Part shown: positions 1 to 64,000 of the stretch, piece after piece
How the letters are laid out: each line of letters opens with the position of its first letter
Numbering within the stretch: the first letter of the stretch is position 1
Assembly (NCBI GenBank): GCA_014338005.1
Contig: QUBZ01000011.1
Span: forward strand, 1 to 64,000
Source of the DNA: Chloroflexota bacterium
Lineage (GTDB): Bacteria; Chloroflexota; Anaerolineae; Aggregatilineales; Phototrophicaceae
Reading direction: 5' to 3'
Length of the DNA stretch: 64,000 nt
The notes under the pieces: generated by a model
Database searches by the model: none
What the model was told of the DNA's origin: nothing
The model's input: only the letters and a program-made list of their open reading frames with translations
Translations under genes and position numbers: made by a program

Positions 1-139
1 ACAACTGGGAACTGATCCTCAACCAGCTCGCCATTCGCTTTGAAGGCAGAATACCGCTTTGAAGGACAGGTCATTTACACCAAAGTCTTGACAGACCTTA
101 TGGGCCAAACTATTTTTCGGTCATTCAGCCTGTTCTAAA
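1..139 (+). other. Possible tail of an upstream gene, cut by the window edge and perhaps frameshifted
   Basis: A short open stretch enters at the left edge and reads NWELILNQLAIRFEG before a stop at about 60-62. A second frame, open from about 16, continues with FEGQVIYTKVLTDL and stops at 137-139. The string cgctttgaagg occurs twice (38-48 and 55-65), so a small duplication may have shifted the frame. The first 13 bases of this stretch (caactgggaactg) also occur at 1278-1290 in the next gene, so this may be the end of another paralogue of the WD40 genes. From 140 to 255 nothing coding is seen. Confidence 0.3.
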
Positions 140-255
140 TTACGAAATCAATGAAACCACCCATGAAATCGTAGGATATACCTGGAGTGCTAGGGTATAT
201 CAACGCAGCCAAAACATGGATCATTTTCCTCGCTATAGATAATGGAGATTATTTG

Positions 256-1446
256 ATGTTGGCTAAACTGATGAAACAAGCTCGCTTGCTCATAATTTTG
301 ATTTGGGGGCTGGTATTCGGTATTGGAGTTGATAGCCATTTACTGGCTCAGAGTGAAACCGCCTATAGTATAACCTGGAATCATAGCGGAACTAAACTTG
401 CAGTGGGCTACAACACAGGTCAAGTTCAAATACTTGACACAGCCAGCGGTCAGGTACAGCAAACCTTCCAATTTCCCGGTGTGCCAGTGGATGTCGAGTG
501 GAGTCCCACTGACCCCCATATCCTCGCTGTTACGGCGACTGACCCTGGTCGCGTTCAGTTTGTTGTACAAGTCCTCAATGTTGCCACTAACCAAACCATC
601 ATGATGGTGGAGGGAGCAGAAACAATAGATTCAATTGCCTGGAGTCCTGATGGTAACTACTTGGCAGGCGCTAAGGGTTTTCTTGCTTCCGGTTTTGGAA
701 TTCGATATATCTCAATCTGGCAGGTTAGTACGGGCGTTGAGATAAAAATTATACCGTTTAAGGAAGAGGATGTTACCTCTATTGCCTGGAGTCCCGATGG
801 TGGTCGTATCGCTGGTGGGTCTACCGACATGAATATCACCATCTGGGACGTGAATACCGGGAATCCCATACGCACTCTGGCCGGCCATAATGATGTCGTT
901 TGGGCTGTTGCCTGGAGTCCTGATGGTAGTAAGATTGCAAGTTCAAGCGGTGTTTTCGATAGAGCAGTTCGTATCTGGGATGCTGCGACAGGGCAGAACA
1001 TCGTAACGTTTACTAATTTTATAGTGAGTGATTTGTCATGGAGTTCCAATAATCGATATATTGTAGCCGCTGGGACTGATGATTGGATACCCATTTGGGA
1101 TGTAAACGCAGGGCAACTTCTCGATACGATTAACAGCGATAGACCGATAAGAACAGTTGCCTGGAGTCCTGATGGTGCCAAGATAGCTTATGCCAGGGAA
1201 GGAACTGACTCAGTAACCATCATCCCTGCCCCTACTACCATTTCATCCCCCATCCTCTTCGCCAGCAGCCGCGACGGCAACTGGGAACTGTACACCGTGC
1301 AGCCCGACGGCAGCAGCCCCACCCGCCTCACCAACCACCCCGCCACCGATACCGCGCCCGCCTGGTCGCCCGACCGCAGCCAGATCGCCTTCACCTCGGA
1401 GCGCGACGGCAGTAAGGACATCTACACCATGAACGCCGATTGGTAG
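256..1446 (+). CDS. Secreted WD40 beta-propeller protein with a TolB/PD40-like tail
   Basis: The start is placed at the ATG at 256 (MLAKLMKQ) because GGAG lies 8 bases upstream and a hydrophobic signal segment follows; an ATG at 187 adds 23 unlikely residues. The mature protein is a run of WD40-type blades marked by repeated AWSPDG followed by a W-D dipeptide. About seven blades are expected for such a propeller. The last 60 or so residues change style to the PD40/TolB kind (ILFASSRDGNWELY, AWSPDRSQIAF). The propeller part is AT-rich and the tail is strongly GC-rich, so the gene looks like a mosaic. A paralogue follows after a short gap. Function is not assigned; these propellers usually bind other proteins, here outside the cytoplasm. 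There is no enzymatic motif. Confidence 0.85.
   Translation: MLAKLMKQARLLIILIWGLVFGIGVDSHLLAQSETAYSITWNHSGTKLAVGYNTGQVQILDTASGQVQQTFQFPGVPVDVEWSPTDPHILAVTATDPGRVQFVVQVLNVATNQTIMMVEGAETIDSIAWSPDGNYLAGAKGFLASGFGIRYISIWQVSTGVEIKIIPFKEEDVTSIAWSPDGGRIAGGSTDMNITIWDVNTGNPIRTLAGHNDVVWAVAWSPDGSKIASSSGVFDRAVRIWDAATGQNIVTFTNFIVSDLSWSSNNRYIVAAGTDDWIPIWDVNAGQLLDTINSDRPIRTVAWSPDGAKIAYAREGTDSVTIIPAPTTISSPILFASSRDGNWELYTVQPDGSSPTRLTNHPATDTAPAWSPDRSQIAFTSERDGSKDIYTMNADW
1216..1267 (+). repeat. 52-bp direct repeat, copy 1 (partner 2390-2441)
   Basis: This stretch encodes the boundary between WD40 propeller and TolB-like tail. It matches 2390-2441 in the next gene at 48 of 52 positions, much more closely than the surrounding parts of the two genes resemble each other. 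It coincides with the composition change in both genes and is a likely recombination or gene-conversion joint. Confidence 0.7.
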
Positions 1447-1468
1447 TTATATGGAAGGACAATCAATC

Positions 1469-2500
1469 ATGAAAACTAAACTACTGATATATATTCTCAT
1501 TTCTCTGATGCTTGGACAGCTAACAGTAGTCAATGCTCAGGAAGTAGACATACCTGATGACAGTGTCTGGTCACTGGCTTGGAGTCCAGATAGTACACAT
1601 ATTGCCGCTGCGCGTTACAATGGTATTGTTGAGATTCAATCTGCCTTGACAGGTCTTGTTGAAAAGACTTTACAAAGTGGATTCATATCCCAAATTACTG
1701 CGGTAGCCTGGAGTCCAGATGGAACGCGAATTGCCGGTTCTAATGAGTTAAAATCGGTCTTTCTCTGGGATACTAATACTGGACTACTCATCAGAACCTT
1801 GCAGGGTCAAATTACTGATCATATCACCAATTTGGCTTGGAGTTCAGATAGCACTTTTATAGCAGGCGTTAGCCAATTTGATGGAAAATTGCAGATATGG
1901 AATGCAGATACAGGCCAACTTCTAATTGATGAATGGGCGGGATATTTAGAAGGGCTTGATTGGATTGATACGAGGATAATATCTGCTGTCGCAAGTGGTG
2001 TTGTGCTATTCGATTCTAATACTGGAGAATACATAAAAGATATTGGGTTACAAAATGTCTACATTGACTCGGTAGCATGGAGTCCAGATGGTAATCGGGT
2101 AGTTAGCGGCGGGATGGATGGCGTTGTACGTATCTGGGATGCTAATGCAAGCCAAGAAATTCTTGTGTTATCTGGGCATACGTTACCGGTTCCCTCTGTT
2201 GATTGGTCTCCCGACGGCAGTAGTGTAGTTAGCGCAAGTCTGGACGGCACGGTGCTGATCTGGAATTCAACGACCGGACAGCTTATCAAAACAATACAAG
2301 TGGGCGCGCCTTTACTCAGTGTTAAATTCAGCCCCAACGGGAACCAACTCGCCTACTCAGGAGATGTAGTCGGGGTAGGTGAAACAGTCACCATCATCCC
2401 TGCCCCCACGACCGTTTCATCCCTCATCCTCTTCGCCAGCACCGACGATTTTCTGCTGTACATTGATGGCCGGGATGCCGACTTCCGCCCCAAGTTCTGA
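1469..2500 (+). CDS. Secreted WD40 beta-propeller protein, paralogue with a shortened tail
   Basis: The start is the ATG at 1469 (MKTKLLIY) with GGAAGG about 10 bases upstream and a clear signal peptide ending near VNAQ; an in-frame ATG at 1451 lacks these. Repeated AWSPDG / W-D blades cover most of the protein. It begins 22 bases after the previous gene, is AT-rich like that gene's propeller part, and probably shares its transcript. After a 52-bp segment shared with the first gene (2390-2441) the frame runs only 20 further residues, where the first gene has a longer TolB-like tail, so this copy looks truncated or recombined at its end. The role is presumably a secreted scaffold; no partner can be named. 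Confidence 0.82.
   Translation: MKTKLLIYILISLMLGQLTVVNAQEVDIPDDSVWSLAWSPDSTHIAAARYNGIVEIQSALTGLVEKTLQSGFISQITAVAWSPDGTRIAGSNELKSVFLWDTNTGLLIRTLQGQITDHITNLAWSSDSTFIAGVSQFDGKLQIWNADTGQLLIDEWAGYLEGLDWIDTRIISAVASGVVLFDSNTGEYIKDIGLQNVYIDSVAWSPDGNRVVSGGMDGVVRIWDANASQEILVLSGHTLPVPSVDWSPDGSSVVSASLDGTVLIWNSTTGQLIKTIQVGAPLLSVKFSPNGNQLAYSGDVVGVGETVTIIPAPTTVSSLILFASTDDFLLYIDGRDADFRPKF
2390..2441 (+). repeat. 52-bp direct repeat, copy 2 (partner 1216-1267)
   Basis: Second copy of the segment at the propeller-tail boundary, 48 of 52 bases identical. Downstream of it the two genes are no longer similar. Confidence 0.7.
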
Positions 2501-2575
2501 ACATACAATCGGGACACTATACAGGCTCGCCCCTGCGACATTCGCGTATGGCTAATGACCAGAGACGAACGACTA

Positions 2576-3169
2576 ATGACTAACCGCCTCATCATCGGCA
2601 TTTCCGGCGCGTCCGGCGTCATCTACGGCATACGGCTGCTGGAAACGCTGGCGCTGGACAAAACCATCGAAACGCACCTGGTACTCAGCCCGGCGGCGCG
2701 CGCCACCATCACGCAGGAAACGGCGTGGAACGTGCGCGACGTGGAAAAACTGGCCGACGTGGCGCATAAACCCGGCGACATCGGTGCCAGCATTGCCAGC
2801 GGCTCGTTTGCCACGCTGGGTATGATCGTCGCGCCGTGCAGCATCAAAACGCTGTCGGCCATCGCCAACAGCTACTCGGCGGATCTGATGAGCCGCGCCG
2901 CCGATGTGCAGTTGAAGGAAGGCCGCCCGGTGCTGCTGCTGGTGCGGGAAACGCCGCTGCACATCGGCCACCTGCGGCTGATGATGCAGGCCGCCGAAAA
3001 TGGCGCGATCATCATGCCTCCCGTTCCCGCTTTCTACGGCAGTCCGCAGACGGTGGATGATCTGGTGAACGGCACGGTCGGGCGTGCGCTGGCGCGCATC
3101 GGCATCCACAATACCCTGTATTTTGAGTGGCTCGGTATGAACGGCAAGGCCAACCCGCCGGAAGAATAA
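2576..3169 (+). CDS. ubiX: Flavin prenyltransferase, UbiX/Pad1 family
   Basis: The N-terminal flavodoxin-like motif IIGISGASGVIYGIRLL is the hallmark of the UbiX family, and the 197-residue length fits. Other family signatures are MIVAPCSIKTLSAIA and the near-C-terminal PAFYGSPQTVDDLV. UbiX makes prenylated FMN, the cofactor of UbiD-type decarboxylases, from FMN and dimethylallyl phosphate in the cytoplasm. The start is taken at 2576 so that the Rossmann strand begins at residue 4; an ATG at 2555 would add seven residues (MTRDERL) that look like translated intergenic repeat. No strong ribosome-binding site is visible. No UbiD partner is in the window. The PPOX-like flavoprotein follows after 47 bases and may be co-transcribed. 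Confidence 0.9.
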   Translation: MTNRLIIGISGASGVIYGIRLLETLALDKTIETHLVLSPAARATITQETAWNVRDVEKLADVAHKPGDIGASIASGSFATLGMIVAPCSIKTLSAIANSYSADLMSRAADVQLKEGRPVLLLVRETPLHIGHLRLMMQAAENGAIIMPPVPAFYGSPQTVDDLVNGTVGRALARIGIHNTLYFEWLGMNGKANPPEE

Positions 3170-3216
3170 AACTAATCACTATAAAAATGGCGGTTCGATT
3201 CTTAAAGGCTAAATCC

Positions 3217-3660
3217 ATGACCGACACCCGCGAGGCAGTGCGCGCCTTTCTGGAAAGCCAGTCCACGCTGGCGCTGGCGACCGTGAACGCGGCAGGGCAG
3301 GCTGAAGTCACGCCGCTGTTTTACGTTTCCGACGAGGCATTTAACCTGTGCTGGCTGTCATCGCCGGACAGCCGCCACAGCCTGAACCTAGCCACCCACC
3401 CGCGCGTGGCCGCCGCGATTTATCCGGCGGTATGGAACTGGCAGGACATTCGCGGCCTGCAAATCGAGGGTGAAGCGGCTGCCGTCGGCGATGAGGTCAA
3501 ACGCCGGCAAATTCTGGCGCGTTATCTGGAAAAATTTCCCCTGCCGGCTGCTTTTACACAGCAGATTAACGCCAGCGTGCTGTACATGCTAAAACCACAC
3601 TGGATGCGCTGGCTGGACAACGGCGTCCGGTTTGGGTACAAGGCCGAGATTAACCTATGA
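3217..3660 (+). CDS. Pyridoxamine 5'-phosphate oxidase-fold (PPOX/split-barrel) flavoprotein
   Basis: The protein of 147 residues has the split-barrel pattern of the PPOX superfamily: TLALATVNAAGQAEVTPLFY at the first strands, then LCWLSSPDSRHSLNL and the VAAAIYP / IRGLQIEGEA strands. Members bind FMN, F420 or heme and typically reduce small molecules; the substrate cannot be told from sequence. The start at 3217 (MTDTREAV) aligns with the family; an in-frame ATG at 3187 would add ten residues. It lies 47 bases after the UbiX-type gene on the same strand, which fits a flavin-related pair, but this is only context. Confidence 0.82.
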   Translation: MTDTREAVRAFLESQSTLALATVNAAGQAEVTPLFYVSDEAFNLCWLSSPDSRHSLNLATHPRVAAAIYPAVWNWQDIRGLQIEGEAAAVGDEVKRRQILARYLEKFPLPAAFTQQINASVLYMLKPHWMRWLDNGVRFGYKAEINL

Positions 3661-3669
3661 CACTCGGCA

Positions 3670-4643
3670 CTACTTCTCCAGCAGCCACAGCGCCACCGAA
3701 GCATTAGCTTCATTTTCACCAGGGCGCGGGTAGACCGCGATCAGAGCCGCCCGCGCGTCCAGGGTGTTCACAGCTACACTGATGAGCGGCGCGCCGTCCA
3801 CCAGCGTATAAACCGCGCCGCGTTCGTTTAAAGCCGCTTCGATCTGGGGCAGGCCGGGCGCATCGGCGCAGGTCAGTTTGTGGGCAGAGGCAGCGTAAAA
3901 ATTGGCGCGGCGGCAGCTGTCGGGGAACACACTGCCGATAACCGACAGATCAGCACGCGCCAGCGTCGAGGGAAATGACTCTACGGCTTCGCGCAGGCCG
4001 TAGCCGGCGCTGTGGGAGGTGATGTGCTGGCAGCGCACATCCTCCGGCAGGGGCAGGGCAGCGGGGTCGGTATAAGCTGTTAAAACAAAGGGTATAAAAA
4101 CGAGCATCAGAGCTGCCAGCGCGGCGCTGGCGGCCAGATAACGCGCCTGCTCACCCCTAAAACGGCGAACGCCTGCCCCCAGTCCCACGCTGGCCCGCTC
4201 CGGGACGCGCACAGCGCCAGCCAGACGGCGACCACGACCAGCGCGCCCGCCTCGGCATCGCTAAAGGCCAGCCGTTCGTAAAAAAACAGATACGGCGACA
4301 TGATCCACAGCCCCCCGGCCAGCAGCGCCCCGGCAGCCCCGGACAGGCGTTTTGCCAGCGCGCAGCCGGCGGCCAGCCCGATCATACTCACGAACAGGGT
4401 AGCGATGCGCCCGGCAAAAACCGGCGCGTTTTGTGGATAAAAAGCGGCTATCAGCCAGTGATTGATGATTTTGCCATCGCTGATGGCCCAGAAAGGATGG
4501 CCGTTCCAGACTTCTACCGCCCGCGTCAGATGCAGCCCTTCGTCGTTGTGCAGCGGCAGGGCTTCCAACGCCAGCAGACGAGTTCCCCATAAAATTAGCA
4601 GCAGGAGGAGAAAATTACTTCGGGGCATGAATAGAAGCGGCAA
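3670..4643 (-). pseudogene. Broken membrane glycosyltransferase of the GT39/ArnT (PMT) type
   Basis: The N-terminal half (4643 down to about 4110) begins with a membrane helix and then LHNDEGLHLTRA, the acidic first-loop motif of dolichyl-phosphate-mannose/ArnT-type transferases, followed by more hydrophobic helices. A second frame (4212 down to 3670) carries another membrane helix and a soluble C-terminal domain ending ASVALWLLEK. The two frames overlap by about 100 bases and together give roughly 320 residues, whereas this family usually has 450-600 with 8-13 helices. The central helices are therefore missing and the reading frame shifts at the joint, most simply an internal deletion. A sequencing error could explain a frameshift but not the lost middle. 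Intact relatives transfer sugars from polyprenyl phosphate to proteins or lipids at the membrane. Confidence 0.7.
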
Positions 4644-4701
4644 AGCAAAATGACAGGCCCACAGGAGAGAGGAAACCTCCTACGATCACGCCGAAACCGA
4701 T

Positions 4702-4962
4702 CTAAATATCCCCTTCTTCGACTTCAACGCTGCGCCCGCTGTCCTTGTGCCGGTAGGTGATGCGCCCGCGTTTTGGGTCGTACATGCTCATCTCGACCTT
4801 AACCCGGTCGCCCAACAGGATGCGGATGTAATATTTCCGCATTTTGCCGGAAAGATAAGCCAGTATGCGGTGGCCGTTATCCAGTTCCACCAGGAACTGC
4901 GTATTCGGCAGCGCCTCCACGACCGTACCTTCCACTTCGATTTTGTCATCCCTTTTTTTCAT
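4702..4962 (-). CDS. infA: Translation initiation factor IF-1
   Basis: The 86-residue protein is a single S1-type OB fold with the IF-1 signature: [20 protein letters not shown], then [20 protein letters not shown] and RGRITYR. IF-1 sits in the ribosomal A site during initiation. It has about 14 more residues than the usual 72, as a charged C-terminal tail ([12 protein letters not shown]). The start has a strong AGGAGGGG site immediately upstream. It is the third gene of a minus-strand set after the S1-like and bS21 genes. infA usually lies in the spc/alpha ribosomal operon; whether this is the only copy in the genome cannot be told here. Confidence 0.93.
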
Positions 4963-4995
4963 ACCCCTCCTGGTGGGTTAATTAAAAGAAACAAG

Positions 4996-5017
4996 CCGCT
5001 GCCGCGAACAGCAGCGG
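4996..5017 (-). terminator. Hairpin between the bS21 and IF-1 genes, terminator-like
   Basis: On the minus strand CCGCTGC and GCAGCGG pair perfectly around an 8-base loop, followed by a T-rich run (cttgtttctttt). It may be a partial terminator or an mRNA processing hairpin that sets IF-1 levels below those of the upstream genes. Confidence 0.5.
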
Positions 5018-5050
5018 TTTACACGGTCATCCGCTTACCTTCCCGTCGGA

Positions 5051-5251
5051 CTAGCGCCCATACGTCTTGCGTTGACGGCGACGCGCCCGGCGGATCGCTT
5101 TTTTCTTCTCGATCCGGCGCAGTTCGCTTTTGGAAATGTGCCAACGCTTCCGGCGCACCGTGCTTAGCACACCGCTATTGGTCACACGCTTGCGGAAACG
5201 CCGCAGCAGCGATTCCTGCGATTCATTCGGCTTTAGCGAGACAAAAGCCAT
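5051..5251 (-). CDS. rpsU: Small ribosomal subunit protein bS21
   Basis: The 66-residue, very basic protein shows the bS21 pattern: VSLKPNESQESLLRRFRKR, then GVLSTVRRKRWHISKSEL and an Arg/Lys-rich tail (IRRARRRQRK). bS21 binds the 30S platform next to the anti-Shine-Dalgarno end of 16S rRNA and takes part in initiation. A long AAGGAGGAGG site precedes the start by 11 bases. It lies 93 bases after the S1-like gene and 88 bases before IF-1 on the same strand. Confidence 0.95.
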   Translation of the reverse strand: MAFVSLKPNESQESLLRRFRKRVTNSGVLSTVRRKRWHISKSELRRIEKKKAIRRARRRQRKTYGR

Positions 5252-5304
5252 ATGGTGTTTAGCCTCCTCCTTTCCTCAAAACTCCATCTCGAACGATGGC
5301 TAAT

Positions 5305-5329
5305 CGGGGCGCAGGATACTTACGCCCCG
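5305..5329 (-). promoter_or_regulatory. Intercistronic hairpin between the S1-like and bS21 genes
   Basis: CGGGGCG at 5305-5311 pairs with CGCCCCG at 5323-5329, giving a 7-bp GC stem with an 11-base loop. No U-run follows on the minus strand, so it is more likely a processing or stabilising element, or a site of ribosomal-protein control, than a terminator. Confidence 0.4.
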
Positions 5330-5344
5330 TCGTCAGCTTTAGCT

Positions 5345-6586
5345 TTAGACAACGCTGGCCTGATTTTCCGCCAATTGTACAGAATCAGCCTCGTTTATGC
5401 TACTGTCATCTTCGGGCAGTTCGACCTCTACCGATTCTGTTTCCGAGGTGACGTGGCGCTCCTGCCAGCGTTGTTTTTCTTCGTCGGTGACATCTTTCAA
5501 ACTCAAACCCAAACGCTGGCGGTCGGGTTCGATGCTGATGACCCGGAGCAGCAGTTTTTGGCCTTCGTATAACATCACGCTGGGGTCGGCAGGGGGCGGC
5601 TCGGCGATCTGGCTGGCGTGCAGCAGGGCTTCGATGCCCGGCTCCAGGCTGATGAACGCGCCGAACTGCGCCACGCGCGAAACCGTGCCTTCAACCAACT
5701 GGCCGACATGGTACAGTTCTTCTGCCGCCGCCCAGGGGTTCTTTTGCATCCGTTTTAAACTCAGGCCGATGCGTTTGCCTTCGGCGTCGAGCCGCAGGAC
5801 ATACACTTCCACCTCGTCGCCGACATTCAGCACTTCGCGCGGGTGTTTGACGCGATGCCAGGCCAGCTCGGAAATGTGGATCAGGCCGTCCGCGCCGCCC
5901 AGGTCTACAAACGCGCCAAAATCGCGCAGGCCGCTGACGACACCCTTGCGAACCTCGCCCTCTTTCAATTCGTCCAGCAGCAGTTCCTTACGCGCCTCGC
6001 GGCGGCCACGCTGGGCATCGCGCTGGCTAAAAACCAGCCGGCGGCGTTTGCGGTTGACCTCAATCACTTTAACCGTGATCTTGCGACCCAACAGCTTCGC
6101 CATATGGTCTTTACGTTCGTCCTCGTTGATGCCGCGCGGCAGGTCTACCACATGGCTGGCTGGGACGAAACCGCGCAGGTTGCCGAAGGGGACGATCAGG
6201 CCGCCCCGGTTGACATCCGAGACGATGCCTTCCCACAGCTCCTCGCCGTTCATCAGGGCTTCGGCGCGTTTCCAGTCCTCGCTCTGCTGCGCCTGCGAAA
6301 CCGAAAGCACCAGATTACCTTCGTCGTCTTCGGAGCGAATGATGATGACTTCGATTTCATTGCCAACCTGGTAGGCGCTCGGATTCAGCCCCAGCCGTTC
6401 AATATCTTTGCGCGGCACGATTCCATCCCGCTTCATCGCGCCAATATCCACGATCAAGCCCTGGTTATCCACCGCTAAAATTGTTCCGGTGACAATATCA
6501 CCGCGCTCCGGCTCCTCGACAAACGACGCTTCTAACAGCGCCGCGAAATCCATGTCGTCCGCCAGAGATGAAGGATTGAGATGCAT
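5345..6586 (-). CDS. rpsA: Ribosomal protein S1-like protein with four S1 domains
   Basis: Four S1/OB repeats are visible in the 413-residue protein at about residues 30-100, 115-185, 200-270 and 285-355, each starting with a G-x-(V/I)-x-G strand; the third (GVVSGLRDFGAFVDLGGADGLIHISEL) is the most canonical. An acidic C-terminal tail follows. Proteins of this kind bring mRNA to the 30S subunit; E. coli S1 has six repeats, but four-repeat versions are common elsewhere. The start is the ATG at 6586 (MHLNPSS) with GGGGGAA seven bases upstream; a TTG at 6601 would overlap that site. A consensus promoter lies at 6766-6794, leaving a leader of about 170 bases. It heads the set with bS21 and IF-1. 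Confidence 0.9.
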   Translation of the reverse strand: MHLNPSSLADDMDFAALLEASFVEEPERGDIVTGTILAVDNQGLIVDIGAMKRDGIVPRKDIERLGLNPSAYQVGNEIEVIIIRSEDDEGNLVLSVSQAQQSEDWKRAEALMNGEELWEGIVSDVNRGGLIVPFGNLRGFVPASHVVDLPRGINEDERKDHMAKLLGRKITVKVIEVNRKRRRLVFSQRDAQRGRREARKELLLDELKEGEVRKGVVSGLRDFGAFVDLGGADGLIHISELAWHRVKHPREVLNVGDEVEVYVLRLDAEGKRIGLSLKRMQKNPWAAAEELYHVGQLVEGTVSRVAQFGAFISLEPGIEALLHASQIAEPPPADPSVMLYEGQKLLLRVISIEPDRQRLGLSLKDVTDEEKQRWQERHVTSETESVEVELPEDDSSINEADSVQLAENQASVV

Positions 6587-6634
6587 CGAGAGTTCCCCCA
6601 AAATTTTTATTTTGGCCTCTGGGAGCAGGGCGCG

Positions 6635-6670
6635 AAAAAACCCGGCAAGCCAGTTTATCCCCGGCTACCG
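6635..6670 (-). promoter_or_regulatory. Possible attenuator hairpin in the S1-gene leader
   Basis: On the minus strand an imperfect stem (CGG-t-AGCC pairing with GGCT-tg-CCG) is followed directly by GTTTTTTC. The arrangement is terminator-like and lies inside the long leader between the promoter and the S1 start. The stem is short and bulged, so this is tentative. Confidence 0.3.
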
Positions 6671-6765
6671 AGTGGTTGGCAGGTGCGTGATGAAAAACAG
6701 CGCAGGTTCAATCGCAGCGCAGCCGTAGAAGCCGCGTACTGCCCTTCCCTATAGACCGAATGGGG

Positions 6766-6794
6766 ATTATACTTGTTTGAAATTTGTTTGTCAA
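6766..6794 (-). promoter_or_regulatory. Consensus sigma-70 promoter for the S1-bS21-IF-1 genes
   Basis: Read on the minus strand, a perfect TTGACA (6794-6789) and a perfect TATAAT (6771-6766) are separated by exactly 17 bases. Such an exact match is rare by chance and fits strong expression of translation genes. Confidence 0.85.
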
Positions 6795-6870
6795 CGATTT
6801 CCGCGCGGCACGCCGGCCTGTGGATTCTGATTGACGGCGGCGTGTGAAACTGCTAAACTACAGGGTAAAT

Positions 6871-6945
6871 GGGGCAGTGGCCCAATTGGCAGGAGGCAAC
6901 TGACTTAAAATCAGTAAGGTTGTGGGTTCGAATCCCACCTGCCCC
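6871..6945 (+). tRNA. tRNA with anticodon UAA (Leu codon UUA) and a short variable loop
   Basis: A cloverleaf folds from the sequence: acceptor GGGGCAG with CTGCCCC; D arm with GCC/GGC and GG in the loop; anticodon stem ACTGA/TCAGT with the 7-base loop CTTAAAA, so the anticodon is TAA; variable loop of six bases; T arm GTGGG/CCCAC with TTCGAAT. The base after the acceptor is A and CCA is not encoded. Bacterial leucine tRNAs normally have a long variable arm (class II), which this one lacks. It may be a real but atypical leucine tRNA, a tRNA charged with another amino acid, or a decayed copy; the perfect acceptor, anticodon and T stems argue against decay. Confidence 0.88.
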
Positions 6946-6978
6946 AAGTTTCCATAACCAGGCATATACGAATCATCG

Positions 6979-7020
6979 GGGAACGGTAACGTATAATAAA
7001 AACGTTCCCGTTCCTTTTTT
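6979..7020 (+). terminator. Rho-independent terminator after the tRNA
   Basis: GGAACGGTAACG (6980-6991) pairs with CGTTCCCGTTCC (7003-7014) with one mismatch in 12, around an 11-base AT loop, and is followed by six T. It ends the tRNA transcript. Confidence 0.85.
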
Positions 7021-7034
7021 CATTACAATAAACA

Positions 7035-7123
7035 GGCTTTAGCCCGCGAAAGCCGCGTGGTCAAAGCTTTGACCACAGCCGCCAGGGAGTCGGCTAAAGC
7101 CCAGAGTGGCAGTCTAGACTGCT
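7035..7123. repeat. Nested palindromic intergenic repeats
   Basis: Three inverted repeats lie together in non-coding DNA. GGCTTTAGCC (7035-7044) and GGCTAAAGCC (7092-7101) flank a perfect 20-bp palindrome, GTGGTCAAAGCTTTGACCAC (7057-7076). A third, GGCAGTCTAGACTGCT (7108-7123), follows. The whole could fold into one long branched hairpin, like a REP or MITE-type element. The rest of the interval from 7124 to 7237 shows nothing coding. Confidence 0.65.
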
Positions 7124-7237
7124 ACCCAGTCTGTCTCAGTATTTGGCTTCACCCTGATTGCCAGTTAGCCGGTGCGTGTTTTCGGCACGCGGGAACGCCT
7201 CGTCCCGACCGGTGATTTCAGGCTCCCGGCGGAGAGA

Positions 7238-7690
7238 TCAGTCCTCACTCACTGCTTTCTTCACGAGCGCAGCGATCTTCTCTTCTTCGGCGGCAGTCAG
7301 CTCCTTCAGCGCGAAGGCGGTCGGCCACATGGCACCATCGTCGAGGTTCGCTGTGTCGTTGAAGCCGAATGATGCATACCTCGTCTGGAACTTGTCTGCG
7401 CTTTGGAAGAAGCAGACGACCTTGCCGTCCCTGGCATACGCGGGCATTCCGTACCAGGTTTTCGGCGAAAGAACTGGTGCGTTGGCTTTGACGATCTCAT
7501 GCAGCCGCATGGCGATGGTGCGATCCGGTTCAGGCATCTCGGCAATCTTCGCCAGCACGTCACGTTCTCCTTGCGCCTTATCTTTGTTCGCGCGCGCTTC
7601 CGCCTTCAGCTCTTTGGCGCGTTCCTTCATAGCGGCCTGTTCCGCATCCGTGAATCCCTGGGACTTCTGCGTGTTCTTCTTTAGGCTCAT
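7238..7690 (-). CDS. DUF1801-family (YdhG-like) protein
   Basis: After a lysine- and glutamate-rich helical N-terminus (residues 1-50), residues about 60-145 match the DUF1801/YdhG pattern: [45 protein letters not shown], and a C-terminal W-P-x-A-F-x-L-K-E-L-T segment. This small fold occurs in YdhG/YjdI-type and iron-chaperone-like proteins; no reaction is established. The GAGGAGG site lies seven bases before the ATG. The gene stands alone between repeats and the AraC remnant, which reads in the same direction. Confidence 0.75.
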
Positions 7691-7746
7691 ACAAACCTCC
7701 TCATACTGACTCGGATTGGAAACCTTAGCCCCAACGCTGTGTGCAG

Positions 7747-8126
7747 CTACGCCTGATGGCGGGGCTTGTCCTGCGAAAGCACCATGATGTTGCCGCTGTT
7801 ATCCTTGAAAACAGCTTCGATGTACTGAATGATCCCAGGCTTTCGTAGCCAACTGCCGCGCAAATCTCCGTTATGCTGAGGTCCGAGTTCCGCAGGAGTT
7901 CTTTAGCGCTGGCAATACGCTGCCCCACCAGGTATTGATGCGGTGTTTGTTTATAGGTCTGTCTGAATACCCGGATCAGGTAATAAGGCGAAAGGGCTAC
8001 CGCGCGGCTCAAATCCTCGATGGTAATGGGTGTACGGTGGCTTTGATCCAGCAGCAGGCGGGCGAGATGAACTTGCTGATGCGGGTTCAAGCGCACGGAG
8101 GGTCTCTCCCGGCAGAAAGCGGCCAC
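7747..8126 (-). pseudogene. AraC-type HTH regulator fused by deletion to a VOC (glyoxalase-fold) remnant
   Basis: From about residue 15 the frame gives a good AraC helix-turn-helix pair (ITIEDLSRAVALSPYYLIR, then LSITEICAAVGYESLGSFST). There the homology stops and the frame becomes meaningless. In another frame from the same point the DNA reads [20 protein letters not shown] and stops at 7747; this resembles the last strand of VOC/glyoxalase proteins. AraC-VOC fusion regulators of about 270 residues exist, so this looks like such a gene with its middle deleted. The joint has the sequence TTCAGTAC, which fits both the AraC side (FST) and the VOC side (IQY), suggesting microhomology. The product would lack part of the second HTH and nearly all of the VOC domain. 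Confidence 0.65.
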
Positions 8127-8283
8127 TGCGGTTATTATAGCACCTTCAAGCGCAGAGGAACTGCATTCGCCCCGACGCGCTTCTGCGCGACCGGCGCGGT
8201 AGACGGCCAGAAGCCCATGCCGGCAAGACCGTTTTTATCTATTGCGATTGATGCGACAGCCCTGCACATACACCTGGACTTTG

Positions 8284-8314
8284 TTGACAAAAAAAATCTT
8301 TTGTGCTTTACTTA
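8284..8314 (+). promoter_or_regulatory. Candidate promoter of the first LacI-family gene
   Basis: TTGACA at 8284-8289 is a perfect -35 box. A weak -10 candidate (TTTACT or TTACTT) lies 17-18 bases downstream, and the palindromic operator follows at once, in a position where a bound repressor would block transcription. Confidence 0.55.
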
Positions 8315-8332
8315 AATTGAACCGGTTCAATT
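8315..8332. promoter_or_regulatory. LacI-family operator, upstream of its own regulator gene
   Basis: AATTGAACCGGTTCAATT is a perfect 18-bp palindrome with the central CG typical of LacI-family sites. Its core TTGAACCGGTTCAA recurs exactly at 9385-9398 ahead of the transporter genes, so the regulator probably controls both itself and the operon. Confidence 0.88.
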
Positions 8333-8340
8333 GGATGCTT

Positions 8341-9372
8341 ATGATGCCAACTATTCGTGATGTAGCCCGCCATGCACGAGTCTCCGTAGGAACAGTTTCC
8401 AACGTCCTTAATGGAAGTTCGCTGGTCAAAGACGAAACGCGGCAGCGTGTAATGGCGGCAATTGAAACCCTCGGTTACCACCCAACAGCAGCGGCACGCA
8501 GCCTGAGTACCCAGCGAACAAACACCATTGGGATGATCCGCAGCGAGATTCGCTTGCAGGGCAACTTGATCGAAACCGACCCAATGGTGCTGGATTTGAT
8601 TGATGGAATCACCAGCGAGGCGATTAACAGCAGCATCGGCCTAACCTTCTGGGCGATTCCGGCGGGTCAGCGCGAGATGGAACTGTACAGACGATTAGTT
8701 ACTAGCAGGCAGATAGATGGGCTTATTCTGTTTGCCCTGCGCGAAAAAGACCCCCGTGTCGCTTATTTACAGGAGCAGGCTTTCCCGTTTGTCATCTTTG
8801 GACGATTTGAATCAATGGAAGGGGACAACTGGATTGATGTTGACGGTGCTGCCGGCATCGAAGCCGCTGTCAGACACCTTGCTGAACTGGGACACCGGCG
8901 CATCGCTTATCTTTCCCCGCCGCATGAACAGTCTCTGACTCGTTTGCGCTGGCAAGGGTTCGTCAGGGGGATGGAGGAGATGAACCTGTCAATTGACCCG
9001 GCGCTCATTTATGAAGGGGATTTCAGTGAGAAATCCGGGCAGTTAGGCACTCATTACTTTCTCGATCAGCCCAACCCGCCAACAGCCATCTTCTGCAACA
9101 ACGACCGAATGGCTTTTGGGGCCATGCGTGCCATTCAAGCGCGCGGTCTGACGGTCGGCAGCGACGTGTCTGTAGTCGGCTTTGATGATATTTCCCTGGC
9201 ACGTTACAGCAATCCTCCTCTGACAACACTGAACCAGCCAATTCATGACATCGGCAAGGCACTTTTCAACTTGCTCATAAAACTGATTAACCGAGAACCG
9301 ACTGACTTACTCGGCGGCAAACTATTGAAACCCGAACTGGTTATTCGCCAATCGACCGGGAGGCCGCGTTAA
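8341..9372 (+). CDS. LacI-family transcriptional repressor of the dextran-type operon
   Basis: The N-terminus is a standard LacI HTH and hinge: PTIRDVARHARVSVGTVSNV, then YHPTAAARSL. Residues about 60-340 form the periplasmic-binding-like sensor with FCNNDRMAFGAMRA and VSVVGFDDISLARYSNPPLT near the end. The start is taken at 8341; ATGs at 8335 and 8344 are also in frame. The protein should bind the palindromes on both sides of its gene and release them on binding a sugar. The genes controlled (binding protein, two permeases, GH66, GH15) suggest an isomalto-oligosaccharide or related glucan inducer, which is inference. Confidence 0.93.
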   Translation: MMPTIRDVARHARVSVGTVSNVLNGSSLVKDETRQRVMAAIETLGYHPTAAARSLSTQRTNTIGMIRSEIRLQGNLIETDPMVLDLIDGITSEAINSSIGLTFWAIPAGQREMELYRRLVTSRQIDGLILFALREKDPRVAYLQEQAFPFVIFGRFESMEGDNWIDVDGAAGIEAAVRHLAELGHRRIAYLSPPHEQSLTRLRWQGFVRGMEEMNLSIDPALIYEGDFSEKSGQLGTHYFLDQPNPPTAIFCNNDRMAFGAMRAIQARGLTVGSDVSVVGFDDISLARYSNPPLTTLNQPIHDIGKALFNLLIKLINREPTDLLGGKLLKPELVIRQSTGRPR

Positions 9373-9383
9373 TTTCGCCAGGA

Positions 9384-9399
9384 TTTGAACCGGTTCAAA
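9384..9399. promoter_or_regulatory. LacI-family operator upstream of the transporter operon
   Basis: TTTGAACCGGTTCAAA is a perfect 16-bp palindrome sharing the 14-bp core of the site at 8315-8332. It lies 11 bases after the repressor gene and about 75 bases before the binding-protein gene. Read-through from the repressor gene would cross it. Confidence 0.88.
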
Positions 9400-9472
9400 G
9401 GAGGGGTTATTGAATCTACAAACACCATTACATTCTCGTAAAACCGCTAAACCACTTATTGAGGAGATAAAA

Positions 9473-10690
9473 ATGAAATCCAGAATTGTTCTCACCATCG
9501 TGTTCTTCCTGCTTATGAGCGCCTCTGCCACCTTTGCACAGGAACCTGTCACCATTACATTCTGGCACACGTACAATGAAGTGTCGCCGGAGAATCAGAC
9601 GCTGACTGAGGTACTCATTCCGATATTTGAGGCCGAGCATCCCAATATCAAAGTCGAATCAATCCCCTATCCCTATGACGGTTTTCGCCAGGCGCTTTTG
9701 ACCTCGGCAGCCGGTGGCGAAGGCCCCGATCTCGTCCGCCTGGACATTATCTGGTCGCCCGAATTCGCTGCCCAGGGCATTTTGATGAACCTGAGCCGGG
9801 AACTGCCAGAATTTGCTGACCTTGCCGCTAATGTGTTCCCCGGCCCGCTTTCCACCAACATCTATGAAGGTGAATACTACGGGCTGCCGCTGGATACCAA
9901 CACCCGTATTCTGGTCTACAACCCGGCGCTGGTAGAAACCGCACCAACAACCATTGAGGAATTCGCGGCACTGTGTGACACTATGCCCGAAGGCACCTAC
10001 TTGTTCAGCGACGGCGGCACCTATGGTTGGGCGCTGCTCCCCTGGATCTGGAGCTTTGGCGGCGAAGTCACCGACGAAGCCATGACCACTGCAACCGGCT
10101 ACGTCAACAGCGAGCAGTCAGTGGCGGCGGTTCAGTTCCTGGCGGATATGGTGCAAAACGGCTGCTTCTCTGATGGGTTTGTCGGCAGTGGGCTGGATAA
10201 CTGGGGCGGCTTCTTCGGCGGCACAATTGCGTCCTTACTCGAAGGCCCCTGGTTTTACCCAACTCTGGAAAGCCAGTATCCCGACTTTGAAGTGGGCGCG
10301 GCGCTCATGCCGGCGGGGGAAGGCGGCCCAATTTCGGTGGTTGGTGGGGAAAATATCGTCGTCATGGCCGGCACGAAGCACCCTGAAGAAGCCCTGGAAT
10401 TTGTGCGCTTCACCCAGAGCGATGTTTACCAACTGGAGATGTCGAAAGTTGGACAGCTAACGGTTCTGAATTCGCTCATCGAAGACAAATATTTCACCGA
10501 TCATCCGTATTACGGAACTTTCCTCGAACAACTTCGGACGGCGCGCGCCCGCACACCACATCCTGCCTATAACGATATCGAAACGGTGTTGGGCGATGCG
10601 GCTCAGCTCGTCCTGCGCGGCGAAATGTCGGCGCAAGAGGCGATGGACCTGGCCGCTGAGGAAATTAACACTCTGCTGGCCGGTGACTAA
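9473..10690 (+). CDS. Sugar ABC transporter substrate-binding protein, CUT1 type
   Basis: The start at 9473 (MKSRIVLT) has GAGGAG seven bases before it and opens a Sec signal peptide ending near TFAQ. The mature protein of about 385 residues has the family-1 binding-protein pattern: VTITFWHTYNE, then GEGPDLVRLDIIW, YYGLPLDTNTRILVYNP, and C-terminal GGENIVVMAGTKHPEEALEF. It captures oligosaccharide outside the membrane and delivers it to the two permeases that follow. No lipobox cysteine is seen, so it may be soluble in the envelope or held by its signal sequence. A stable hairpin follows the gene. Confidence 0.92.
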   Translation: MKSRIVLTIVFFLLMSASATFAQEPVTITFWHTYNEVSPENQTLTEVLIPIFEAEHPNIKVESIPYPYDGFRQALLTSAAGGEGPDLVRLDIIWSPEFAAQGILMNLSRELPEFADLAANVFPGPLSTNIYEGEYYGLPLDTNTRILVYNPALVETAPTTIEEFAALCDTMPEGTYLFSDGGTYGWALLPWIWSFGGEVTDEAMTTATGYVNSEQSVAAVQFLADMVQNGCFSDGFVGSGLDNWGGFFGGTIASLLEGPWFYPTLESQYPDFEVGAALMPAGEGGPISVVGGENIVVMAGTKHPEEALEFVRFTQSDVYQLEMSKVGQLTVLNSLIEDKYFTDHPYYGTFLEQLRTARARTPHPAYNDIETVLGDAAQLVLRGEMSAQEAMDLAAEEINTLLAGD

Positions 10691-10699
10691 ATTATTGTC

Positions 10700-10737
10700 A
10701 GGGTGGTTTACGCGGGCTGATCCGTGTAAATCACCCT
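10700..10737 (+). promoter_or_regulatory. Intercistronic hairpin after the binding-protein gene
   Basis: AGGGTGGTTTAC (10700-10711) pairs with GTAAATCACCCT (10726-10737), 12 bp with one G-T pair. No U-run follows, so it is probably an mRNA-stabilising hairpin that lets more binding protein than permease be made, as in malE-malF-type operons. Confidence 0.65.
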
Positions 10738-10770
10738 TTCATAGTCACTCACTAGAGGAGGAACTCTGTT

Positions 10771-11736
10771 ATGAGTGTCAACTCCATACAGCGGTCGCGC
10801 GCCGTGCCGGGCAGAATGGCGCAGGGACGGGCGGCAGATCGGAGCAAACCATACTACCGTCCCTACGTCCCGTACCTGTTTCTCGTACCTGGGTTGGCGC
10901 TCTACCTGCTCTGGTCGGTTTATCCGTTGGTCTATCAACTCTATATCAGTTTCTTCGATTGGCGCATCATTCCCGGCCAGACCAGCGAATTTATTGGCCT
11001 GGCAAACTACGAAGCCGTATTCAGGGACAACATCTTCTGGCTGGCGATGCGGAACACCGTTATGTACGCGGCTGTCACGGTCGCCGGTCAGATGATTATC
11101 GGGCTGACGCTCGCTCTACTGGTACACCGCGTTACCGTCGCCAAACGTTTCTTTAGAACCATCTACTATTTGCCGGTCGTCACTTCATGGGTCGTTGTCA
11201 GCTTTCTGTTCATCTATCTGTTCAGCCCCGGTGATGGCGGCTTAATCAACTTCGCGCTTGTCAAGTTGGGCGTAATTGACCGTCCGGTGTCGTGGCTGGC
11301 GAACAGCGGCACTGCCTGGATTGCCATCTACAGCCTGGGTATCTGGAAAGGGATGGGTTGGGCGATGGTGATCTTTCTCGCTGCGCTGCAAGGTATTCCG
11401 ACAGAACTCTATGAAGCTGCCGCGATTGACGGCGCGACGGAATGGCAGCGCATCCGCTACATGACAATCCCGTTGATCCGCCGAACGATTTTTTTCGTCT
11501 TCATCGCTCTGATGATCGGTGGCTTTCAGGTGTTCATCTCCGTTTTGTTAATTACCGGTGGTGGGCCGCTGCATCGCACCGAAGTCGCGCTCACGTATAT
11601 GTTTGATAAAGCCTTTGGTGATCTGCATTTTGGTTACGGGGCGGCGCTCAGTTATGTTCTTGCAGTCGTGATCGTGGTGGTGAGCGTGGTGCAGGCGCGA
11701 TTTTTCGGTCGTGGCGATAAAGACCTGGAGTATTAA
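10771..11736 (+). CDS. Sugar ABC transporter permease, MalF type
   Basis: The 321-residue protein has about six membrane helices, the first at YLFLVPGLALYLLWSVYPLV, and the permease EAA loop ([20 protein letters not shown]) that contacts the ATPase. An AGAGGAGGAA site precedes the start. It forms the inner-membrane pore together with the next gene. No ATPase gene is in the operon, as is common in CUT1 systems that use a shared MsmX/MsiK-type ATPase encoded elsewhere. Confidence 0.93.
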   Translation: MSVNSIQRSRAVPGRMAQGRAADRSKPYYRPYVPYLFLVPGLALYLLWSVYPLVYQLYISFFDWRIIPGQTSEFIGLANYEAVFRDNIFWLAMRNTVMYAAVTVAGQMIIGLTLALLVHRVTVAKRFFRTIYYLPVVTSWVVVSFLFIYLFSPGDGGLINFALVKLGVIDRPVSWLANSGTAWIAIYSLGIWKGMGWAMVIFLAALQGIPTELYEAAAIDGATEWQRIRYMTIPLIRRTIFFVFIALMIGGFQVFISVLLITGGGPLHRTEVALTYMFDKAFGDLHFGYGAALSYVLAVVIVVVSVVQARFFGRGDKDLEY

Positions 11737-11738
11737 TC

Positions 11739-12584
11739 ATGCTCGCAACGTCAGGCAGTCAGCAGAGAATCCTGAACATTATCATTTTTCTTGTCTTGTG
11801 CGCCGGGGTGTTTATCGCCGTCGCGCCCCTGCTCTATATGACTTCAACTGCTTTGCAAGGGGTCGCTTATGTGCAGCCGTATCCGCCGCGCCTGCTCCCC
11901 GAAACCATTACATTCGAGAATTTCGAGCAGGCATTTTCCAGCCGGAATTTTGGGCGAGCGATGCTTAACAGCGCCGGGGTTTCTATCGCCACAACAGGGC
12001 TGGTCACGGTGTTAGCATCAACGATGGCCTACAGCTTTGCCCGGTTTGAATTCCCCGGTAAACGCATTATCTTTGCCGTGTTGATGGGCATGATTATGAT
12101 CCCCGGCGTGGTGCTGCTCATCCCACAGTTCATCCTGGCGAAGAGCCTCGGTTTACTCAACAGCCTGCCGGGATTGGTGCTGGTCTACAGCGCAGGCCCG
12201 CTGGCATTCAACACTTTTTTGCTGCGCGGCTTCTTTGAGAATCTGCCGCGCGAACTGGAAGAATCGGCCATCATTGACGGCGCGAATGCCTTCACGATTT
12301 TCTGGCGTATCATGCTGCCGCTGGCAGCGCCGGCGATCAGCACGGTTGCCGTCTTCAGTTTTCTGGGCGCATGGGACGAATATCTGCTGGCGCTTAACTT
12401 CCTCACTGACCAGAACCTGCGTACACTGCCGATTGCCATTGCCAATTTCCGGGGACAGCACAGCTCGAACTGGGGACTGGTGTTTGCCGGGTCGCTGACG
12501 GCGGTCATCCCAACCATTCTGCTGTTCGTGTTTTTCCAGCGGTATTTTATTCAGGGGATTACCAGCGGCGGGGTGCGAGGGTGA
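11739..12584 (+). CDS. Sugar ABC transporter permease, MalG type
   Basis: The 281-residue protein begins two bases after the previous stop. It has about six membrane helices, the first at IIFLVLCAGVFIAVAPLLYM, and an EAA loop reading ELEESAIIDGANAFTIFWRI. It pairs with the MalF-type subunit. Its stop overlaps the GTG start of the GH66 gene by four bases, showing tight co-translation. Confidence 0.93.
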   Translation: MLATSGSQQRILNIIIFLVLCAGVFIAVAPLLYMTSTALQGVAYVQPYPPRLLPETITFENFEQAFSSRNFGRAMLNSAGVSIATTGLVTVLASTMAYSFARFEFPGKRIIFAVLMGMIMIPGVVLLIPQFILAKSLGLLNSLPGLVLVYSAGPLAFNTFLLRGFFENLPRELEESAIIDGANAFTIFWRIMLPLAAPAISTVAVFSFLGAWDEYLLALNFLTDQNLRTLPIAIANFRGQHSSNWGLVFAGSLTAVIPTILLFVFFQRYFIQGITSGGVRG

Positions 12585-14281
12585 AACGCTTTGCTCGCGG
12601 GGTAATCCTGTTACTTTTTCTCAGCTTGATACAGGGAGGCGCTGTGTTCGCCGCAGACTTATCAGACGTTACTATTTTGCCGGATAAGGGATTTTATCGG
12701 CCTGGCGAGGCGGTTCAAATAACGGTGCGCGCCGACGCGGGTACACACATCAACGCGCGCATCATGTACCTGTCAGCCGAACTGGCATCCGTCAGCGCCC
12801 CCATCACCAACGGGGAAGCCGTCATCTCCTGGACGCCCCCGCCGCAGACGCCGCGCGGCTATGGGTTGAGCGTAGACATTTACGACGCTGCCGGGATGGT
12901 GATCGCCACGCAAACGTCGGCGTTTGATGTACTCGACCGCTGGATTGATGCGCCGCGTTATGGTTTTTTGAGCGATTTCAGCCCGGCGCGCCTCACCGAT
13001 ACCCTGATGATTGAATGGATGCTCCGGCATCACATCAACGGCGTCCAGTTCTACGACTGGCAGTACCGCTGGGAAGACCTGCTGCCGGAGATGGATCGCT
13101 TTGATGATGGCCTGGGGCGTCCACAGTCCATGACGACGATCCGCCGGTTGACCGACGCGCTGCGTGCCCGCAGCATCGCCGCCATGCCCTACACGGCAAT
13201 TTATGGCGCTTCGGCGGCTTTCTACCGCCAACATCCCGAATGGGGGCTTTTCGATGCCCGGAGCGAAGTCTACGATTTTGGCGAAAACAGCTTTATTGCG
13301 ATCATGAACCCCGCGCCCGGCTCGCCCTGGAACCGGCACCTGCTCGGTGAATTCGCCGATGTGCTGGAAAATACGGCGTTTGATGGCATTCATATTGACC
13401 AATACGGGTCGCCGAAAAGTGGTTATGACCAGGACGGTAACTATATTGACCTGGCGGAGGTGATGCCGCAGTTCATCAACCAGACGGCGGCATTAGTACA
13501 AAAACATCGAGGGAATGCAGGGGTAGTGCTGTTCAACTGTGTCGGCAACTGGCCGATTGACACCGCTGCGCCGTCGCGGCAGGATGCGGCTTATATCGAG
13601 GTGTGGTCGCCCTACGACAGCTACCTTGACCTGAACCGGATAATCACAAATGCGGAAGCGTTGGGCGGCGGCAAACCGGTCATTATTGCCGCTTACATCC
13701 CACCGGAACAGACCATCAACTGGCGACTTGCTAATTCGGTGATTCTCGCCAGCGGCGGCGCCCACCTGGAAACCGGGGAGCCGGAAAGTATGCTGGCAGA
13801 CCCGTATTTCCCGCGTTTTGGGAAACTGACGCCAGCGCAGCAGCCGGTTTTTCGCCGTTACTATGATTTCCAGGTGCGCTACGAGAATATGCTTTCGACA
13901 ACAACCACCGCCGGGGGCGATGATCTGCACCAGGCCGTTGACCTGGGCGAGATTCGCACGCGCGGGATTACCGCCCGTGATCGCGTGGTTCCGGTGGTGC
14001 GCTCTGGCGGCACATTCGACACCTTCAGTCTGATTAACTTCATCGGTGTTGACCAGACGAACTGGAACGTGCCTGCGACGAACGCCCCGGCTGTCTTCAC
14101 CGATCTTGCCGTCAAAATCGCTGTGTCGCGCCCGGTGGCGAAGGTCTGGGTCGCATCGCCGGACGCGGAAATGACGATGAATCCCACTTTTCTTACGTTT
14201 ACCGTCCAGGACGGAGAGCTGCGGTTTACACTGCCCAACCTGAACTATTGGAGCATGATCGTTGTGGAGTACGCCGAATGA
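12581..14281 (+). CDS. Glycoside hydrolase family 66 (dextranase-like), secreted
   Basis: The protein of 566 residues starts with GTG overlapping the permease stop, followed by a signal peptide cleaved near VFAAD. An N-terminal beta domain covers about residues 30-120 (PDKGFYRPGEAV). A TIM barrel starts at YGFLSDFS and continues with HHINGVQFYDWQYRWEDLLP, a segment characteristic of GH66. Asp273 in FDGIHIDQYG and Glu340 in AAYIEVW fit the known nucleophile and acid/base pair. A C-terminal beta domain follows. GH66 enzymes cleave alpha-1,6-glucan (dextran) or form cyclic isomaltooligosaccharides; this one lacks the CBM35 insertion expected of cyclising members, so dextranase is favoured. It would act outside and feed the transporter. 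Confidence 0.85.
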   Translation: MKRFARGVILLLFLSLIQGGAVFAADLSDVTILPDKGFYRPGEAVQITVRADAGTHINARIMYLSAELASVSAPITNGEAVISWTPPPQTPRGYGLSVDIYDAAGMVIATQTSAFDVLDRWIDAPRYGFLSDFSPARLTDTLMIEWMLRHHINGVQFYDWQYRWEDLLPEMDRFDDGLGRPQSMTTIRRLTDALRARSIAAMPYTAIYGASAAFYRQHPEWGLFDARSEVYDFGENSFIAIMNPAPGSPWNRHLLGEFADVLENTAFDGIHIDQYGSPKSGYDQDGNYIDLAEVMPQFINQTAALVQKHRGNAGVVLFNCVGNWPIDTAAPSRQDAAYIEVWSPYDSYLDLNRIITNAEALGGGKPVIIAAYIPPEQTINWRLANSVILASGGAHLETGEPESMLADPYFPRFGKLTPAQQPVFRRYYDFQVRYENMLSTTTTAGGDDLHQAVDLGEIRTRGITARDRVVPVVRSGGTFDTFSLINFIGVDQTNWNVPATNAPAVFTDLAVKIAVSRPVAKVWVASPDAEMTMNPTFLTFTVQDGELRFTLPNLNYWSMIVVEYAE

Positions 14282-15468
14282 CCGTTAACGCACATCTGCA
14301 TAAGCTCAGCAAACTGCATCGCCACAGCCAGCAGGTGATCTTGGATAACCAGCAGCACGGCGGCTATCTCGCCTGTCCCACCATGCCTGATTATCAGTTT
14401 TCGTGGTTCCGCGATGGCGCGTTTATCGCTTATGCCCTGACGCTGGATGGAATCTATAACATGGTGCCGCATCGTGCCGGTATGTCGGGGCAGTGGGACA
14501 GCGCCATGAAGTTTCATCAATGGTGCGCGCGGATTATCAACGACCGCGCCGACGCGCTGGAACGCACGATCAGCCGCGCCGCCCTCGGCCAGCCGCTCGT
14601 CCTGGCGGACACGCTCAATGCCCGCTACCAAACTGACGGCGCAGCAGGTCCGGCAGATTGGCCGGAATTTCAGTTGGATGGCCCTGGCTTGTGGGTGTGG
14701 TCACTGGCGAAGTATGTCGAGGTCTGCCGCGTGAAACCACTGCCGGCAGACTGGGAATACGCGGTCAATCTTGTCGCCCGCTATTTGACGGCGGTCTGGC
14801 GCAGCCCATGTTATGACTGCTGGGAAGAACGCGGGGATGATGTGCATATCAGCACACTGGCGGCGATTTATGCCGGGCTGGGCGCGGCCCAACGACTGAT
14901 CCCGGCGCTGTCGGTTGAAGCGACACGCGCCGATATTCGGACGTTTATTCTGGAACATGGGCTAACCCCCGGCGGCGAACTCGCCAAATCGGTGGGATTG
15001 GATATAGTGGATGCCAATCTGCTGCTCGCGGCCCTCCCCGACCATGGTCTGCTCGCCCCCGATGACCCGCTCATGATACGCACGGTCGCCCGAATTGAGC
15101 GCGACCTGCTGGCTGAGGGACATGGAGTCCATCGCCATACAGCCGATACCTATTACGGGGGCGGCGCCTGGATTCTGTTGGGGCTTTGGCTGGCCTGGCA
15201 CAAAACGCAAACGGGCGATTTTGCCGGCGCTCGCAAGCTCGTCGCCTGGGCGGAAGCCCATGCCGACGCAGAGGGCAATTTGCCGGAACAGGTATGTGAC
15301 GTGATGCTTGATGGGACGTATTATGATGTCTGGGTACAACAGCGCGGCGAAATCGCCAATCCCCTGGTGTGGAGCCATGCAAAATACCTGCTTGTTCAGC
15401 ACGCACTACGGGGGACTGGCGAAATGGCCTTTGCAGAGTCGCATCGGGTCACGAAAAAATCCTTGTAA
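14278..15468 (+). CDS. Glycoside hydrolase family 15 (glucoamylase / glucodextranase-like), cytoplasmic
   Basis: The ATG at 14278 overlaps the previous stop (ATGA). The 396-residue protein is an (alpha/alpha)6 barrel with GH15 motifs: PDYQFSWFRDGAFIAYAL near the N-terminus, CWEERG with Glu184 as candidate acid, and GNLPEQ with Glu337 as candidate base. It lacks the N-terminal beta domain of classic bacterial glucoamylases and has no signal peptide. It probably releases glucose from the non-reducing ends of imported alpha-glucan or isomalto-oligosaccharides. It ends the LacI-controlled operon. GH15 also includes trehalases and other activities, so substrate is inferred from the GH66 neighbour. 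Confidence 0.87.
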   Translation: MTVNAHLHKLSKLHRHSQQVILDNQQHGGYLACPTMPDYQFSWFRDGAFIAYALTLDGIYNMVPHRAGMSGQWDSAMKFHQWCARIINDRADALERTISRAALGQPLVLADTLNARYQTDGAAGPADWPEFQLDGPGLWVWSLAKYVEVCRVKPLPADWEYAVNLVARYLTAVWRSPCYDCWEERGDDVHISTLAAIYAGLGAAQRLIPALSVEATRADIRTFILEHGLTPGGELAKSVGLDIVDANLLLAALPDHGLLAPDDPLMIRTVARIERDLLAEGHGVHRHTADTYYGGGAWILLGLWLAWHKTQTGDFAGARKLVAWAEAHADAEGNLPEQVCDVMLDGTYYDVWVQQRGEIANPLVWSHAKYLLVQHALRGTGEMAFAESHRVTKKSL

Positions 15469-15566
15469 GCTTCTCAGAAATCGCTGAACGAGTGGCAGCG
15501 GATTGACCGTGCGCCACAGCCGCTCATTGAGATTTGATATGCGATTACCCGTTATACAGTTTACGG

Positions 15567-16937
15567 TCAGCCCCACGTTTCCAGCGTGTGTTTGACGGTT
15601 TGCAAAAAGGCATCCCCGGCTGCGCCGTCGGCCACGCGGTGATCGAACGTCAGTGTCACGTAGCAGCAGGGGCGAATGGCGATAGCATCGTTGATGACTT
15701 TGACGCGCTTTTCCACCACGCCCACGCCCATGATGCCGGCCTGCGGCTGGTTGATGATCGGCGCGGCCAGCAGGCTGCCGCTGACGCCGTGATTGGTGAT
15801 GGTGAACGTGCCGCCCTGCGTCTCATCCGGTTTAAGCTGGCGGCTGCGGGCGCGGTTCGACAGATCATTGATCGCCCGCGCCAGCCCGGCCAGGTTCAAA
15901 TCCTGGGCGTTTTTGATGACCGGCACGATCAGCCCTTCATCCAGTGCAACGGCCATGCCCAGGTGAACGGCATGGTGCAAGAAGATGCCCTCGTCCGTCC
16001 ACTGGGCATTGAGGTAAGGGACGGCTTGCAGCGCCGCTACCGCCGCCGCCGCGAAATAGGCCGTCAGCGTGAGGTTGACGCCCTGTTTGGCGAAAGCCTG
16101 CTTGTGCGCTTCCCGGTGCGCCAGCGCCGCCGACATATCCACTTCAAAAACGGTCGTCACGTGCGGCGCGGTGTGCAGTTTGCTCCGCACCATATGTTCG
16201 GCGATGGCACGGCGCATGTTTGAAAGCGCCACCAGTTCGCCCGGCGCGCCCTGGGGGATGGCTTCGACAGGACGCGGGCGGGCCGGCGGCGCAGGCTGTT
16301 GAACTGCCGGGCGCTTTTCACCCTCTCCGCGCGCGGGGAGGGAGGCAGGAGGAGGGGTTTCGCCATACTCAACCGTCGGTTTGAACAGGTCGCCGCTGCC
16401 AGGGCGTTCCCAGGGCGGCAGATCGTCCTGCGGGGTAAGGGGTGAGGGCTGCGCCCCGGCGGGGACATCTTTGCGAGTCTCGAGATAGGCTTCCACGTCC
16501 TTTTTGGTCACGCGGCCATTACGCCCCGTCCCTGGAATTTTCGACAGATCAAGCGCATGTTCAGCAGCCATACGCGCCACCACCGGCGTGACATGGCCGG
16601 CATACGCGCCGCCGTTGGTCATGGTTTTTTCGGATGAGGTGGGTGAGCGCATCGGGGTATGCGCCGCAGCGGGTTCGCTGTCGGCTCCGGGTTTTTCCCC
16701 CGGCTGGCCGATTTCCGCCAGCAGTACGCCGCGCTCGACGGTTTGGCCTTCCTGCACGTAAATTTTGAGCAGCACCCCGGCGGCGGGCGATGGCACCTCG
16801 GTATCCACCTTGTCGGTGCTGACTTCCAGCAGCGGCTCGTATTCGCCGACCGTATCGCCCTCGCGCTTCAGCCAGCGGCTCACCGTACCTTCGACCACAC
16901 TCTCGCCCAACTGGGGCATAATCACTTTCGTAGCCAT
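15567..16937 (-). CDS. Dihydrolipoamide acyltransferase, E2 of a 2-oxoacid dehydrogenase
   Basis: The 456-residue protein has the full E2 layout. A lipoyl domain at 1-78 carries the lipoylated Lys43 in STDKVDTEV. A peripheral-subunit-binding domain lies at about 115-152 (HVTPVVARMAAEH, GRNGRVTKKDV). A Pro/Gly-rich linker leads to the catalytic domain from about 230, with His433 and Asp437 in DHRVADGAAGD. It moves the acyl group from E1 to CoA in the cytoplasm. The E1beta and E1alpha genes lie upstream on the same strand. No E3 gene is in the window. The gene is convergent with the GH15 gene across a 98-base gap with no clear terminator. Confidence 0.93.
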   Translation of the reverse strand: MATKVIMPQLGESVVEGTVSRWLKREGDTVGEYEPLLEVSTDKVDTEVPSPAAGVLLKIYVQEGQTVERGVLLAEIGQPGEKPGADSEPAAAHTPMRSPTSSEKTMTNGGAYAGHVTPVVARMAAEHALDLSKIPGTGRNGRVTKKDVEAYLETRKDVPAGAQPSPLTPQDDLPPWERPGSGDLFKPTVEYGETPPPASLPARGEGEKRPAVQQPAPPARPRPVEAIPQGAPGELVALSNMRRAIAEHMVRSKLHTAPHVTTVFEVDMSAALAHREAHKQAFAKQGVNLTLTAYFAAAAVAALQAVPYLNAQWTDEGIFLHHAVHLGMAVALDEGLIVPVIKNAQDLNLAGLARAINDLSNRARSRQLKPDETQGGTFTITNHGVSGSLLAAPIINQPQAGIMGVGVVEKRVKVINDAIAIRPCCYVTLTFDHRVADGAAGDAFLQTVKHTLETWG

Positions 16938-16957
16938 ACAAACTCCTGAAAAGATTC

Positions 16958-17037
16958 AACACAGAGGCTCAAAGGTTCAGAGACACAGAGCAGGAGAGCC
17001 TTTTCTCCGTGTCTCTGCGTCTCCGTGCCTCTGTGTT
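16958..17037. repeat. Purine-rich palindromic intergenic repeat (CACAGAGGC... type)
   Basis: The left part (AACACAGAGGCtC ... GAGACACAGAG) and the right part (CTCCGTGTCTCTG ... GCCTCTGTGTT) are imperfect inverted copies, each built of short GAGACACAGAG-like units. Repeats of this look are scattered between genes in Chloroflexota and Cyanobacteria. It separates E2 from E1beta within the operon and would fold into a long hairpin in the mRNA. Confidence 0.75.
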
Positions 17038-17048
17038 ATGCTTTTAAA

Positions 17049-18035
17049 TTAATACTCCGCCAGGTCGCGCATGGCGGCGGCGATTTTGTCCGGGTTGGGC
17101 ATAAAAAATTCCTGCATGGTATGGGCGAACGGCACCGCCGGCACGTCCGGCCCGGCCAGGCGGCGCACCGGCGCATCCAGGTACTCGAAACCCTCATCGG
17201 CCAGCACGGCGGCTACTTCCGCGCCGTAACCCATCGTCAGGTTGTCCTCGTGGACGATCAGCGCCTTGCCGGTTTTCTGGATGCTGGTCAGAATGGCCGC
17301 TTTATCCACCGGCAGCAGGGTACGCAGATCAATCACCTCTACATCCAGGCCGTCCTCGCGGGCGACCTGTTCGGCGGCCAGCACCGTATAATGCGCCATC
17401 ATGCCGTAGGCGAAGGCCGTCAGGTCGCGCCCCTCGCGCGCTACCCGCGCCGGGCCGATGGGTACGGTGTAGTCGCCGGGCGGCACTTCCCCTTTGATCG
17501 CCCGGTAGCCCTTTTTCGGCTCGAAATACAGCACCGGGTTGGGGTCGCGGACGGCGCTTTTAAGCAACCCTTTCGCGTCGTAGGGCGTGGAGGGGATGAC
17601 CACCTTCAACCCCGGCACGTGGGTGAAAAAGGCTTCCACGCTCTGGCTGTGGTACAGCGCCCCGCTGATGCCGCCGCCGTAGGGCGCGCGGATGACCAGC
17701 GGCACGCGCCACTGCCCGCCGGAGCGGTAGTGCATCTTGGCGGCTTCGTTGACGATCTGGTTAAAGGCCGGGTGGATGAAGTCCGCGAACTGTATTTCGC
17801 AGATCGGGCGCAGGTCGGCCAGCGCCGCACCGATGCCGATGGCGACAATCGAAAGCTCCGCCAGCGGCGAATCCACCACGCGCGTGCCGCCGTATTTGTC
17901 GTACAGCCCCTGCGTGGCGCGGAACACGCCGCCGCGTTTGCCCACGTCCTCGCCGGTGATGAACACACGCGGGTCGCGTTCCAGTTCTTCATCCATCGCC
18001 TGTTTGATGGCGTCAATAAGGGTCAAAACAGTCAT
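17049..18035 (-). CDS. 2-oxoacid dehydrogenase E1 component, beta subunit
   Basis: The 328-residue protein matches the transketolase-like beta subunit: FITGEDVGKRGGVFRATQGL at about 25-44, VVDSPLAELSIVAIGIGAAL, and the Tyr/Gly-rich RAPYGGGISGALYHSQS active-site region, then the C-terminal transketolase domain (VIDLRTLLPVDKAAI, VHEDNLTMGYGAEVAA). With E1alpha it binds thiamine diphosphate and decarboxylates the oxoacid. The match is closest in style to branched-chain oxoacid dehydrogenases, in line with the E1alpha partner, but pyruvate or acetoin cannot be excluded. Confidence 0.92.
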   Translation of the reverse strand: MTVLTLIDAIKQAMDEELERDPRVFITGEDVGKRGGVFRATQGLYDKYGGTRVVDSPLAELSIVAIGIGAALADLRPICEIQFADFIHPAFNQIVNEAAKMHYRSGGQWRVPLVIRAPYGGGISGALYHSQSVEAFFTHVPGLKVVIPSTPYDAKGLLKSAVRDPNPVLYFEPKKGYRAIKGEVPPGDYTVPIGPARVAREGRDLTAFAYGMMAHYTVLAAEQVAREDGLDVEVIDLRTLLPVDKAAILTSIQKTGKALIVHEDNLTMGYGAEVAAVLADEGFEYLDAPVRRLAGPDVPAVPFAHTMQEFFMPNPDKIAAAMRDLAEY

Positions 18036-18058
18036 AAACGCTGAGTCCTTGCCTAAAA

Positions 18059-18149
18059 GTCGTTAGTCAGCAGTCGTTAATCAGCAGTCGTTAGTCATGA
18101 ACGACTATTCATCGTTTTCCGACTATGAACTGGAGACTAATGACTAGAG
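18059..18149. repeat. Three tandem 14-bp units plus inverted copies of the motif
   Basis: GTCGTTAGTCAGCA (18059-18072) is followed by GTCGTTAATCAGCA (18073-18086) and GTCGTTAGTCATGA (18087-18100). The inverted motif GACTAATGACTA occurs at 18135-18146. A related inverted copy, CGACTAATGACTAAC, lies at 2570-2584 in front of the UbiX-type gene. This marks a small dispersed intergenic repeat family. It fills the gap between E1alpha and E1beta. Confidence 0.7.
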
Positions 18150-18152
18150 CCT

Positions 18153-19184
18153 TCAGTCCGCATACACCTCACCGAGCGCGTCGGTTTCGTCGGGATCAGG
18201 CGCGGCTTCGGCGGCGTGTTGAGCGTGATCAACGGCGGCGCGGGCGCGGGTTTCGTACTCGTCCAGCTGCTCCTGGGTCAGAATGCCCTCATCCATCAGG
18301 TGTTTTTCAAAACGCAGGATGGGGTCTTTTTTCTTCCATTCTTCGACTTCCTCACGGCTGCGGTAGCTGCGGTCGTCGTCGTCGGACGAATGCGGGACAG
18401 GGCGGTAAGTTTTGGCTTCTACCAACGTAGGGCCTTCGCCGCGATAGGCGCGCTGCGCGGCCTCGGCCATAACGTCGTATACGGCCAGCACGTCGTTGCC
18501 GTCCACCCACACGCCCTTAACGCCGTAAGCGGCGGCGCGGTCGGCCACATGCGGGACGGCCATCTGGCCTTCCAGCGGGACGCTGATAGCATACAGGTTA
18601 TTCTGCACCAGGCAGATGAAAGGCAGCCGGTGAACGCCGGCCCAGTTCATGCCTTCGTGCCATTCGCCCTGGCTGGTCGAACCCTCGCCCAGGCAGGCCA
18701 GCGCCAGGCGCGGCTGGCTCGTATCGTCGGGGTCAAGCAGGCCGGTCTGCTGTTTGTATTTGATGGCAAAGGCCAGCCCGGCGGCCTGCGGGACCTGGGT
18801 GGCGACCGGGGACGAGCCGCTGATGATGTTCAACTTTTTACTGCCGAAGTGGCTGGGCATCTGGCGGGCTTTGCTGCTGTATTCGTCTTTTTTCCCAAAC
18901 AGGCTCATCATAAAATCGGTCGGCGTGATGCCCAGCGCCAGCGCCAGCGCCAGATCGCGGTAATACGGATGCACGTAATCCACACCGCGATTGATGGCAA
19001 ACGCCGCACCCACCTGAGCGCCTTCATGACCCATGCCGCTGATGTGAAATGCGATTTTGCCCTGCCGGTGCAGCGCCCAGGCGCGTTCGTCCAGGCGGCG
19101 GCTGAGCAGCATCAGCCAGAACATCTCCAACAACTGCTCCGGCTTGAGCCGGGCCGAAGGGCACGCAAAAATCCTGGTTGCCAT
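18153..19184 (-). CDS. 2-oxoacid dehydrogenase E1 component, alpha subunit (branched-chain type)
   Basis: The 343-residue protein has the thiamine-diphosphate motif as GEGSTSQGEWHEG (166-178) ending with NN at 195-196. HISGMGHEGAQVG (47-59) and the HFGSKKLNIISGSSPVATQ segment resemble branched-chain 2-oxoacid dehydrogenase alpha subunits. Together with E1beta and E2 it should convert Val/Leu/Ile-derived oxoacids to acyl-CoA. The methylcrotonyl-CoA-carboxylase-like beta subunit at 39-41 kb would act further down leucine breakdown, though it is not linked. It is the first gene of the minus-strand set. Confidence 0.92.
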   Translation of the reverse strand: MATRIFACPSARLKPEQLLEMFWLMLLSRRLDERAWALHRQGKIAFHISGMGHEGAQVGAAFAINRGVDYVHPYYRDLALALALGITPTDFMMSLFGKKDEYSSKARQMPSHFGSKKLNIISGSSPVATQVPQAAGLAFAIKYKQQTGLLDPDDTSQPRLALACLGEGSTSQGEWHEGMNWAGVHRLPFICLVQNNLYAISVPLEGQMAVPHVADRAAAYGVKGVWVDGNDVLAVYDVMAEAAQRAYRGEGPTLVEAKTYRPVPHSSDDDDRSYRSREEVEEWKKKDPILRFEKHLMDEGILTQEQLDEYETRARAAVDHAQHAAEAAPDPDETDALGEVYAD

Positions 19185-19462
19185 TCCAACTCCTTTAAAT
19201 CACGTTCCAGATAGAAGGGAAAGTTCTGATTTTAATATTGTGAAAATTAGAACTAGTAAATCACCACCGAGGCAATTTACAACGGGCTAACATTTTTTAT
19301 TATAGGCATTTTGCTGTAATTTACCTAACAAAAAATCGTCAATATGCCTAAAACCAGGTCGAAGGTTCGCATTTTGAGCGATTCGCCCGGAACACGACCG
19401 GCGGCGCGGGTGCGCCTGGCCGAACGGTGGCATAATAACAGCAGATGATCGGGGGTGTGCCG
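19185..19462. other. Divergent intergenic region, AT-rich
   Basis: No gene is seen here. The part from about 19210 to 19350 is AT-rich, and a TATAAT reads on the minus strand at 19304-19299, about 115 bases before E1alpha, without a convincing -35. Promoters for E1alpha and for the rightward gene probably lie here. Confidence 0.4.
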
Positions 19463-20479
19463 ATGGATATTCTGCGACGATTTTTCGACAGCTTTATCGG
19501 CGGCAGCGCGCCGCACCCGCTGGAGATGAGCGGCGCGTTTCCCGGCTTTGGCCCGGAACCCGACCCCGCCGACCAGCCGGAGCCGGTTTACCGCAGGGTG
19601 CTGATGATTACCCATAACCCGGTGCTGCGAACCCAGGGCGGGCGCACCGTCAGGGAATATTTTCGGTGGAACGACCCCGACGATCTGGCGGCGGATTATA
19701 TAGACGACCTGCACTGGGCCAGCTACGGTTATGCCCGTTACGAGATCGTCGAACGCCTGGTGGTGGACGGCTACCCGGTGAAGGCCGACGGCTTCCGGTA
19801 CGACGAAACCACCTACCTGCAAGCCTGGCGCGAGCGGCGTTTTCACCAGCCGGATGGCGTAGACTACCTGGCGCTGGCGCGGGAATTCCGCATAGTGGAG
19901 CGCGTTAGCGACGGCGCGATAGATGAAGTGTGGCTGTTCGGCCACCCCTATGGGGGTTATTACGAATCGATCATGGCCGGGCCGGGCGCGTTCTGGTGCA
20001 ACGCGCCTCCGCTGGCCGGGACGGAACAGGCCGCGCGGCGTTTCGTCATCATGGGTTTTAACTTCGAGCGCGGCGTAGGCGAAATGCTGGAAGACCTGGG
20101 CCACCGCGCCGAATCCATTCTGGGGCGGGTGTTCGCCGGTGTGCCAAAAAACGCCAACCTGTGGGAGCGGTTCACCCGTCACGAGCGAACCCATCCAGGC
20201 CGCGCCGAGTGTGGCAATGTGCATTTTGCCCCCAACAGTGACCGCGATTATGACTGGGGCAATCCGCGCCCCGTCAAAAGCGGCTGTGACGACTGGTACG
20301 CCTACCCGAAACTGACCGGCGACCGCCGGCGCTGGGTGGACTGCCGCGAGTGGGGCAGCGGGGACATCCGGCTGCATCATCTGTGGTGGCTGCGGCATCT
20401 GCCCCACGCCGCCGGGACGATGGACGGCATCGCCCACAACTGGTGGCAGTATATCATTGACCCGAATACAATTGGCTGA
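19463..20479 (+). CDS. Conserved-looking hypothetical protein, unassigned
   Basis: I do not recognise this 338-residue protein. It has no signal peptide after the first residues and is rich in Trp, Tyr, Asp, His and Arg. Motif-like stretches are YRRVLMITHNPVLRTQGGRT, VWLFGHPYGGYYESIMAGPG, FWCNAPPL, FTRHERTHPGRAECGNVHF and HHLWWLRHLPH. The dense His/Asp/Cys content would suit a metal-binding or secreted-enzyme-like fold, but that is a guess. The start at 19463 (MDILRRFF) has a GGGGG run about 10 bases upstream; an ATG at 19445 is also in frame. It stands alone with the opposite direction to E1alpha. Confidence 0.75.
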   Translation: MDILRRFFDSFIGGSAPHPLEMSGAFPGFGPEPDPADQPEPVYRRVLMITHNPVLRTQGGRTVREYFRWNDPDDLAADYIDDLHWASYGYARYEIVERLVVDGYPVKADGFRYDETTYLQAWRERRFHQPDGVDYLALAREFRIVERVSDGAIDEVWLFGHPYGGYYESIMAGPGAFWCNAPPLAGTEQAARRFVIMGFNFERGVGEMLEDLGHRAESILGRVFAGVPKNANLWERFTRHERTHPGRAECGNVHFAPNSDRDYDWGNPRPVKSGCDDWYAYPKLTGDRRRWVDCREWGSGDIRLHHLWWLRHLPHAAGTMDGIAHNWWQYIIDPNTIG

Positions 20480-20670
20480 TGCGCGCCGCGTCCGCCGCCC
20501 GGCAAACCAGCGGTATCTTGTGCAATATGCCCTTAAAAAGAGCGGTTTTGTTGAGCGAAAACCACAAATATGTGACACTATTCACTATCGGCGGGCCGCC
20601 AAACCATGCCATAATGGATATAAATGGAGACAGGCGCAACCGCCTGCGCCTCGTTCAGGAGGCATAACCA

Positions 20671-21891
20671 ATGGTTAACTGGAACGATAAATTCGCCGAA
20701 CGCACCGCCTACATGAAACGTTCGACCATCCGCGAAATCCTCAAGCTCACGCAGAGGCCGGAGGTGATTTCTTTCGCCGGCGGCCTGCCTGCCCCGGAGC
20801 TGTTCCCGCTGGAGCGCGTCCAGGCAGCCGCCCGCGCGGTGCTGGAACAGCGCGGCCAGCAGGCGCTCCAGTACAGCACGACCGAAGGCTGCGACGAACT
20901 GCGCGATTGGGTGGCGGCGCGCCTGTCGCGCGGCGGCCTGACGATCACCCGCGATAACGTATTGATCGTCAGCGGCGCGCAGCAGGCGATTGATCTGGTC
21001 GGGCGCGTGCTGCTGGATGACGGCGATACGGTCGTGCTGGAAAACCCGACTTATCTGGGGATGCTGGCCGCCTGGCGGCCCTATAACCTGCATTATTCGG
21101 TCATCCCCACCGACGCCGACGGCCTGCTGGTAGACCGGCTGGATAAGGTGCTGGTGCGCCGCCCGAAACTGATCTATCTGGTGCCGAACTTCCAGAATCC
21201 GCAGGGCATCACGCTCAGTTGGGAGCGGCGCGAGCAGTTGGTCGAATGTCTGGTCGAATACGGCGCGGTGGTCATCGAAGACAACCCCTACGGCGAGCTG
21301 CGTTACAGCGGCAGCCATATCCCGTCGCTGTACGAATTTGACGCCAGCTGCCGGGGCAGCCGGTCGCTGGACGGCCACGTGATTTACGCCGGCACGTTCT
21401 CAAAAATCCTCGCGCCGGGGCTGCGTCTGGGCTGGGTGGCCGCGCCGACCCCGGTTATCGAAAAGCTGGTGCAGGCCAAACAGGGGGCGGATTTGCAGTC
21501 CGGCACGCTGTCGCAGCTTGTGGCCTACGAAACATGCAAAGACGGTTTCATCGAAGAGCATATCGAGCGGCTGCGCGCCGTTTATCGCCAGCGCCGTGAC
21601 CTGATGCTGGCGGCAATGGAGGAATTTTTCCCGCAGGAAGCCCGCTGGTCGAAACCCGAAGGCGGCCTGTTCCTGATGGTCAGCCTGCCGGAATTTTTAG
21701 ACGCTTCCGACCTGCTTAAAGAGGCCATCAACCGGCAGGTCGCGTTCGTGCCGGGGCAGGATTTCCACGTCGAAGGTGGGTACAATACCTTCCGGCTCAA
21801 TTTCTCGAACGCGCAGCCGGCCCAAATCGAAGAAGGCATCCGGCGGTTGGGGCGGTTGTTAAAGGATGTGGTCGTTCGCCAGCCGGTTTAG
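20671..21891 (+). CDS. PLP-dependent aminotransferase, class I/II (2-aminoadipate / MocR-like fold)
   Basis: The 406-residue protein is of fold type I. VISFAGGLPAPELFP at 32-46 is typical of the LysN/2-aminoadipate transaminase group. The substrate-binding Asn/Asp and Tyr lie in VPNFQNPQG and VIEDNPYGEL, and the PLP Lys245 is in GTFSKILAPGLRLGW. It transfers an amino group between an amino acid and a 2-oxoacid; candidates are 2-aminoadipate, aromatic or branched-chain amino acids. There is no N-terminal GntR domain. An AGGAGG site precedes the start. The 190 bases before the gene show nothing else. Confidence 0.9.
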   Translation: MVNWNDKFAERTAYMKRSTIREILKLTQRPEVISFAGGLPAPELFPLERVQAAARAVLEQRGQQALQYSTTEGCDELRDWVAARLSRGGLTITRDNVLIVSGAQQAIDLVGRVLLDDGDTVVLENPTYLGMLAAWRPYNLHYSVIPTDADGLLVDRLDKVLVRRPKLIYLVPNFQNPQGITLSWERREQLVECLVEYGAVVIEDNPYGELRYSGSHIPSLYEFDASCRGSRSLDGHVIYAGTFSKILAPGLRLGWVAAPTPVIEKLVQAKQGADLQSGTLSQLVAYETCKDGFIEEHIERLRAVYRQRRDLMLAAMEEFFPQEARWSKPEGGLFLMVSLPEFLDASDLLKEAINRQVAFVPGQDFHVEGGYNTFRLNFSNAQPAQIEEGIRRLGRLLKDVVVRQPV

Positions 21892-21905
21892 GCGCGTTGG
21901 CCGGG

Positions 21906-22235
21906 TCAGTGGGCGAAGAAGCCGAAATCCACATAGTAACAGGTCTGCGTTTCGCCGCAAACAGTTTCACCATGCTGCTTGAAGATGAACACGCGCGGGT
22001 TGTGGCGTTTCATCTTCTTTTTAAGCGTGTTCCACTGCGAATTGGACGGCTGCTGCCGACCTTCCGCCAGGACGAAATAAGCCGGGTCGAAAACAGCGCG
22101 GTAGCTGCCGTCCGGGCGGCTTTCCAGCCGGCGCAAGTAAGTGGTTTTACCCGCCGGGTCGCGGCTGAAAATCTCCCGCAGATAGGCCATCACTGCCGCT
22201 TCGGGGCGCGGCACAAAAGCCGGTAAATCCTGCAT
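21906..22235 (-). CDS. Small hypothetical protein
   Basis: The 109-residue protein is not recognised. It starts at 22235 with GAGGG about seven bases before the ATG; an upstream in-frame start at 22295 looks like leader. Visible features are a Pro/Ala N-terminus (MQDLPAFVPRPEAAVMAYL), a basic middle (NTLKKKMKRHNPRVFIF) and a Tyr/Phe-rich end (CYYVDFGFF). No membrane segment is seen. It is convergent with the aminotransferase gene and divergent from the binding-protein gene. Confidence 0.6.
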   Translation of the reverse strand: MQDLPAFVPRPEAAVMAYLREIFSRDPAGKTTYLRRLESRPDGSYRAVFDPAYFVLAEGRQQPSNSQWNTLKKKMKRHNPRVFIFKQHGETVCGETQTCYYVDFGFFAH

Positions 22236-22300
22236 TATGTTCCCTCGCTGAATTTTATCCATTATAATCCTGTCGGTCTTTCTACAGGGAGGCACGGATT

Positions 22301-23626
22301 ATGCTGATCGGGATGCAAGCGAAAACGGGGCTGAAGCGGTTCGGCTGTTTCGCCGCGCTGGCGTGCATGGCGGCGCTGCTGGCCGCCTGCGGGGGCGAAG
22401 CGGCCACAACCATCGAACCCCTCGACGCGCCGACGCTGCTTCCGCCCACGCCCACGCCGGCTCCCACACCCACTTTTTCGCCCACACCTGCCGGCCCCAC
22501 CGCGCTGCTGGTGTGGTGGCCGGAGCCGCTTGCCCCGGTGGGTGATGTTGCGGCAGCGGCGGTACTTTCCGCCCAGATCGAAGCCTTTGAGCAGGCTCAT
22601 GCTGATATTATGATCGAATCGCGCCTGAAAAAGCCCAAAGACGTGGGCGGCATTATGGAAACCCTGCGCGTCGCCAGCGCCGTCGCGCCGGGCGCACTGC
22701 CGGATTTAACACTGCTGCGGCGCGAAGACCTGCTGGTGGCCGTCCAGTCCGGGCTGGTGCAGCCGCTCGAAGGGCTGGTTTCGTCCGCCATCCTCGGCAG
22801 CCTGTACACGGCGGCGCTGGAACTGGGCCAGGTGAACGGACAGCTTTACGGCCTGCCTTACATCCTGGACGTGAATCACATCGCTTATCGGGGCGATTTT
22901 CTCAGCGACGAGTTCGCGCTGTTCGAGACCGTGCTGGCGCGGGGGCGGCGGTTTGTCTTTGCCGCCGGCAATCCCAACGCTATCAGCGGCGTTTTCCTGA
23001 CACAGTATCTTTCGGCGGGCGGCAGCCTGTCGGACATCAGCCTGGGGGAAATCAACTCGAACGCGCTGGAGGCCGCGCTGCGGTTTTACGAACAGGCCGC
23101 CGCTGCCGGGCTGGTGGACCCAGCGGTGCTAACGTTTGCATCCGCCGATGATTACGTGGCTGCCCTGCGCGACGGCACGCTGGATGCCGGGGTGGTTTCG
23201 TCCACGGTCTACCTTAATCTGGCAGCGGACGATCCCGGACTGGCTTTTGCGCCTGTCCCGATGCAAGCCGGGCAGCCGACCACGCTGCTGAACGGCTGGC
23301 TGTGGGTCATCACCACCGCCAACGCCGACCGCAAGATGATGGCTGCCGCTTTTCTGGAATGGATGATGGAAGCCGGAGGACAGGCCGACTACACCGAGGC
23401 CATTCACATGCTGCCTTCGCAGCGGGCCGCCATGCGCCAGCTTGACATCAACCCGCTTTATGTGGACTTTGTGACACAACTGCTGGGGAATGCCATTTTG
23501 CTGCCGCCGGAGATCGGCAGCAGCCCCACCGCCCGCGCCATGCAAAACGCGCTGGCAGCGGTTTTAAGCGGCCAGCGCAGCGCCGAGCAGGCGGCTCAGG
23601 ATGTCCTGAACCAGCTTTCCGGCTGA
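22301..23626 (+). CDS. Sugar-type ABC substrate-binding lipoprotein, orphan
   Basis: The 441-residue protein has a lipoprotein signal with lipobox LLAAC (Cys30), then a Pro/Thr stalk (TPTPAPTPTFSPTPAG), then a family-1 solute-binding domain: LLVWWPEP, LPDLTLLRREDLLVAV, QLYGLPYILDVNHIAY, NGWLWVITTANADRKMMAAAFLEWM. It would be tethered outside the membrane and bind an oligosaccharide. No permease or ATPase gene adjoins it, so it either feeds a distant transporter or acts as a sugar sensor. GGGAGG lies nine bases before the ATG. Confidence 0.85.
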   Translation: MLIGMQAKTGLKRFGCFAALACMAALLAACGGEAATTIEPLDAPTLLPPTPTPAPTPTFSPTPAGPTALLVWWPEPLAPVGDVAAAAVLSAQIEAFEQAHADIMIESRLKKPKDVGGIMETLRVASAVAPGALPDLTLLRREDLLVAVQSGLVQPLEGLVSSAILGSLYTAALELGQVNGQLYGLPYILDVNHIAYRGDFLSDEFALFETVLARGRRFVFAAGNPNAISGVFLTQYLSAGGSLSDISLGEINSNALEAALRFYEQAAAAGLVDPAVLTFASADDYVAALRDGTLDAGVVSSTVYLNLAADDPGLAFAPVPMQAGQPTTLLNGWLWVITTANADRKMMAAAFLEWMMEAGGQADYTEAIHMLPSQRAAMRQLDINPLYVDFVTQLLGNAILLPPEIGSSPTARAMQNALAAVLSGQRSAEQAAQDVLNQLSG

Positions 23627-23632
23627 TTTCAT

Positions 23633-23995
23633 TCACCGCACGCTGGCCGAACCGAGCGCCAGCTTGAGTTTGTCCAGGTTGATCGGTTTGGCGAGATACC
23701 CGTTCGCGCCGGCGGCTTCAGCTTCTCTGGTCAGCGGCGGCGAATAGGCCGAGATCATGATGATCTTCAGGTGGCGCGTCTGGGCATTACGGCGCAGTTC
23801 GCGGCACAGATCAAGCCCATTGGAGTCCGGCAGCATGATGTCAAGCAGAATCGCTTCCGGGTCTTCGTAGGCCAGTTTGTCCCACATCTGCCGCCCGGAC
23901 ATCGCCCCGACGGGCTGGTGGCCGATCAAGTTGAGGAAGCTGCTCAGCATTTCGATGGTCAGGTGTTCGTCGTCTACAATGAGAACTTTCGCCAT
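23633..23995 (-). CDS. Single-domain response regulator (CheY-like)
   Basis: The 120-residue protein is a complete receiver domain with nothing attached: acidic pocket Asp8-Asp9 (VLIVDDE), phosphoacceptor Asp52 (LLDIMLPDSNG) and Lys103 (LAKPIN). The start is at 23995 (MAKVLIVDD); an upstream in-frame start adds 21 unlikely residues. It should relay phosphate from a histidine kinase to a partner protein. No kinase gene is next to it, so the partner is unknown. Confidence 0.9.
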   Translation of the reverse strand: MAKVLIVDDEHLTIEMLSSFLNLIGHQPVGAMSGRQMWDKLAYEDPEAILLDIMLPDSNGLDLCRELRRNAQTRHLKIIMISAYSPPLTREAEAAGANGYLAKPINLDKLKLALGSASVR

Positions 23996-24081
23996 AAGTT
24001 GGTTTTCCGTTAGTGTGCGTAACCTAAGTGTAACGAAAGAATGCCTCGTTCGACCCATGACGTTAGTCGGGGCGAAGGGAT

Positions 24082-25242
24082 TTATTCGGTCGAATTTAAG
24101 GATTTTTCGTAAAGACGATATGTCCGGTAAATGTCCGACCCGAAACTGAGAGCGATGCTGACCATATTTTCATTCACTTCCAGAATCCAGCCGGAATCGG
24201 AATGCTGGATGCGCGGGTCGGCCAGCAGCGCCTCTAGGACGTAATAATACAGCACCGCCGCCACGCCCTTTTCGCGGTAGGCTTCCTTAACGCCCATCAG
24301 GGGGATGCGCGCCGTATCTATCACCGGCCTGATCTTCCAGTGCCACAGCGCCTTCAGCAGCGAAAAAACTTCCGGCACGCCGGGGCGCGGGTAAACCCGG
24401 TGCAGCACCTGGTTGAAGTCCGGCACGGCCATCACAAAACCCGCCGGTTCGCCGGCCACCTCCGCAAAAAACGCCTTGTCGGGGTCAAAAAACTGCCCCA
24501 GGCTTTTAACCATTACGTCCAGTTCGCGCGGGGTCATCGGCACGAAGCCCCAGTTTTTATCCCAGGCCGCGTTGTACAGTTCTTTAAACAGCTCAAACTC
24601 GGCTTTAAGGTTCTGGGGGTTAATCTTGCGGACGGTGATTTTGTTGCGTTTCATCACCGCTTCGGTCAGGCGCTTCAGGCGGTCGCCGGTTTTATGTTCC
24701 AGCGCCCCCTGGCGGCTGAGGTGAAAGCTGTACACGTCCATCGCCTTCTGAAAGCCGGCGCCTTCGATCAGCCGGCTGTAGTAGGGATAGTTGTAGGGCA
24801 TCAGCAGCACCGGGCGGGCGAAACCGTCCACCAGTACACCGACATCTTCATGTGTGGTGAAGGTCTGCGGGCCGCGAATGGCATCGTATCCCCGCTCGCG
24901 CACCCACTCGGCGGCGGTTTCCAGCAGCGCGGCGGCGGCTTCCTGGTCGTCGTAGACCTCGAACAGACCGAACCATCCGATGTGCTGGTTGTGGAACTGG
25001 TTGTGCCGGTGGTTGATGTAAGCGGCAATCGTGCCGACCAGCCGCCCATCCCGCCGGGCGGTGAAAAAATCCCCCTCCAGGTACTCCGCCCAGGCCGGAT
25101 TATGCTGTTTGTCCAGCAGGTCACGGCGCATGGACAGCAGCGGTGGAACCCAGTATGGATCGCCTTTGTACAGCGTCCAGGGGAACTCGAACAGGGCTTT
25201 AAACTCGTCGCGGTTTTCAACTTTGCGGACTTCGACAGACAT
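24082..25242 (-). CDS. GNAT-type N-acetyltransferase-like protein, long YghO-like form
   Basis: The 386-residue protein resembles the YghO-like family, with an N-terminal region common to the group (FPWTLYKGDPYWVPPL) and two acetyltransferase-like halves. The first half includes RRDGRLVGTIAAYINHRHN and the second FFAEVAGEPAGFVMAVPDFN and GVKEAYREKGVAAVLYYYVL, the latter matching a CoA-binding R/Q-x-x-G-x-A loop. Substrate is unknown. It is on the same strand as the response regulator, upstream of it by 86 bases. Confidence 0.8.
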   Translation of the reverse strand: MSVEVRKVENRDEFKALFEFPWTLYKGDPYWVPPLLSMRRDLLDKQHNPAWAEYLEGDFFTARRDGRLVGTIAAYINHRHNQFHNQHIGWFGLFEVYDDQEAAAALLETAAEWVRERGYDAIRGPQTFTTHEDVGVLVDGFARPVLLMPYNYPYYSRLIEGAGFQKAMDVYSFHLSRQGALEHKTGDRLKRLTEAVMKRNKITVRKINPQNLKAEFELFKELYNAAWDKNWGFVPMTPRELDVMVKSLGQFFDPDKAFFAEVAGEPAGFVMAVPDFNQVLHRVYPRPGVPEVFSLLKALWHWKIRPVIDTARIPLMGVKEAYREKGVAAVLYYYVLEALLADPRIQHSDSGWILEVNENMVSIALSFGSDIYRTYRLYEKSLNSTE

Positions 25243-25441
25243 GGCGCTTGGCTTTCGACCTCTCCCCCGATGGCGGCCTTAATGTTACTCCGTTTTGGCA
25301 GACGCGCAAAGGAAACAATAACTTCTCACCGTCACCTCAGCAGGCGTTATTCGACAGTTCATCGGTTTGGGTGTATGCTGGCAGGGGAGAATCAGAAGTT
25401 CTCCTCAGTTTCTTCTGGGCGCGGTATGGAGGCGTAGTTGT

Positions 25442-26404
25442 ATGTTTAAGGATATAGGCCAGGTCAGCCAGGTTTTAAGCGAGCAGCAGTACATTTCGAC
25501 CGACGAAATTTCGACCGTGATGTTCCTGGCCGAAAAACTGGAAAAGCCGGTGCTGGCCGAAGGGCCGGCGGGCGTGGGCAAAACCGAACTGGCGAAAGCC
25601 TGGGCCAAAGCCACCGGCTGCCGGTTGATCCGCTTGCAATGTTACGAAGGGCTGGACGAAAGCAAGGCGCTGTACGAGTGGGAATATGCCAAACAGATGC
25701 TTTATACCCAGCTTTTACGCGATAAACTGAGCGAACTGCTGGCGCAGGCGGTTACGCTGACGGAAGCCGCCGACCGGCTGGGGCAGGAGGAAAATGCCTT
25801 CTTTTCGGAGCGGTTTTTGCTGCCGCGCCCGCTGCTCCAGGCCATCACGTCGCCGGAGCCGGTGGTGCTGCTGATTGACGAGATTGACCGCGCCGACGCT
25901 GAATTTGAGGCTTTCCTGCTGGAAATCCTGAGCGATTTTCAGGTATCCGTGCCGGAATTGGGGACGATTGTCGCACGCCACCGGCCTACCGTCGTGCTGA
26001 CCAGCAACAATACCCGCGATCTGTCGGAGGCGCTCAAACGCCGCTGCCTGTACCTGTTTATTGACTATCCCGATCACGAGTCGGAAATGCGTATTGTGCG
26101 GATGCGCGTGCCGGAACTGAGCGCCAAGCTGGCCCAGCAGGCGGTGGAAGTGGTGCAAAGCCTGCGCCAGATGGACTTGAAAAAAAGCCCCAGCGTGTCG
26201 GAAACGATTGACTGGGCGAAGGCGCTGGTGATGATGAACGCCGACAGCCTCGACCGGCATACGCTGGAAACCACCCTTACGGTGCTGCTCAAACACGAAA
26301 GCGACGTGCAAAAAGCCCGGCGCGCCCTGGTGGAAGGCCGCGACCACCCACTTAACCGGCGGCCCGGCAGCGGCGCGGCCCGGCGCGGCAGCTGGCCGAA
26401 TTAG
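25442..26404 (+). CDS. MoxR-family AAA+ ATPase (CoxD-like)
   Basis: The 320-residue protein is a single AAA+ module: Walker A GPAGVGKT at 41-48, Walker B VVLLIDEIDRAD at 141-152, sensor 1 in VVLTSNNTRDLSEALKRRC with an arginine finger. The text matches the CoxD-like MoxR group that helps mature metalloenzymes, usually next to a von Willebrand A-domain gene such as coxE. No such partner follows here. The start at 25442 has a GGAGG site; in-frame starts further left are weak. The C-terminus ends in a basic low-complexity tail (RRPGSGAARRGSW). Confidence 0.9.
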   Translation: MFKDIGQVSQVLSEQQYISTDEISTVMFLAEKLEKPVLAEGPAGVGKTELAKAWAKATGCRLIRLQCYEGLDESKALYEWEYAKQMLYTQLLRDKLSELLAQAVTLTEAADRLGQEENAFFSERFLLPRPLLQAITSPEPVVLLIDEIDRADAEFEAFLLEILSDFQVSVPELGTIVARHRPTVVLTSNNTRDLSEALKRRCLYLFIDYPDHESEMRIVRMRVPELSAKLAQQAVEVVQSLRQMDLKKSPSVSETIDWAKALVMMNADSLDRHTLETTLTVLLKHESDVQKARRALVEGRDHPLNRRPGSGAARRGSWPN

Positions 26405-26490
26405 TAGATTTACAGGCAGCATTCAAGCCTGATACGCTGAGATAACACGAGTACATGGACAAGATGAAGCCAGGTTAGAATGATAGGCGC

Positions 26491-26536
26491 TGTAGGGGCG
26501 CTCCCCGGTGGGCGTCCACGTCGGGCCGCCCCTACA
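26491..26536. repeat. TGTAGGGGCG inverted repeat, intergenic
   Basis: TGTAGGGGCG (26491-26500) and CGCCCCTACA (26527-26536) are perfect 10-bp inverted copies around a GC-rich loop holding ccccggtgggcgtccacg. The form recalls the short intergenic repeats common in Chloroflexota. It sits 87 bases after the MoxR gene and could also serve as a transcript end. Confidence 0.75.
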
Positions 26537-26606
26537 CGCCAAACACCGTTTTAACCGGTTATAGCCTATGCATTCGAGCCAAAAATAACCGGAAAGCCGC
26601 CCCCGC

Positions 26607-26876
26607 TTACTGGTCGCCGCTTTTCGCCGTCGTCTGAGTCAGCACGCGCTGGTAGACGAAATACACCGCAGCGGCAATCACGGCGACGACAACGGTAAAC
26701 AGCAGCGCCGTACCCAGGAAGTCGGTTATGGGCGGCGGATTGATACCCGCCTCGCTCACAAATCGCAGCGAGATATACGGCGCCAGCAGGCTGACGAGGA
26801 AGGTGACGATGACGATGACGACGAGGCCATAGCGAAGCAGACGCAGACGAGCCTTTACATCAGACGGTTGAATCAT
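26607..26876 (-). CDS. Small membrane protein with two helices
   Basis: The 89-residue protein has two hydrophobic helices, YGLVVIVIVTFLVSLLAPYI and LGTALLFTVVVAVIAAAVYF, separated by a short polar loop, and a basic N-terminus. No family is recognised. The start is taken at 26876 where GGGGGAA lies five bases upstream; ATG 26888 and TTG 26903 are alternatives. It stands alone before a long AT-rich gap. Confidence 0.65.
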   Translation of the reverse strand: MIQPSDVKARLRLLRYGLVVIVIVTFLVSLLAPYISLRFVSEAGINPPPITDFLGTALLFTVVVAVIAAAVYFVYQRVLTQTTAKSGDQ

Positions 26877-26903
26877 CATTTCCCCCATTATGCTCTGGAA
26901 CAA

Positions 26904-27240
26904 TTAAGTATGCTGATTTGATTCTGGGGGAATAATTGTTAAACTTCAACTTAGCCAATTATTATCATATTTTTTCTTAATATATATATTATTGGAATTG
27001 TTTCATATAACGGTAAGGTATCTCTTAACGTCCGGTTTCCGCCGCCGGCCCGGCATATGCCTGTCAAACATCAGGTCGCAGTGAATTTCGTCGGAGCAGA
27101 TGGAGGCACTTTCTGGGGGAGTTTTCTGAATAGATGAAAGTCTACCCCAGATTGTGCCTCTCCCTTTACATTTGCTTTGTTAAAAGCGTCAGCCCATCAG
27201 GGCGGCGCTCCTCCACAATTATTACACTTGCTGTGCGCGT
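26904..27240. other. Non-coding gap with an AT-rich block and a long inverted repeat
   Basis: No gene is seen in these 337 bases. From 26940 to 27010 the DNA is very AT-rich and probably holds the promoter of the small membrane protein. The right half contains the inverted repeat described separately at 27104-27159. Confidence 0.5.
27104..27159. repeat. Inverted repeat with 15-bp arms
   Basis: AGGCACTTTCTGGGG (27104-27118) and CCCCAGATTGTGCCT (27145-27159) pair at 13 of 15 positions around a 26-base loop. It lies about 80 bases past the stop of the radical SAM gene and could be its transcript end, though no T-run is present, or a small mobile-element remnant. Confidence 0.6.
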
Positions 27241-28518
27241 TTAATTCTGCGAAGGCGTGCCTTCCACCACCGGGATGGCGTCCGGCTCGATGGTATGGCC
27301 GTTGCCGACGGTTTTGTTGCGCGGCTGCGCCGTCACGTAGCTGCCGTACAGCCGCCATTCGTCCATGCGGCAGGAATGCACCAGCTTGCCGTCCCACACC
27401 GTCATATCCGGGCAGCTTTCGCACATATCCACGCGGCCATCTTCCATCAGGTCTGGCCCCTGAATGATGCCGATGCTCTGGACAAAAATCGGCTGGAACA
27501 ACCGCTGCGGGTGAGCCAGGAAATCCTTGAACCACGCGCTGACGGTCTTACGCACGCCCTTGTCCACCAGCCCCAGCAGCATAGCGATCTTGGGGATTTT
27601 GTTGCTGGGCGAGTAAATAACATACGTGCCGTGCTGCAAATGGTGGAACACCTGGAACAGTTCCATCACCTTCGCGCCGACCGAACCGTACATCTGGCTT
27701 CTGCTGCCCAACTGCGCCGAAACCAGCCAGGTTATTTTGTCGTGTGCATTCGTGCCGCCCATATAGGCCGAAGTGTCGTAGTGCGGGAAGTGTTCGCGGA
27801 TTTTGTTATAAATGTCGGTCGAGGTCAGGTACGACTCGGCATCCGAGTCCGCCACGTAGCTGGTTTGCAGATTGACCTTCTGACCCTGTGCATAATAATC
27901 AAAATCGCCTTCCATCACGGCGTTGCGGAAACCGATCAGCACCAGGCCATGCACGCGGTCAATATTCTTGTTGGCCCACTTCACCATTTCCGGCACGAAG
28001 TCCAGGTTGCCTGGGTAAACCGTCATGCCGAAGAATGCCGTCATGCCGCCAACATCATACACCATGTCGGCATAATACTGGCGCAGTTCGAACAGCTCCG
28101 TTTCGCTTTTGCCCTTCCAGTGCGGGCGCTGCTGTTCGCTGTCAATGTGGAAGGTGAAACCAATCGCCCCGGCGCGTTTGAGTTCTTCCACCATCGGGCG
28201 GTTGTTTTCCAGCTTGATGCCGTTCGTCAGGATGAGCGGCTTCATTTTGAGGCTTTTGATGTAGGCGACGATTTCCATAATATCCGGGTGGATCAGCGGT
28301 TCGCCCCCGGCGATGGAGATGTTGTCGCAGTTGCGCCATTTTGCCAGCAGGGCTATTTCTTCCTTGATCTGCTCTAACGTTTTATGCCCCTGCATCCCGT
28401 TGATACGGTAGCAGCCGCGACAGTAGGTGTTGCACTTGTCGGTGACTTCCAGCCAGCCGATAGGGTTGTCATTTCCCGACCAGGGAAACCGGTACATATT
28501 ACGTTTTGACAGTTCCAT
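27241..28518 (-). CDS. Radical SAM protein with extra C-terminal cysteines
   Basis: The cluster motif is Cys29-x3-Cys33-x2-Cys36 (DKCNTYCRGCY), followed by SIAGGEPLIHPDI, the SAM-binding GGEP loop, and further strands with ILTNGIKL and FTFHIDSE. The 425-residue length and a C-terminal cysteine set (Cys366, Cys369 and Cys383 in MCESCPDM and HSCRMDEW) suggest an additional metal site or Fe-S cluster. This enzyme class cleaves SAM to start radical chemistry; the substrate is not identifiable. There is no RiPP precursor or other partner visible next to it. GGGAG lies about nine bases before the start. Confidence 0.88.
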   Translation of the reverse strand: MELSKRNMYRFPWSGNDNPIGWLEVTDKCNTYCRGCYRINGMQGHKTLEQIKEEIALLAKWRNCDNISIAGGEPLIHPDIMEIVAYIKSLKMKPLILTNGIKLENNRPMVEELKRAGAIGFTFHIDSEQQRPHWKGKSETELFELRQYYADMVYDVGGMTAFFGMTVYPGNLDFVPEMVKWANKNIDRVHGLVLIGFRNAVMEGDFDYYAQGQKVNLQTSYVADSDAESYLTSTDIYNKIREHFPHYDTSAYMGGTNAHDKITWLVSAQLGSRSQMYGSVGAKVMELFQVFHHLQHGTYVIYSPSNKIPKIAMLLGLVDKGVRKTVSAWFKDFLAHPQRLFQPIFVQSIGIIQGPDLMEDGRVDMCESCPDMTVWDGKLVHSCRMDEWRLYGSYVTAQPRNKTVGNGHTIEPDAIPVVEGTPSQN

Positions 28519-28670
28519 TCGACTTTTCTCCCTCGCTTGCTGCGCCAGCGGGGAATTCGGGCGGGGGTAGTTAGAACATCCCTCCGGCGCAAAAATATTT
28601 AGTGTCGCTAAACATTTTAGCGCGGATATTTAGCTTAACGAAGCATTTCATGTAAAAAAGGTGACATTTG

Positions 28671-29468
28671 TCATGTGTCCAGCAGAAGGCGGACGTTTAA
28701 CCCCCAGGCCAGGTACAGGGCGCGCCAGAAACGTTTGAACTGTGTGATGGAGCGGTCATCGTCCGGCGCGTCGTGAAGCTGGAACGGATACCGTTCAAAG
28801 GCATCCTCCGGCGAGGCGGACAGGCGCATCAGTTCGTTGGCTTCCAGATCGCGCGGGATGACCCCAAAGAAAATCAAAACAACGGCGGCATAGGCGGGTT
28901 TGAGGCTGCCCATCAGGAACAGCATCTTAAAAACCTGGTTGCTGGTGACGGTGATTTCGCCCAGTTTGCGCGCCAGTACGCCGCGTTCCTGGAAATACGG
29001 CTGGCCTTCGGCGCGCAGGGCGCTGACCTCGGCGGCATCGTCATTCGCGTCCTCGATGGCGCGGCGCAGCAGCAGCCAGGGCAGCGGCTCGTCCGGCACG
29101 GGCAGCCGGTTAAGCAGCCACAGTTCCGCCGCGCCGGAGATGGGATATTCGATCAACCCGTAGCAGCCGAACGGCTCGCCGAAGTTGTTGGCCGGGCAGC
29201 CCAGGCAGTGGTCGGCCAGCGGCGTCAGTTCGGCGGCGGCTTCCAACAGGTCTTTGACCATCACCACGCGGGTTTCCGGCTCGCCGGCGGGCGTGCTGCG
29301 GCTCATCTCGAAGCCGATTTCGGTGGCGGGACGCAGGTCGCCGTTTTTGCGGAACAGGTCAATCACGGCCTGGGCGCGCGCGCGCCCTTTAATGCGCTCT
29401 AAAATGCCCGGCGTCGAGAGTTTTTGTTTAGGGATACACTGGTAATCAATGGTATAGTCAATCGCCAT
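28671..29468 (-). CDS. Hypothetical protein with a His/Cys motif
   Basis: I do not recognise this 265-residue protein. At 87-103 it carries HCLGCPANNFGEPFGCYG, in which His87, Cys88, Cys91 and Cys102 could bind a metal or cluster. The rest is rich in Leu and Arg with a hydrophobic stretch near YAAVVLIFFGVIP, perhaps membrane-facing. It lies 152 bases past the radical SAM gene start on the same strand, upstream of it, so the two might be transcribed together. The acetyltransferase gene is 42 bases further upstream. Confidence 0.7.
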   Translation of the reverse strand: MAIDYTIDYQCIPKQKLSTPGILERIKGRARAQAVIDLFRKNGDLRPATEIGFEMSRSTPAGEPETRVVMVKDLLEAAAELTPLADHCLGCPANNFGEPFGCYGLIEYPISGAAELWLLNRLPVPDEPLPWLLLRRAIEDANDDAAEVSALRAEGQPYFQERGVLARKLGEITVTSNQVFKMLFLMGSLKPAYAAVVLIFFGVIPRDLEANELMRLSASPEDAFERYPFQLHDAPDDDRSITQFKRFWRALYLAWGLNVRLLLDT

Positions 29469-29510
29469 AAGAAAGTCCCTGGTGATTGGTTTCGCATTAT
29501 AACACGCGCA

Positions 29511-30086
29511 TCACTCCCCGCGAAGGCGGCTGAAAACCAGCGTATCGCGCAGCATGCCGTCGGTAGCCCATTCGTCGCGGCGCAGGCAGCCATCCAGCGT
29601 ATAGCCGGCGCGGCGGGCGACGGCGGCGCTGCGGGTATTACGCGCGTCGCAGCGGATTTCGATGCGCTGCGCCTGGAGGCTGTCGAAGGCAAAGCGGGTG
29701 ATGCCGACGACCGCCTCGGTGATATAACCCTGGCCCTCCAGGCTGGCGCGCACCCAGTAGCCGATTTCAAACGACGGCAGCGACCAGTTGATGCGGTGCA
29801 TCCCGCTGCCGCCGACGAACAGGCCGTCGCTGCGGCGGAACAGGTACAGCGCCAGGTCTTCGCGCAAAATGAACCGGGCCGCCATCCGGCGCGAGTGGGC
29901 TTCGGTGTCGGCGATGGTGGGGGCGGGATGCACCCAGGGCATCCAGGGGCGCAGGTGGTCGAGCGACTCCAGAATCGCCGCGTTCACCACCGGCCCGTCG
30001 CCGGGGCGCGGCGCGCGGATGAGCAGACGCTCCGTCTCAAAGTGATCGGGGAAATCCAGCAGGATGGGGTTCGGGTGTCCGGTCAT
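29511..30086 (-). CDS. GNAT acetyltransferase, RimJ/RimL type
   Basis: The 191-residue protein has the RimJ/L layout: ETERLLIRAPRPGDG at 17-31, a central GGSGMHRINWSLPSFEIGYWV strand pair, and RIEIRCDARNTRSAAVARRAGY near the C-terminus. These enzymes acetylate protein N-termini or small molecules; the target here is unknown. It lies just upstream of the His/Cys-motif protein on the same strand. Confidence 0.88.
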   Translation of the reverse strand: MTGHPNPILLDFPDHFETERLLIRAPRPGDGPVVNAAILESLDHLRPWMPWVHPAPTIADTEAHSRRMAARFILREDLALYLFRRSDGLFVGGSGMHRINWSLPSFEIGYWVRASLEGQGYITEAVVGITRFAFDSLQAQRIEIRCDARNTRSAAVARRAGYTLDGCLRRDEWATDGMLRDTLVFSRLRGE

Positions 30087-30241
30087 AAAATATGCCTCGC
30101 ATTAAATTTGTATGAATTATCCATTAAATTCGTGGAATTCGCCAATCCTGGCGAAAAATTTAAGGCCGCTGCAAGCTCGGCAGCGTGCATAATAGGGCTG
30201 TTACGTCGTTTCGCTTACGGATGCTTTCCTCAACAAACGCT

Positions 30242-31288
30242 ATGCTATATTCACTGAAAAACAGCTTTGTTCGTTTTTTTGTCCTTTCAGTAGGTGCAGC
30301 GGCACTAACGCTGATGCTGGTGAAAGCAGCCAGTGTGCTGGCTCCGATACCGGTTTGCCGGGGAATGAACGACCTGAATGAAGGCGGGCGCTGGATGCGC
30401 GGCAAAACCATCCCTCAAGCGCGGGTCGAACCAGCAGTAGCTATGCTGGACAGCCGGATTTACGTGGTTGGCGGCATGATGGCTGGCTGGCTGGCATCCA
30501 ACCAGGTGCAGGTTTACGACCCGCTAAGTGGTCAGTGGGAATCCGCTGCTCCGCTACCTATACTCGTCCACCATGCCGGCTTGGCAGCGATCGAGGGGGA
30601 TCTGTATATGACCGGCGGCTACGACGATATGGGGCAGATGATGCGAGCCGAGCCGAGGATCAACCAGGCATGGCGCTACGACCCGGACGGCGACACCTGG
30701 ACGCGCATCGCGGACATGCCCGCGCCGCGCGCTGCCCATGCCAGCATAGCGATTAACGGTCTTCTATATATCGTCGGAGGAACCGGAACCGCTGCGCGCG
30801 AAGTGTGGGTATACAATCCGGCCACCGATACCTGGGATACTTCCCAGCGCGCCTTGATGCCGATGGCGCGCGAGCATATCGCAGCAGTGGCGTTGAATGG
30901 TCAGATTTATGTGGTTGGCGGGCGGTGGAATAATATTAACACCGGTGCAACCGAAAAATACGACCCAGATACCGATACCTGGACAAAGCTGGCCGACATG
31001 CCCACGCCGCGCAGCACGCTGTCGCTGGCGGTACTGAACGGGTATATCCATGCTGCTGGCGGCGAGGACATGATTAGTGGCTGCACTTATGCCGCCCACG
31101 AAGTATATGATCCAGACAGCGATACCTGGACAACGCTGGCCGACATGCCCACGCCGCGCCAGGCGATGGGGGCGGCAGTAGTAGACGGGCGTTGGTATCT
31201 CATCAGCGGCTCAACCGGCTCGGCCAGATATGCTGAACGAGGCTTGACGAGCCTAGTGGAAGTTTTTATACCCGGCGAATGGGGTTAA
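30242..31288 (+). CDS. Kelch-repeat beta-propeller protein, membrane-anchored or secreted
   Basis: The start is taken at 30242 (MLYSLKNSF), which opens a hydrophobic N-terminal segment near FVLSVGAAALTLMLV; earlier in-frame ATGs at 30185 and 30221 are possible. About six Kelch blades follow, each with a strand such as IYVVGG and a later YDPDTDTW. Kelch propellers bind proteins or sugars; the galactose-oxidase family uses a related fold, but catalytic Cys/Tyr residues are not evident. It is followed by a paralogue that begins 23 bases after its stop. Confidence 0.8.
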   Translation: MLYSLKNSFVRFFVLSVGAAALTLMLVKAASVLAPIPVCRGMNDLNEGGRWMRGKTIPQARVEPAVAMLDSRIYVVGGMMAGWLASNQVQVYDPLSGQWESAAPLPILVHHAGLAAIEGDLYMTGGYDDMGQMMRAEPRINQAWRYDPDGDTWTRIADMPAPRAAHASIAINGLLYIVGGTGTAAREVWVYNPATDTWDTSQRALMPMAREHIAAVALNGQIYVVGGRWNNINTGATEKYDPDTDTWTKLADMPTPRSTLSLAVLNGYIHAAGGEDMISGCTYAAHEVYDPDSDTWTTLADMPTPRQAMGAAVVDGRWYLISGSTGSARYAERGLTSLVEVFIPGEWG

Positions 31289-31311
31289 CGGCACTAGAGG
31301 ATGGTTCAAAG

Positions 31312-32355
31312 ATGGTAAAAAAACCGGCAGGAATGCTCATCGGTGGACTTTTAATCCTGGCGGGCGGTGCGGCAGCCGTGCTGGCCGGCCTGCGGGCGAT
31401 GAACGTACTGAATGCGCCCAAAGTTTGCCCGGAGCAGCCTGCCCAGATCGAAACGATTGACGGCGCGTGGCAGAGCGGGCCGCCGCTGCTCCAGGGGCGT
31501 TCTGAGGTGAAAGCCGCCGCGCTGGACGGCCAGATTTACGTGGTCGGCGGCCTGACAACCAATAATGCCCCGACCAGCACCGTGCAGGTTTTTGACACAG
31601 CAGCCGGCGAATGGCGGGAGTCCATACCGCTGCCGGTGGCGCTGCACCATATGGGCGTGGCGGCATTGGACGGGCGGGTGTATGTCACCGGCGGTTATGA
31701 CGACGCCACCTGGAAAGCCGACGTAAAAGACAGTTGGGTTTATGACCCGGCGGCGGACACCTGGACGAGCATCGCGCCCATGCCGGGGCCGCGCGCCGCG
31801 CACGAGCTGGTGGTGCTGGATGGCCTGATTTACGCGCTGGGCGGCGACGCGCCGGACGACCCGCACGCCGTTTGGGCCTACAACCCGGATGGCGATACCT
31901 GGGAAACGCGCGCGCCCATGCCCAGCCCGCGCGAACACGTCGGCGTGGTGGTGGTGGACGGCCTGATGTATGCCATCGGCGGGCGCTGGCCGGTTTTCGG
32001 CAGCAATCTGGATGTGGTCGAGGTGTACGACCCGGCAGCCGACACCTGGGAAACGCGCGCGCCCATGCCCACGCCGCGCAGCGGTTTTGCCATCGGCGCG
32101 GTGAACGGGTACATCCACGCCGCCGGCGGCGAAAATTTGCCGTCGCTGTGCGTGATCGCGCAGCACGAAGTGTACGATCCCCAGAGCGATACTTGGTTTG
32201 CAGCGGCTAACCTGCCGACTCCCCGGCATGGTATTGCGTCGGCGGTCGTCGGCAGCCGCTGGTATACGCTGGCCGGCGCGACCGGAACCGGCGACGAGAC
32301 GCAGCGTTCGTTCAGCAGCGTGGTCGAACTGTTTATCCCCGGCGCGGAGTCGTAA
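31312..32355 (+). CDS. Kelch-repeat beta-propeller protein, second paralogue
   Basis: The start at 31312 (MVKKPAGM) has GAGG about 10 bases upstream and opens a membrane helix (GLLILAGGAAAVLAGLRAM). About six Kelch blades follow (IYVVGG, YVTGGYDD, YALGG, YAIGGRW, IHAAGGE), closely like those of the upstream gene, so the pair arose by tandem duplication. It is more GC-rich than the first copy. A hairpin with a T-rich tail follows at 32428-32456. Confidence 0.82.
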   Translation: MVKKPAGMLIGGLLILAGGAAAVLAGLRAMNVLNAPKVCPEQPAQIETIDGAWQSGPPLLQGRSEVKAAALDGQIYVVGGLTTNNAPTSTVQVFDTAAGEWRESIPLPVALHHMGVAALDGRVYVTGGYDDATWKADVKDSWVYDPAADTWTSIAPMPGPRAAHELVVLDGLIYALGGDAPDDPHAVWAYNPDGDTWETRAPMPSPREHVGVVVVDGLMYAIGGRWPVFGSNLDVVEVYDPAADTWETRAPMPTPRSGFAIGAVNGYIHAAGGENLPSLCVIAQHEVYDPQSDTWFAAANLPTPRHGIASAVVGSRWYTLAGATGTGDETQRSFSSVVELFIPGAES

Positions 32356-32427
32356 GGGATAAACGAGCAGAACAAAAAAACATCTGCATAATGGGGCAGG
32401 TAAGGTGATAGGGGATAGACAGCAGGG

Positions 32428-32456
32428 CAAACAGGGGGTGTAAAGCCCCTTGTTTG
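32428..32456 (+). terminator. Terminator-like hairpin after the Kelch genes
   Basis: CAAACAGGGG pairs with CCCCTTGTTTG with a one-base bulge, around the loop gtgtaaag. The end is T-rich (ttgtttgtt) but not a clean U-run. Confidence 0.55.
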
Positions 32457-32502
32457 TTATAGGCGTGTGCCGGCCGTTTTTGCCCGCCGCTTGTTACGAC
32501 AA

Positions 32503-32520
32503 TTTGAACAATTGCTCAAA
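32503..32520. promoter_or_regulatory. Palindromic operator-like site before the BMP-family gene
   Basis: TTTGAACAATTGCTCAAA is symmetric at 16 of 18 positions with a perfect CAATTG centre. It lies 123 bases before the start codon. No regulator gene is adjacent, so the protein that would bind it is unknown. Confidence 0.45.
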
Positions 32521-32642
32521 ACGGCTTAAAAAGGACGTGCCAACTCTTGCGGGATGTGGTAATATCGCCGGAGTGGAAACAGTGCCGGCGGTATTACGTC
32601 CGGCGGCGTAAAAAGTTTATTTAAGCGAGGAGAATCCTTGAA

Positions 32643-33713
32643 ATGAAAAAACAGAGTCTCTTGATTTTATTGGTCGCAGCACTGCTGGTGATAGCTGCCG
32701 TACCGTCGCTGGCGCAGGAAAGCCTGATCGAGAGTGTCTGTCTGGTAACGGACGTGGGTAAGGTTAACGACGGCACATTCAACCAGTTTGCCTATGAAGG
32801 CATGATGAAAGCCGTTGAGGACTTCAACCTGGACTCCACCTACATCGAAACCCAGGCGCAGACGGACTACGACACCAACCTGAACCGCTGCATCGAAGAA
32901 GGCTACGATGCGATTGTGACGGTCGGCTTCCTGCTGGCAGACGCGACCCGCGCTAAAGCGGCTGAGACCCCGGACGTGTATTTCATCGGCGTGGATCAGT
33001 TCGTCGGTGAAGATGCCGATGGCAACCCCGCCCCCACCAATTACGTAGGCCTTCAGTTCCGCGAAGACCAGGCCGGTTTCCTGGCCGGCGTGCTGGCGGC
33101 GCAGCTCACCGAAAGCGGCATAGTCGGCGGCGTATTCGGCATTGATATTCCCCCGGTCATCAAGTATCGCAACGGTTTTGAGCAGGGCGCGAAATTCATC
33201 AACCCGGACATCAAAACGCTGGGTGTGTATATTGACAGCTTCACCGCCCCAGATCGCGGCGCTTCGGCTGCTGGGCAGTTCCTGGGCGAAGGCGCGGACG
33301 TGATCTTCGGCGCGGGCGGCCCGACCGGCTCCGGCGCCATCACCCGCGCGGCACAGGAAGGCGCGCTGGTCATCGGCGTAGACCAGGACGAATTCCTGAC
33401 CACCTTCGGCAACGGTGAAACTCCCGGCGCGGAAAACCTGATTTCGAGCGCCCTCAAGCGCGTGGACGTGGCCGTGTACACGGCGATTGAAGCCCTGGTC
33501 AACGGTGGCGAGGACTTCCCCGGCGGCACGAACCTGATTATGTCGGCGGAAAATGACGGCGTTGGCTTTGCCGAGCCGCACCTGGCCGCCGATAAAGTTT
33601 CGGAAGAAGTGATCGCCAAAATGGAAGAAGTCCTGGCGGGCTTGAAAGACGGCTCGATTGTCACCGGCGTTGACCCTGTGACCGGCGAACTGCTGCCCGA
33701 AGAAGAATCGTAA
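32643..33713 (+). CDS. BMP-family (PnrA/TmpC-like) substrate-binding protein
   Basis: A Sec signal peptide (to VPSLAQ) is followed by the basic-membrane-protein domain: CLVTDVGKVNDGTFNQFAYEGM, then YDTNLNRCIEEGYDAIVTVGF, and VFGIDIPPVIKYRNGFEQG. Characterised relatives bind purine nucleosides and feed an ABC transporter. The 356-residue length fits. No lipobox is clear and no transporter genes follow; a strong terminator ends the gene, so it is expressed as a single unit. GCGAGGAGA lies just before the start. Confidence 0.92.
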   Translation: MKKQSLLILLVAALLVIAAVPSLAQESLIESVCLVTDVGKVNDGTFNQFAYEGMMKAVEDFNLDSTYIETQAQTDYDTNLNRCIEEGYDAIVTVGFLLADATRAKAAETPDVYFIGVDQFVGEDADGNPAPTNYVGLQFREDQAGFLAGVLAAQLTESGIVGGVFGIDIPPVIKYRNGFEQGAKFINPDIKTLGVYIDSFTAPDRGASAAGQFLGEGADVIFGAGGPTGSGAITRAAQEGALVIGVDQDEFLTTFGNGETPGAENLISSALKRVDVAVYTAIEALVNGGEDFPGGTNLIMSAENDGVGFAEPHLAADKVSEEVIAKMEEVLAGLKDGSIVTGVDPVTGELLPEEES

Positions 33714-33743
33714 CAGCCGCTTCTGGCTTCTGTCCTGAATCAC

Positions 33744-33777
33744 AGCCCCTGCTCCAAACGGAGTGGGGGGCTTTTTT
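33744..33777 (+). terminator. Rho-independent terminator of the BMP-family gene
   Basis: AGCCCCTGCTCC pairs with GGAGTGGGGGGCT around AAAC, and six T follow. It lies 30 bases after the stop codon. Confidence 0.9.
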
Positions 33778-33785
33778 GATGCGCG

Positions 33786-34850
33786 TTAAGGGGTGTAATC
33801 GTGGCGCTGCGTGCCGGGGATTTCCAGCGGGAAGTCCGCCCCGAAGGCCAGCGCCGGCGTCAGCGCGCCGCGATACGCGCCGTCCAGCACGCGCTCGACC
33901 ACGCGCACGCCCGCCTCGGCGGTGAAGCGGTAGGCTTCGACCGTTTCCAGGCCGGCCTGCCGCGTTTCGCCCCTGGCGTTTCGCGCCCGCGCCCACAGCC
34001 ACGCGCGCCCGCTCTGCCGTTCGGCTTCGCCGGGGCCGACCACCAGCCGGTCTATTTGCCCGCCGAAAAAATCGCGCAGCGGCGCGGCCTTCAGCGCAAC
34101 CTCCAGCAGCGGGACGGACAGCCGGAACAGCCGCACCAGACGCGGTGGGAAGGCCAGATAGGCCGTGATGTTGGGGATGCCGGTGCTGTGGTAGGCCATC
34201 TCCACGTCTCCCCAGGGCGCGGGCATGGCGTAGCGCCGCCCATGCGGGAACTGAAACCAGCGCGCGCCCCAGCCGAACGGCACGCGCGCCAGCCGGCCAT
34301 CACGCCGCACCACGTTGCCCAGGCGCGGCACCATTTCCAGCATGGATTTGGTCGTGCCGGCGCTGGCGCTGCCCGCCCTGAGTGCATCCACCACCACTTC
34401 GACATGAGTCGCGTCCGGCAGCTGCTCGGCCACGTGTTGAATCAGGCAGTCGCTCGGAATCACATCGAAGCCGATGCCGGGCAAAATGGCGATGCCTTTT
34501 TCGCGGGCGGCGGAGTCGTAAGCAAAAGCCATCTGGTAGACCGGAATTTCGCCGGTGATGTCCAGGTAATGCGCGCCCGCGTTCAGGCAGGCGCGCAGCA
34601 TCGGTTGTGCGGTGTGGACGAACGGCCCGGCGGCGTGGTAGACGGCCTTGACACCGGCCACAAGCTGGCGCAGCCGGTCGCTGTCGTCCAGCGCGACGGC
34701 AGCATAATCCAGCCCCAGGCGTTCCGCCAGCGGGCGCAGCTTTTCGGCGGAGCGCCCGGCCAGCAGCGGTTTATGCCCACGCCGGACGGCCTCCTCGGCC
34801 ACCAGCCGCCCGGTATAACCCGTCGCGCCGTAAATCATCCAGGGTGGCAT
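33786..34850 (-). CDS. Saccharopine-dehydrogenase-like NAD(P)-binding protein
   Basis: The start at 34850 (MPPWMIYGATGYTGRLV) puts the GATGYTG Rossmann motif at 8-14, as in the family; the open frame extends to 35006 but overlaps the upstream gene. VYHAAGPFVHTAQPMLRACL and YLDITGE match the trans-acting enoyl-reductase / saccharopine-dehydrogenase-like group. Members act on varied substrates, and true saccharopine dehydrogenation is not implied. The gene starts 10 bases after the stop of the secreted protein upstream, so the two are co-transcribed. Confidence 0.82.
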   Translation of the reverse strand: MPPWMIYGATGYTGRLVAEEAVRRGHKPLLAGRSAEKLRPLAERLGLDYAAVALDDSDRLRQLVAGVKAVYHAAGPFVHTAQPMLRACLNAGAHYLDITGEIPVYQMAFAYDSAAREKGIAILPGIGFDVIPSDCLIQHVAEQLPDATHVEVVVDALRAGSASAGTTKSMLEMVPRLGNVVRRDGRLARVPFGWGARWFQFPHGRRYAMPAPWGDVEMAYHSTGIPNITAYLAFPPRLVRLFRLSVPLLEVALKAAPLRDFFGGQIDRLVVGPGEAERQSGRAWLWARARNARGETRQAGLETVEAYRFTAEAGVRVVERVLDGAYRGALTPALAFGADFPLEIPGTQRHDYTP

Positions 34851-34860
34851 GGGGATGCCC

Positions 34861-35952
34861 TCAGGGAACGACTTCGACCAGCCAGGACTGGATGACCATC
34901 TCCACGGTGCCGCCCGGTTTAGGATCAATGATAAACAGCTGCCCGGTGTTCGGGTCAATTCTGTGGACTTTGGCCGTGTTTTGCGGCGCGAACAGCGCCC
35001 CGGCAACTTCGTTCATCATGTGAGGCATATAATAGTTGGCGCGCGTGCCTTCCAGCGGCCTCATGGAAACACCTTCTCTGAACTGCGGCTCGCGGGCTGC
35101 TGGCGTTTCAGACAACATCAGGCGCAAATAACCGCCTGCCGGGAAATTGTGAAAGAGTCCGGCGTGCGGGTAAATGCGGATAAATCCTTCTTCCATCAGC
35201 TTAAACAGGTCAAGCGGCGGATTGAGCCGCGCTAACTGCTTCATGAAGCTGGAACGCGCGTTCGCCACTACCGGACTGAGCCAATCCTGGCCGTCAAAAC
35301 TTTCGCTGATGGATAAATCCTTGTTGGCGATTAGAACCACCTGGGTATCTCTGTCGAGAAACGACAGGCTCAGATCAATATAACCCCCGCTGATCTGGAT
35401 GATCTGAAAATCCCGGATAAAACCGGCTTCTTCAACGCTCCCTGAAGGCCGTATGCTGACGGAAAGCACACCCACGAAATCATCCACAACCGCCGTATCT
35501 ACTGCCGGGCCAGTCTGAATGATGATCGCGCGATCTCTGGATACGAACGCAGGGTCACTTGCGACCAGATCGCCGGTGAGGCTTGTACTGTAGCGCCCGC
35601 TGCATCGCGCGCCCGGCGAAACATTATTAACGCCGTACATATCTCTATTGACAGTTCTGGCAGCTCGATAGCCGCCGTTCTGGGCATCGGTGGCGATTTC
35701 ATATAAATGTAAGGTGAGGTTTGATGCCGGGCCGCTGAAAACGGTCACTTTCGCGTCCTGGGGAATAACAAGCCCCAAAAGCTGACTGCCGCCGAGGGTA
35801 ATCAACGAGGGCGGCGCTGCTTCGGGAGCAGTCGGTTCGACACAGATGTGAACGGTAGAGTCGGATGACGCCTGCCCTGAAACCCGGAAAGCGGGCGTAA
35901 TCAGCAGACCGAACAGCAGAATAGCCAGGAAGAAAGACCTAAAACGAACCAT
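34861..35952 (-). CDS. Secreted hypothetical protein
   Basis: The 363-residue protein has a clear Sec signal peptide (FFLAILLFGLLITPAFRVSG) and two regularly spaced cysteines soon after it (HICVEP, GARCSG), which could form a disulfide. The rest is predicted beta-rich, with strands such as VVDDFVGVLSVSIRP and TQVVLIANKDLSI. I do not recognise a family. It starts 48 bases after the stop of the TIR-FGS gene and runs into the dehydrogenase gene with a 10-base gap, so it is the middle gene of a likely three-gene operon. Confidence 0.75.
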   Translation of the reverse strand: MVRFRSFFLAILLFGLLITPAFRVSGQASSDSTVHICVEPTAPEAAPPSLITLGGSQLLGLVIPQDAKVTVFSGPASNLTLHLYEIATDAQNGGYRAARTVNRDMYGVNNVSPGARCSGRYSTSLTGDLVASDPAFVSRDRAIIIQTGPAVDTAVVDDFVGVLSVSIRPSGSVEEAGFIRDFQIIQISGGYIDLSLSFLDRDTQVVLIANKDLSISESFDGQDWLSPVVANARSSFMKQLARLNPPLDLFKLMEEGFIRIYPHAGLFHNFPAGGYLRLMLSETPAAREPQFREGVSMRPLEGTRANYYMPHMMNEVAGALFAPQNTAKVHRIDPNTGQLFIIDPKPGGTVEMVIQSWLVEVVP

Positions 35953-36000
35953 CGTGTTTCTCCTTAAGAGGGCAGCGTCGAATATAATTGAAATGATTTA

Positions 36001-37380
36001 TCAGGGTGAGCCGTATCGCCCACACCGGAAACCAATAACGTCTGATGTAATCTGGGGATTGAGTTCCATCCGCTCTGGCGTGTCCCTGCCGTTGCCGCGA
36101 GTGATGGCGATTTCCGGGCTTTCATCCTGGCTGCCTACCCATTCGCTGACCCGCCCCCCCAGGCCGCGATCGTGCCGAGACGCGGTTATCCATTCATCTT
36201 CCGTCGGAAGCCGCCCGCCGGAATAAATGCAGTAGTCGCTCGCCATGCGCCACGATACATATACCACCGGCTCGCTATCGAAGCTCAGGTCATACAGTCG
36301 CCGCTGATTACTGGGCGGGCTGCATTTTTGAGCCTGCACGCAGGCCTTGTACTGCTTGTTGGTGGCTTCAAAAGGGTCTACCAGAAAAACAGGCGCGTCT
36401 GTTTCGGTCGGCGGCGGCACGATCACCTGGATAGATGGTGTGAGGGTCGGCATAAGCGTGAATGTCAAAGTCGGCGCGGGTGTATATGTCGCTGTAGGGG
36501 CGTCGGTGAAAGTCGCCGATGGCGCGCGCGTTGGTGTGCTGGTTGGCGTAACCGTCGGAGAAAGCGTATCTGTATCTGTGGGATGCGGGGTATTGGTCGG
36601 CTGCGGCGTTGGAGACGCCGTTGGAGTCTCCGAAGGGGTATAGGTTGGTGTCGAGGAAGAATCGGCCAAAAGCGCAGCGGCGGTTTCCGTCGCGGCTGTT
36701 TGGGTATTTTCCACCATTCCTCTGATGGCAGCAATACCGACAATACCGGCGATTCCGAAAACAAAGACAGCTATGATGATGGATGCTGTTAATCTGCGCT
36801 TGGGTTTTGGACTCAGTAAAGGCTGTGGGGGCGTCTCTAGCGGTGAAGGGGCAGGTTCGATGTCTGAAGTGGCAGACGGGTCGGCAGGCGGCACTATCGG
36901 TATGCCGCCAAGTGGCGTAAAGGGGATTGGTATTGGCTTGAGGGAAGAAGATCCGTCAGTGTCTAGATAACGCTTCACCATCTTTATGAGTACATCTATT
37001 GCGTTATCAATATACAGACCCCTTTGATCCAGAATATGCACACCTTGATGTTCTAATAACTGCTGAACGTGTGGCTCACAATCTCCCGATGGTTCTACGA
37101 AAGCCTCTTGAAATACCGGAATCATTGGCTTCTTATGTTCATAAGCATGTTGAATTTCTATGTTAACCCATCTCGATGCCAGTGTATTATATCCTAAAAT
37201 ACATATAAATATATCACTATTTTCCAATTCTTTCTTTAAGTGTTTAGGGAAAGTACCCACACTATCTGTCTTTGTAACGTCGACAAATACGTCAATATTC
37301 TGCTGTTTTAATTTTTCGCGGATCAAAAGAGCTAATGAAATACTATAATCACGTTTGTAGCTGATAAAAACTTGTGGCAT
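36001..37380 (-). CDS. Transmembrane TIR-domain protein with extracellular FGS (SUMF1-like) domain
   Basis: The start at 37380 (MPQVFISYKRDY) gives 459 residues. Residues 3-137 form a TIR domain (VFISYKR, NSDIFICILGYNTLASRW, MIPVF); Glu75 in WVNIEIQHA is in the place of the catalytic glutamate of TIR NADases. A Pro-rich spacer leads to one membrane helix at about 197-219 (ASIIIAVFVFGIAGIVGIAA). A Thr/Pro stalk (about 240-325) and a compact domain like formylglycine-generating enzyme follow: VDPFEATNKQYKACV, PVVYVSWRMASDYC, GGRLPTEDEW, and IGFRCGR at the end. At about 125 residues it is half the usual size and lacks the full RGGSW region, so it is probably a binding module. The TIR part is AT-rich, the FGS part GC-rich. 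Such TIR-FGS proteins suggest ligand-triggered signalling or defence. Confidence 0.88.
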   Translation of the reverse strand: MPQVFISYKRDYSISLALLIREKLKQQNIDVFVDVTKTDSVGTFPKHLKKELENSDIFICILGYNTLASRWVNIEIQHAYEHKKPMIPVFQEAFVEPSGDCEPHVQQLLEHQGVHILDQRGLYIDNAIDVLIKMVKRYLDTDGSSSLKPIPIPFTPLGGIPIVPPADPSATSDIEPAPSPLETPPQPLLSPKPKRRLTASIIIAVFVFGIAGIVGIAAIRGMVENTQTAATETAAALLADSSSTPTYTPSETPTASPTPQPTNTPHPTDTDTLSPTVTPTSTPTRAPSATFTDAPTATYTPAPTLTFTLMPTLTPSIQVIVPPPTETDAPVFLVDPFEATNKQYKACVQAQKCSPPSNQRRLYDLSFDSEPVVYVSWRMASDYCIYSGGRLPTEDEWITASRHDRGLGGRVSEWVGSQDESPEIAITRGNGRDTPERMELNPQITSDVIGFRCGRYGSP

Positions 37381-37545
37381 GGCCGCATCCCCCAATCGGC
37401 ACTATCCCAAACCCCATTATAACCCTTTTCACACTCACAACAAATTAACTAACCTATAAAGACTATGAATGTTACAATTGTGGTATTACGCCGGGGGATT
37501 TATAGACTGTGATTCATTTCCAGGGAATTGAATAGACTCACGCAA

Positions 37546-37577
37546 TAAAAAAGCAGCGAACTCTCGCTCACTGCTTC
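37546..37577 (-). terminator. Terminator-like hairpin of the GT2 gene
   Basis: On the minus strand GCAGTGAGCGA pairs imperfectly with TTCGCTGC and is followed by TTTTTTATTG. It lies about 30 bases past the stop codon of the glycosyltransferase. Confidence 0.6.
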
Positions 37578-37605
37578 TTAAACACGGTGGCAAAAACGGC
37601 GCGTT

Positions 37606-39189
37606 TTATTTCGTCCCCCAGCGGGTGATGTCCAGCGAGATGAGCGCCCACAGCCGGAGCGGCTGTAGATAAACGAACTGGTAAAACAGATACAGCGGCC
37701 CCAGCAGGTAGCGGAAGTCCCGGTTGACGACGATGCCGTAAAAAGCATTGAAGATGAAATTCAGCGCGATGACCACCACAAAATACGGCAGCAGCACCTG
37801 CGGCCCATAAATGACGGCGCGGTAGCCCAGCGCGATCAGAATGCCCCACAGGATGAAGGGGAAAACCAGCAGATAGGCGACTTCAAAAACAATCCACAGC
37901 GGCAGCCGGTGCAGCCAGGGCAGCGTGATGAGGGTCTCGCGCCATGCACTGCGCGCCCAGCGGGTCTGCTGGCGCTTCCACATCGGCATTTCGTGCGGCA
38001 CGTCCGTCAACGAAATCGAATCGGGGCAGTAGACCGACTTCAGGCCGCGTTCCAGCACCAGCGTCGAGATGTGCCGGTCGTCGCCGAAGTTGCAGGCCTG
38101 CCCCAGAAACCGCTGGTTGGCCCAGGGATTGAGAATTTCGCGCAGGACACGCGCCCGCACGGCCATAAAAGCTCCGCTCATGCACGTCACAGCGTCAAAG
38201 CGGTTCTGCGCCGCGCGTTCCACGTTAAAGGCGTAAAAAAACCGCTGCGCCGTCAGGCGGGTTAGCAGGTTTACGTCGGTGTTGGCGACGTGAATATCAC
38301 CCGTCAGACAGCCGATGTCCGGGTCGGACTCAAACAGCCGGACGGCGTTGGCGATGGCGTCCGGGTGCAGTTTGCTGTCGGAGTCCACATTAAAAACGTA
38401 CTTCACCTGCGGGTCATCCAGAAAATCGGCGAAACCCATCCGCATGGCGTTGCGTTTGCCTTTGCGCGGCTCGACAAAGCGGATGTATTTGCCGCCGCCA
38501 TATTTGCGAATCAACTTATGGGTGAAGGATTTGAGTTCCTCGCTGTTTTCGTTCAGCACGATGCTCACCCACAGGTGCGGGTAGGTCTGGTTTTCGAGCG
38601 ATTCGACCAACCGCTGAAGTTCCAGCTTCGAGGTGCGGTAGGTGGGGATGACCAGGCCGACATAGGGCATGTAAGGGAAACTGCTGCTCATAATCTGTTC
38701 CCACTTACGCTGCACCCACACGGAGTTATACAGCCAGGGCAGCGTATCGCTGCGGCCTGGGGCGGGCGATTCTTCCAGCGATTGCAGTTCGTATTCGTCG
38801 TGGGCATCTTCCAGCAGCTGCAGGAAAGCCGTTTTGAACGCCTCGTAGGGCTGATTCTGCCGCAGCAGGGCATAGGCGCGGTCGGCCAGGTGAGGGTACT
38901 GACGCGCGAACTCCTCGACCAGCGGGCGGCGGACGGTCAGCCGCCGGCTTCGATTGCTGCTGATCGCCAGATAAATCTGGATGATCTTGCGCGCGATGAC
39001 CACCAGGCCGTACATGGTGATCGAAACCCACCCGAACAGCGTGAACAGCACGTTCCCCAGAATGGCGTTAACGATGACAGCAATGACGATTACTAGAACT
39101 GCGCCGATTTTCCAGCGTTTGATGAGCGAATCGGCGGGCAGTGTTAAATCGGGATGTGCGGAAGCCTGCGTCGAGAATGACCGTTCCAT
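37606..39189 (-). CDS. Membrane glycosyltransferase family 2, hyaluronan/chitin synthase-like
   Basis: Two N-terminal helices (about 29-70) are followed by the GT2 domain and three or more C-terminal helices, 527 residues in total. Motifs of processive GT2 enzymes are present: VGLVIPTYRTSK, Asp269-x-Asp271 in NVDSDSK, GDDRH (369-373) and QQTRWARS (407-414, the Q/RxxRW motif). Such enzymes make and export hyaluronan, chitin or related polymers from UDP-sugars. A long region between the helices and the catalytic domain (80-175) is unusual. It is divergent from the acyl-CoA carboxylase gene. Confidence 0.88.
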   Translation of the reverse strand: MERSFSTQASAHPDLTLPADSLIKRWKIGAVLVIVIAVIVNAILGNVLFTLFGWVSITMYGLVVIARKIIQIYLAISSNRSRRLTVRRPLVEEFARQYPHLADRAYALLRQNQPYEAFKTAFLQLLEDAHDEYELQSLEESPAPGRSDTLPWLYNSVWVQRKWEQIMSSSFPYMPYVGLVIPTYRTSKLELQRLVESLENQTYPHLWVSIVLNENSEELKSFTHKLIRKYGGGKYIRFVEPRKGKRNAMRMGFADFLDDPQVKYVFNVDSDSKLHPDAIANAVRLFESDPDIGCLTGDIHVANTDVNLLTRLTAQRFFYAFNVERAAQNRFDAVTCMSGAFMAVRARVLREILNPWANQRFLGQACNFGDDRHISTLVLERGLKSVYCPDSISLTDVPHEMPMWKRQQTRWARSAWRETLITLPWLHRLPLWIVFEVAYLLVFPFILWGILIALGYRAVIYGPQVLLPYFVVVIALNFIFNAFYGIVVNRDFRYLLGPLYLFYQFVYLQPLRLWALISLDITRWGTK

Positions 39190-39363
39190 AAATGTTATGT
39201 CATCCTATCACCAAACAAACATTCAATTTTCATTTTAGGGGGATGCCGCCTTGCACCTTGATAAAGATATCACAAAGTTAATAGACTGTGATATTTTCTA
39301 TCCCGGCTTTAACTCTGCGCTACAATAACGAATCAGGTGAATGGGCTTTAGGATGAACACACG

Positions 39364-40974
39364 ATGGAAACGCTCGACTCGCATGTCTCCCCGTCCGAAA
39401 ATCGCTTCCGGCACAACGCGGCGCACAACCGCGCCCTGGCCGCCGAACTGCGCGAACGCCTGGCGCAGGTGCGGTCCGGCGGCGGGCCGCAGTACCGGCA
39501 GCGCCACCGCGAGCAGGGCAAACTGTTCGTGCGCGACCGGATAGACCGGCTGCTCGACCCCGGCTCGCCCTTCCTGGAACTGTCGCCGCTGGCGGCCTGG
39601 GAACTGTACGGCGGTGAGGCCCCGGCGGCGGGCATCGTCACCGGCATCGGGCGGGTGAGCGGGCTGGAGTGTCTGATCGTCGCCAATGACGCGACCGTGA
39701 AGGGCGGCACGTATTTTCCCATGACCGTCAAAAAACACCTGCGCGCGCAGCAGATCGCGCTGGAAAACAACCTGCCCTGCATCTACCTGGTGGACAGCGG
39801 CGGCGCGTTCCTGCCCATGCAGGACGAGGTGTTCCCGGACGCCGACGACTTCGGGCGCATCTTTTACAACCAGGCGGTGATGAGCGCGGCGGGCATCCCG
39901 CAGATCAGCGCCGTGATGGGAAGCTGCACGGCGGGCGGCGCTTACGTGCCGGCGATGTCCGACGAAACGGTGATTGTGAAAGGTACGGGGACGATCTTCC
40001 TGGGCGGGCCGCCGCTGGTGAAGGCCGCCACCGGTGAGGAAGTGAGCGCCGAGGAACTGGGCGGTGCTTACGTGCATACACATCTTTCCGGCGTGGCCGA
40101 CCACTTCGCCGAGGACGACCCGCACGCGCTGGAGATCGTGCGCGGCATCGTCGAAACGCTCAACCGCAAAAAACAGGCCGCCTGGGACATCACCCCGCCG
40201 GAAGCGCCGCTCTACGACCCTGAAGAACTGTACGGCATCATCCCGACCAGCTTCCGCGAAAGCTACGACGCGCGCGAGGTGATCGCCCGGCTGGTGGACG
40301 GCAGCCGCTTCCGCGAGTTTAAAGCCGACTACGGCACAACGCTCGTCACCGGCTTCGCGCGCATCGAAGGGTATCCGGTCGGCATCATCGCTAACAACGG
40401 CGTGTTATTCAGCGAGAGCGCGTTAAAGGGCGCGCACTTCATCGAACTGTGTACGGCGCGGAACATTCCGCTGCTGTTTTTGCAGAACATCACCGGCTTC
40501 ATGGTCGGCAAGGAATACGAGCAGCGCGGCATCGCCAAAGACGGCGCGAAGATGGTTCATGCCGTCGCCAACGCCAGCGTGCCGAAGCTGACGGTCATCA
40601 TCGGCGGCAGTTTTGGCGCGGGCAATTACGGCATGTGCGGGCGGGCCTACGCGCCGCGTTTTTTGTGGATGTGGCCGAATGCGCGCATCAGCGTGATGGG
40701 CGGCGAGCAGGCCGCCAACGTGCTGCTGACCATCAAGCGCGACCAACTGGCGCGGGGCGGCCAGCCGGACATGCCGCCCGACGAGCAGGCCGCCTTCAAG
40801 CAGCCGATTCTGGACAAATACGAACGCGAGGGCAGCCCGTATTATTCGACCGCCCGCCTGTGGGATGACGGCATCCTCGACCCGCCGGAAACCCGCCGCG
40901 TGCTAGGATTAGCCCTCAGCGCATGTTTGAACCGGGCGAGCGAGGCGACGCGGTATGGGGTGTTCAGGATGTAG
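39364..40974 (+). CDS. Acyl-CoA carboxylase carboxyltransferase (beta) subunit, methylcrotonyl-CoA type
   Basis: The 536-residue protein has the two crotonase-like halves of biotin-dependent carboxyltransferases: [54 protein letters not shown], and in the second half [18 protein letters not shown] and [16 protein letters not shown]. These and the length resemble MccB, which moves carboxyl from biotin to 3-methylcrotonyl-CoA in leucine breakdown; geranyl- or propionyl-CoA enzymes are close relatives. The biotin-carrying alpha subunit is not nearby. It is a single gene, ending in an AT-rich region with no clear terminator. Confidence 0.92.
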
Positions 40975-41042
40975 TATACTTTTTGAAATATATTAAGACT
41001 TACGCAGTTGAAGGTGGCGCATACATGGGATGAGCCAAGTAA

Positions 41043-41226
41043 AGATTGATGGGGCCGGCGACTGAGGCTGCGCTGACCTGCCTCACCGTGTTCCTGATAA
41101 CGCCGCCACCACTTCCGCAAGGTTGGTCGTGAAATAAATGCCACAGCGACGGCAGACTAACCCGGCATCCTGCGTCTGTTTGTAGAGCTTGACCCATGTT
41201 AATCGTTGCTTGATTTCATCGTTCAC
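41043..41226 (-). pseudogene. IS481-type transposase N-terminal remnant, frameshifted
   Basis: From a GTG at 41226 the minus strand reads NDEIKQRLTWVKLYKQTQ and VCRRCGI, then shifts frame to ISRPTLRKWWRRYQEHGEAG and RSLSRRPHQS. Together this is the HTH start of an IS481-like transposase (compare SRPTLYKWLKRYREEGEAGL). A small insertion at about 41136 breaks the frame, and the catalytic DDE core is absent. No complete terminal repeats were found. From 40975 to 41042 and 41227 to 41380 I see nothing else that is coding. Confidence 0.65.
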
Positions 41227-41380
41227 TCGCCTATGTTAGCGATTGAAATGATGTTTACGAATCACACATAAATACATCTTTGCCGCCAGACCTATTGACA
41301 TCGCAGAAAGAAACACCAGCAGAGCGTCACGTATGAGAGAAAGGGGCGAAGGCGCATTCCCCACGTCCCGTCCCATGATT

Positions 41381-42715
41381 TTATGGCGAAACGGTGACGG
41401 CCAGCGTGACGGTCGGCGGCGCAGCAGCACCGCCGCTTACCGGGGCATTCCCACCCGCCAGGACGAAAATCAGCGCCAGGAAAACGACCGCCAGGATGAA
41501 AATCGCAAGCGCCACCATTCGCCGGTCGAGCCGGGGGGATGGCGGCGGCTGGTCGGGCGGCGCGGGTTTGACCAGGGAGTCTAAACGGGCATTTTCCAGC
41601 AGCCAGGTCTGCACCAGCCCCGCGCCGATCTGAAGCGGGCTGCCGGTCAAAATTTCGCGGTATTCCAGGCTGCGGAGCGCCGCATTAACGGCGGTAATGT
41701 CCAGCGGATAATCGGTTTCCACCAGCCAGGCCGCAATCTCCGCCGCGTTAATGGGCGCAAGTGGGTCATCAAACAGCCGCCCGGCGATGGCCGTCAGTGT
41801 CAGCCGTTCGGTCTGGCTCAACTCCAACCAGGTCTGCCGGAATTCTTCTTCACTTTCTGCATAAACCACCGGGAAAACCGCCTTGATCTGCTCCGGCTCA
41901 AACGTGCGCTGTTCCGGCTGCGTTTCCCACTGGCGATACAGCGCCGCGCCGAACCGCTGAAGCAGGCGCGGCTGGCCGCCGGTCGCCCGGTAAGCGGCGG
42001 CGGCGGCCTCCTCGCTGACGGTGTAAAACCTGTGAACCGGCTCGCGCAGCAGCCAGGCGCTTTCCTCCGGCAAAAGGTTGGTCAGCCGGAAGACGCCGGT
42101 GACTGCTGCCAGCGGACTCAGTTTGCTGACCTGGGACTCGGAACGCGCGTCCAGCGTTAAAACCATCCCCAACTGGCGATAACCCGCCAGCAGGCGGTAC
42201 AGGTACTCAAAACTATCCGGCGGAAGCTGCCCTTCCTCAACAGCGCGCAGCAGGTGTTCGGCGTCATCCAGCAGCAGCACCAGCCGCCGGTGCCGCCGGA
42301 TGATGTTGAATACCTCCAGCAGGTAGCTTTCCTCAAACCAGGCGCGTATTTTGCTGTCGTTCGGCGTTTTCTCCGGCAGCCGCGCCAGCGTAAAACTGCG
42401 CTCGATCAGCACGCCCGTGATGCGCCGGGCCAATGCCTTCAGCCAGACAGCCTCGCTTTTCAGCGGCAGGTGGCCCAGCGGCACATAAGTGCTGACGAAG
42501 GTTTCGTCGAAAAAGGGGTGAAAATGCTGGAGAAGCGCCGTCTTGCCGACGCCCTGCCGTCCCAACAGGACGGTGACTTCTGACTTGAGCGGGTCGGTAA
42601 GCTGCTGGTACAGGCGCTCGAAAGCCTTCTGCCGCCCTGCAAAGGGGATAAGCGCCAGCGCGCTGCCATCTGTGTGGGGATGATAAGGGTTGACCGGCGG
42701 AGTGTGTTCGACCAT
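41381..42715 (-). CDS. P-loop ATPase (AAA_16/STAND-like) with a C-terminal membrane anchor
   Basis: The 444-residue protein has Walker A GRQGVGKT (52-59) and Walker B RLVLLLDDAEH with Asp150-Asp151, followed by an arginine-rich sensor region. A helical and winged-helix-like part follows (about 270-380: LSQTERLTLTAIAGRL, YREILTG). A single membrane helix lies at about 397-423 (VALAIFILAVVFLALIFVL), then a short Gly/Ala/Thr tail. The layout is close to ORC/STAND-type switches that bind ATP and pass a signal. The membrane tail puts the ATPase on the inner face. No effector is fused. The gene is divergent from the UPF0200 kinase. Confidence 0.82.
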   Translation of the reverse strand: MVEHTPPVNPYHPHTDGSALALIPFAGRQKAFERLYQQLTDPLKSEVTVLLGRQGVGKTALLQHFHPFFDETFVSTYVPLGHLPLKSEAVWLKALARRITGVLIERSFTLARLPEKTPNDSKIRAWFEESYLLEVFNIIRRHRRLVLLLDDAEHLLRAVEEGQLPPDSFEYLYRLLAGYRQLGMVLTLDARSESQVSKLSPLAAVTGVFRLTNLLPEESAWLLREPVHRFYTVSEEAAAAAYRATGGQPRLLQRFGAALYRQWETQPEQRTFEPEQIKAVFPVVYAESEEEFRQTWLELSQTERLTLTAIAGRLFDDPLAPINAAEIAAWLVETDYPLDITAVNAALRSLEYREILTGSPLQIGAGLVQTWLLENARLDSLVKPAPPDQPPPSPRLDRRMVALAIFILAVVFLALIFVLAGGNAPVSGGAAAPPTVTLAVTVSP

Positions 42716-42858
42716 CGTCCGGGCCTTTGTAGCTGATCTCGGCTGTAATGGCGATTATAACCAATGCTTTGTCTCATGCCGCAAACTGGGTGCGGAAAAT
42801 GCGGCCTAAAACGATTATAATGCCATCACTCACGCAGAAGAATCAACTGAGGCCGTTC

Positions 42859-43431
42859 ATGGATAATACGCAGTCACCCCAGGCGCTGGCGTTGGTCGGG
42901 ATGCCGGGCGCGGGTAAAACTCTGTGCGCCAAACATCTGGAAGAACGCGGTTTTTTTCAATTCCGGTTTGGTGGAATCGTCGTGAACGAAGTTTCCCGGC
43001 GCGGCTGGCCGGTAACGCCGGAAAACGAACGCATCGTGCGGGAGCAGTTCCGGCGCGACGAGGGTATGGACGCCATCGCCCGGCGTGCGCTGCCGCTGCT
43101 GAAGGCCGCCCTGGCGACCCACCGCAGCATCGTGATTGACGGCCTGTACAGCTTTAGCGAGTACAAAACGCTGCGGACGGAACTGGGCGCGGCGATGGTG
43201 GTAGTGGCCGTCGTCAGCACGCGCGACGAACGCTACCGGCGGCTCTCCGGTCGGTCAGAGCGCCCGCTCACGCCGGAGGAAGCCGAAACCCGCGACCACC
43301 AGGAAATCGAAACGCTGGAAAAAGGCGGCCCCATCGCCATCGCCGACTATACGCTGCTCAATGACGGCCAGCCGCAGGAGCTGCTGGCGAAGCTGGACGC
43401 GCTGGTGGAAAAACTGGGACTAAAACCGTAA
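42859..43431 (+). CDS. UPF0200-type P-loop kinase (dephospho-CoA-kinase-like)
   Basis: The start at 42859 (MDNTQSPQ) has GAGG upstream and gives 190 residues. P-loop GMPGAGKT (14-21) is followed by family features: VVNEVSRRGWPVT, the EGMDAIARRALP segment, SIVIDGLYSFSEYKTL, and the IADYTLLNDG end motif. This pattern is that of UPF0200, best known from Archaea, a group related to nucleotide and dephospho-CoA kinases. The substrate is unproven. Finding it in an otherwise bacterial gene set suggests old transfer or a wider spread of the family. Confidence 0.82.
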   Translation: MDNTQSPQALALVGMPGAGKTLCAKHLEERGFFQFRFGGIVVNEVSRRGWPVTPENERIVREQFRRDEGMDAIARRALPLLKAALATHRSIVIDGLYSFSEYKTLRTELGAAMVVVAVVSTRDERYRRLSGRSERPLTPEEAETRDHQEIETLEKGGPIAIADYTLLNDGQPQELLAKLDALVEKLGLKP

Positions 43432-43529
43432 TACCGGCACCCCATGAACTGCGTCGCCCGGCACGGCTGATGAGAAAGCCGTAATTATCCCGGCGCATCC
43501 TATGGACAGCCGCCGCATCCGAACGGATA

Positions 43530-44345
43530 ATGATAGCTGGTGAAAGCATTTATGGAGACGGTGTTGTGGGGGCGCTGCTGGCCGCTGCCGGTGTTTTGTT
43601 CGCCCTGCTGCTGGTGGGCAATACGGCGCTGCAAACCATCCGCCGCCGTGAGCGAGTCGGTTTTGTCCATACGCTGCTGGCTTTTCTGGCGGCGCTGCTG
43701 CCGCTGGCCGGGCTGATCGCTGCCGCCCTGACGGCGCGGTTTGTGCGGCTGGCTTATGCGCTGTCCCTGGGGGCGGCGGGGCTGCTGGCGCTGGTCGGTT
43801 TGATCGCCCTTGCGGTCGAGGCGCGCCGGTCGAACGGGTTAAAAAACTCGCGCGGGGCGCTGGCGTTGGGCGTAAGCCTGCTGCTGGCCGCCGCCACCGT
43901 GACCGTTCCGCTGACGGCGGAGCGCCTGCTCCTTACGCCGACACCGTTCACGCTGCTGGGCGTCACCAGCCCTTCGCCGGTTTATACACCCACACCGGCG
44001 CAGACGGCCACGCCCACGCTCACCTGGACGCCGACCTTCACCCGCACGCCGCGCCCGACGGCCACACCCACCCGCCCGCTGTTCGCCACCGATACCCCCA
44101 CACCGACCCAGGCCGCATCCAACCCATGTACAGCGGTGGTTAACTACAACCTCAACCTGCGCGCCGGGCCGACCACCGGTGCGCCGGTTCTGGCCTCTAT
44201 CCCGTTTAACGCCACGCTGACCCTGTTGGGGCGCAGCGCGGACTCGACCTGGTGGTATGCCGTTTACCAGGGACGGGAAGGTTGGGTGGCCGGCGAATTT
44301 TTAACGCTAGATGCAGGCTGCGCCGCCCTGCCGGAGCGCCCGTAG
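43530..44345 (+). CDS. Membrane protein with extracellular SH3b domain
   Basis: The 271-residue protein has four membrane helices in the first 135 residues (GALLAAAGVLFALLLVGN, HTLLAFLAALLPLAGLIAAA, LAYALSLGAAGLLALVGLIA, GVSLLLAAATVTVPL). A Thr/Pro stalk (TPTPAQTATPTLTWTPTFT) leads to a bacterial SH3 domain at about 205-262: VNYNLNLRAGPTTGAPVL ... WYAVYQGREGWVAGEFLTL. SH3b domains bind peptidoglycan or peptides, so the protein probably links the membrane to the wall. It lies upstream of the DUF2807 lipoprotein on the same strand. Confidence 0.8.
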   Translation: MIAGESIYGDGVVGALLAAAGVLFALLLVGNTALQTIRRRERVGFVHTLLAFLAALLPLAGLIAAALTARFVRLAYALSLGAAGLLALVGLIALAVEARRSNGLKNSRGALALGVSLLLAAATVTVPLTAERLLLTPTPFTLLGVTSPSPVYTPTPAQTATPTLTWTPTFTRTPRPTATPTRPLFATDTPTPTQAASNPCTAVVNYNLNLRAGPTTGAPVLASIPFNATLTLLGRSADSTWWYAVYQGREGWVAGEFLTLDAGCAALPERP

Positions 44346-44422
44346 GCCATCCCGCCGCAACTTTATGAGCGCAGAAGTCGTATAAAATGCAGAGTCTATC
44401 CTTAAGGGGAACATTCCACACC

Positions 44423-45277
44423 ATGCTTGCAAAACGTTTTATCATCGTGGCCGGTCTGCTGGCGCTGCTGGCGGCGGCCTGCGGTAATACGGTCACGTCA
44501 AACCTCAACATCACCCAGGGATCGGGCAAAATTGTCACCGAAAGCCGCGATGTAAACGGCTTCCAGGCGGTTGAGCTGACTACCAGCGGCAGCCTGGTCA
44601 TTGAGCAGGGCGAAGCTGAGGCGCTGACCATCGAAACCGACGATAATATCCTGCCGCTGCTGACCAGCGATGTCCAGAACGGCAAACTGACGCTGGGGAC
44701 GAAACCGGGCAGCAGTTTCAATACCCGCCAGGGTATCATCTACCGGTTGACGGTCAAAGACCTGAACGCGCTGACGCTCGCCAGCTCCGGTGATGCCGAA
44801 CTTGACCGGCTGGAAACCGCCGCGCTGACAATTGTGGTGTCCGGTTCGGGCGATTTACGCCTGGGAACGATTAACGTACAAAACGATCTGAGCATCACCA
44901 TCAGCAGCGCGGGCGATGTTACCGCCGAGCGCGTCGAATGCCAGAACCTCAACCTAACCAGCAGCGGCTCCGGCAGCGCCGATCTGAAGGCGGTCAGCGC
45001 CGGAAAAATCGCTGCCCGGCTGTCCAGCGCCGGTAACGCCGCGCTGGCCGGGACGGCAGACGAACAGGACATTGAAGTGAGTGGGTCGGGCGACTACGAC
45101 GCGCAAAACCTGGAGAGCGCGAACGTCAAGGCTGTTACCAGCAGCGCCGGCGACATCCGGGTGAAAGTCAGCGACCGGCTGGATGCGACCGTTAGCGGCA
45201 GCGGTTCGATTTTCTACAGCGGCAGCCCGCAGGTGACGGCCAACGATACCAGCGCCGGCAGCATCACGCAGCAGTAA
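44423..45277 (+). CDS. DUF2807 (GIN-type head domain) lipoprotein
   Basis: The start at 44423 (MLAKRFIIV) gives 284 residues with lipobox LLAAACG (Cys about 18). The rest matches the DUF2807 pattern: SRDVNGFQAVELTTSGSLVI, then repeated SGSG and SSAGD turns (LASSGDAELDRL, VSGSGDLRLG, ISSAGDVTAER), forming a parallel beta helix or prism. Such proteins are envelope adhesin-like; a precise role is not known. A terminator follows immediately. An AAGGGGAA site lies before the start. Confidence 0.82.
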   Translation: MLAKRFIIVAGLLALLAAACGNTVTSNLNITQGSGKIVTESRDVNGFQAVELTTSGSLVIEQGEAEALTIETDDNILPLLTSDVQNGKLTLGTKPGSSFNTRQGIIYRLTVKDLNALTLASSGDAELDRLETAALTIVVSGSGDLRLGTINVQNDLSITISSAGDVTAERVECQNLNLTSSGSGSADLKAVSAGKIAARLSSAGNAALAGTADEQDIEVSGSGDYDAQNLESANVKAVTSSAGDIRVKVSDRLDATVSGSGSIFYSGSPQVTANDTSAGSITQQ

Positions 45278-45289
45278 CGCGCATTGCAG

Positions 45290-45322
45290 CGGCCAGGGCT
45301 TCAAAAACCCTGGCCGTTTTTT
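45290..45322 (+). terminator. Rho-independent terminator after the DUF2807 gene
   Basis: CGGCCAGGG (45290-45298) pairs perfectly with CCCTGGCCG (45308-45316), with six T after it. The T-run reaches the stop codon of the convergent gene. Confidence 0.92.
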
Positions 45323-45722
45323 ATCCCCCCGCCGCGCCGGTCATGATGCTGCGAACCAGCACCCCCGCCAGGATAAAAAATCCCCAGATGTAGCTGCCCA
45401 TCGCCGGGCGCTTGCGGGCCGTTACCTCCACGAAGATGAAAAACGGCAGCGCCAGCACCGCCGCCAAGCCGTAAATGAGGTGGACTTCTTCGTAGGGACG
45501 CGCGCCGATGATAAAATACATGATCGCGCCGATGAGAGCCTGCACCACCATCACCCCGGCGACGGTGTAAGTAGCCCGCCGGAACCAGCGCGTCACGTCG
45601 CCTTTGCGGATGATGCCGATGTAAATGCCGACCAGCGCCATCACCAGCGCCGCCGCCAGCCCGGCGCGGCTGAGCCAGTAGTGCAAGGGCTGGAGGAACA
45701 GATAAAGCTGGCCGAGATTCAC
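45321..45722 (-). CDS. Four-helix membrane protein
   Basis: The 133-residue protein has four hydrophobic helices: LAAALVMALVGIYIGII, AGVMVVQALIGAIMYFII, GLAAVLALPFFIFVEVT and WGFFILAGVLVRSIM. Histidines lie in LQPLHYWL and EEVHLIYG, spaced in a way that recalls heme- or quinone-binding membrane proteins, but no family is recognised. Its GTG start overlaps the stop of the upstream gene (GTGA), so the two form an operon. Confidence 0.72.
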   Translation of the reverse strand: MNLGQLYLFLQPLHYWLSRAGLAAALVMALVGIYIGIIRKGDVTRWFRRATYTVAGVMVVQALIGAIMYFIIGARPYEEVHLIYGLAAVLALPFFIFVEVTARKRPAMGSYIWGFFILAGVLVRSIMTGAAGG

Positions 45723-46501
45723 GCTGAAACTTCCGAGCGCCGCGGCGTGGGCGCTTCGGCCTCGCGGGTCGCCAGCAGAAAACCGGCAAAAATAATGATC
45801 GCACCCAGCATTTCCCCCATGTACTTAAACGAGGGGTCGCCCAGGCGGATGAGCGCGCCGCCCAGCGCGGGCATCAGGCCGCCCAGCGCGATCAGCCAGT
45901 TGCCGACCATACGGTCGCGCAGGATTTGTTTGCGCCGGAACAGAATGGATGAATAAATCGCCCCGCCCACCAGCGCAATCGTCCCCCACAGGTTCATGAT
46001 GGGCGAGAAAAAGCGCACCGTGCCGCGCGCGTCTCCGGCCATGATGCCGGGCTGCACGACGCCGTTTTCGTCGGTATGGTCGCGGTAAATCTGGGTCATG
46101 TCCGCGCCGGGCCGCCAGGCCGCCTCGTTGAGCGGCGTCAGGAACAGCGTCCAGGGCAGCGTCATCACACCGACCAGGATGAGCGCCATTTGCAGGTTGC
46201 GGGCGATGTTGCCGCGCCGCACCAGCAGGTACACCGTACCCTGCCCCAGCCAGGCCGCCGTCATCAGCGCGCCGCACCAGTACCACAGGGCGAAAAACAA
46301 TGGACTCCAGACCAGCGACAGCACCACCTGGGCGAGCGTGCCGACGAAATACATCAGCAGACCAATGCCCCAGGCCAGCAGATGCGGGGCGGGGTGGCGC
46401 TGGGCGCGTTTTTGCCACCAGCGGCGCAGCACCAAGGCCGCAAAAAAACCGCTGGCGGCGGCGCTGATGGCGGAAAGGATGAACGGAAGTGAAATTACCA
46501 T
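45719..46501 (-). CDS. Multi-spanning membrane protein
   Basis: The 260-residue protein has about seven helices, including LPFILSAISAAASGFFAALV, GIGLLMYFVGTLAQVVLSLV and LWYWCGALMTAAWLGQGTVY. A soluble loop (about 125-160: ADMTQIYRDHTDENGVVQPG) lies in the middle and a short charged tail at the end. I do not recognise the family. It is paired by overlapping stop and start with the four-helix protein, which suggests a two-subunit membrane complex. Confidence 0.72.
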   Translation of the reverse strand: MVISLPFILSAISAAASGFFAALVLRRWWQKRAQRHPAPHLLAWGIGLLMYFVGTLAQVVLSLVWSPLFFALWYWCGALMTAAWLGQGTVYLLVRRGNIARNLQMALILVGVMTLPWTLFLTPLNEAAWRPGADMTQIYRDHTDENGVVQPGIMAGDARGTVRFFSPIMNLWGTIALVGGAIYSSILFRRKQILRDRMVGNWLIALGGLMPALGGALIRLGDPSFKYMGEMLGAIIIFAGFLLATREAEAPTPRRSEVSA

Positions 46502-46550
46502 ATCCAGAGAGCCTCAGATCAACCGGTAAATTCTCGTTTTTTGCGCCGGT

Positions 46551-47192
46551 TTACGCGCGCTTGCGCGCAAAAATATACGCCCGGCGCGTCTGCACTTCGA
46601 TTTCAGGGTAGGGGTCACGTTCGATCACTTCTTCCGGCGTAAAACCGGCCTCCGCCAGATGCCCCTTGATGGCCTGGGTTTCAAAAAAGTTGAAGTCCAG
46701 GTTCACTTTTTGTTCCCACCAGTCGTCCAGATGCACTACCTGGCTGCCGATATGGAAGGTCAGCAGCAGCACGCCTTCCGAACGCAGCACCCGTTTAATT
46801 TCTTTAAGCGCATCCACGACCAACCCGGCAGGCACGTGAATGAGGGAATAAAACGCCGCGACACCGCCGTAATAATCATCAGGGACAGCGGTCAGCGCCA
46901 GCATATCCCCCTGATAAAAAGAGAGGTCGGGATTCAACTGCTGCGCCTGGGCCACCATTTCCGGCGACAAATCAATGCCGCAGGCTTCCGCGCCATGATC
47001 GCGCAGGTAGCGGGCGATCTGCCCTGGCCCGCAGCCCAGGTCGCAGATCGCGCCGGAGCCGGCCACTTTTTCAATCAGCCAGTCCAGCATCTTCCGGTCG
47101 AAAGGCTTGTGCGCCAGTTCATGGAAAAACCGGGCGGCATATTCGGCGGCTACGGCGTCGTAACTGGTCTGGGTGTTGAGCGGTTCGATCAT
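46551..47192 (-). CDS. SAM-dependent methyltransferase, class I
   Basis: The 213-residue protein has the SAM-binding motif I AICDLGCGPGQIARYL (48-63), motif II ACGIDLSPEMVAQA and the later GGVAAFYSLIHVP and VLLLTFHIGSQ strands. It transfers a methyl group to an unknown small molecule. It lies between the membrane pair and the GH35 gene, both in the same direction, without evidence of a shared transcript. Confidence 0.88.
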   Translation of the reverse strand: MIEPLNTQTSYDAVAAEYAARFFHELAHKPFDRKMLDWLIEKVAGSGAICDLGCGPGQIARYLRDHGAEACGIDLSPEMVAQAQQLNPDLSFYQGDMLALTAVPDDYYGGVAAFYSLIHVPAGLVVDALKEIKRVLRSEGVLLLTFHIGSQVVHLDDWWEQKVNLDFNFFETQAIKGHLAEAGFTPEEVIERDPYPEIEVQTRRAYIFARKRA

Positions 47193-47304
47193 GATAACCT
47201 GTAAGCCGGATAAGGCGCAGTTCGGACCAAAGTTTAAGTATAAAACCGCATGTTTTCCCCGGCAATTGATATTTCCTCTCCGCGCCCTGTCTCAATATTT
47301 TGTG

Positions 47305-49623
47305 TCAGCCGTCCCCTTCGACCAGTTCGATAATGCCATTTTTCCCGCACAGTTTCAAACGCTGCTCACCGGTTCGCTCAAGGATGAGCGAGTTGTCACA
47401 GTGATAACCTGCCAGGCTTATTTCGGCAAAAAATTCTACCTGCGCTGTTTTGATCTTCAGCCGCGCGCCCTCGTCCATCACTTCGATAACTTCGGAGGTG
47501 AGATAATGAATCACAATACCCGGCTTAAGCTGCCATTCTAAGGGCAGGATGAGGCTGTGCCGTGCCGGCAGCGACAGGGAAATCCCGCCCAGCAAAGGGA
47601 CGCCGGCACAGGAAATAACGGTTTCAATCGGGTCGTCCTGGTAATTACTGACGAACAGGAAACTGCCGTTTTCGCCCTCCGAAAGGCGCACATCGGCCCA
47701 ATCGCTCAGGGTGAATAAAGGCGGGCAGTCCATCCGGTTTGCGATCTGGTGCAGGATGTCCAGATCATCGAGCGTGTTGGCCGTCAGCGCCGCGCCGAAC
47801 ACCAGCGCCCGTCCTGCCCCGGCCCGTTTGATAAAACCGGCGGCCTGCCCTTCCGCCGAAGTGGCAAATACCTCGTCGAACGCGCCGGTATACCGTTCCA
47901 GAAACGAGACGGGAACATCTTGATAGTCGAAAACCCGGATGGCGGCGGGCGTAAAAGGCGGATCGCTGTCGAGGCGCTGAATGCCGAGGGCATCTTGCAG
48001 AATAGTGCAGGGGGTGTGGTCGAAAGTTTCCTCGCACATACGTCCGGCGAGGATCAATCTGCCGCCCTGATGGATGTACTCAACGAGCTTTTGCTGGACG
48101 GCGGCATCGCACTGCTTTTCCATCATCACCCACAGGACGGGCGTTTGCGCCGCATCGAGGGGGGCGCGGGCCAGTTCGAGCGCGTTGAATGGGCGGTGCG
48201 TGAGCGCCAGTCCGCGCGCCAGCAGGTCGAACAGGATAACGTCGCGCTGGTGAGTCAGGATGTCGGCGGCTGGACGGGTGAAGGCATTGTTGACTTCGGT
48301 CATGAAGTCGTCGAGCAGAAAGCCAATAGTGGCGACCGTTTTGGGGCGCGAAAGCACCAGATCAGCACCATAGGCCGCCAACACGCGGGAAAGTCTGGGA
48401 TAGCGGGCGTAATGCCGCCGCAGCGTGCCATCCTTGCGGACGGGATGCCCCCAATCATGCCGTTTGACCGGGCTGAGCAAAGGGTCGTTTTCGCCATCGA
48501 AAAATAGATAGTGATTGATGGCGCGCATCCCGCAGGAGACACACAACCGGCTGTGCAAATCGTAGAAAGAGGACTGCGCGCCGCTAAAGTCCTGGTTTCC
48601 GCCGGCCTGGAACTCTATCGAAAAGAGCGGCTGCTGCGGGTTTTGCAGTGTTTTGGTCATTTCGTTGACCAGCAGGAGTTGGTGGAAATTCCCCTCCCCG
48701 ATGAACAGCGGATAAACATCGGTGGCGCTGATGATGCCGTCCAGTTCCATCACTTCAACCAACTGCGAAAGCCCGATGGGGAACGTTTTGCCGCCGTTGG
48801 CGAAGCCGTGAATATTGACCACCGGCGGGACTTCCATGCCGTGCGCCCTGGCGCACGCCCAAAGGAAGGCCGCGTAATCGCGCAGGTAAAGGCGATAAAA
48901 GCGGCGGTAGTCCTCAAGGATGGGGATGGCGTAAGGCGGTTGGGGGTTGGCAAGCTGCTCGCGTAGAAACCCGGCCAGGTCAGCGGCGGTGTAGCGCCGT
49001 GTAAGACCTTCCCCATAAGTCTCGTGCAGGCAGCCCGCGAAACGGGCGAGCGTGTCGGGATTGATGTCCACGATGTTCCTGACCCACTGGAGCATACCCA
49101 TCTCGTTATCCAGTTGTATCAGCAGAATTTTGCCGCCGCGCGTGACCTGACGCGGCGCTAACACCCGGAACACCGCCTGATACCATCCCTCAACACACTT
49201 CAGAAAATCGGGATGCAGGTAGCTGGCGATATTCTGGGTTTTGCCATCCTGTCCGATGAACGCCGCCTGAGGGTACTGCTCGAAGACCCAGGGCGGGATG
49301 CCCTCGTTGATGGTTTCGGCCATGATGTATGGGCCAGGGCGAGCAATGATGAAAAAGCCCATGTCGGCGGCCATATCCAGAAAGCCGGCCAGATTACGCA
49401 TGGGGTGGGTGTGGCCGTCCAGGTCGGAAATATCCGGCTGCGGCTGGTGCCACAGCCAGGGGATATAGGCCGCTACCGCGTTGAACCCCGCCTCTTGCAG
49501 CAGCCCCAGGCGATGCGCCCACTGGTCGGCGGGGGTGCGAAAATAATGAAATTCCCCCGCCTGGATGAACTGCGGCTGGCCGTCCAGCCAGAACTGACCG
49601 TCCTGTGCATGAAATAAGCTCAC
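47305..49623 (-). CDS. Glycoside hydrolase family 35 (beta-galactosidase-like)
   Basis: The start is taken as the GTG at 49623 (VSLFHAQDG), with AAGGAAA six bases upstream and 19 bases after the preceding stop; an ATG at 49671 would overlap that gene by 29 bases. The 772-residue protein matches GH35: AGEFHYFRTP, IIARPGPYIMAETINEG, LLIQLDNEMG with Glu174 as acid/base and PLFSIEFQAGG with Glu337 as nucleophile. Several beta domains follow. It would remove beta-linked galactose or similar sugars. No signal peptide is present, so it acts inside. It is the last gene of the leftward arm behind the LacI regulator. Confidence 0.88.
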   Translation of the reverse strand: MSLFHAQDGQFWLDGQPQFIQAGEFHYFRTPADQWAHRLGLLQEAGFNAVAAYIPWLWHQPQPDISDLDGHTHPMRNLAGFLDMAADMGFFIIARPGPYIMAETINEGIPPWVFEQYPQAAFIGQDGKTQNIASYLHPDFLKCVEGWYQAVFRVLAPRQVTRGGKILLIQLDNEMGMLQWVRNIVDINPDTLARFAGCLHETYGEGLTRRYTAADLAGFLREQLANPQPPYAIPILEDYRRFYRLYLRDYAAFLWACARAHGMEVPPVVNIHGFANGGKTFPIGLSQLVEVMELDGIISATDVYPLFIGEGNFHQLLLVNEMTKTLQNPQQPLFSIEFQAGGNQDFSGAQSSFYDLHSRLCVSCGMRAINHYLFFDGENDPLLSPVKRHDWGHPVRKDGTLRRHYARYPRLSRVLAAYGADLVLSRPKTVATIGFLLDDFMTEVNNAFTRPAADILTHQRDVILFDLLARGLALTHRPFNALELARAPLDAAQTPVLWVMMEKQCDAAVQQKLVEYIHQGGRLILAGRMCEETFDHTPCTILQDALGIQRLDSDPPFTPAAIRVFDYQDVPVSFLERYTGAFDEVFATSAEGQAAGFIKRAGAGRALVFGAALTANTLDDLDILHQIANRMDCPPLFTLSDWADVRLSEGENGSFLFVSNYQDDPIETVISCAGVPLLGGISLSLPARHSLILPLEWQLKPGIVIHYLTSEVIEVMDEGARLKIKTAQVEFFAEISLAGYHCDNSLILERTGEQRLKLCGKNGIIELVEGDG

Positions 49624-49642
49624 TGTATATTTCCTTTTGGCT

Positions 49643-50872
49643 TTACTGCCGTTTTTGGAAGCCCAGAACACCCAGGGCGTTTTGAATATAAGGGCTGTTG
49701 GTATACGTATTCCAGATCAGCCCGCTCAGGTAGTTTTCGATCATCAGCAGCGAACAGCCTTTATCAATCCCGTAGATTGAACTGCTGTACCAGGGTGGGT
49801 CAACCGCGAGGTTGTAGGAGTCGAAAAAGCCGTATTTGCCCCACGTCCGGGGATGTTCACGATACAAATATTCGATCATCGCCAGCGTTTCTTCCGGGAT
49901 GTAGGGCAGGCAGGACACCGCGCTGTAGATGGACACTGTGCCGGTGTGATAGGGTTCGTGCAGCGCGGGGGTACACCCCGCCACTTCATATCCGAAAGGG
50001 CTGTCGCCCGCGCTCAGTCCCCAACTATTTGCGCCATACGTTTTGAACTGGCCGGCATGTTCGATGCAGAACTGGCGGTTGGCGAGCGCCGCCAGCCGGG
50101 TATTGTTGAACCAATCCACCCCGTCGGGGTCGAGGTAGCGCCCGGTGTCCAGCCAGGCATCGCTGAAGTGGTAAACGAACAGCGTGCCGCCGGGGGTGAT
50201 GATGATGTCCTGCCCGTCGAACCGGCCTTTATCGCGCCGGAAGCCCTGATATAAACGGCGTGCAAGAGTTGGCTCAATCTGCCCGGCGGCTTGCAAGTAC
50301 ATCATCTTTTGTTCGGCGGCCATATCCCACTGGCTGATAAACCCCGGTTGATCGCCGACATAATCGCCGTCCCTGTCGGGGTTGTAGGCCATATGGAACA
50401 GCGCCCGACCGTCCTTCTCAAAAATGATGAAGCCCCAATCCACTCGTTTTAGCAGCTCCTCTGCCATCTGGTGGATTTCGGCATCCTGAAAATAGGCGGT
50501 TGCCGTGATCACGCCGTTCAAACACAGCGCCGTATCTATGGTGGAATACTCGCACCTGCCCCAGCGTTGAGCGGTATCCATGTGCAGGTAGTGTGCAAAA
50601 AAGCCGCGATGATGGCCGGCATGATGCAGGAGGGTGTGCAGTGTTCCGCGCGTGATTTCCAGCGCCCGGCGCGGCGGCAAAAGGCCGCGTTCGCCGGCAA
50701 TAACCCATGCGGAAAGAGCGAAGCCGGTGGCCGCGATGGACGCCACATCTGGCTTTTGGTTGCAGTCCACCGTCAGCCCATATCCGGGGCTGTGCGGGTC
50801 AAGATTGGTGAAATCCAGGAAAAATTTGATCGAGCCTTGTAGTTCGCGGTGAAGGAGTGAAACCTGCTGCAT
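49643..50872 (-). CDS. Glycoamylase-domain (PF10091-type, GH144-like) glycoside hydrolase
   Basis: The start at 50872 (MQQVSLLHREL) follows GGAG by nine bases; the open frame upstream overlaps the LacI gene. The 409-residue protein is an (alpha/alpha)6 barrel with the glycoamylase-domain pattern: YSTIDTALCLNGVITATAYF, WGFIIFEKDG, then ISQWDMAAEQKMMYL, YGANSWGLSAGDSPFGYEV and WGKYGFFDSYNL, ending with GLIWN. Relatives in GH144 cut beta-1,2-glucan. No signal peptide is visible, so it would work on imported oligosaccharide. The gene starts 22 bases after the LacI regulator and is followed by the GH35 gene. Confidence 0.8.
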   Translation of the reverse strand: MQQVSLLHRELQGSIKFFLDFTNLDPHSPGYGLTVDCNQKPDVASIAATGFALSAWVIAGERGLLPPRRALEITRGTLHTLLHHAGHHRGFFAHYLHMDTAQRWGRCEYSTIDTALCLNGVITATAYFQDAEIHQMAEELLKRVDWGFIIFEKDGRALFHMAYNPDRDGDYVGDQPGFISQWDMAAEQKMMYLQAAGQIEPTLARRLYQGFRRDKGRFDGQDIIITPGGTLFVYHFSDAWLDTGRYLDPDGVDWFNNTRLAALANRQFCIEHAGQFKTYGANSWGLSAGDSPFGYEVAGCTPALHEPYHTGTVSIYSAVSCLPYIPEETLAMIEYLYREHPRTWGKYGFFDSYNLAVDPPWYSSSIYGIDKGCSLLMIENYLSGLIWNTYTNSPYIQNALGVLGFQKRQ

Positions 50873-50894
50873 ATACCATTTCTCCGGTAAAAGC

Positions 50895-51860
50895 CTACAG
50901 CGTAGACGATTGGCGCGCCTGGAGCCGGGTCGGAATGCGGCGCGGCTGGAAAGGGGACTCGTTTTCGAGAAAGTCAATAAGCTGCCGAACCGCAGTCGTA
51001 CCCCACTCGAAGCGGGATGCGCTGATCGTGGAGACCGAGGGTTGCATGTAGCGGGTCTGGGGAATATCGTCGAAACCGACGACGGCAATATCGGCAGGGG
51101 CGTGAAGCCCATGTTCTTTCATGGCGCGCAGAAAACCAAGCGCCATCTGGTCGTTGGCGCAAAAGACCGCTTCAGGAAGCTCGTCGGACTGGATGATCGT
51201 CTGGGCGATTTCGTAACCGGAGATTTCTGTAAAATTCCCCTGGTAGACCGGAACATGCAGGGCGTGTTGTTCGGCCTCGGCCAAAAAGGTCGCCATACGT
51301 TCCGCGTTGTCGAAAGAATCCATCGCCCCGGCGACGAAGGCCATCTTGCGGAGTCCCTGATGATAAAGATGCCCAAAGGCTTCTCGAACGCCTTGAGGGT
51401 TGTCCAGCAGCAGGGGCAGAATGAATTCGCCTTGCAGAAAACGATCCAGAACCACGATTGGGAAACGACGGGAAGCCAGTTTTAGAACCGCTTCGTTAGA
51501 GATTTTGGAGTCGAACACGATTGCGCCGTCCACCTGCCGGTGCAGCAAAATGCGCCGGGTAGACCGGCTTTCGGGGCAGACCAGCAGTTCATAGTCGGTT
51601 TCCAGGATAACGCTGTGAATCCCCTCCAAAATCTCCTCGTAAAACGAGCCGCCAAAGCGCGAGATAAAAACGCCGATGGTCTGCGTTTTGCGGTGTTTTA
51701 AGTGCCGGGCAAAAGCGTTAGGGTGGTAATTAAGTTCCTCGGCGGCCTCCAGCACTCGTTTACGGGTGGCTTCGCCGATGCTGCCGATGCCGTTCAGGGC
51801 ATACGAGGCGGTGGTGACGCTTACGCCGGCGCGTTTGGCGACATCTCGAATCGTGGTCAT
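50895..51860 (-). CDS. LacI-family transcriptional regulator of the divergent glucan locus
   Basis: The start at 51860 (MTTIRDVAKRAG) gives 321 residues with a standard LacI HTH and hinge (VSVTTASYALNG, YHPNAFARHLKHRKTQTIGV). The sensor domain ends with FCANDQMALGFLRAMKEH and AVVGFDDIPQTRYMQP. It heads the leftward arm (GH144-like, GH35) and faces the GH94-transport arm. The palindrome at 51974-51991 in the gap is its likely operator, so it would govern both directions and respond to an imported oligosaccharide. Confidence 0.93.
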   Translation of the reverse strand: MTTIRDVAKRAGVSVTTASYALNGIGSIGEATRKRVLEAAEELNYHPNAFARHLKHRKTQTIGVFISRFGGSFYEEILEGIHSVILETDYELLVCPESRSTRRILLHRQVDGAIVFDSKISNEAVLKLASRRFPIVVLDRFLQGEFILPLLLDNPQGVREAFGHLYHQGLRKMAFVAGAMDSFDNAERMATFLAEAEQHALHVPVYQGNFTEISGYEIAQTIIQSDELPEAVFCANDQMALGFLRAMKEHGLHAPADIAVVGFDDIPQTRYMQPSVSTISASRFEWGTTAVRQLIDFLENESPFQPRRIPTRLQARQSSTL

Positions 51861-51937
51861 GGTTCGTTTATCCAATCATTTGCGCTCAAAATTTGGCGGG
51901 AATCCGGCTGCGCTGCCCATTTACTTGAACGACTCTG

Positions 51938-51966
51938 TTGACAGCGCAAAATAAGTATGGTAGGTT
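51938..51966 (+). promoter_or_regulatory. Candidate promoter of the GH94-transport operon
   Basis: TTGACA at 51938-51943 is a perfect -35 box. TAGGTT at 51961-51966, 17 bases on, is a modest -10 match. The operator begins eight bases further, where a repressor would block the polymerase. Confidence 0.5.
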
Positions 51967-51973
51967 CATAATC

Positions 51974-51991
51974 AAGTGAACCGTTTCACTT
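51974..51991. promoter_or_regulatory. LacI-type operator in the divergent promoter region
   Basis: AAGTGAACCGTTTCACTT is symmetric at 16 of 18 positions around a central CG. It differs in sequence from the operator pair at 8.3-9.4 kb, in keeping with a different LacI protein. It lies 113 bases from the regulator start and 66 bases from the GH94 start. Confidence 0.75.
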
Positions 51992-52057
51992 CGCTGATGA
52001 TAGATAGCTTATCCTAAGGTTCACAAAAAGTAAACTCATGCACGTTTTTGAGGCTGA

Positions 52058-54442
52058 ATGAACAAAAAATTTGAGAGCCGTTACGGATATTTTACGGAAG
52101 ACGGCAGGGAATACGTCATCAATACACCGTTCACGCCGCGTCCCTGGGGGAACGTCATCAGCAACGGCGATTACGGCATGATGATCTCACAAACGGGGTC
52201 GGGGTACAGCTGGCGCGGTAATGCCGGGCAAAATCGTATTACCCGGTCGTTCCAGGACTTAATCAAAGATAACTGGGGTAAATATCTCTACATCCGTGAC
52301 CTCAAACGCCAGACCTATTGGTCGGCGGCGTATAAACCTGTTATGCGGCCATACCAGCACTATCAGGTCGTTCATGGGGTGGGGTATTCCCGCTTCGTTC
52401 AGCAGGTTGAAGATATTGAGAGCGTCCTGACCGTTTTTGTAGCCGCCGACGCTCCGCTGGAAGTCTTTCAACTGAGCCTCACCAACCACAGCAAAGAAAC
52501 GCGCGAACTCGATGTGACCTCCTATGCCGAGTGGCTGCTGGGTTTTGCGCCCGATGAACACCGCGAGTTCCATAAACTGTTCATCGAAACTTCTGCCGAT
52601 GTGAGCGGGCAGGCCGTTTTTGCCCGCAAGTGCCTGTGGGGATTTGCGGACGACAAAGGGCGGCACAACAACGTCACCTGGCCCTACACGGCCTTTATGG
52701 CTGTCAGCGAACCCCTCAAGTCCTTCGACTGTGATAAAGAATCCTTCATCGGCCTTTACAACAATGATGACCGCCCTAAAGCCATGTTCGAGCCGAAACT
52801 AGCAGGCCGGACAGGGCGCTTCACCGATGCGATAGCTGCCTTGCAAGTGGCCGTCAGCTTGCAGCCGGGGGAATCAAAGCGGGTGGTTTTCACCCTGGGG
52901 GCTGCCGAAGATGGTCATGAGGACGCTAACGACCTCATCCGGCGTTTTACCTCAGCCGAAAAGAGCGAGCAGGCGTTTTTGGCGATGCGGCATTTCTGGT
53001 CGCGTTTCGTGGATGCCGAACAGGTAGAAACGCCCGATGACGCGCTGAATTTTATGACAAATATCTGGGCGAAATACCAGGCCATTTCCTGCCGGTTGTG
53101 GGGAAAATCGGCTTTCTATCAGGTTTCCGCCGGCTATGGTTTCCGTGACCAGCTTCAGGACAGCCAGATTTTCCTGGTGAGCGAGCCGGACTATGCCCGC
53201 AGGCAGCTTCTTCTGCACGCGGCGCAGCAGTTCGTGGAAGGCGATGTCCTGCACTGGTGGTTTTCCATACGCGGCGGCGGCCCGCGCACCAACTGCTCGG
53301 ACGATCTGCTGTGGCTGCCGTTTATCCTGAATGCCTACCTGGAGGAAACGGCGGATTATGCCATTCTCGATGAGATGATTCCGTATCTCAACGGCCCCGC
53401 CGAGCCGCTTTATGACCACTGCAAACGGGCTGTCGAACGGTCATTCTCGCGCTTTTCGCCGCGAGGCATTCCCCTGATGGGCGACCACGACTGGAACGAC
53501 GGCCTGAGCGCCGTCGGCACGCTGCTGAAGGGCGAGAGTTTTTGGGTCGCGGAATTTCTCTATATGATCCTCAGCAGTTTCATCCCACTGGCACAGCGGC
53601 GCGGCGATGCGCGTTTTGCCCAACGCTGTGAAACCGTGCGCGAGAGCCTGAAAGCGGCGCTCAACCGGCATGGTTGGGATGGCAGATGGTATTTGCAGGC
53701 GACCACCGATGATGGGCTGCCGCTTGGTTCGCAGGAAAACGAAGAGGGCAAAATTTTCCTGATGCCCAACATCTGGGCTGTAATCAGCGGCGCGGCAGAG
53801 GAAGAACGCGCTCAAACCGCGATGGAGGCGGTAACGCATTATCTGCACAAAGATTACGGCACGCTGCTTAACTTCCCGGCTTTCACCCGCCCGCGCCCGG
53901 ATATTGGCTACGTCACCCGTTATGCGCCGGGGCTGCGTGAAAACGGCGGCGTTTACACCCATGCCGCCACCTGGTCGGTGTGGGCTTATGCGCTGGTGGG
54001 CCAGCCGGAGCGCGCCTACGAGGCCTATCGCCGTATATGCCCGCCGAACCGCAGTGGGGATATTGACACCTACAAGGCCGAGCCATACGTCACACCCGGA
54101 AACATAGACGGGCCGCTCTCAGAATTTTACGGGCGCGGCGGCTGGACGTGGTACACAGGGTCGGCACAGTGGCTGCATCGTGTCGCCACGCACTGGATTC
54201 TGGGCATCCGCCCGCAGGAGGATGGACTGCTGGTTGAGCCGTCTATTCCGGCCCATTGGCAGGGCTTCAGGGTCACACGCCGGTTCCGCGGCGCGGTGTA
54301 CCAGATTGAAGTTGATAATCCCCGGCATGTCAATCGCGGCGTGAACACCGTGACGATTGATGGCAAGCCCTATTCGAGTAATCTGCTCCCCGTTTTTGCA
54401 GATGGTAAAACACACTCGGTCAGAATCGTTATGGGGGCTTAA
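52058..54442 (+). CDS. GH94 glycoside phosphorylase (beta-1,2-oligoglucan/cellobiose phosphorylase type)
   Basis: The 794-residue protein has the GH94 layout: an N-terminal beta-sandwich (GYFTEDGREYVINTP at 10-24), a helical linker and an (alpha/alpha)6 barrel with YGFRDQLQDSQ (360-370) and GDHDWNDGLS (475-484); the DWND motif at 478-481 holds the catalytic acid. A C-terminal beta domain closes it. These enzymes split beta-linked glucose disaccharides or oligosaccharides with phosphate, giving sugar 1-phosphate. Length is shorter than for 1,100-residue sophorose-type phosphorylases, so linkage is open. It is cytoplasmic and opens the rightward operon. Confidence 0.9.
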   Translation: MNKKFESRYGYFTEDGREYVINTPFTPRPWGNVISNGDYGMMISQTGSGYSWRGNAGQNRITRSFQDLIKDNWGKYLYIRDLKRQTYWSAAYKPVMRPYQHYQVVHGVGYSRFVQQVEDIESVLTVFVAADAPLEVFQLSLTNHSKETRELDVTSYAEWLLGFAPDEHREFHKLFIETSADVSGQAVFARKCLWGFADDKGRHNNVTWPYTAFMAVSEPLKSFDCDKESFIGLYNNDDRPKAMFEPKLAGRTGRFTDAIAALQVAVSLQPGESKRVVFTLGAAEDGHEDANDLIRRFTSAEKSEQAFLAMRHFWSRFVDAEQVETPDDALNFMTNIWAKYQAISCRLWGKSAFYQVSAGYGFRDQLQDSQIFLVSEPDYARRQLLLHAAQQFVEGDVLHWWFSIRGGGPRTNCSDDLLWLPFILNAYLEETADYAILDEMIPYLNGPAEPLYDHCKRAVERSFSRFSPRGIPLMGDHDWNDGLSAVGTLLKGESFWVAEFLYMILSSFIPLAQRRGDARFAQRCETVRESLKAALNRHGWDGRWYLQATTDDGLPLGSQENEEGKIFLMPNIWAVISGAAEEERAQTAMEAVTHYLHKDYGTLLNFPAFTRPRPDIGYVTRYAPGLRENGGVYTHAATWSVWAYALVGQPERAYEAYRRICPPNRSGDIDTYKAEPYVTPGNIDGPLSEFYGRGGWTWYTGSAQWLHRVATHWILGIRPQEDGLLVEPSIPAHWQGFRVTRRFRGAVYQIEVDNPRHVNRGVNTVTIDGKPYSSNLLPVFADGKTHSVRIVMGA

Positions 54443-54586
54443 ACCCAGAAAGGAAGCGGCCAGCGCCAGCAGATATTTTTCGAGCTTACGACGAGCGGTA
54501 AACGGCGGCTCATCTTAGCTTCCCGGCCAGCCTATCCGCGACTGTTTTACCTTTACGCCACTTTTATTTTATAAGGAGATAAAGAA

Positions 54587-55939
54587 ATGAAGTTCTTTCG
54601 TAAACCGGCCAGCATCCTCATCCTTCTCGTGTTGGTCGTCAGCCTGATGGCCGTCAGCGCGCCGGTTGGCGCTCAATCGGTCGTCCTGCGTTACGCCAAC
54701 TGGAATCTTGGCACAGAAGAGGAAAACAACATCCAGCGCCAGCTGGTTGCCGCCTATATGGAAGCCAACCCCGGCGTCACGATTGAATTCGTGGATATGT
54801 CCGGCGAGGGGGGATGGGAAGAAAAACTGACCAATTTCGCCGCCAGGGGCGAACTGCCGGACGTGTTCATGGCAAACAATACGCCATATTATGTCCAGAG
54901 TGGTTGGACGGCTGATCTGACCGAACTGGTACAGGATGACCCGGACTGGCAGACTGTGCCGCAGGTGTTGAAAGACGCCGTAACCTACTCTGGCGCAGTG
55001 TTAGGTTTGCCGAGCGCGCAGTTCGTTATGGGGTATTTCATCAACCAAGACCTGTTCGAGGCGGCTAATCTGGATGCACCCCAGTACGGCATTTCGGTGG
55101 ACGATTTTTTTGCCGCCGCGTCCGCGCTGACCGACGTTCGCAAAAGCATTCTGGGTCTGCACGAAATGGGGCCTATCCTCGGCTGGTATCCCAGCACGCA
55201 GGACAGTAACCTGAAGTGGTTCAGTTTCGACGGCACGCACATGAATTATAACTCCACCGCTTTTAGAGGCGCTGTGAATAAAGCCCTGGAGATGCGCCCG
55301 CACACCTGGCAGGGCCTCACAGATGAACAGAAGGCGACCTTTAAATCGCAGGGGCCGTGGGAACTCTTCCTGAACCAGGAATCTGGCGCGGTATGGGATG
55401 GCGGTTGGGTTGTACCTGCCTACGCGCAGAATGCGACGTTCAACTGGGACTTCATGGGTATACCGGGTGGCAACCAGGCGATGGTGGCCGATATTATCGT
55501 TGTGTCGGCCACGACTGCGGACGTTGCAGCGGCCTATGACTTCGCTAAATGGATGAGTTTCTCCACCGCAGGATATGCCAAAGAAGCCGAACTGGCTGCC
55601 GCCGCCGGGGTCGTGCCGACCAGAATGCCGGTTTCCATCACCCCAGAGAGCATTGACCTGTATATGTCCTTCATGGGCGACAGACCCGGTCTGCGCCAGG
55701 CGCTGGAAAATCTGGATAACAGCCTGGTTGAATCGCTGGCGAAAATCATCCCCGGTTACATTAATGCCCGCTGGGAGGGTAAACCCGGTATTGACGTTGG
55801 CGAAAGTCTGGACGTGAATCTCGGCTTTATGTTCGATAATATCGCGTCTGGAAGCTTCAAGTTCGAGGACTACGCCGCGCAGTTGGAAGGGTTCGCCAAC
55901 AATATCCTGGACGAAGCCCGCGCTAAATTGTCTGATTAG
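54587..55939 (+). CDS. Sugar ABC transporter substrate-binding protein
   Basis: AAGGAGAT lies seven bases before the start. A Sec signal peptide (to VSAPVGAQ) leads to a family-1 binding protein of about 420 residues: [44 protein letters not shown] and [10 protein letters not shown]. No lipobox is seen. It lies between the GH94 gene (144-base gap) and the giant binding protein (132-base gap with a hairpin), so the operon holds two binding proteins for one permease pair. Confidence 0.9.
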
Positions 55940-55950
55940 CCTGTCTGCCG

Positions 55951-55984
55951 CAGGGGAACGTGATGCGCTCGCAGCGTTCCCCTG
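55951..55984 (+). promoter_or_regulatory. Intercistronic hairpin between the two binding-protein genes
   Basis: CAGGGGAACG (55951-55960) pairs perfectly with CGTTCCCCTG (55975-55984), followed by an AT-rich stretch (aataatattatttg) rather than a pure U-run. It may partly terminate transcription or protect the upstream mRNA. Confidence 0.65.
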
Positions 55985-56071
55985 AATAATATTATTTGTT
56001 AATGAACAACGAACGTCGTATCGTGCTTTCGCGCGCGAGAAAACGCTCTCATGGCGGCTGGAGATGGGGCG

Positions 56072-59000
56072 ATGCGCTCGAAACGAAAAAGACTTTCCAG
56101 AGTGACTATACTGCTTTTGATAGCAGTCTCAGCGGCCCTGCTTTCGATGGGCGCGCTCCTGCCGGTTAACGGTCAAACACCGCTTGGGGTGGGCTGCCCA
56201 TCCCAGATCGCTGCCGCCCCATCAGCCAGTTTGTCCATCTTGCCGGCTGTCCAGGATCAGGCCGACTATCTTTATGTCGGGACGTGGGGGCTGCCGGTCG
56301 AAGGCGCAGATAAACTTTCTCCGCCCACCATCGAGATCCGCGCCGACTCGCTGGATTTGCCGCCTGCCCAAGACGAGGTTGCGCGCCAATATGCCAAACC
56401 GAGCGCCTTGCTGCGGCAGGGAGATGCCGTGCGGTTTGATGTCACAATTCCTGACGAGGGGGAGTTCATATTCGCCTTCGACATCGCCGCACCTTCAGAG
56501 CCGGGCAGTCCTGAAGGGCAGATACGTATTGATGGCGCATTTCCCACCGGCGGCTTGCAGCGATTTATTTTCCCGGTTTATTACCGCAGCAGCGCCGATA
56601 CCTTTCCCAAAGATCGCTACGGCAACGATGTACTCATAAAGCAGGTGCGCGATGTGCGCTGGACGACTGCTGCCGCCTGGGATGTCAACTTCAGCCAAGC
56701 TTATCCGCTTCGGGTAAACCTCTCTGCCGGAGAACACCGCTTCGACTTCACCCTGATTAAAGGCGCGCTGTATCTGGGCAGCATCTATCTGGTGACAGCC
56801 TCGCCCTATCCCGACTATGCCCAATACCTGGCATCTCAGTCCGCGCCGGACTCATCCGGCTTTTCGCTCACACTCGAAGCGGAACTGCCTTCCTACAAAA
56901 ATGACACCTCGGTGCAGCCTGCCAGCAGCCGCAGCCTCCAGGTCACACCCTACGACACATACTGTCTGCTGTTGAATACGCTGGGCGGCAGCAGTTGGGT
57001 CAAAAGCGGCAGTGCAGTCTATTACGAGTTTACCGTCCCGGAAGACGGGTTGTATGCGATTACCCTGCGCGCTTTGCAGAACACGCGCAGCAACTTCACC
57101 GTTTTCCGCCGCATTACCGTCAACGGCCAGGTGCCGTTCGAGCAAATCAACACCGTTCCCTTCCCCTATTCGGCAGATTGGGTGAATGTCACCCTGGGCG
57201 GCGAGACGCCTTACAGGATTTTTCTGCATCGCGGCCTGAACGTGCTGGGTATTGAAGCGACGAACGCGCCTTACCGGCCTGCCATCGAAACCATCCAGGA
57301 AGCCCTGCTTGACATCAATACCCTGGCGCTGGAAATTAAGAAGCTGACCGGCAACCAGCGCGACCCGTACAGGGAATGGGCGATCTCCAATTACATCCCC
57401 GACATTCAAGAGCGCCTGAACGCCATTGCTCAAAAACTGATTGACGACAAAGAGCAGCTGCTGTCTATTGACGGGATCAGCGCATCGCCGGAGATTCTCA
57501 CTTACCAGATGGCGATTACAAATTTGCTGTTCCTGGCCGCCGACCCCGACCAGATACCGGTTTATATGAGCCGTTTCTCGGAAGGCACCGGCTCGGCGGC
57601 GCAGATGCTCGGCTCGCTCCTGTCGCTGCTGCAAAATCAGCCGCTGGCTTTGGACAAAATCGTGATTCATTCCCCGGATCGTGTTCCTGAGATGCCATCT
57701 CCTTCATTCATAACGGCCCTGTCCGAGGATATTAAACGCTTTATACATTCTTTCCAGCCAGACCCGTATCAATCTATTGGGGCAAGCGCGGATGAATTGG
57801 AAGTATGGATCAACCGTCCCCGGCAGTATGTGAACCTGCTGCAATTAATGGCAGACACATCTTTCACGCCGCAAACGGGGATTCGAGTCAAATTCTCGAT
57901 CATGCCGGATGAGTCAAAACTGGTGTTGGCGAATGCCGCCAACCTTCAACCGGATGTGGCGTTGGGTGTCAGCACCCACATTCCTTACGAGCTTGCCATT
58001 CGTAATGCCCTGTACGATTTACGCACCTTCGCGGATTTTGATTCGTTCATCCGCATCTATTCGCCCGGCTCGCTGTTGGGGTACATCATCAACGATTCCA
58101 TGTACGCCATTCCAGAGACGCAGGACTGCTGGCTGACATTTTACCGCCGGGACATCCTCGATTCGCTTGGGCTGCCTGTGCCGCACACCTGGAACGAAGT
58201 CATCGAGATTCTGCCGGAATTGCAGCGGTACGGCATGAATTTCAACACACCGCTTTCGAGCGGCAGCGGGCAGAGAAACTACATTTTTACGGCCCCCTAC
58301 CTGTTCAACTATGGGGCAAAACTTTACAGCGAGGATGGTTTTGCTACGGGTTTGCAAAGCGAGGAGGCCGTCGCCGGCATCAGGTTCATGGCGGACAGCT
58401 TCACCATCTACGGGATGCCGCTGACCACCGTCAGTTTTTACGAGGGTTTCCGCTATGGCACGCTGCCGATCGGCGTTTCCAATATCATAGACACCTACGT
58501 CAAACTGATGACCGCCGCCCCGGAGATCGGCGGGCTGTGGAACATTGACCTGTACCCGGCGACAGTGCTGGCCGATGGCAGGCAAAATCGCTACGCCACC
58601 GGCTCGGCACAGACCAGCATCATGTTCAGAAATACCGATAAGCCGCAGGAAGCCTGGGAATTCCTGAAGTGGTGGATGTCCACCGACACACAGTCCGAAT
58701 TTGCGGAGCAGTTAGTTTTGAACTACGGACTCGAATATTTGTGGTTCTCCGCCAATCTGGAAGCTCTCAGCCGCATGGATATTCCCGATGAACACAAAGC
58801 CGTAATCCTGGAACAGTGGCAGTGGCTGCAAGAGCCGGTGCGGCTGCCCGGCAGTTACATGCAGGAACGCGAGTTGAGCAATATCTGGAACCGTATCGTG
58901 TTCGATGGGGTCAACCCGCGCGTGGCAATTGACCGGTCTGTCATCATCGTCAATCGTGAAATTGCCCGCAAAATGGAGGAGTTCGGCTATCTGAAAGAGG

Positions 59001-59080
59001 GTAAACCGGCGCGGGCGTTCAAAATCCCGACGATTGAAACTGTGAGAGCGTGGATGGAAAATGCAAACGGAACTCAATAG
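56072..59080 (+). CDS. Giant solute-binding protein with N-terminal beta-sandwich domains
   Basis: The start is taken at 56072 ([11 protein letters not shown]), which opens a signal peptide; an ATG at 56051 is also in frame. The 1,002-residue protein has two beta-sandwich modules at about 40-235 ([34 protein letters not shown]) and 245-385 ([19 protein letters not shown]), CBM-like in style, then a helical linker (about 390-520). The last 450 residues form a family-1 solute-binding domain: [54 protein letters not shown]. This is more than twice a normal binding protein. Similar long ones occur beside Yip1 and DUF5696 genes in Firmicutes, as here. It overlaps the permease gene by 20 bases. Confidence 0.82.
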
Positions 59081-60020
59081 ACAAAACGTCGTTCGTGGGT
59101 TCGATGAATCGGGCATACGTAGGTCTTTCCTGGGTTGGCTCAATAAAGAAGGCGGCGCATATGCCTTCCTATCCCCCTATGCGCTGCTGTTCATCGTCTT
59201 CATCGTTGTGCCGGTGCTAGCCGCGTCTTTGCTCTCGTTCACATTTTTTGACGCTATCCAGCCTCCCCGTTTCATCGGCTTGAGCAATTACATCTCTCTC
59301 ATCACGCAGGACGATACATTCATGAAGTACGTTCTGCCCAACACCATCCAGTTTGCGGTGATTGTCGGGCCGGGCGGGTATGCGCTCGCTTTTCTGCTGG
59401 CCTGGATGCTGGCGCAGCTGCCCAGAATCCCCCGGACGATCTTTGCGCTGATTCTCTATTCGCCATCCATGACCGCCGGAGTAGCGATGGCGGTCGTCTG
59501 GAAGACGCTCTTTAGCGGCGACCAGACCGGCTATCTGAACAGTTTCCTGATGGAGTTGGGTCTTTTGCGAGAGCCGATCCAATGGCTGCAATCGCCGCAG
59601 TATCTGATGACCATCATGATTGTGGTGACGCTGTGGAGCAGCATGGGCATTGGCTTCCTGGCGATGCTGGCGGGCATTCTGGAGATCAGCCCGGAACTGT
59701 ACGAAGCCGCTGCGATAGACGGGATGAGCAGCCGCTGGCAGGAGATTTTTTACATCACCATTCCCTCGATGAAGCCGCAAATGCTCTTTGGGGCGGTGAT
59801 GTCCATCGTCGGCACCTTCCAGGCCGGGGCAATCGGCGTCACGCTTTCGGGCAGCAACCCCACGCCGCAGTATGCCGGGCAGTTGATCGTCAATCACATC
59901 GAGGACTATGGCTTTTTGCGCTACGAGATGGGCTATGCTGCCGCCGTTTCGGTGGTTTTGCTGTTGATGGTGCTGTTCTTTTCTCGTGTCGCCACTCGTC
60001 TGTTTGCCAGTGAGGCATAA
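59061..60020 (+). CDS. Sugar ABC transporter permease, MalF type
   Basis: The 319-residue protein has about six helices (first at [20 protein letters not shown]) and an EAA loop reading [20 protein letters not shown]. It starts inside the end of the giant binding protein, suggesting translational coupling. It should form the pore with the next gene. As in the first locus no ATPase gene is present. Confidence 0.92.
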
Positions 60021-60026
60021 GCCAGC

Positions 60027-60929
60027 ATGAAGTGGTTTAGCCGCTATACCGGGGTTAAAAACCGGGGCATCAACCCGCAGGGTTTTCACGTCAGCCAGAT
60101 CAAGTTTTATGTGCTGCTGGTGCCGCTGTCCGCGCTGATGCTGCTGCCCATCATCTATATATTTTCCAGCGCCTTTAAACCGCCGGACGAATTGTTTGCT
60201 TTTCCGCCGCGTTTCTTCGTGGTCAACCCCACACTTAAAAATTTTACAGATTTGTTCTCCAAATTGTCCAATTCGGGCATTCCGGTCAGCCGCTATTTGT
60301 TCAACAGCATTGTGATAACGCTCGTCACGGTGCTGGCGTCTATTTTCGTTTCCAGCACGGCGGCATATGCGCTTTCTAAAAAACGCTTCAAACTCAAACA
60401 AACGCTTTTCGTCATCAATAATGTGGCCCTGATGTTCGTGCCAATCGCCGTCACCATCCCGCGCTTTTTGGTTGTCAAAAATCTGAGCCTGCTCGACACC
60501 TTTTGGGTGCATATCCTCCCTGTTCTGGCGATGCCGGTCGGCCTTTTCTTGCTCAAACAATTCATTGATGGCATCCCTGACGAAGTGATCGAGGCGGCGC
60601 AAATTGACGGCGCTTCCGATTGGTGGATTTATTGGCGTATTATCCTGCCGATGATTCAGCCTGCCCTGGCGACGATTGCCATCCTCACTTTCCAGGCGGC
60701 TTGGAACAATGCGGAGATTTCCACGCTCTACATCAACAACGAAAGTTTGAGAACCCTGGCCTTCTATTTGAGTACGCTGACCAGCACCACCGCGACAGGC
60801 GCTAATGCGGTAGCCGGGCAGGGCATCGCGGCGGCGGCGGCGCTGATTATGTTCTTGCCCAACCTTGTCATTTTCATCTTTCTGCAAGGCCAGGTGATGA
60901 GTACCATGTCACGGTCGGGGTTGAAATGA
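60027..60929 (+). CDS. Sugar ABC transporter permease, MalG type
   Basis: The 300-residue protein has about six helices ([20 protein letters not shown] near the start) and an EAA loop with [23 protein letters not shown] lies 11 bases upstream. Its stop overlaps the next start (ATGA), so translation continues directly into the NHL-Yip1 gene, tying that protein to the transporter. Confidence 0.92.
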
Positions 60930-62938
60930 AGAAGGTTTTGACACTTCTGCTTCTCCTGACGGGGCTGCTGGCGGCGGGCGTGCCGGTGATGGCGGTTTCC
61001 CCCTACACCACCTGGACGTTAGGTCCCGGCGGCGTTCTTTATCCAACGCAGGACGCCTATACCCCGCTTGACGAAATTGACCTTCCGGCACTGCGGCCTG
61101 AGGATATGTTCCTCGCTGCGGACGGTTTCCTCTATGTTGCCGATACCGGCAATGGGCGCATCATCAAACTGGATGCAGGTTTCGAGGTGACAGCGGAGTT
61201 CGGGCAGGGAGTCCTGCGGTCGCCTACCGGACTGTTCGTGGACAAAGCGGGCAGGCTTTACGTCGCCGACGCCGGTAAAAATACCATCGTTATCCTGGAC
61301 GCAGATGGCAGCCTGCTCAATGAGTTTGGCCGCCCCTCCGAGCCGTTGTTTGGCGCACACCGCGAGTTCCTGCCGCGCAAAATCGCCGTAGATGCGCGCC
61401 AGAACCTCTATATCGTCAGCGAAGGCTCGGTTGACGGCCTGGTCATGATGAACACCAACGGTAACTTCATCGGTTACTTTGGCGCCAATTCGGCGGCCAT
61501 GTCGCTTCAGATGATTTTGCAGCGGCTGTTTTTAACGGATGAGCAATTAGAGCAGTTTATTCGCAACGAAGCCGCCTCACCCTCCAACCTCGCCATTGAC
61601 CACCAATCACTTGTTTATACGATCACCGCCGGCACCGCCAGGGACAAAAGCATTCGCAAGTTTACCGTTTCTGGCCGCAATTTGTTCACGCAGCCGGTTT
61701 TCGGCTCCCAAAGCTTTCGAGATATTCACGTCAGCGATGAGGGCCTGATGGTCGCAGTCACCGAGGGGGGGAACATCTTTGAATATGATCTGAACGGCAC
61801 ACTGCTGTTCCTTTTTGGCGCGCAGGACAGAGGCGATCAGCGGCTTGGCCTGTTGAGCAATCCCACGGCTGTCGAGCGCGTGGGGGATGCCCTGTACGTG
61901 CTGGACAAAGACAAAAACGCCCTTGTGACCTACCGCGTCACCGATTTTGCCCGGCGTCTGCACGATGGCGTGCGGCTGTATATGAATGGTTTTTATGCCG
62001 AGGCCCGACCATACTTTGAGGATGTGCTGACTTATAACGGTCTGATCCTGATGGCATACCAGGCGCTGGCGGATGCCGATTATAACGAAGGCCAGTATAC
62101 CAGCGCGCTCCAGCTTTACCGCTACGCCGAAGACCGTGACGGGTATTCGGACGCCTTCTGGGAACTGCGTAATCTGGTTTTGCAGCGTTATCTGGGCGGC
62201 GCGCTCGGCATCTTCCTGGTGGCATGGGTATCGCTTGGCGTCTTCAACCGGCTGGAGCGGCGGTATCGCTGGCTGGACGTGGTGCGGAGACGGGCGCGGG
62301 CGGCGCGGCAAATCCCCCTGGTGGATGACTTTGTTTTTATGTTCCGCTTCATCCGGCAGCCCGCCGATAGTTTTTATTACATTAAACAAAACCAGCGCGG
62401 CAGCCTCGGCTTCGCCCTGCTGATTTACGGCTGGGTGCTGGTTTCATACGTCCTCTCGATCTATGCGACCAGCTTCGTATTCAGCCCATACTCCGCCCTA
62501 TGGCAAATTTGGGTGGAGACGGACATCACCTATGTGCTTGGATTGATCGTGTTATGGAATGCCGCCAACTATCTGACGGCGACCATCAGCGATGGCGAGG
62601 GCAGCCTGCGCCAGGTCATCATCGGCAGCGCCTACAGCCTGTTCCCTTATGCGCTGTTCGGCCTGCCGATTGCGCTGCTCTCCAACCTGCTCACGCTCAA
62701 CGAGGTTTTTATCTACACCTTCTCCATGCAGATTGTGCTGTTCTGGAGCGGCCTGATGCTCGTTATCATGGTCAAGGAGATTCACAATTACTCGGTTTCG
62801 GAAACGGTGCGAAACCTTCTGACCACGCTGTTCGCAATGGCGATTTTCCTGCTGACCGGGTACATCCTCTACGTGCTGTTTAATCAATTGTACGAGTTCA
62901 TTCAGGCGGTCATTCAGGAGGTCGGTCTGCGTGGGTAA
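60926..62938 (+). CDS. NHL propeller-TPR-Yip1 membrane protein
   Basis: The 670-residue protein has a signal peptide (to VMAVS), then an NHL-type propeller at about 45-340 with repeats such as [17 protein letters not shown] and [21 protein letters not shown]-like helical pair follows at about 345-405 ([29 protein letters not shown]). One helix (422-441) and a Yip1-like domain at about 480-665 with several membrane helices complete it ([27 protein letters not shown]). The propeller should face outside. Yip1-domain proteins of this kind occur with DUF5696 genes next to sugar transporters, but their job is not established. It overlaps the permease by four bases and the next gene by eight. Confidence 0.82.
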
Positions 62939-64000
62939 CTTTCAACGTTTCCTGCCGCTCATGTGCCTGCTGCTGGCGGCCCTCTGCTGGCCGGCGGCTG
63001 CATCCCAGGCCCAGGCTGCCCTGGTCGAGATTCCGCCCACCTACCAGAAAGTGGCCGAAAACGATGTCTTCCGGCTTTATGTGGATTCGGCTACGCTGGC
63101 TTTCAAACTGCTGGACAAACGCAGCGCCTATGTGTGGCATTCCGGCATTGATGAACTCATTGAGGGCGACCGGCTCAATACCGCATGGCAGGCTTTTGCC
63201 AAAAGCGGCCTGAGTATCGAGTATCTGGACGAGAGGGGAAGCAGCAAGCGCGTCTCCATCGCCAATGCCGACCATACGCTGACGGTTATGCCCATCGAGC
63301 AGGGCATCTCGGCGCAGGTGGTTTTTACGGGGTTGGGCATCACAGTTGGGGTGATCCTGCATCTGGAAGCCGACGGCGTGCGCGTCGAAGTGCCGTTTGA
63401 GTCTATCCACGAGCAAGAGCCTGGCTTTAGGCTTGGGCGAATTTATCTGTATCCGTTTTTGGGGGCAACACGCGGCAGCAGTGTGCCGGGTTATATGCTG
63501 CTGCCGGATGGGACGGGCAGCTTGATACCGTTCGCCGATTCGACGCGGGCGGACAATATGTTTTATGGGCGCTATTACGGGGCCGATCTGGGCATGATCG
63601 CCATCATGCCTTACGATCCGCGCGTTAATTCCCCCTATCCAATCTCCCTGCCGGTTTACGGCATGGCGCATGGGGAAGGGCAGAACGCTTTTTGGGCGCT
63701 GGTCGAAAAAGGCGCTGCTTACAGTGAACTTCAGGTGCATCCGGCAGGCATCATCACCAATTTTAATTTCGTTTACAACGCCTTCATTTACAACGAGACT
63801 TACTTCCAGGCCACCAACCGCTCCGGCGCGGGCGTGACAACGGTTCAGCGACAGCCCAACGCCTTCGACGTTGCAGTTCGCTACTGCTTCCTGACCGGCG
63901 ATACGGCGGATTATATCGGCATGGCGCGCAGCTACCGGCAGTATCTTATAGACGGCGGTCGCCTGCACAAAAACGACGATCCCAACCCGAATATCGGTAT
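62931..64000 (+). CDS. DUF5696-like secreted protein, cut by the window end
   Basis: The start is the GTG at 62931, eight bases inside the previous gene, with AGGAGG eight bases upstream. The frame stays open to the end of the window (356 residues seen). A signal peptide ([20 protein letters not shown]) is followed by a beta-rich domain: [28 protein letters not shown], then [17 protein letters not shown], which matches the DUF5696 pattern as I recall it, and a barrel-like part ([32 protein letters not shown]). It may be a carbohydrate-active or sugar-binding protein of the transporter system. The C-terminal part lies outside the window. Confidence 0.75.

What the first reader, a model, noticed from the sequence alone, without database searches (positions are those of the whole stretch)
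36001..37380. Transmembrane TIR protein with an extracellular FGS (formylglycine-generating-enzyme-like) domain
One protein joins a cytoplasmic TIR domain with the NADase-position glutamate (Glu75), a single membrane helix, a Thr/Pro stalk and a compact extracellular FGS domain. FGS and C-lectin-like domains serve as variable ligand binders in diversifying conflict systems, and TIR domains commonly degrade NAD or signal. Here the sensor would be outside and the effector inside, which reads like a bacterial surface receptor. The FGS part is only about 125 residues and probably non-catalytic.
Basis: partly seen in the sequence, partly recalled or inferred. Interest (0 to 1): 0.75.

Follow-up and report, generated by a model that had tools for sequence, protein, structure and literature searches.

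The report
Bacterial surface TIR receptor with FGS ectodomain
A Chloroflexota bacterium carries a one-gene membrane protein that looks like a surface receptor, with a non-enzymatic binding domain outside the cell and a SARM1-like NAD-consuming (TIR) domain inside, and related bacteria have rebuilt this same layout repeatedly by swapping parts.

Summary
Window 36001-37380 (minus strand) encodes 459 aa: TIR (1-140), one membrane helix (about 197-222, KPKRR on the TIR side), a Thr/Pro stalk, and a compact FGS/C-lectin-fold domain (321-459). AlphaFold models are confident for both domains (pLDDT 90 and 86). Closest solved structures are the NADases SARM1/TIR-1 for the TIR, with Glu75 on the catalytic Glu, and FGE/EgtB plus the variable lectins TvpA and Mtd for the FGS. 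The FGS lacks the FGE cysteines, so it is probably a binder. The architecture is not unique: I found ten more TIR-TM-FGS proteins in the same family (one carries an in-frame stop), plus sister proteins with SH3 or CARDB ectodomains. The TIR tree shows the architecture is polyphyletic, so parts were shuffled. The window copy is the oddest: its FGS lacks about 90 residues, and its TIR half is 36% GC in a 58% GC window, so the gene is a mosaic. The genome has no reverse transcriptase (no retroelement diversification) and no ThsA-type Thoeris partner was found. Most likely it is a stand-alone surface sensor that clusters a SARM1-like NADase when an outside ligand binds. Ligand, NADase activity and purpose are untested.

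The parts
36001..37380 (-). whole gene: TIR - membrane helix - Thr/Pro stalk - compact FGS, 459 aa
   Evidence: ORF; Pfam; hydropathy
36961..37380 (-). TIR domain (residues 1-140), SARM1-like
   Evidence: Pfam TIR_2 1.2e-14; profile best hits SARM1/TIR-1 7e-18; AF2 pLDDT 90, Z 18.9 to TIR-1; DNA GC 0.357, lowest in the window
37156..37158 (-). codon of Glu75, aligned with the catalytic Glu of SARM1/TIR-1; invariant in the 23-row alignment
36793..36960 (-). cytoplasmic Pro-rich linker (residues 141-196) carrying KPKRR next to the membrane helix
36715..36792 (-). single membrane helix (about residues 197-222)
   Evidence: Kyte-Doolittle 2.93, positive-inside N side
36421..36714 (-). Thr/Pro-rich stalk (residues 223-320)
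   Evidence: 30 Thr and 17 Pro in residues 225-320
36004..36420 (-). compact FGS / C-lectin-fold ectodomain (residues 321-459), no FGE catalytic cysteines
   Evidence: PF03781 3e-14; AF2 pLDDT 86, pTM 0.84; EgtB Z 13.9, FGE 12.8, TvpA 12.1, Mtd 10.3; alignment showing the missing segments
34861..35952 (-). downstream ORF, 363 aa, signal-peptide-like start, 48 bases after the TIR-FGS stop; possibly co-transcribed secreted protein of unknown family (link is weak)
   Evidence: no Pfam or NCBIfam hit; no homologue in 16 other genomes of the genus

Best explanation
A stand-alone, single-pass surface receptor (N-terminus inside, C-terminus outside). Shown by sequence and prediction: a SARM1-type TIR with the catalytic Glu, one membrane helix with a positive-inside flank, a mucin-like stalk, and a compact FGS/C-lectin fold without the FGE copper-site cysteines. 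Inferred: the FGS binds a ligand at the cell surface (another cell, a phage part, a glycan or a peptide); binding or crowding brings TIR domains together; the TIR assembly then cleaves NAD+, and the cell responds by growth arrest or death, or by ADP-ribose-type signalling. Because Chloroflexota generally have a single membrane (general knowledge), the FGS would face the true outside.
For: Domain calls and topology. TIR profile and fold closest to the NADases SARM1/TIR-1, Glu75 invariant in 23 rows. The compact FGS is predicted with good confidence and matches FGE/EgtB and the ligand-binding TvpA and Mtd. The layout recurs: ten further TIR-TM-FGS proteins in four genera of the same family (genus codes). 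The same TIR-TM-stalk chassis carries SH3 or CARDB ectodomains instead. The architecture label is scattered on the TIR tree (7 changes, at least 3 forced by well-supported branches), i.e. it was assembled or lost more than once. No conserved partner gene near the loci and no STALD/ThsA over cut-off in the genus, which favours a one-gene system.
Against: No ligand, activity or expression data. The window copy has a long branch in both trees (0.96 for TIR, 4.4 for FGS) and a reduced FGS, which could also mean relaxed constraint. No close orthologue was found, so selection could not be measured. No full-length match in 16 sister genomes of the genus. Membrane topology is a prediction.
Confidence: 0.55

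Rival explanations
1. The TIR is a scaffold or adaptor that oligomerises and recruits other proteins (for example the TIR-Ser/Thr kinase or TIR-WD40 proteins of the same genome) rather than a NADase; the receptor signals through TIR-TIR contacts as animal Toll receptors do.
For: The genome encodes more than a dozen other TIR proteins, including TIR-kinase, WD40, NTPase and response-regulator fusions. Tolls are single-pass TIR receptors.
Against: The catalytic Glu and the SARM1-like motifs are kept even in the fast-evolving window copy; animal receptor TIRs (IL-18R beta Z 14.9, a Hydra Toll-related receptor Z 14.5) rank below SARM1/TIR-1 (Z 18-19) in the structure comparison.
Confidence: 0.2
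2. The TIR makes a cyclic ADP-ribose-type messenger for a separate effector, as in Thoeris.
For: ThsB models of PADLOC and the NCBIfam Thoeris type III ThcB4 model are the best-named hits for the TIR.
Against: The ThcB4 score is far below the equivalog cut-off (50 against 220 bits); no STALD domain over cut-off in any genome of the genus; no conserved neighbour; the best solved sequence matches are SARM1-type NADases.
Confidence: 0.12
3. The window gene is a decaying relic: a fused receptor whose FGS is eroding and which no longer binds anything.
For: About 90 residues are missing from the FGS in several places, branches are long, the sister copy on contig C78 carries an in-frame TGA at a conserved Trp, and no orthologue was found in relatives.
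Against: All the missing segments are in frame, no stop occurs in 459 codons, catalytic and core residues are kept, the compact FGS still models as a complete fold, and the FGS reading frame is unlikely to stay open by chance (0.6% of shuffles).
Confidence: 0.13

Closest known systems
SARM1 / TIR-1 (TIR NADases)
   Same: closest TIR by sequence profile and by fold; catalytic Glu and the SY[RK]R and WVxxE motifs kept
   Different: SARM1 is ARM-SAM-TIR and senses NMN/NAD+ inside the cell; here the TIR is N-terminal and tethered to a membrane helix and ectodomain
FGS/C-lectin conflict proteins (PMC7159879; PMC8195603; PMC10907252)
   Same: an FGS domain at the C-terminus proposed as the sensor, TIR among the effectors, multicellular-type bacteria including Chloroflexota
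   Different: those are mostly cytoplasmic, with a STAND NTPase, MoxR-vWA or peptidase partner and often a DGR; here it is one protein, no NTPase, no DGR, the FGS outside and the TIR inside
Animal Toll-like receptors
   Same: single-pass, ectodomain outside, TIR inside
   Different: opposite order of parts (TIR first), FGS instead of leucine-rich repeats, enzyme-type TIR; resemblance of layout, not shared descent of the receptor
Thoeris ThsB / ThcB4
   Same: best-named bacterial TIR models
   Different: ThcB4 below cut-off, no ThsA-type (STALD) partner found, membrane receptor layout
DGR variable proteins TvpA and Mtd
   Same: same C-lectin/FGS fold (Z 12.1 and 10.3)
   Different: no reverse transcriptase in the genome

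Membership tests
SARM1-type TIR NADase | TIR fold with catalytic Glu in WVxxE | tested here: met
SARM1-type TIR NADase | NAD+ hydrolysis | not testable with these tools
   needs an assay
Formylglycine-generating enzyme | FGE fold | tested here: met
Formylglycine-generating enzyme | catalytic cysteine pair after RGGS (human Cys336/Cys341) | tested here: not met
   no cysteine in that region; only C347, C353, C384, C453 in the ectodomain
DGR-diversified variable protein | reverse transcriptase in the locus or genome | tested here: not met
   no RVT_1 in the 97% complete genome; the same search rang in control genomes
Thoeris with a STALD-type ThsA | ThsA effector with STALD domain encoded in the genome | tested here: not met
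   no STALD over cut-off in 17 genomes of the genus; no partner at related loci. This does not cover every ThsA type
Thoeris type III ThcB4 | NCBIfam NF058526 over 220 bits | tested here: not met
   50 bits
TIR-TM-FGS receptors of Phototrophicales/Aggregatilineales-type Chloroflexota (group defined here) | N-terminal TIR, one membrane helix, low-complexity stalk, C-terminal PF03781 | tested here: met
   window and ten relatives
TIR-TM-FGS receptors (group defined here) | FGS belongs to the main clade of TIR-fused FGS domains | tested here: inconclusive
   window FGS falls outside the clade of the others (99/98), but forcing it in is not rejected, p-AU 0.23

The most novel reading that the evidence does not exclude
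A bacterial counterpart of Toll-like receptors: a rapidly shuffled family of membrane TIR NADases with interchangeable ectodomains (FGS, SH3, CARDB and others) that lets a Chloroflexota cell sense something outside and trigger NAD-based death or arrest, diversified by domain swapping rather than by retroelements.
Probability: 0.35. Interest if true: 0.85.

Novelty: new variant of a known kind. Interest (0 to 1): 0.62.

Why it matters
Most known bacterial TIR immune proteins sense trouble inside the cell. A family with the sensor outside and a SARM1-like NADase inside would mean bacteria can couple surface recognition to NAD+ loss in a single protein, an arrangement usually thought of as animal. 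It is directly testable with one gene in a laboratory strain, and the natural ectodomain swaps give ready-made controls.

Tried and rejected
DGR diversification: rejected, no reverse transcriptase. Thoeris partner: not found. Phage or plasmid origin of the AT-rich TIR: no relative in viral contigs or plasmids. Conserved operon partner: BLAST among neighbours of the TIR loci gave only TIR proteins and one secreted pair beside TIR-TM-SH3 genes, none shared with the window. TIR-FGS fusions on plasmids with a relative as query: no place covers 80% of the query; the 25 best rows are FGS-only matches. Independent origin of the window FGS: suggested by the tree and by the CVxxxxCxPP motif shared with non-TIR FGS proteins, but not established (p-AU 0.23). 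Empty-site comparison with sister genomes G005 and G006: not possible, their contigs end on either side of the locus (window about 33588 and 37448 in G005, 34157 in G006). Literature searches found no description of a TIR-TM-FGS receptor; only open-licence papers are held, so this is weak evidence of novelty.

Full report
What is there. The ORF at 36001-37380 on the minus strand encodes 459 residues. Pfam finds TIR_2 at 4-95 (1.2e-14) and FGE-sulfatase at 323-434 (3e-14, profile positions 28-151 of 255), both above the curated cut-offs. Between them lie a Pro-rich linker with KPKRR, one strongly hydrophobic helix (Kyte-Doolittle 2.93 at 201-219) and a Thr/Pro stalk. Four K/R before the helix and at most one after it predict TIR inside and FGS outside; the thirteen relatives scored all have as many or more K/R on the TIR side.

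The TIR. A profile of 23 related TIRs finds SARM1 and TIR-1 as best solved sequences (7e-18). The AlphaFold model (pLDDT 90, pTM 0.87) is closest to TIR-1 (Z 18.9) and SARM1 (Z about 18). Glu75 is invariant in the alignment and sits on the catalytic Glu of those NADases. NADase competence is therefore a strong prediction, not a measured fact.

The FGS. The window domain is about 90 residues shorter than the FGS of its relatives. It lacks the first strand with the LVPxGxFxMG motif and the middle YPWG...SWVGA.DM segment, and the region around RGGSW is shortened. The gene is open throughout, so the losses are in frame. AlphaFold with 16 rows gives pLDDT 86 and pTM 0.84 for the best model (the five models range from 71 to 86). 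Solved neighbours are EgtB (Z 13.9), FGE (12.8), the variable lectin TvpA (12.1) and Mtd (10.3) (Foldseek). The FGE catalytic cysteine pair is absent, so a binding role is more likely than catalysis. That FGS domains act as sensors in conflict systems is a published proposal (PMC7159879, PMC8195603, PMC10907252).

Relatives. The TIR subfamily is almost confined to this order. At E<=1e-20 it occurs in 36 of 98 genomes of the family and in one of 400 genomes drawn across the phylum, the window's own; at E<=1e-25 in 33 of 154 genomes of the order. Ten further proteins have the TIR-TM-stalk-FGS layout: contig C78 of the same genome (with one in-frame TGA at a conserved Trp), L071, L073 (two adjacent genes), L076, L079, L087, L102, L103 and L117, spread over four genera of the family (genus codes). 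Pfam confirms both domains in all of them except C78, which was not scanned by Pfam but gives TIR and FGS matches in the genome searches. The same TIR-TM chassis carries an SH3 domain in L070 and a CARDB domain in L077. Other layouts include TIR-kinase-TM, NTPase-TIR, ectodomain-TM-TIR and TIR-FGS without a helix (labels other than the Pfam-scanned ones are by eye).

Shuffling. On the TIR tree the TM-FGS label needs seven changes, at least three forced by well-supported branches. On the FGS tree the other nine TIR-fused FGS domains included form one clade (99/98, together with one non-TIR FGS), even though their TIRs differ in type; the window FGS lies outside on a very long branch. Forcing it into that clade is not rejected (p-AU 0.23), so an independent origin is only suggested.

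Mosaic composition. The TIR half is 35.7% GC (GC3 0.31), the lowest 420-base stretch in the window (mean 58%, sd 5.4%); the stalk and FGS are 59%. This fits a TIR module acquired from AT-rich DNA. No source was found in viral contigs or plasmids.

Mechanism. The best-supported model is a one-gene surface receptor: ligand outside, TIR clustering and NAD+ cleavage inside. No DGR, no STALD/ThsA over cut-off and no conserved neighbour were found, so the protein probably acts alone. Whether it serves phage defence, rival or kin recognition, or development cannot be told from sequence.

Limits. No ligand, activity, expression or selection data. The window copy has no close orthologue in the genomes searched. 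C78 and the compact window FGS show that members can degrade or shrink, so a relic is not excluded for the window copy itself. Searches outside the phylum were limited to viral contigs, plasmids and one pattern-based genome scan, so how widespread the layout is beyond this order is unknown.

Noticed in passing
L059:556-2193 (own genome, contig C192): DUF4062 (PF13271, 2.1e-21), reported in a 2026 preprint (PMC13174449) as a TIR-like NADase, fused to a full FGS domain (7.1e-45): a second NADase-type plus FGS combination in the same genome, without the membrane part.
   Followed up: partly
L010 (own genome, contig C78 about 7831-9228): Sister TIR-TM-FGS gene with a single in-frame TGA at the conserved Trp of the RLPTEAEW motif; sequencing error or a broken copy.
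   Followed up: partly
L073:973-2859 and 3370-4956: Two adjacent TIR-TM-FGS genes with different TIR types in one relative, a natural case of duplication with TIR exchange.
   Followed up: yes
L108, L109, L113, L114, L115, L118, L119, L080: Reverse-order receptors: ectodomain, membrane helix, C-terminal TIR (Toll-like order), one with a vWA-like ectodomain by eye.
   Followed up: no
L018:2457-3791 (own genome, contig C109): Response regulator - GAF - TIR fusion: a two-component receiver joined to a TIR.
   Followed up: no
window:187-2494: Two adjacent WD40 beta-propeller proteins in a lower-GC stretch (47%), the second with a signal-peptide-like start.
   Followed up: no
window:30185-32352: Tandem membrane-anchored or secreted Kelch-propeller proteins.
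   Followed up: no
L067 (own genome, contig C159): Another divergent, shortened FGS (PF03781 below cut-off) at the C-terminus of a membrane-SH3-stalk protein, so compact FGS domains may not be limited to the window gene.
   Followed up: no
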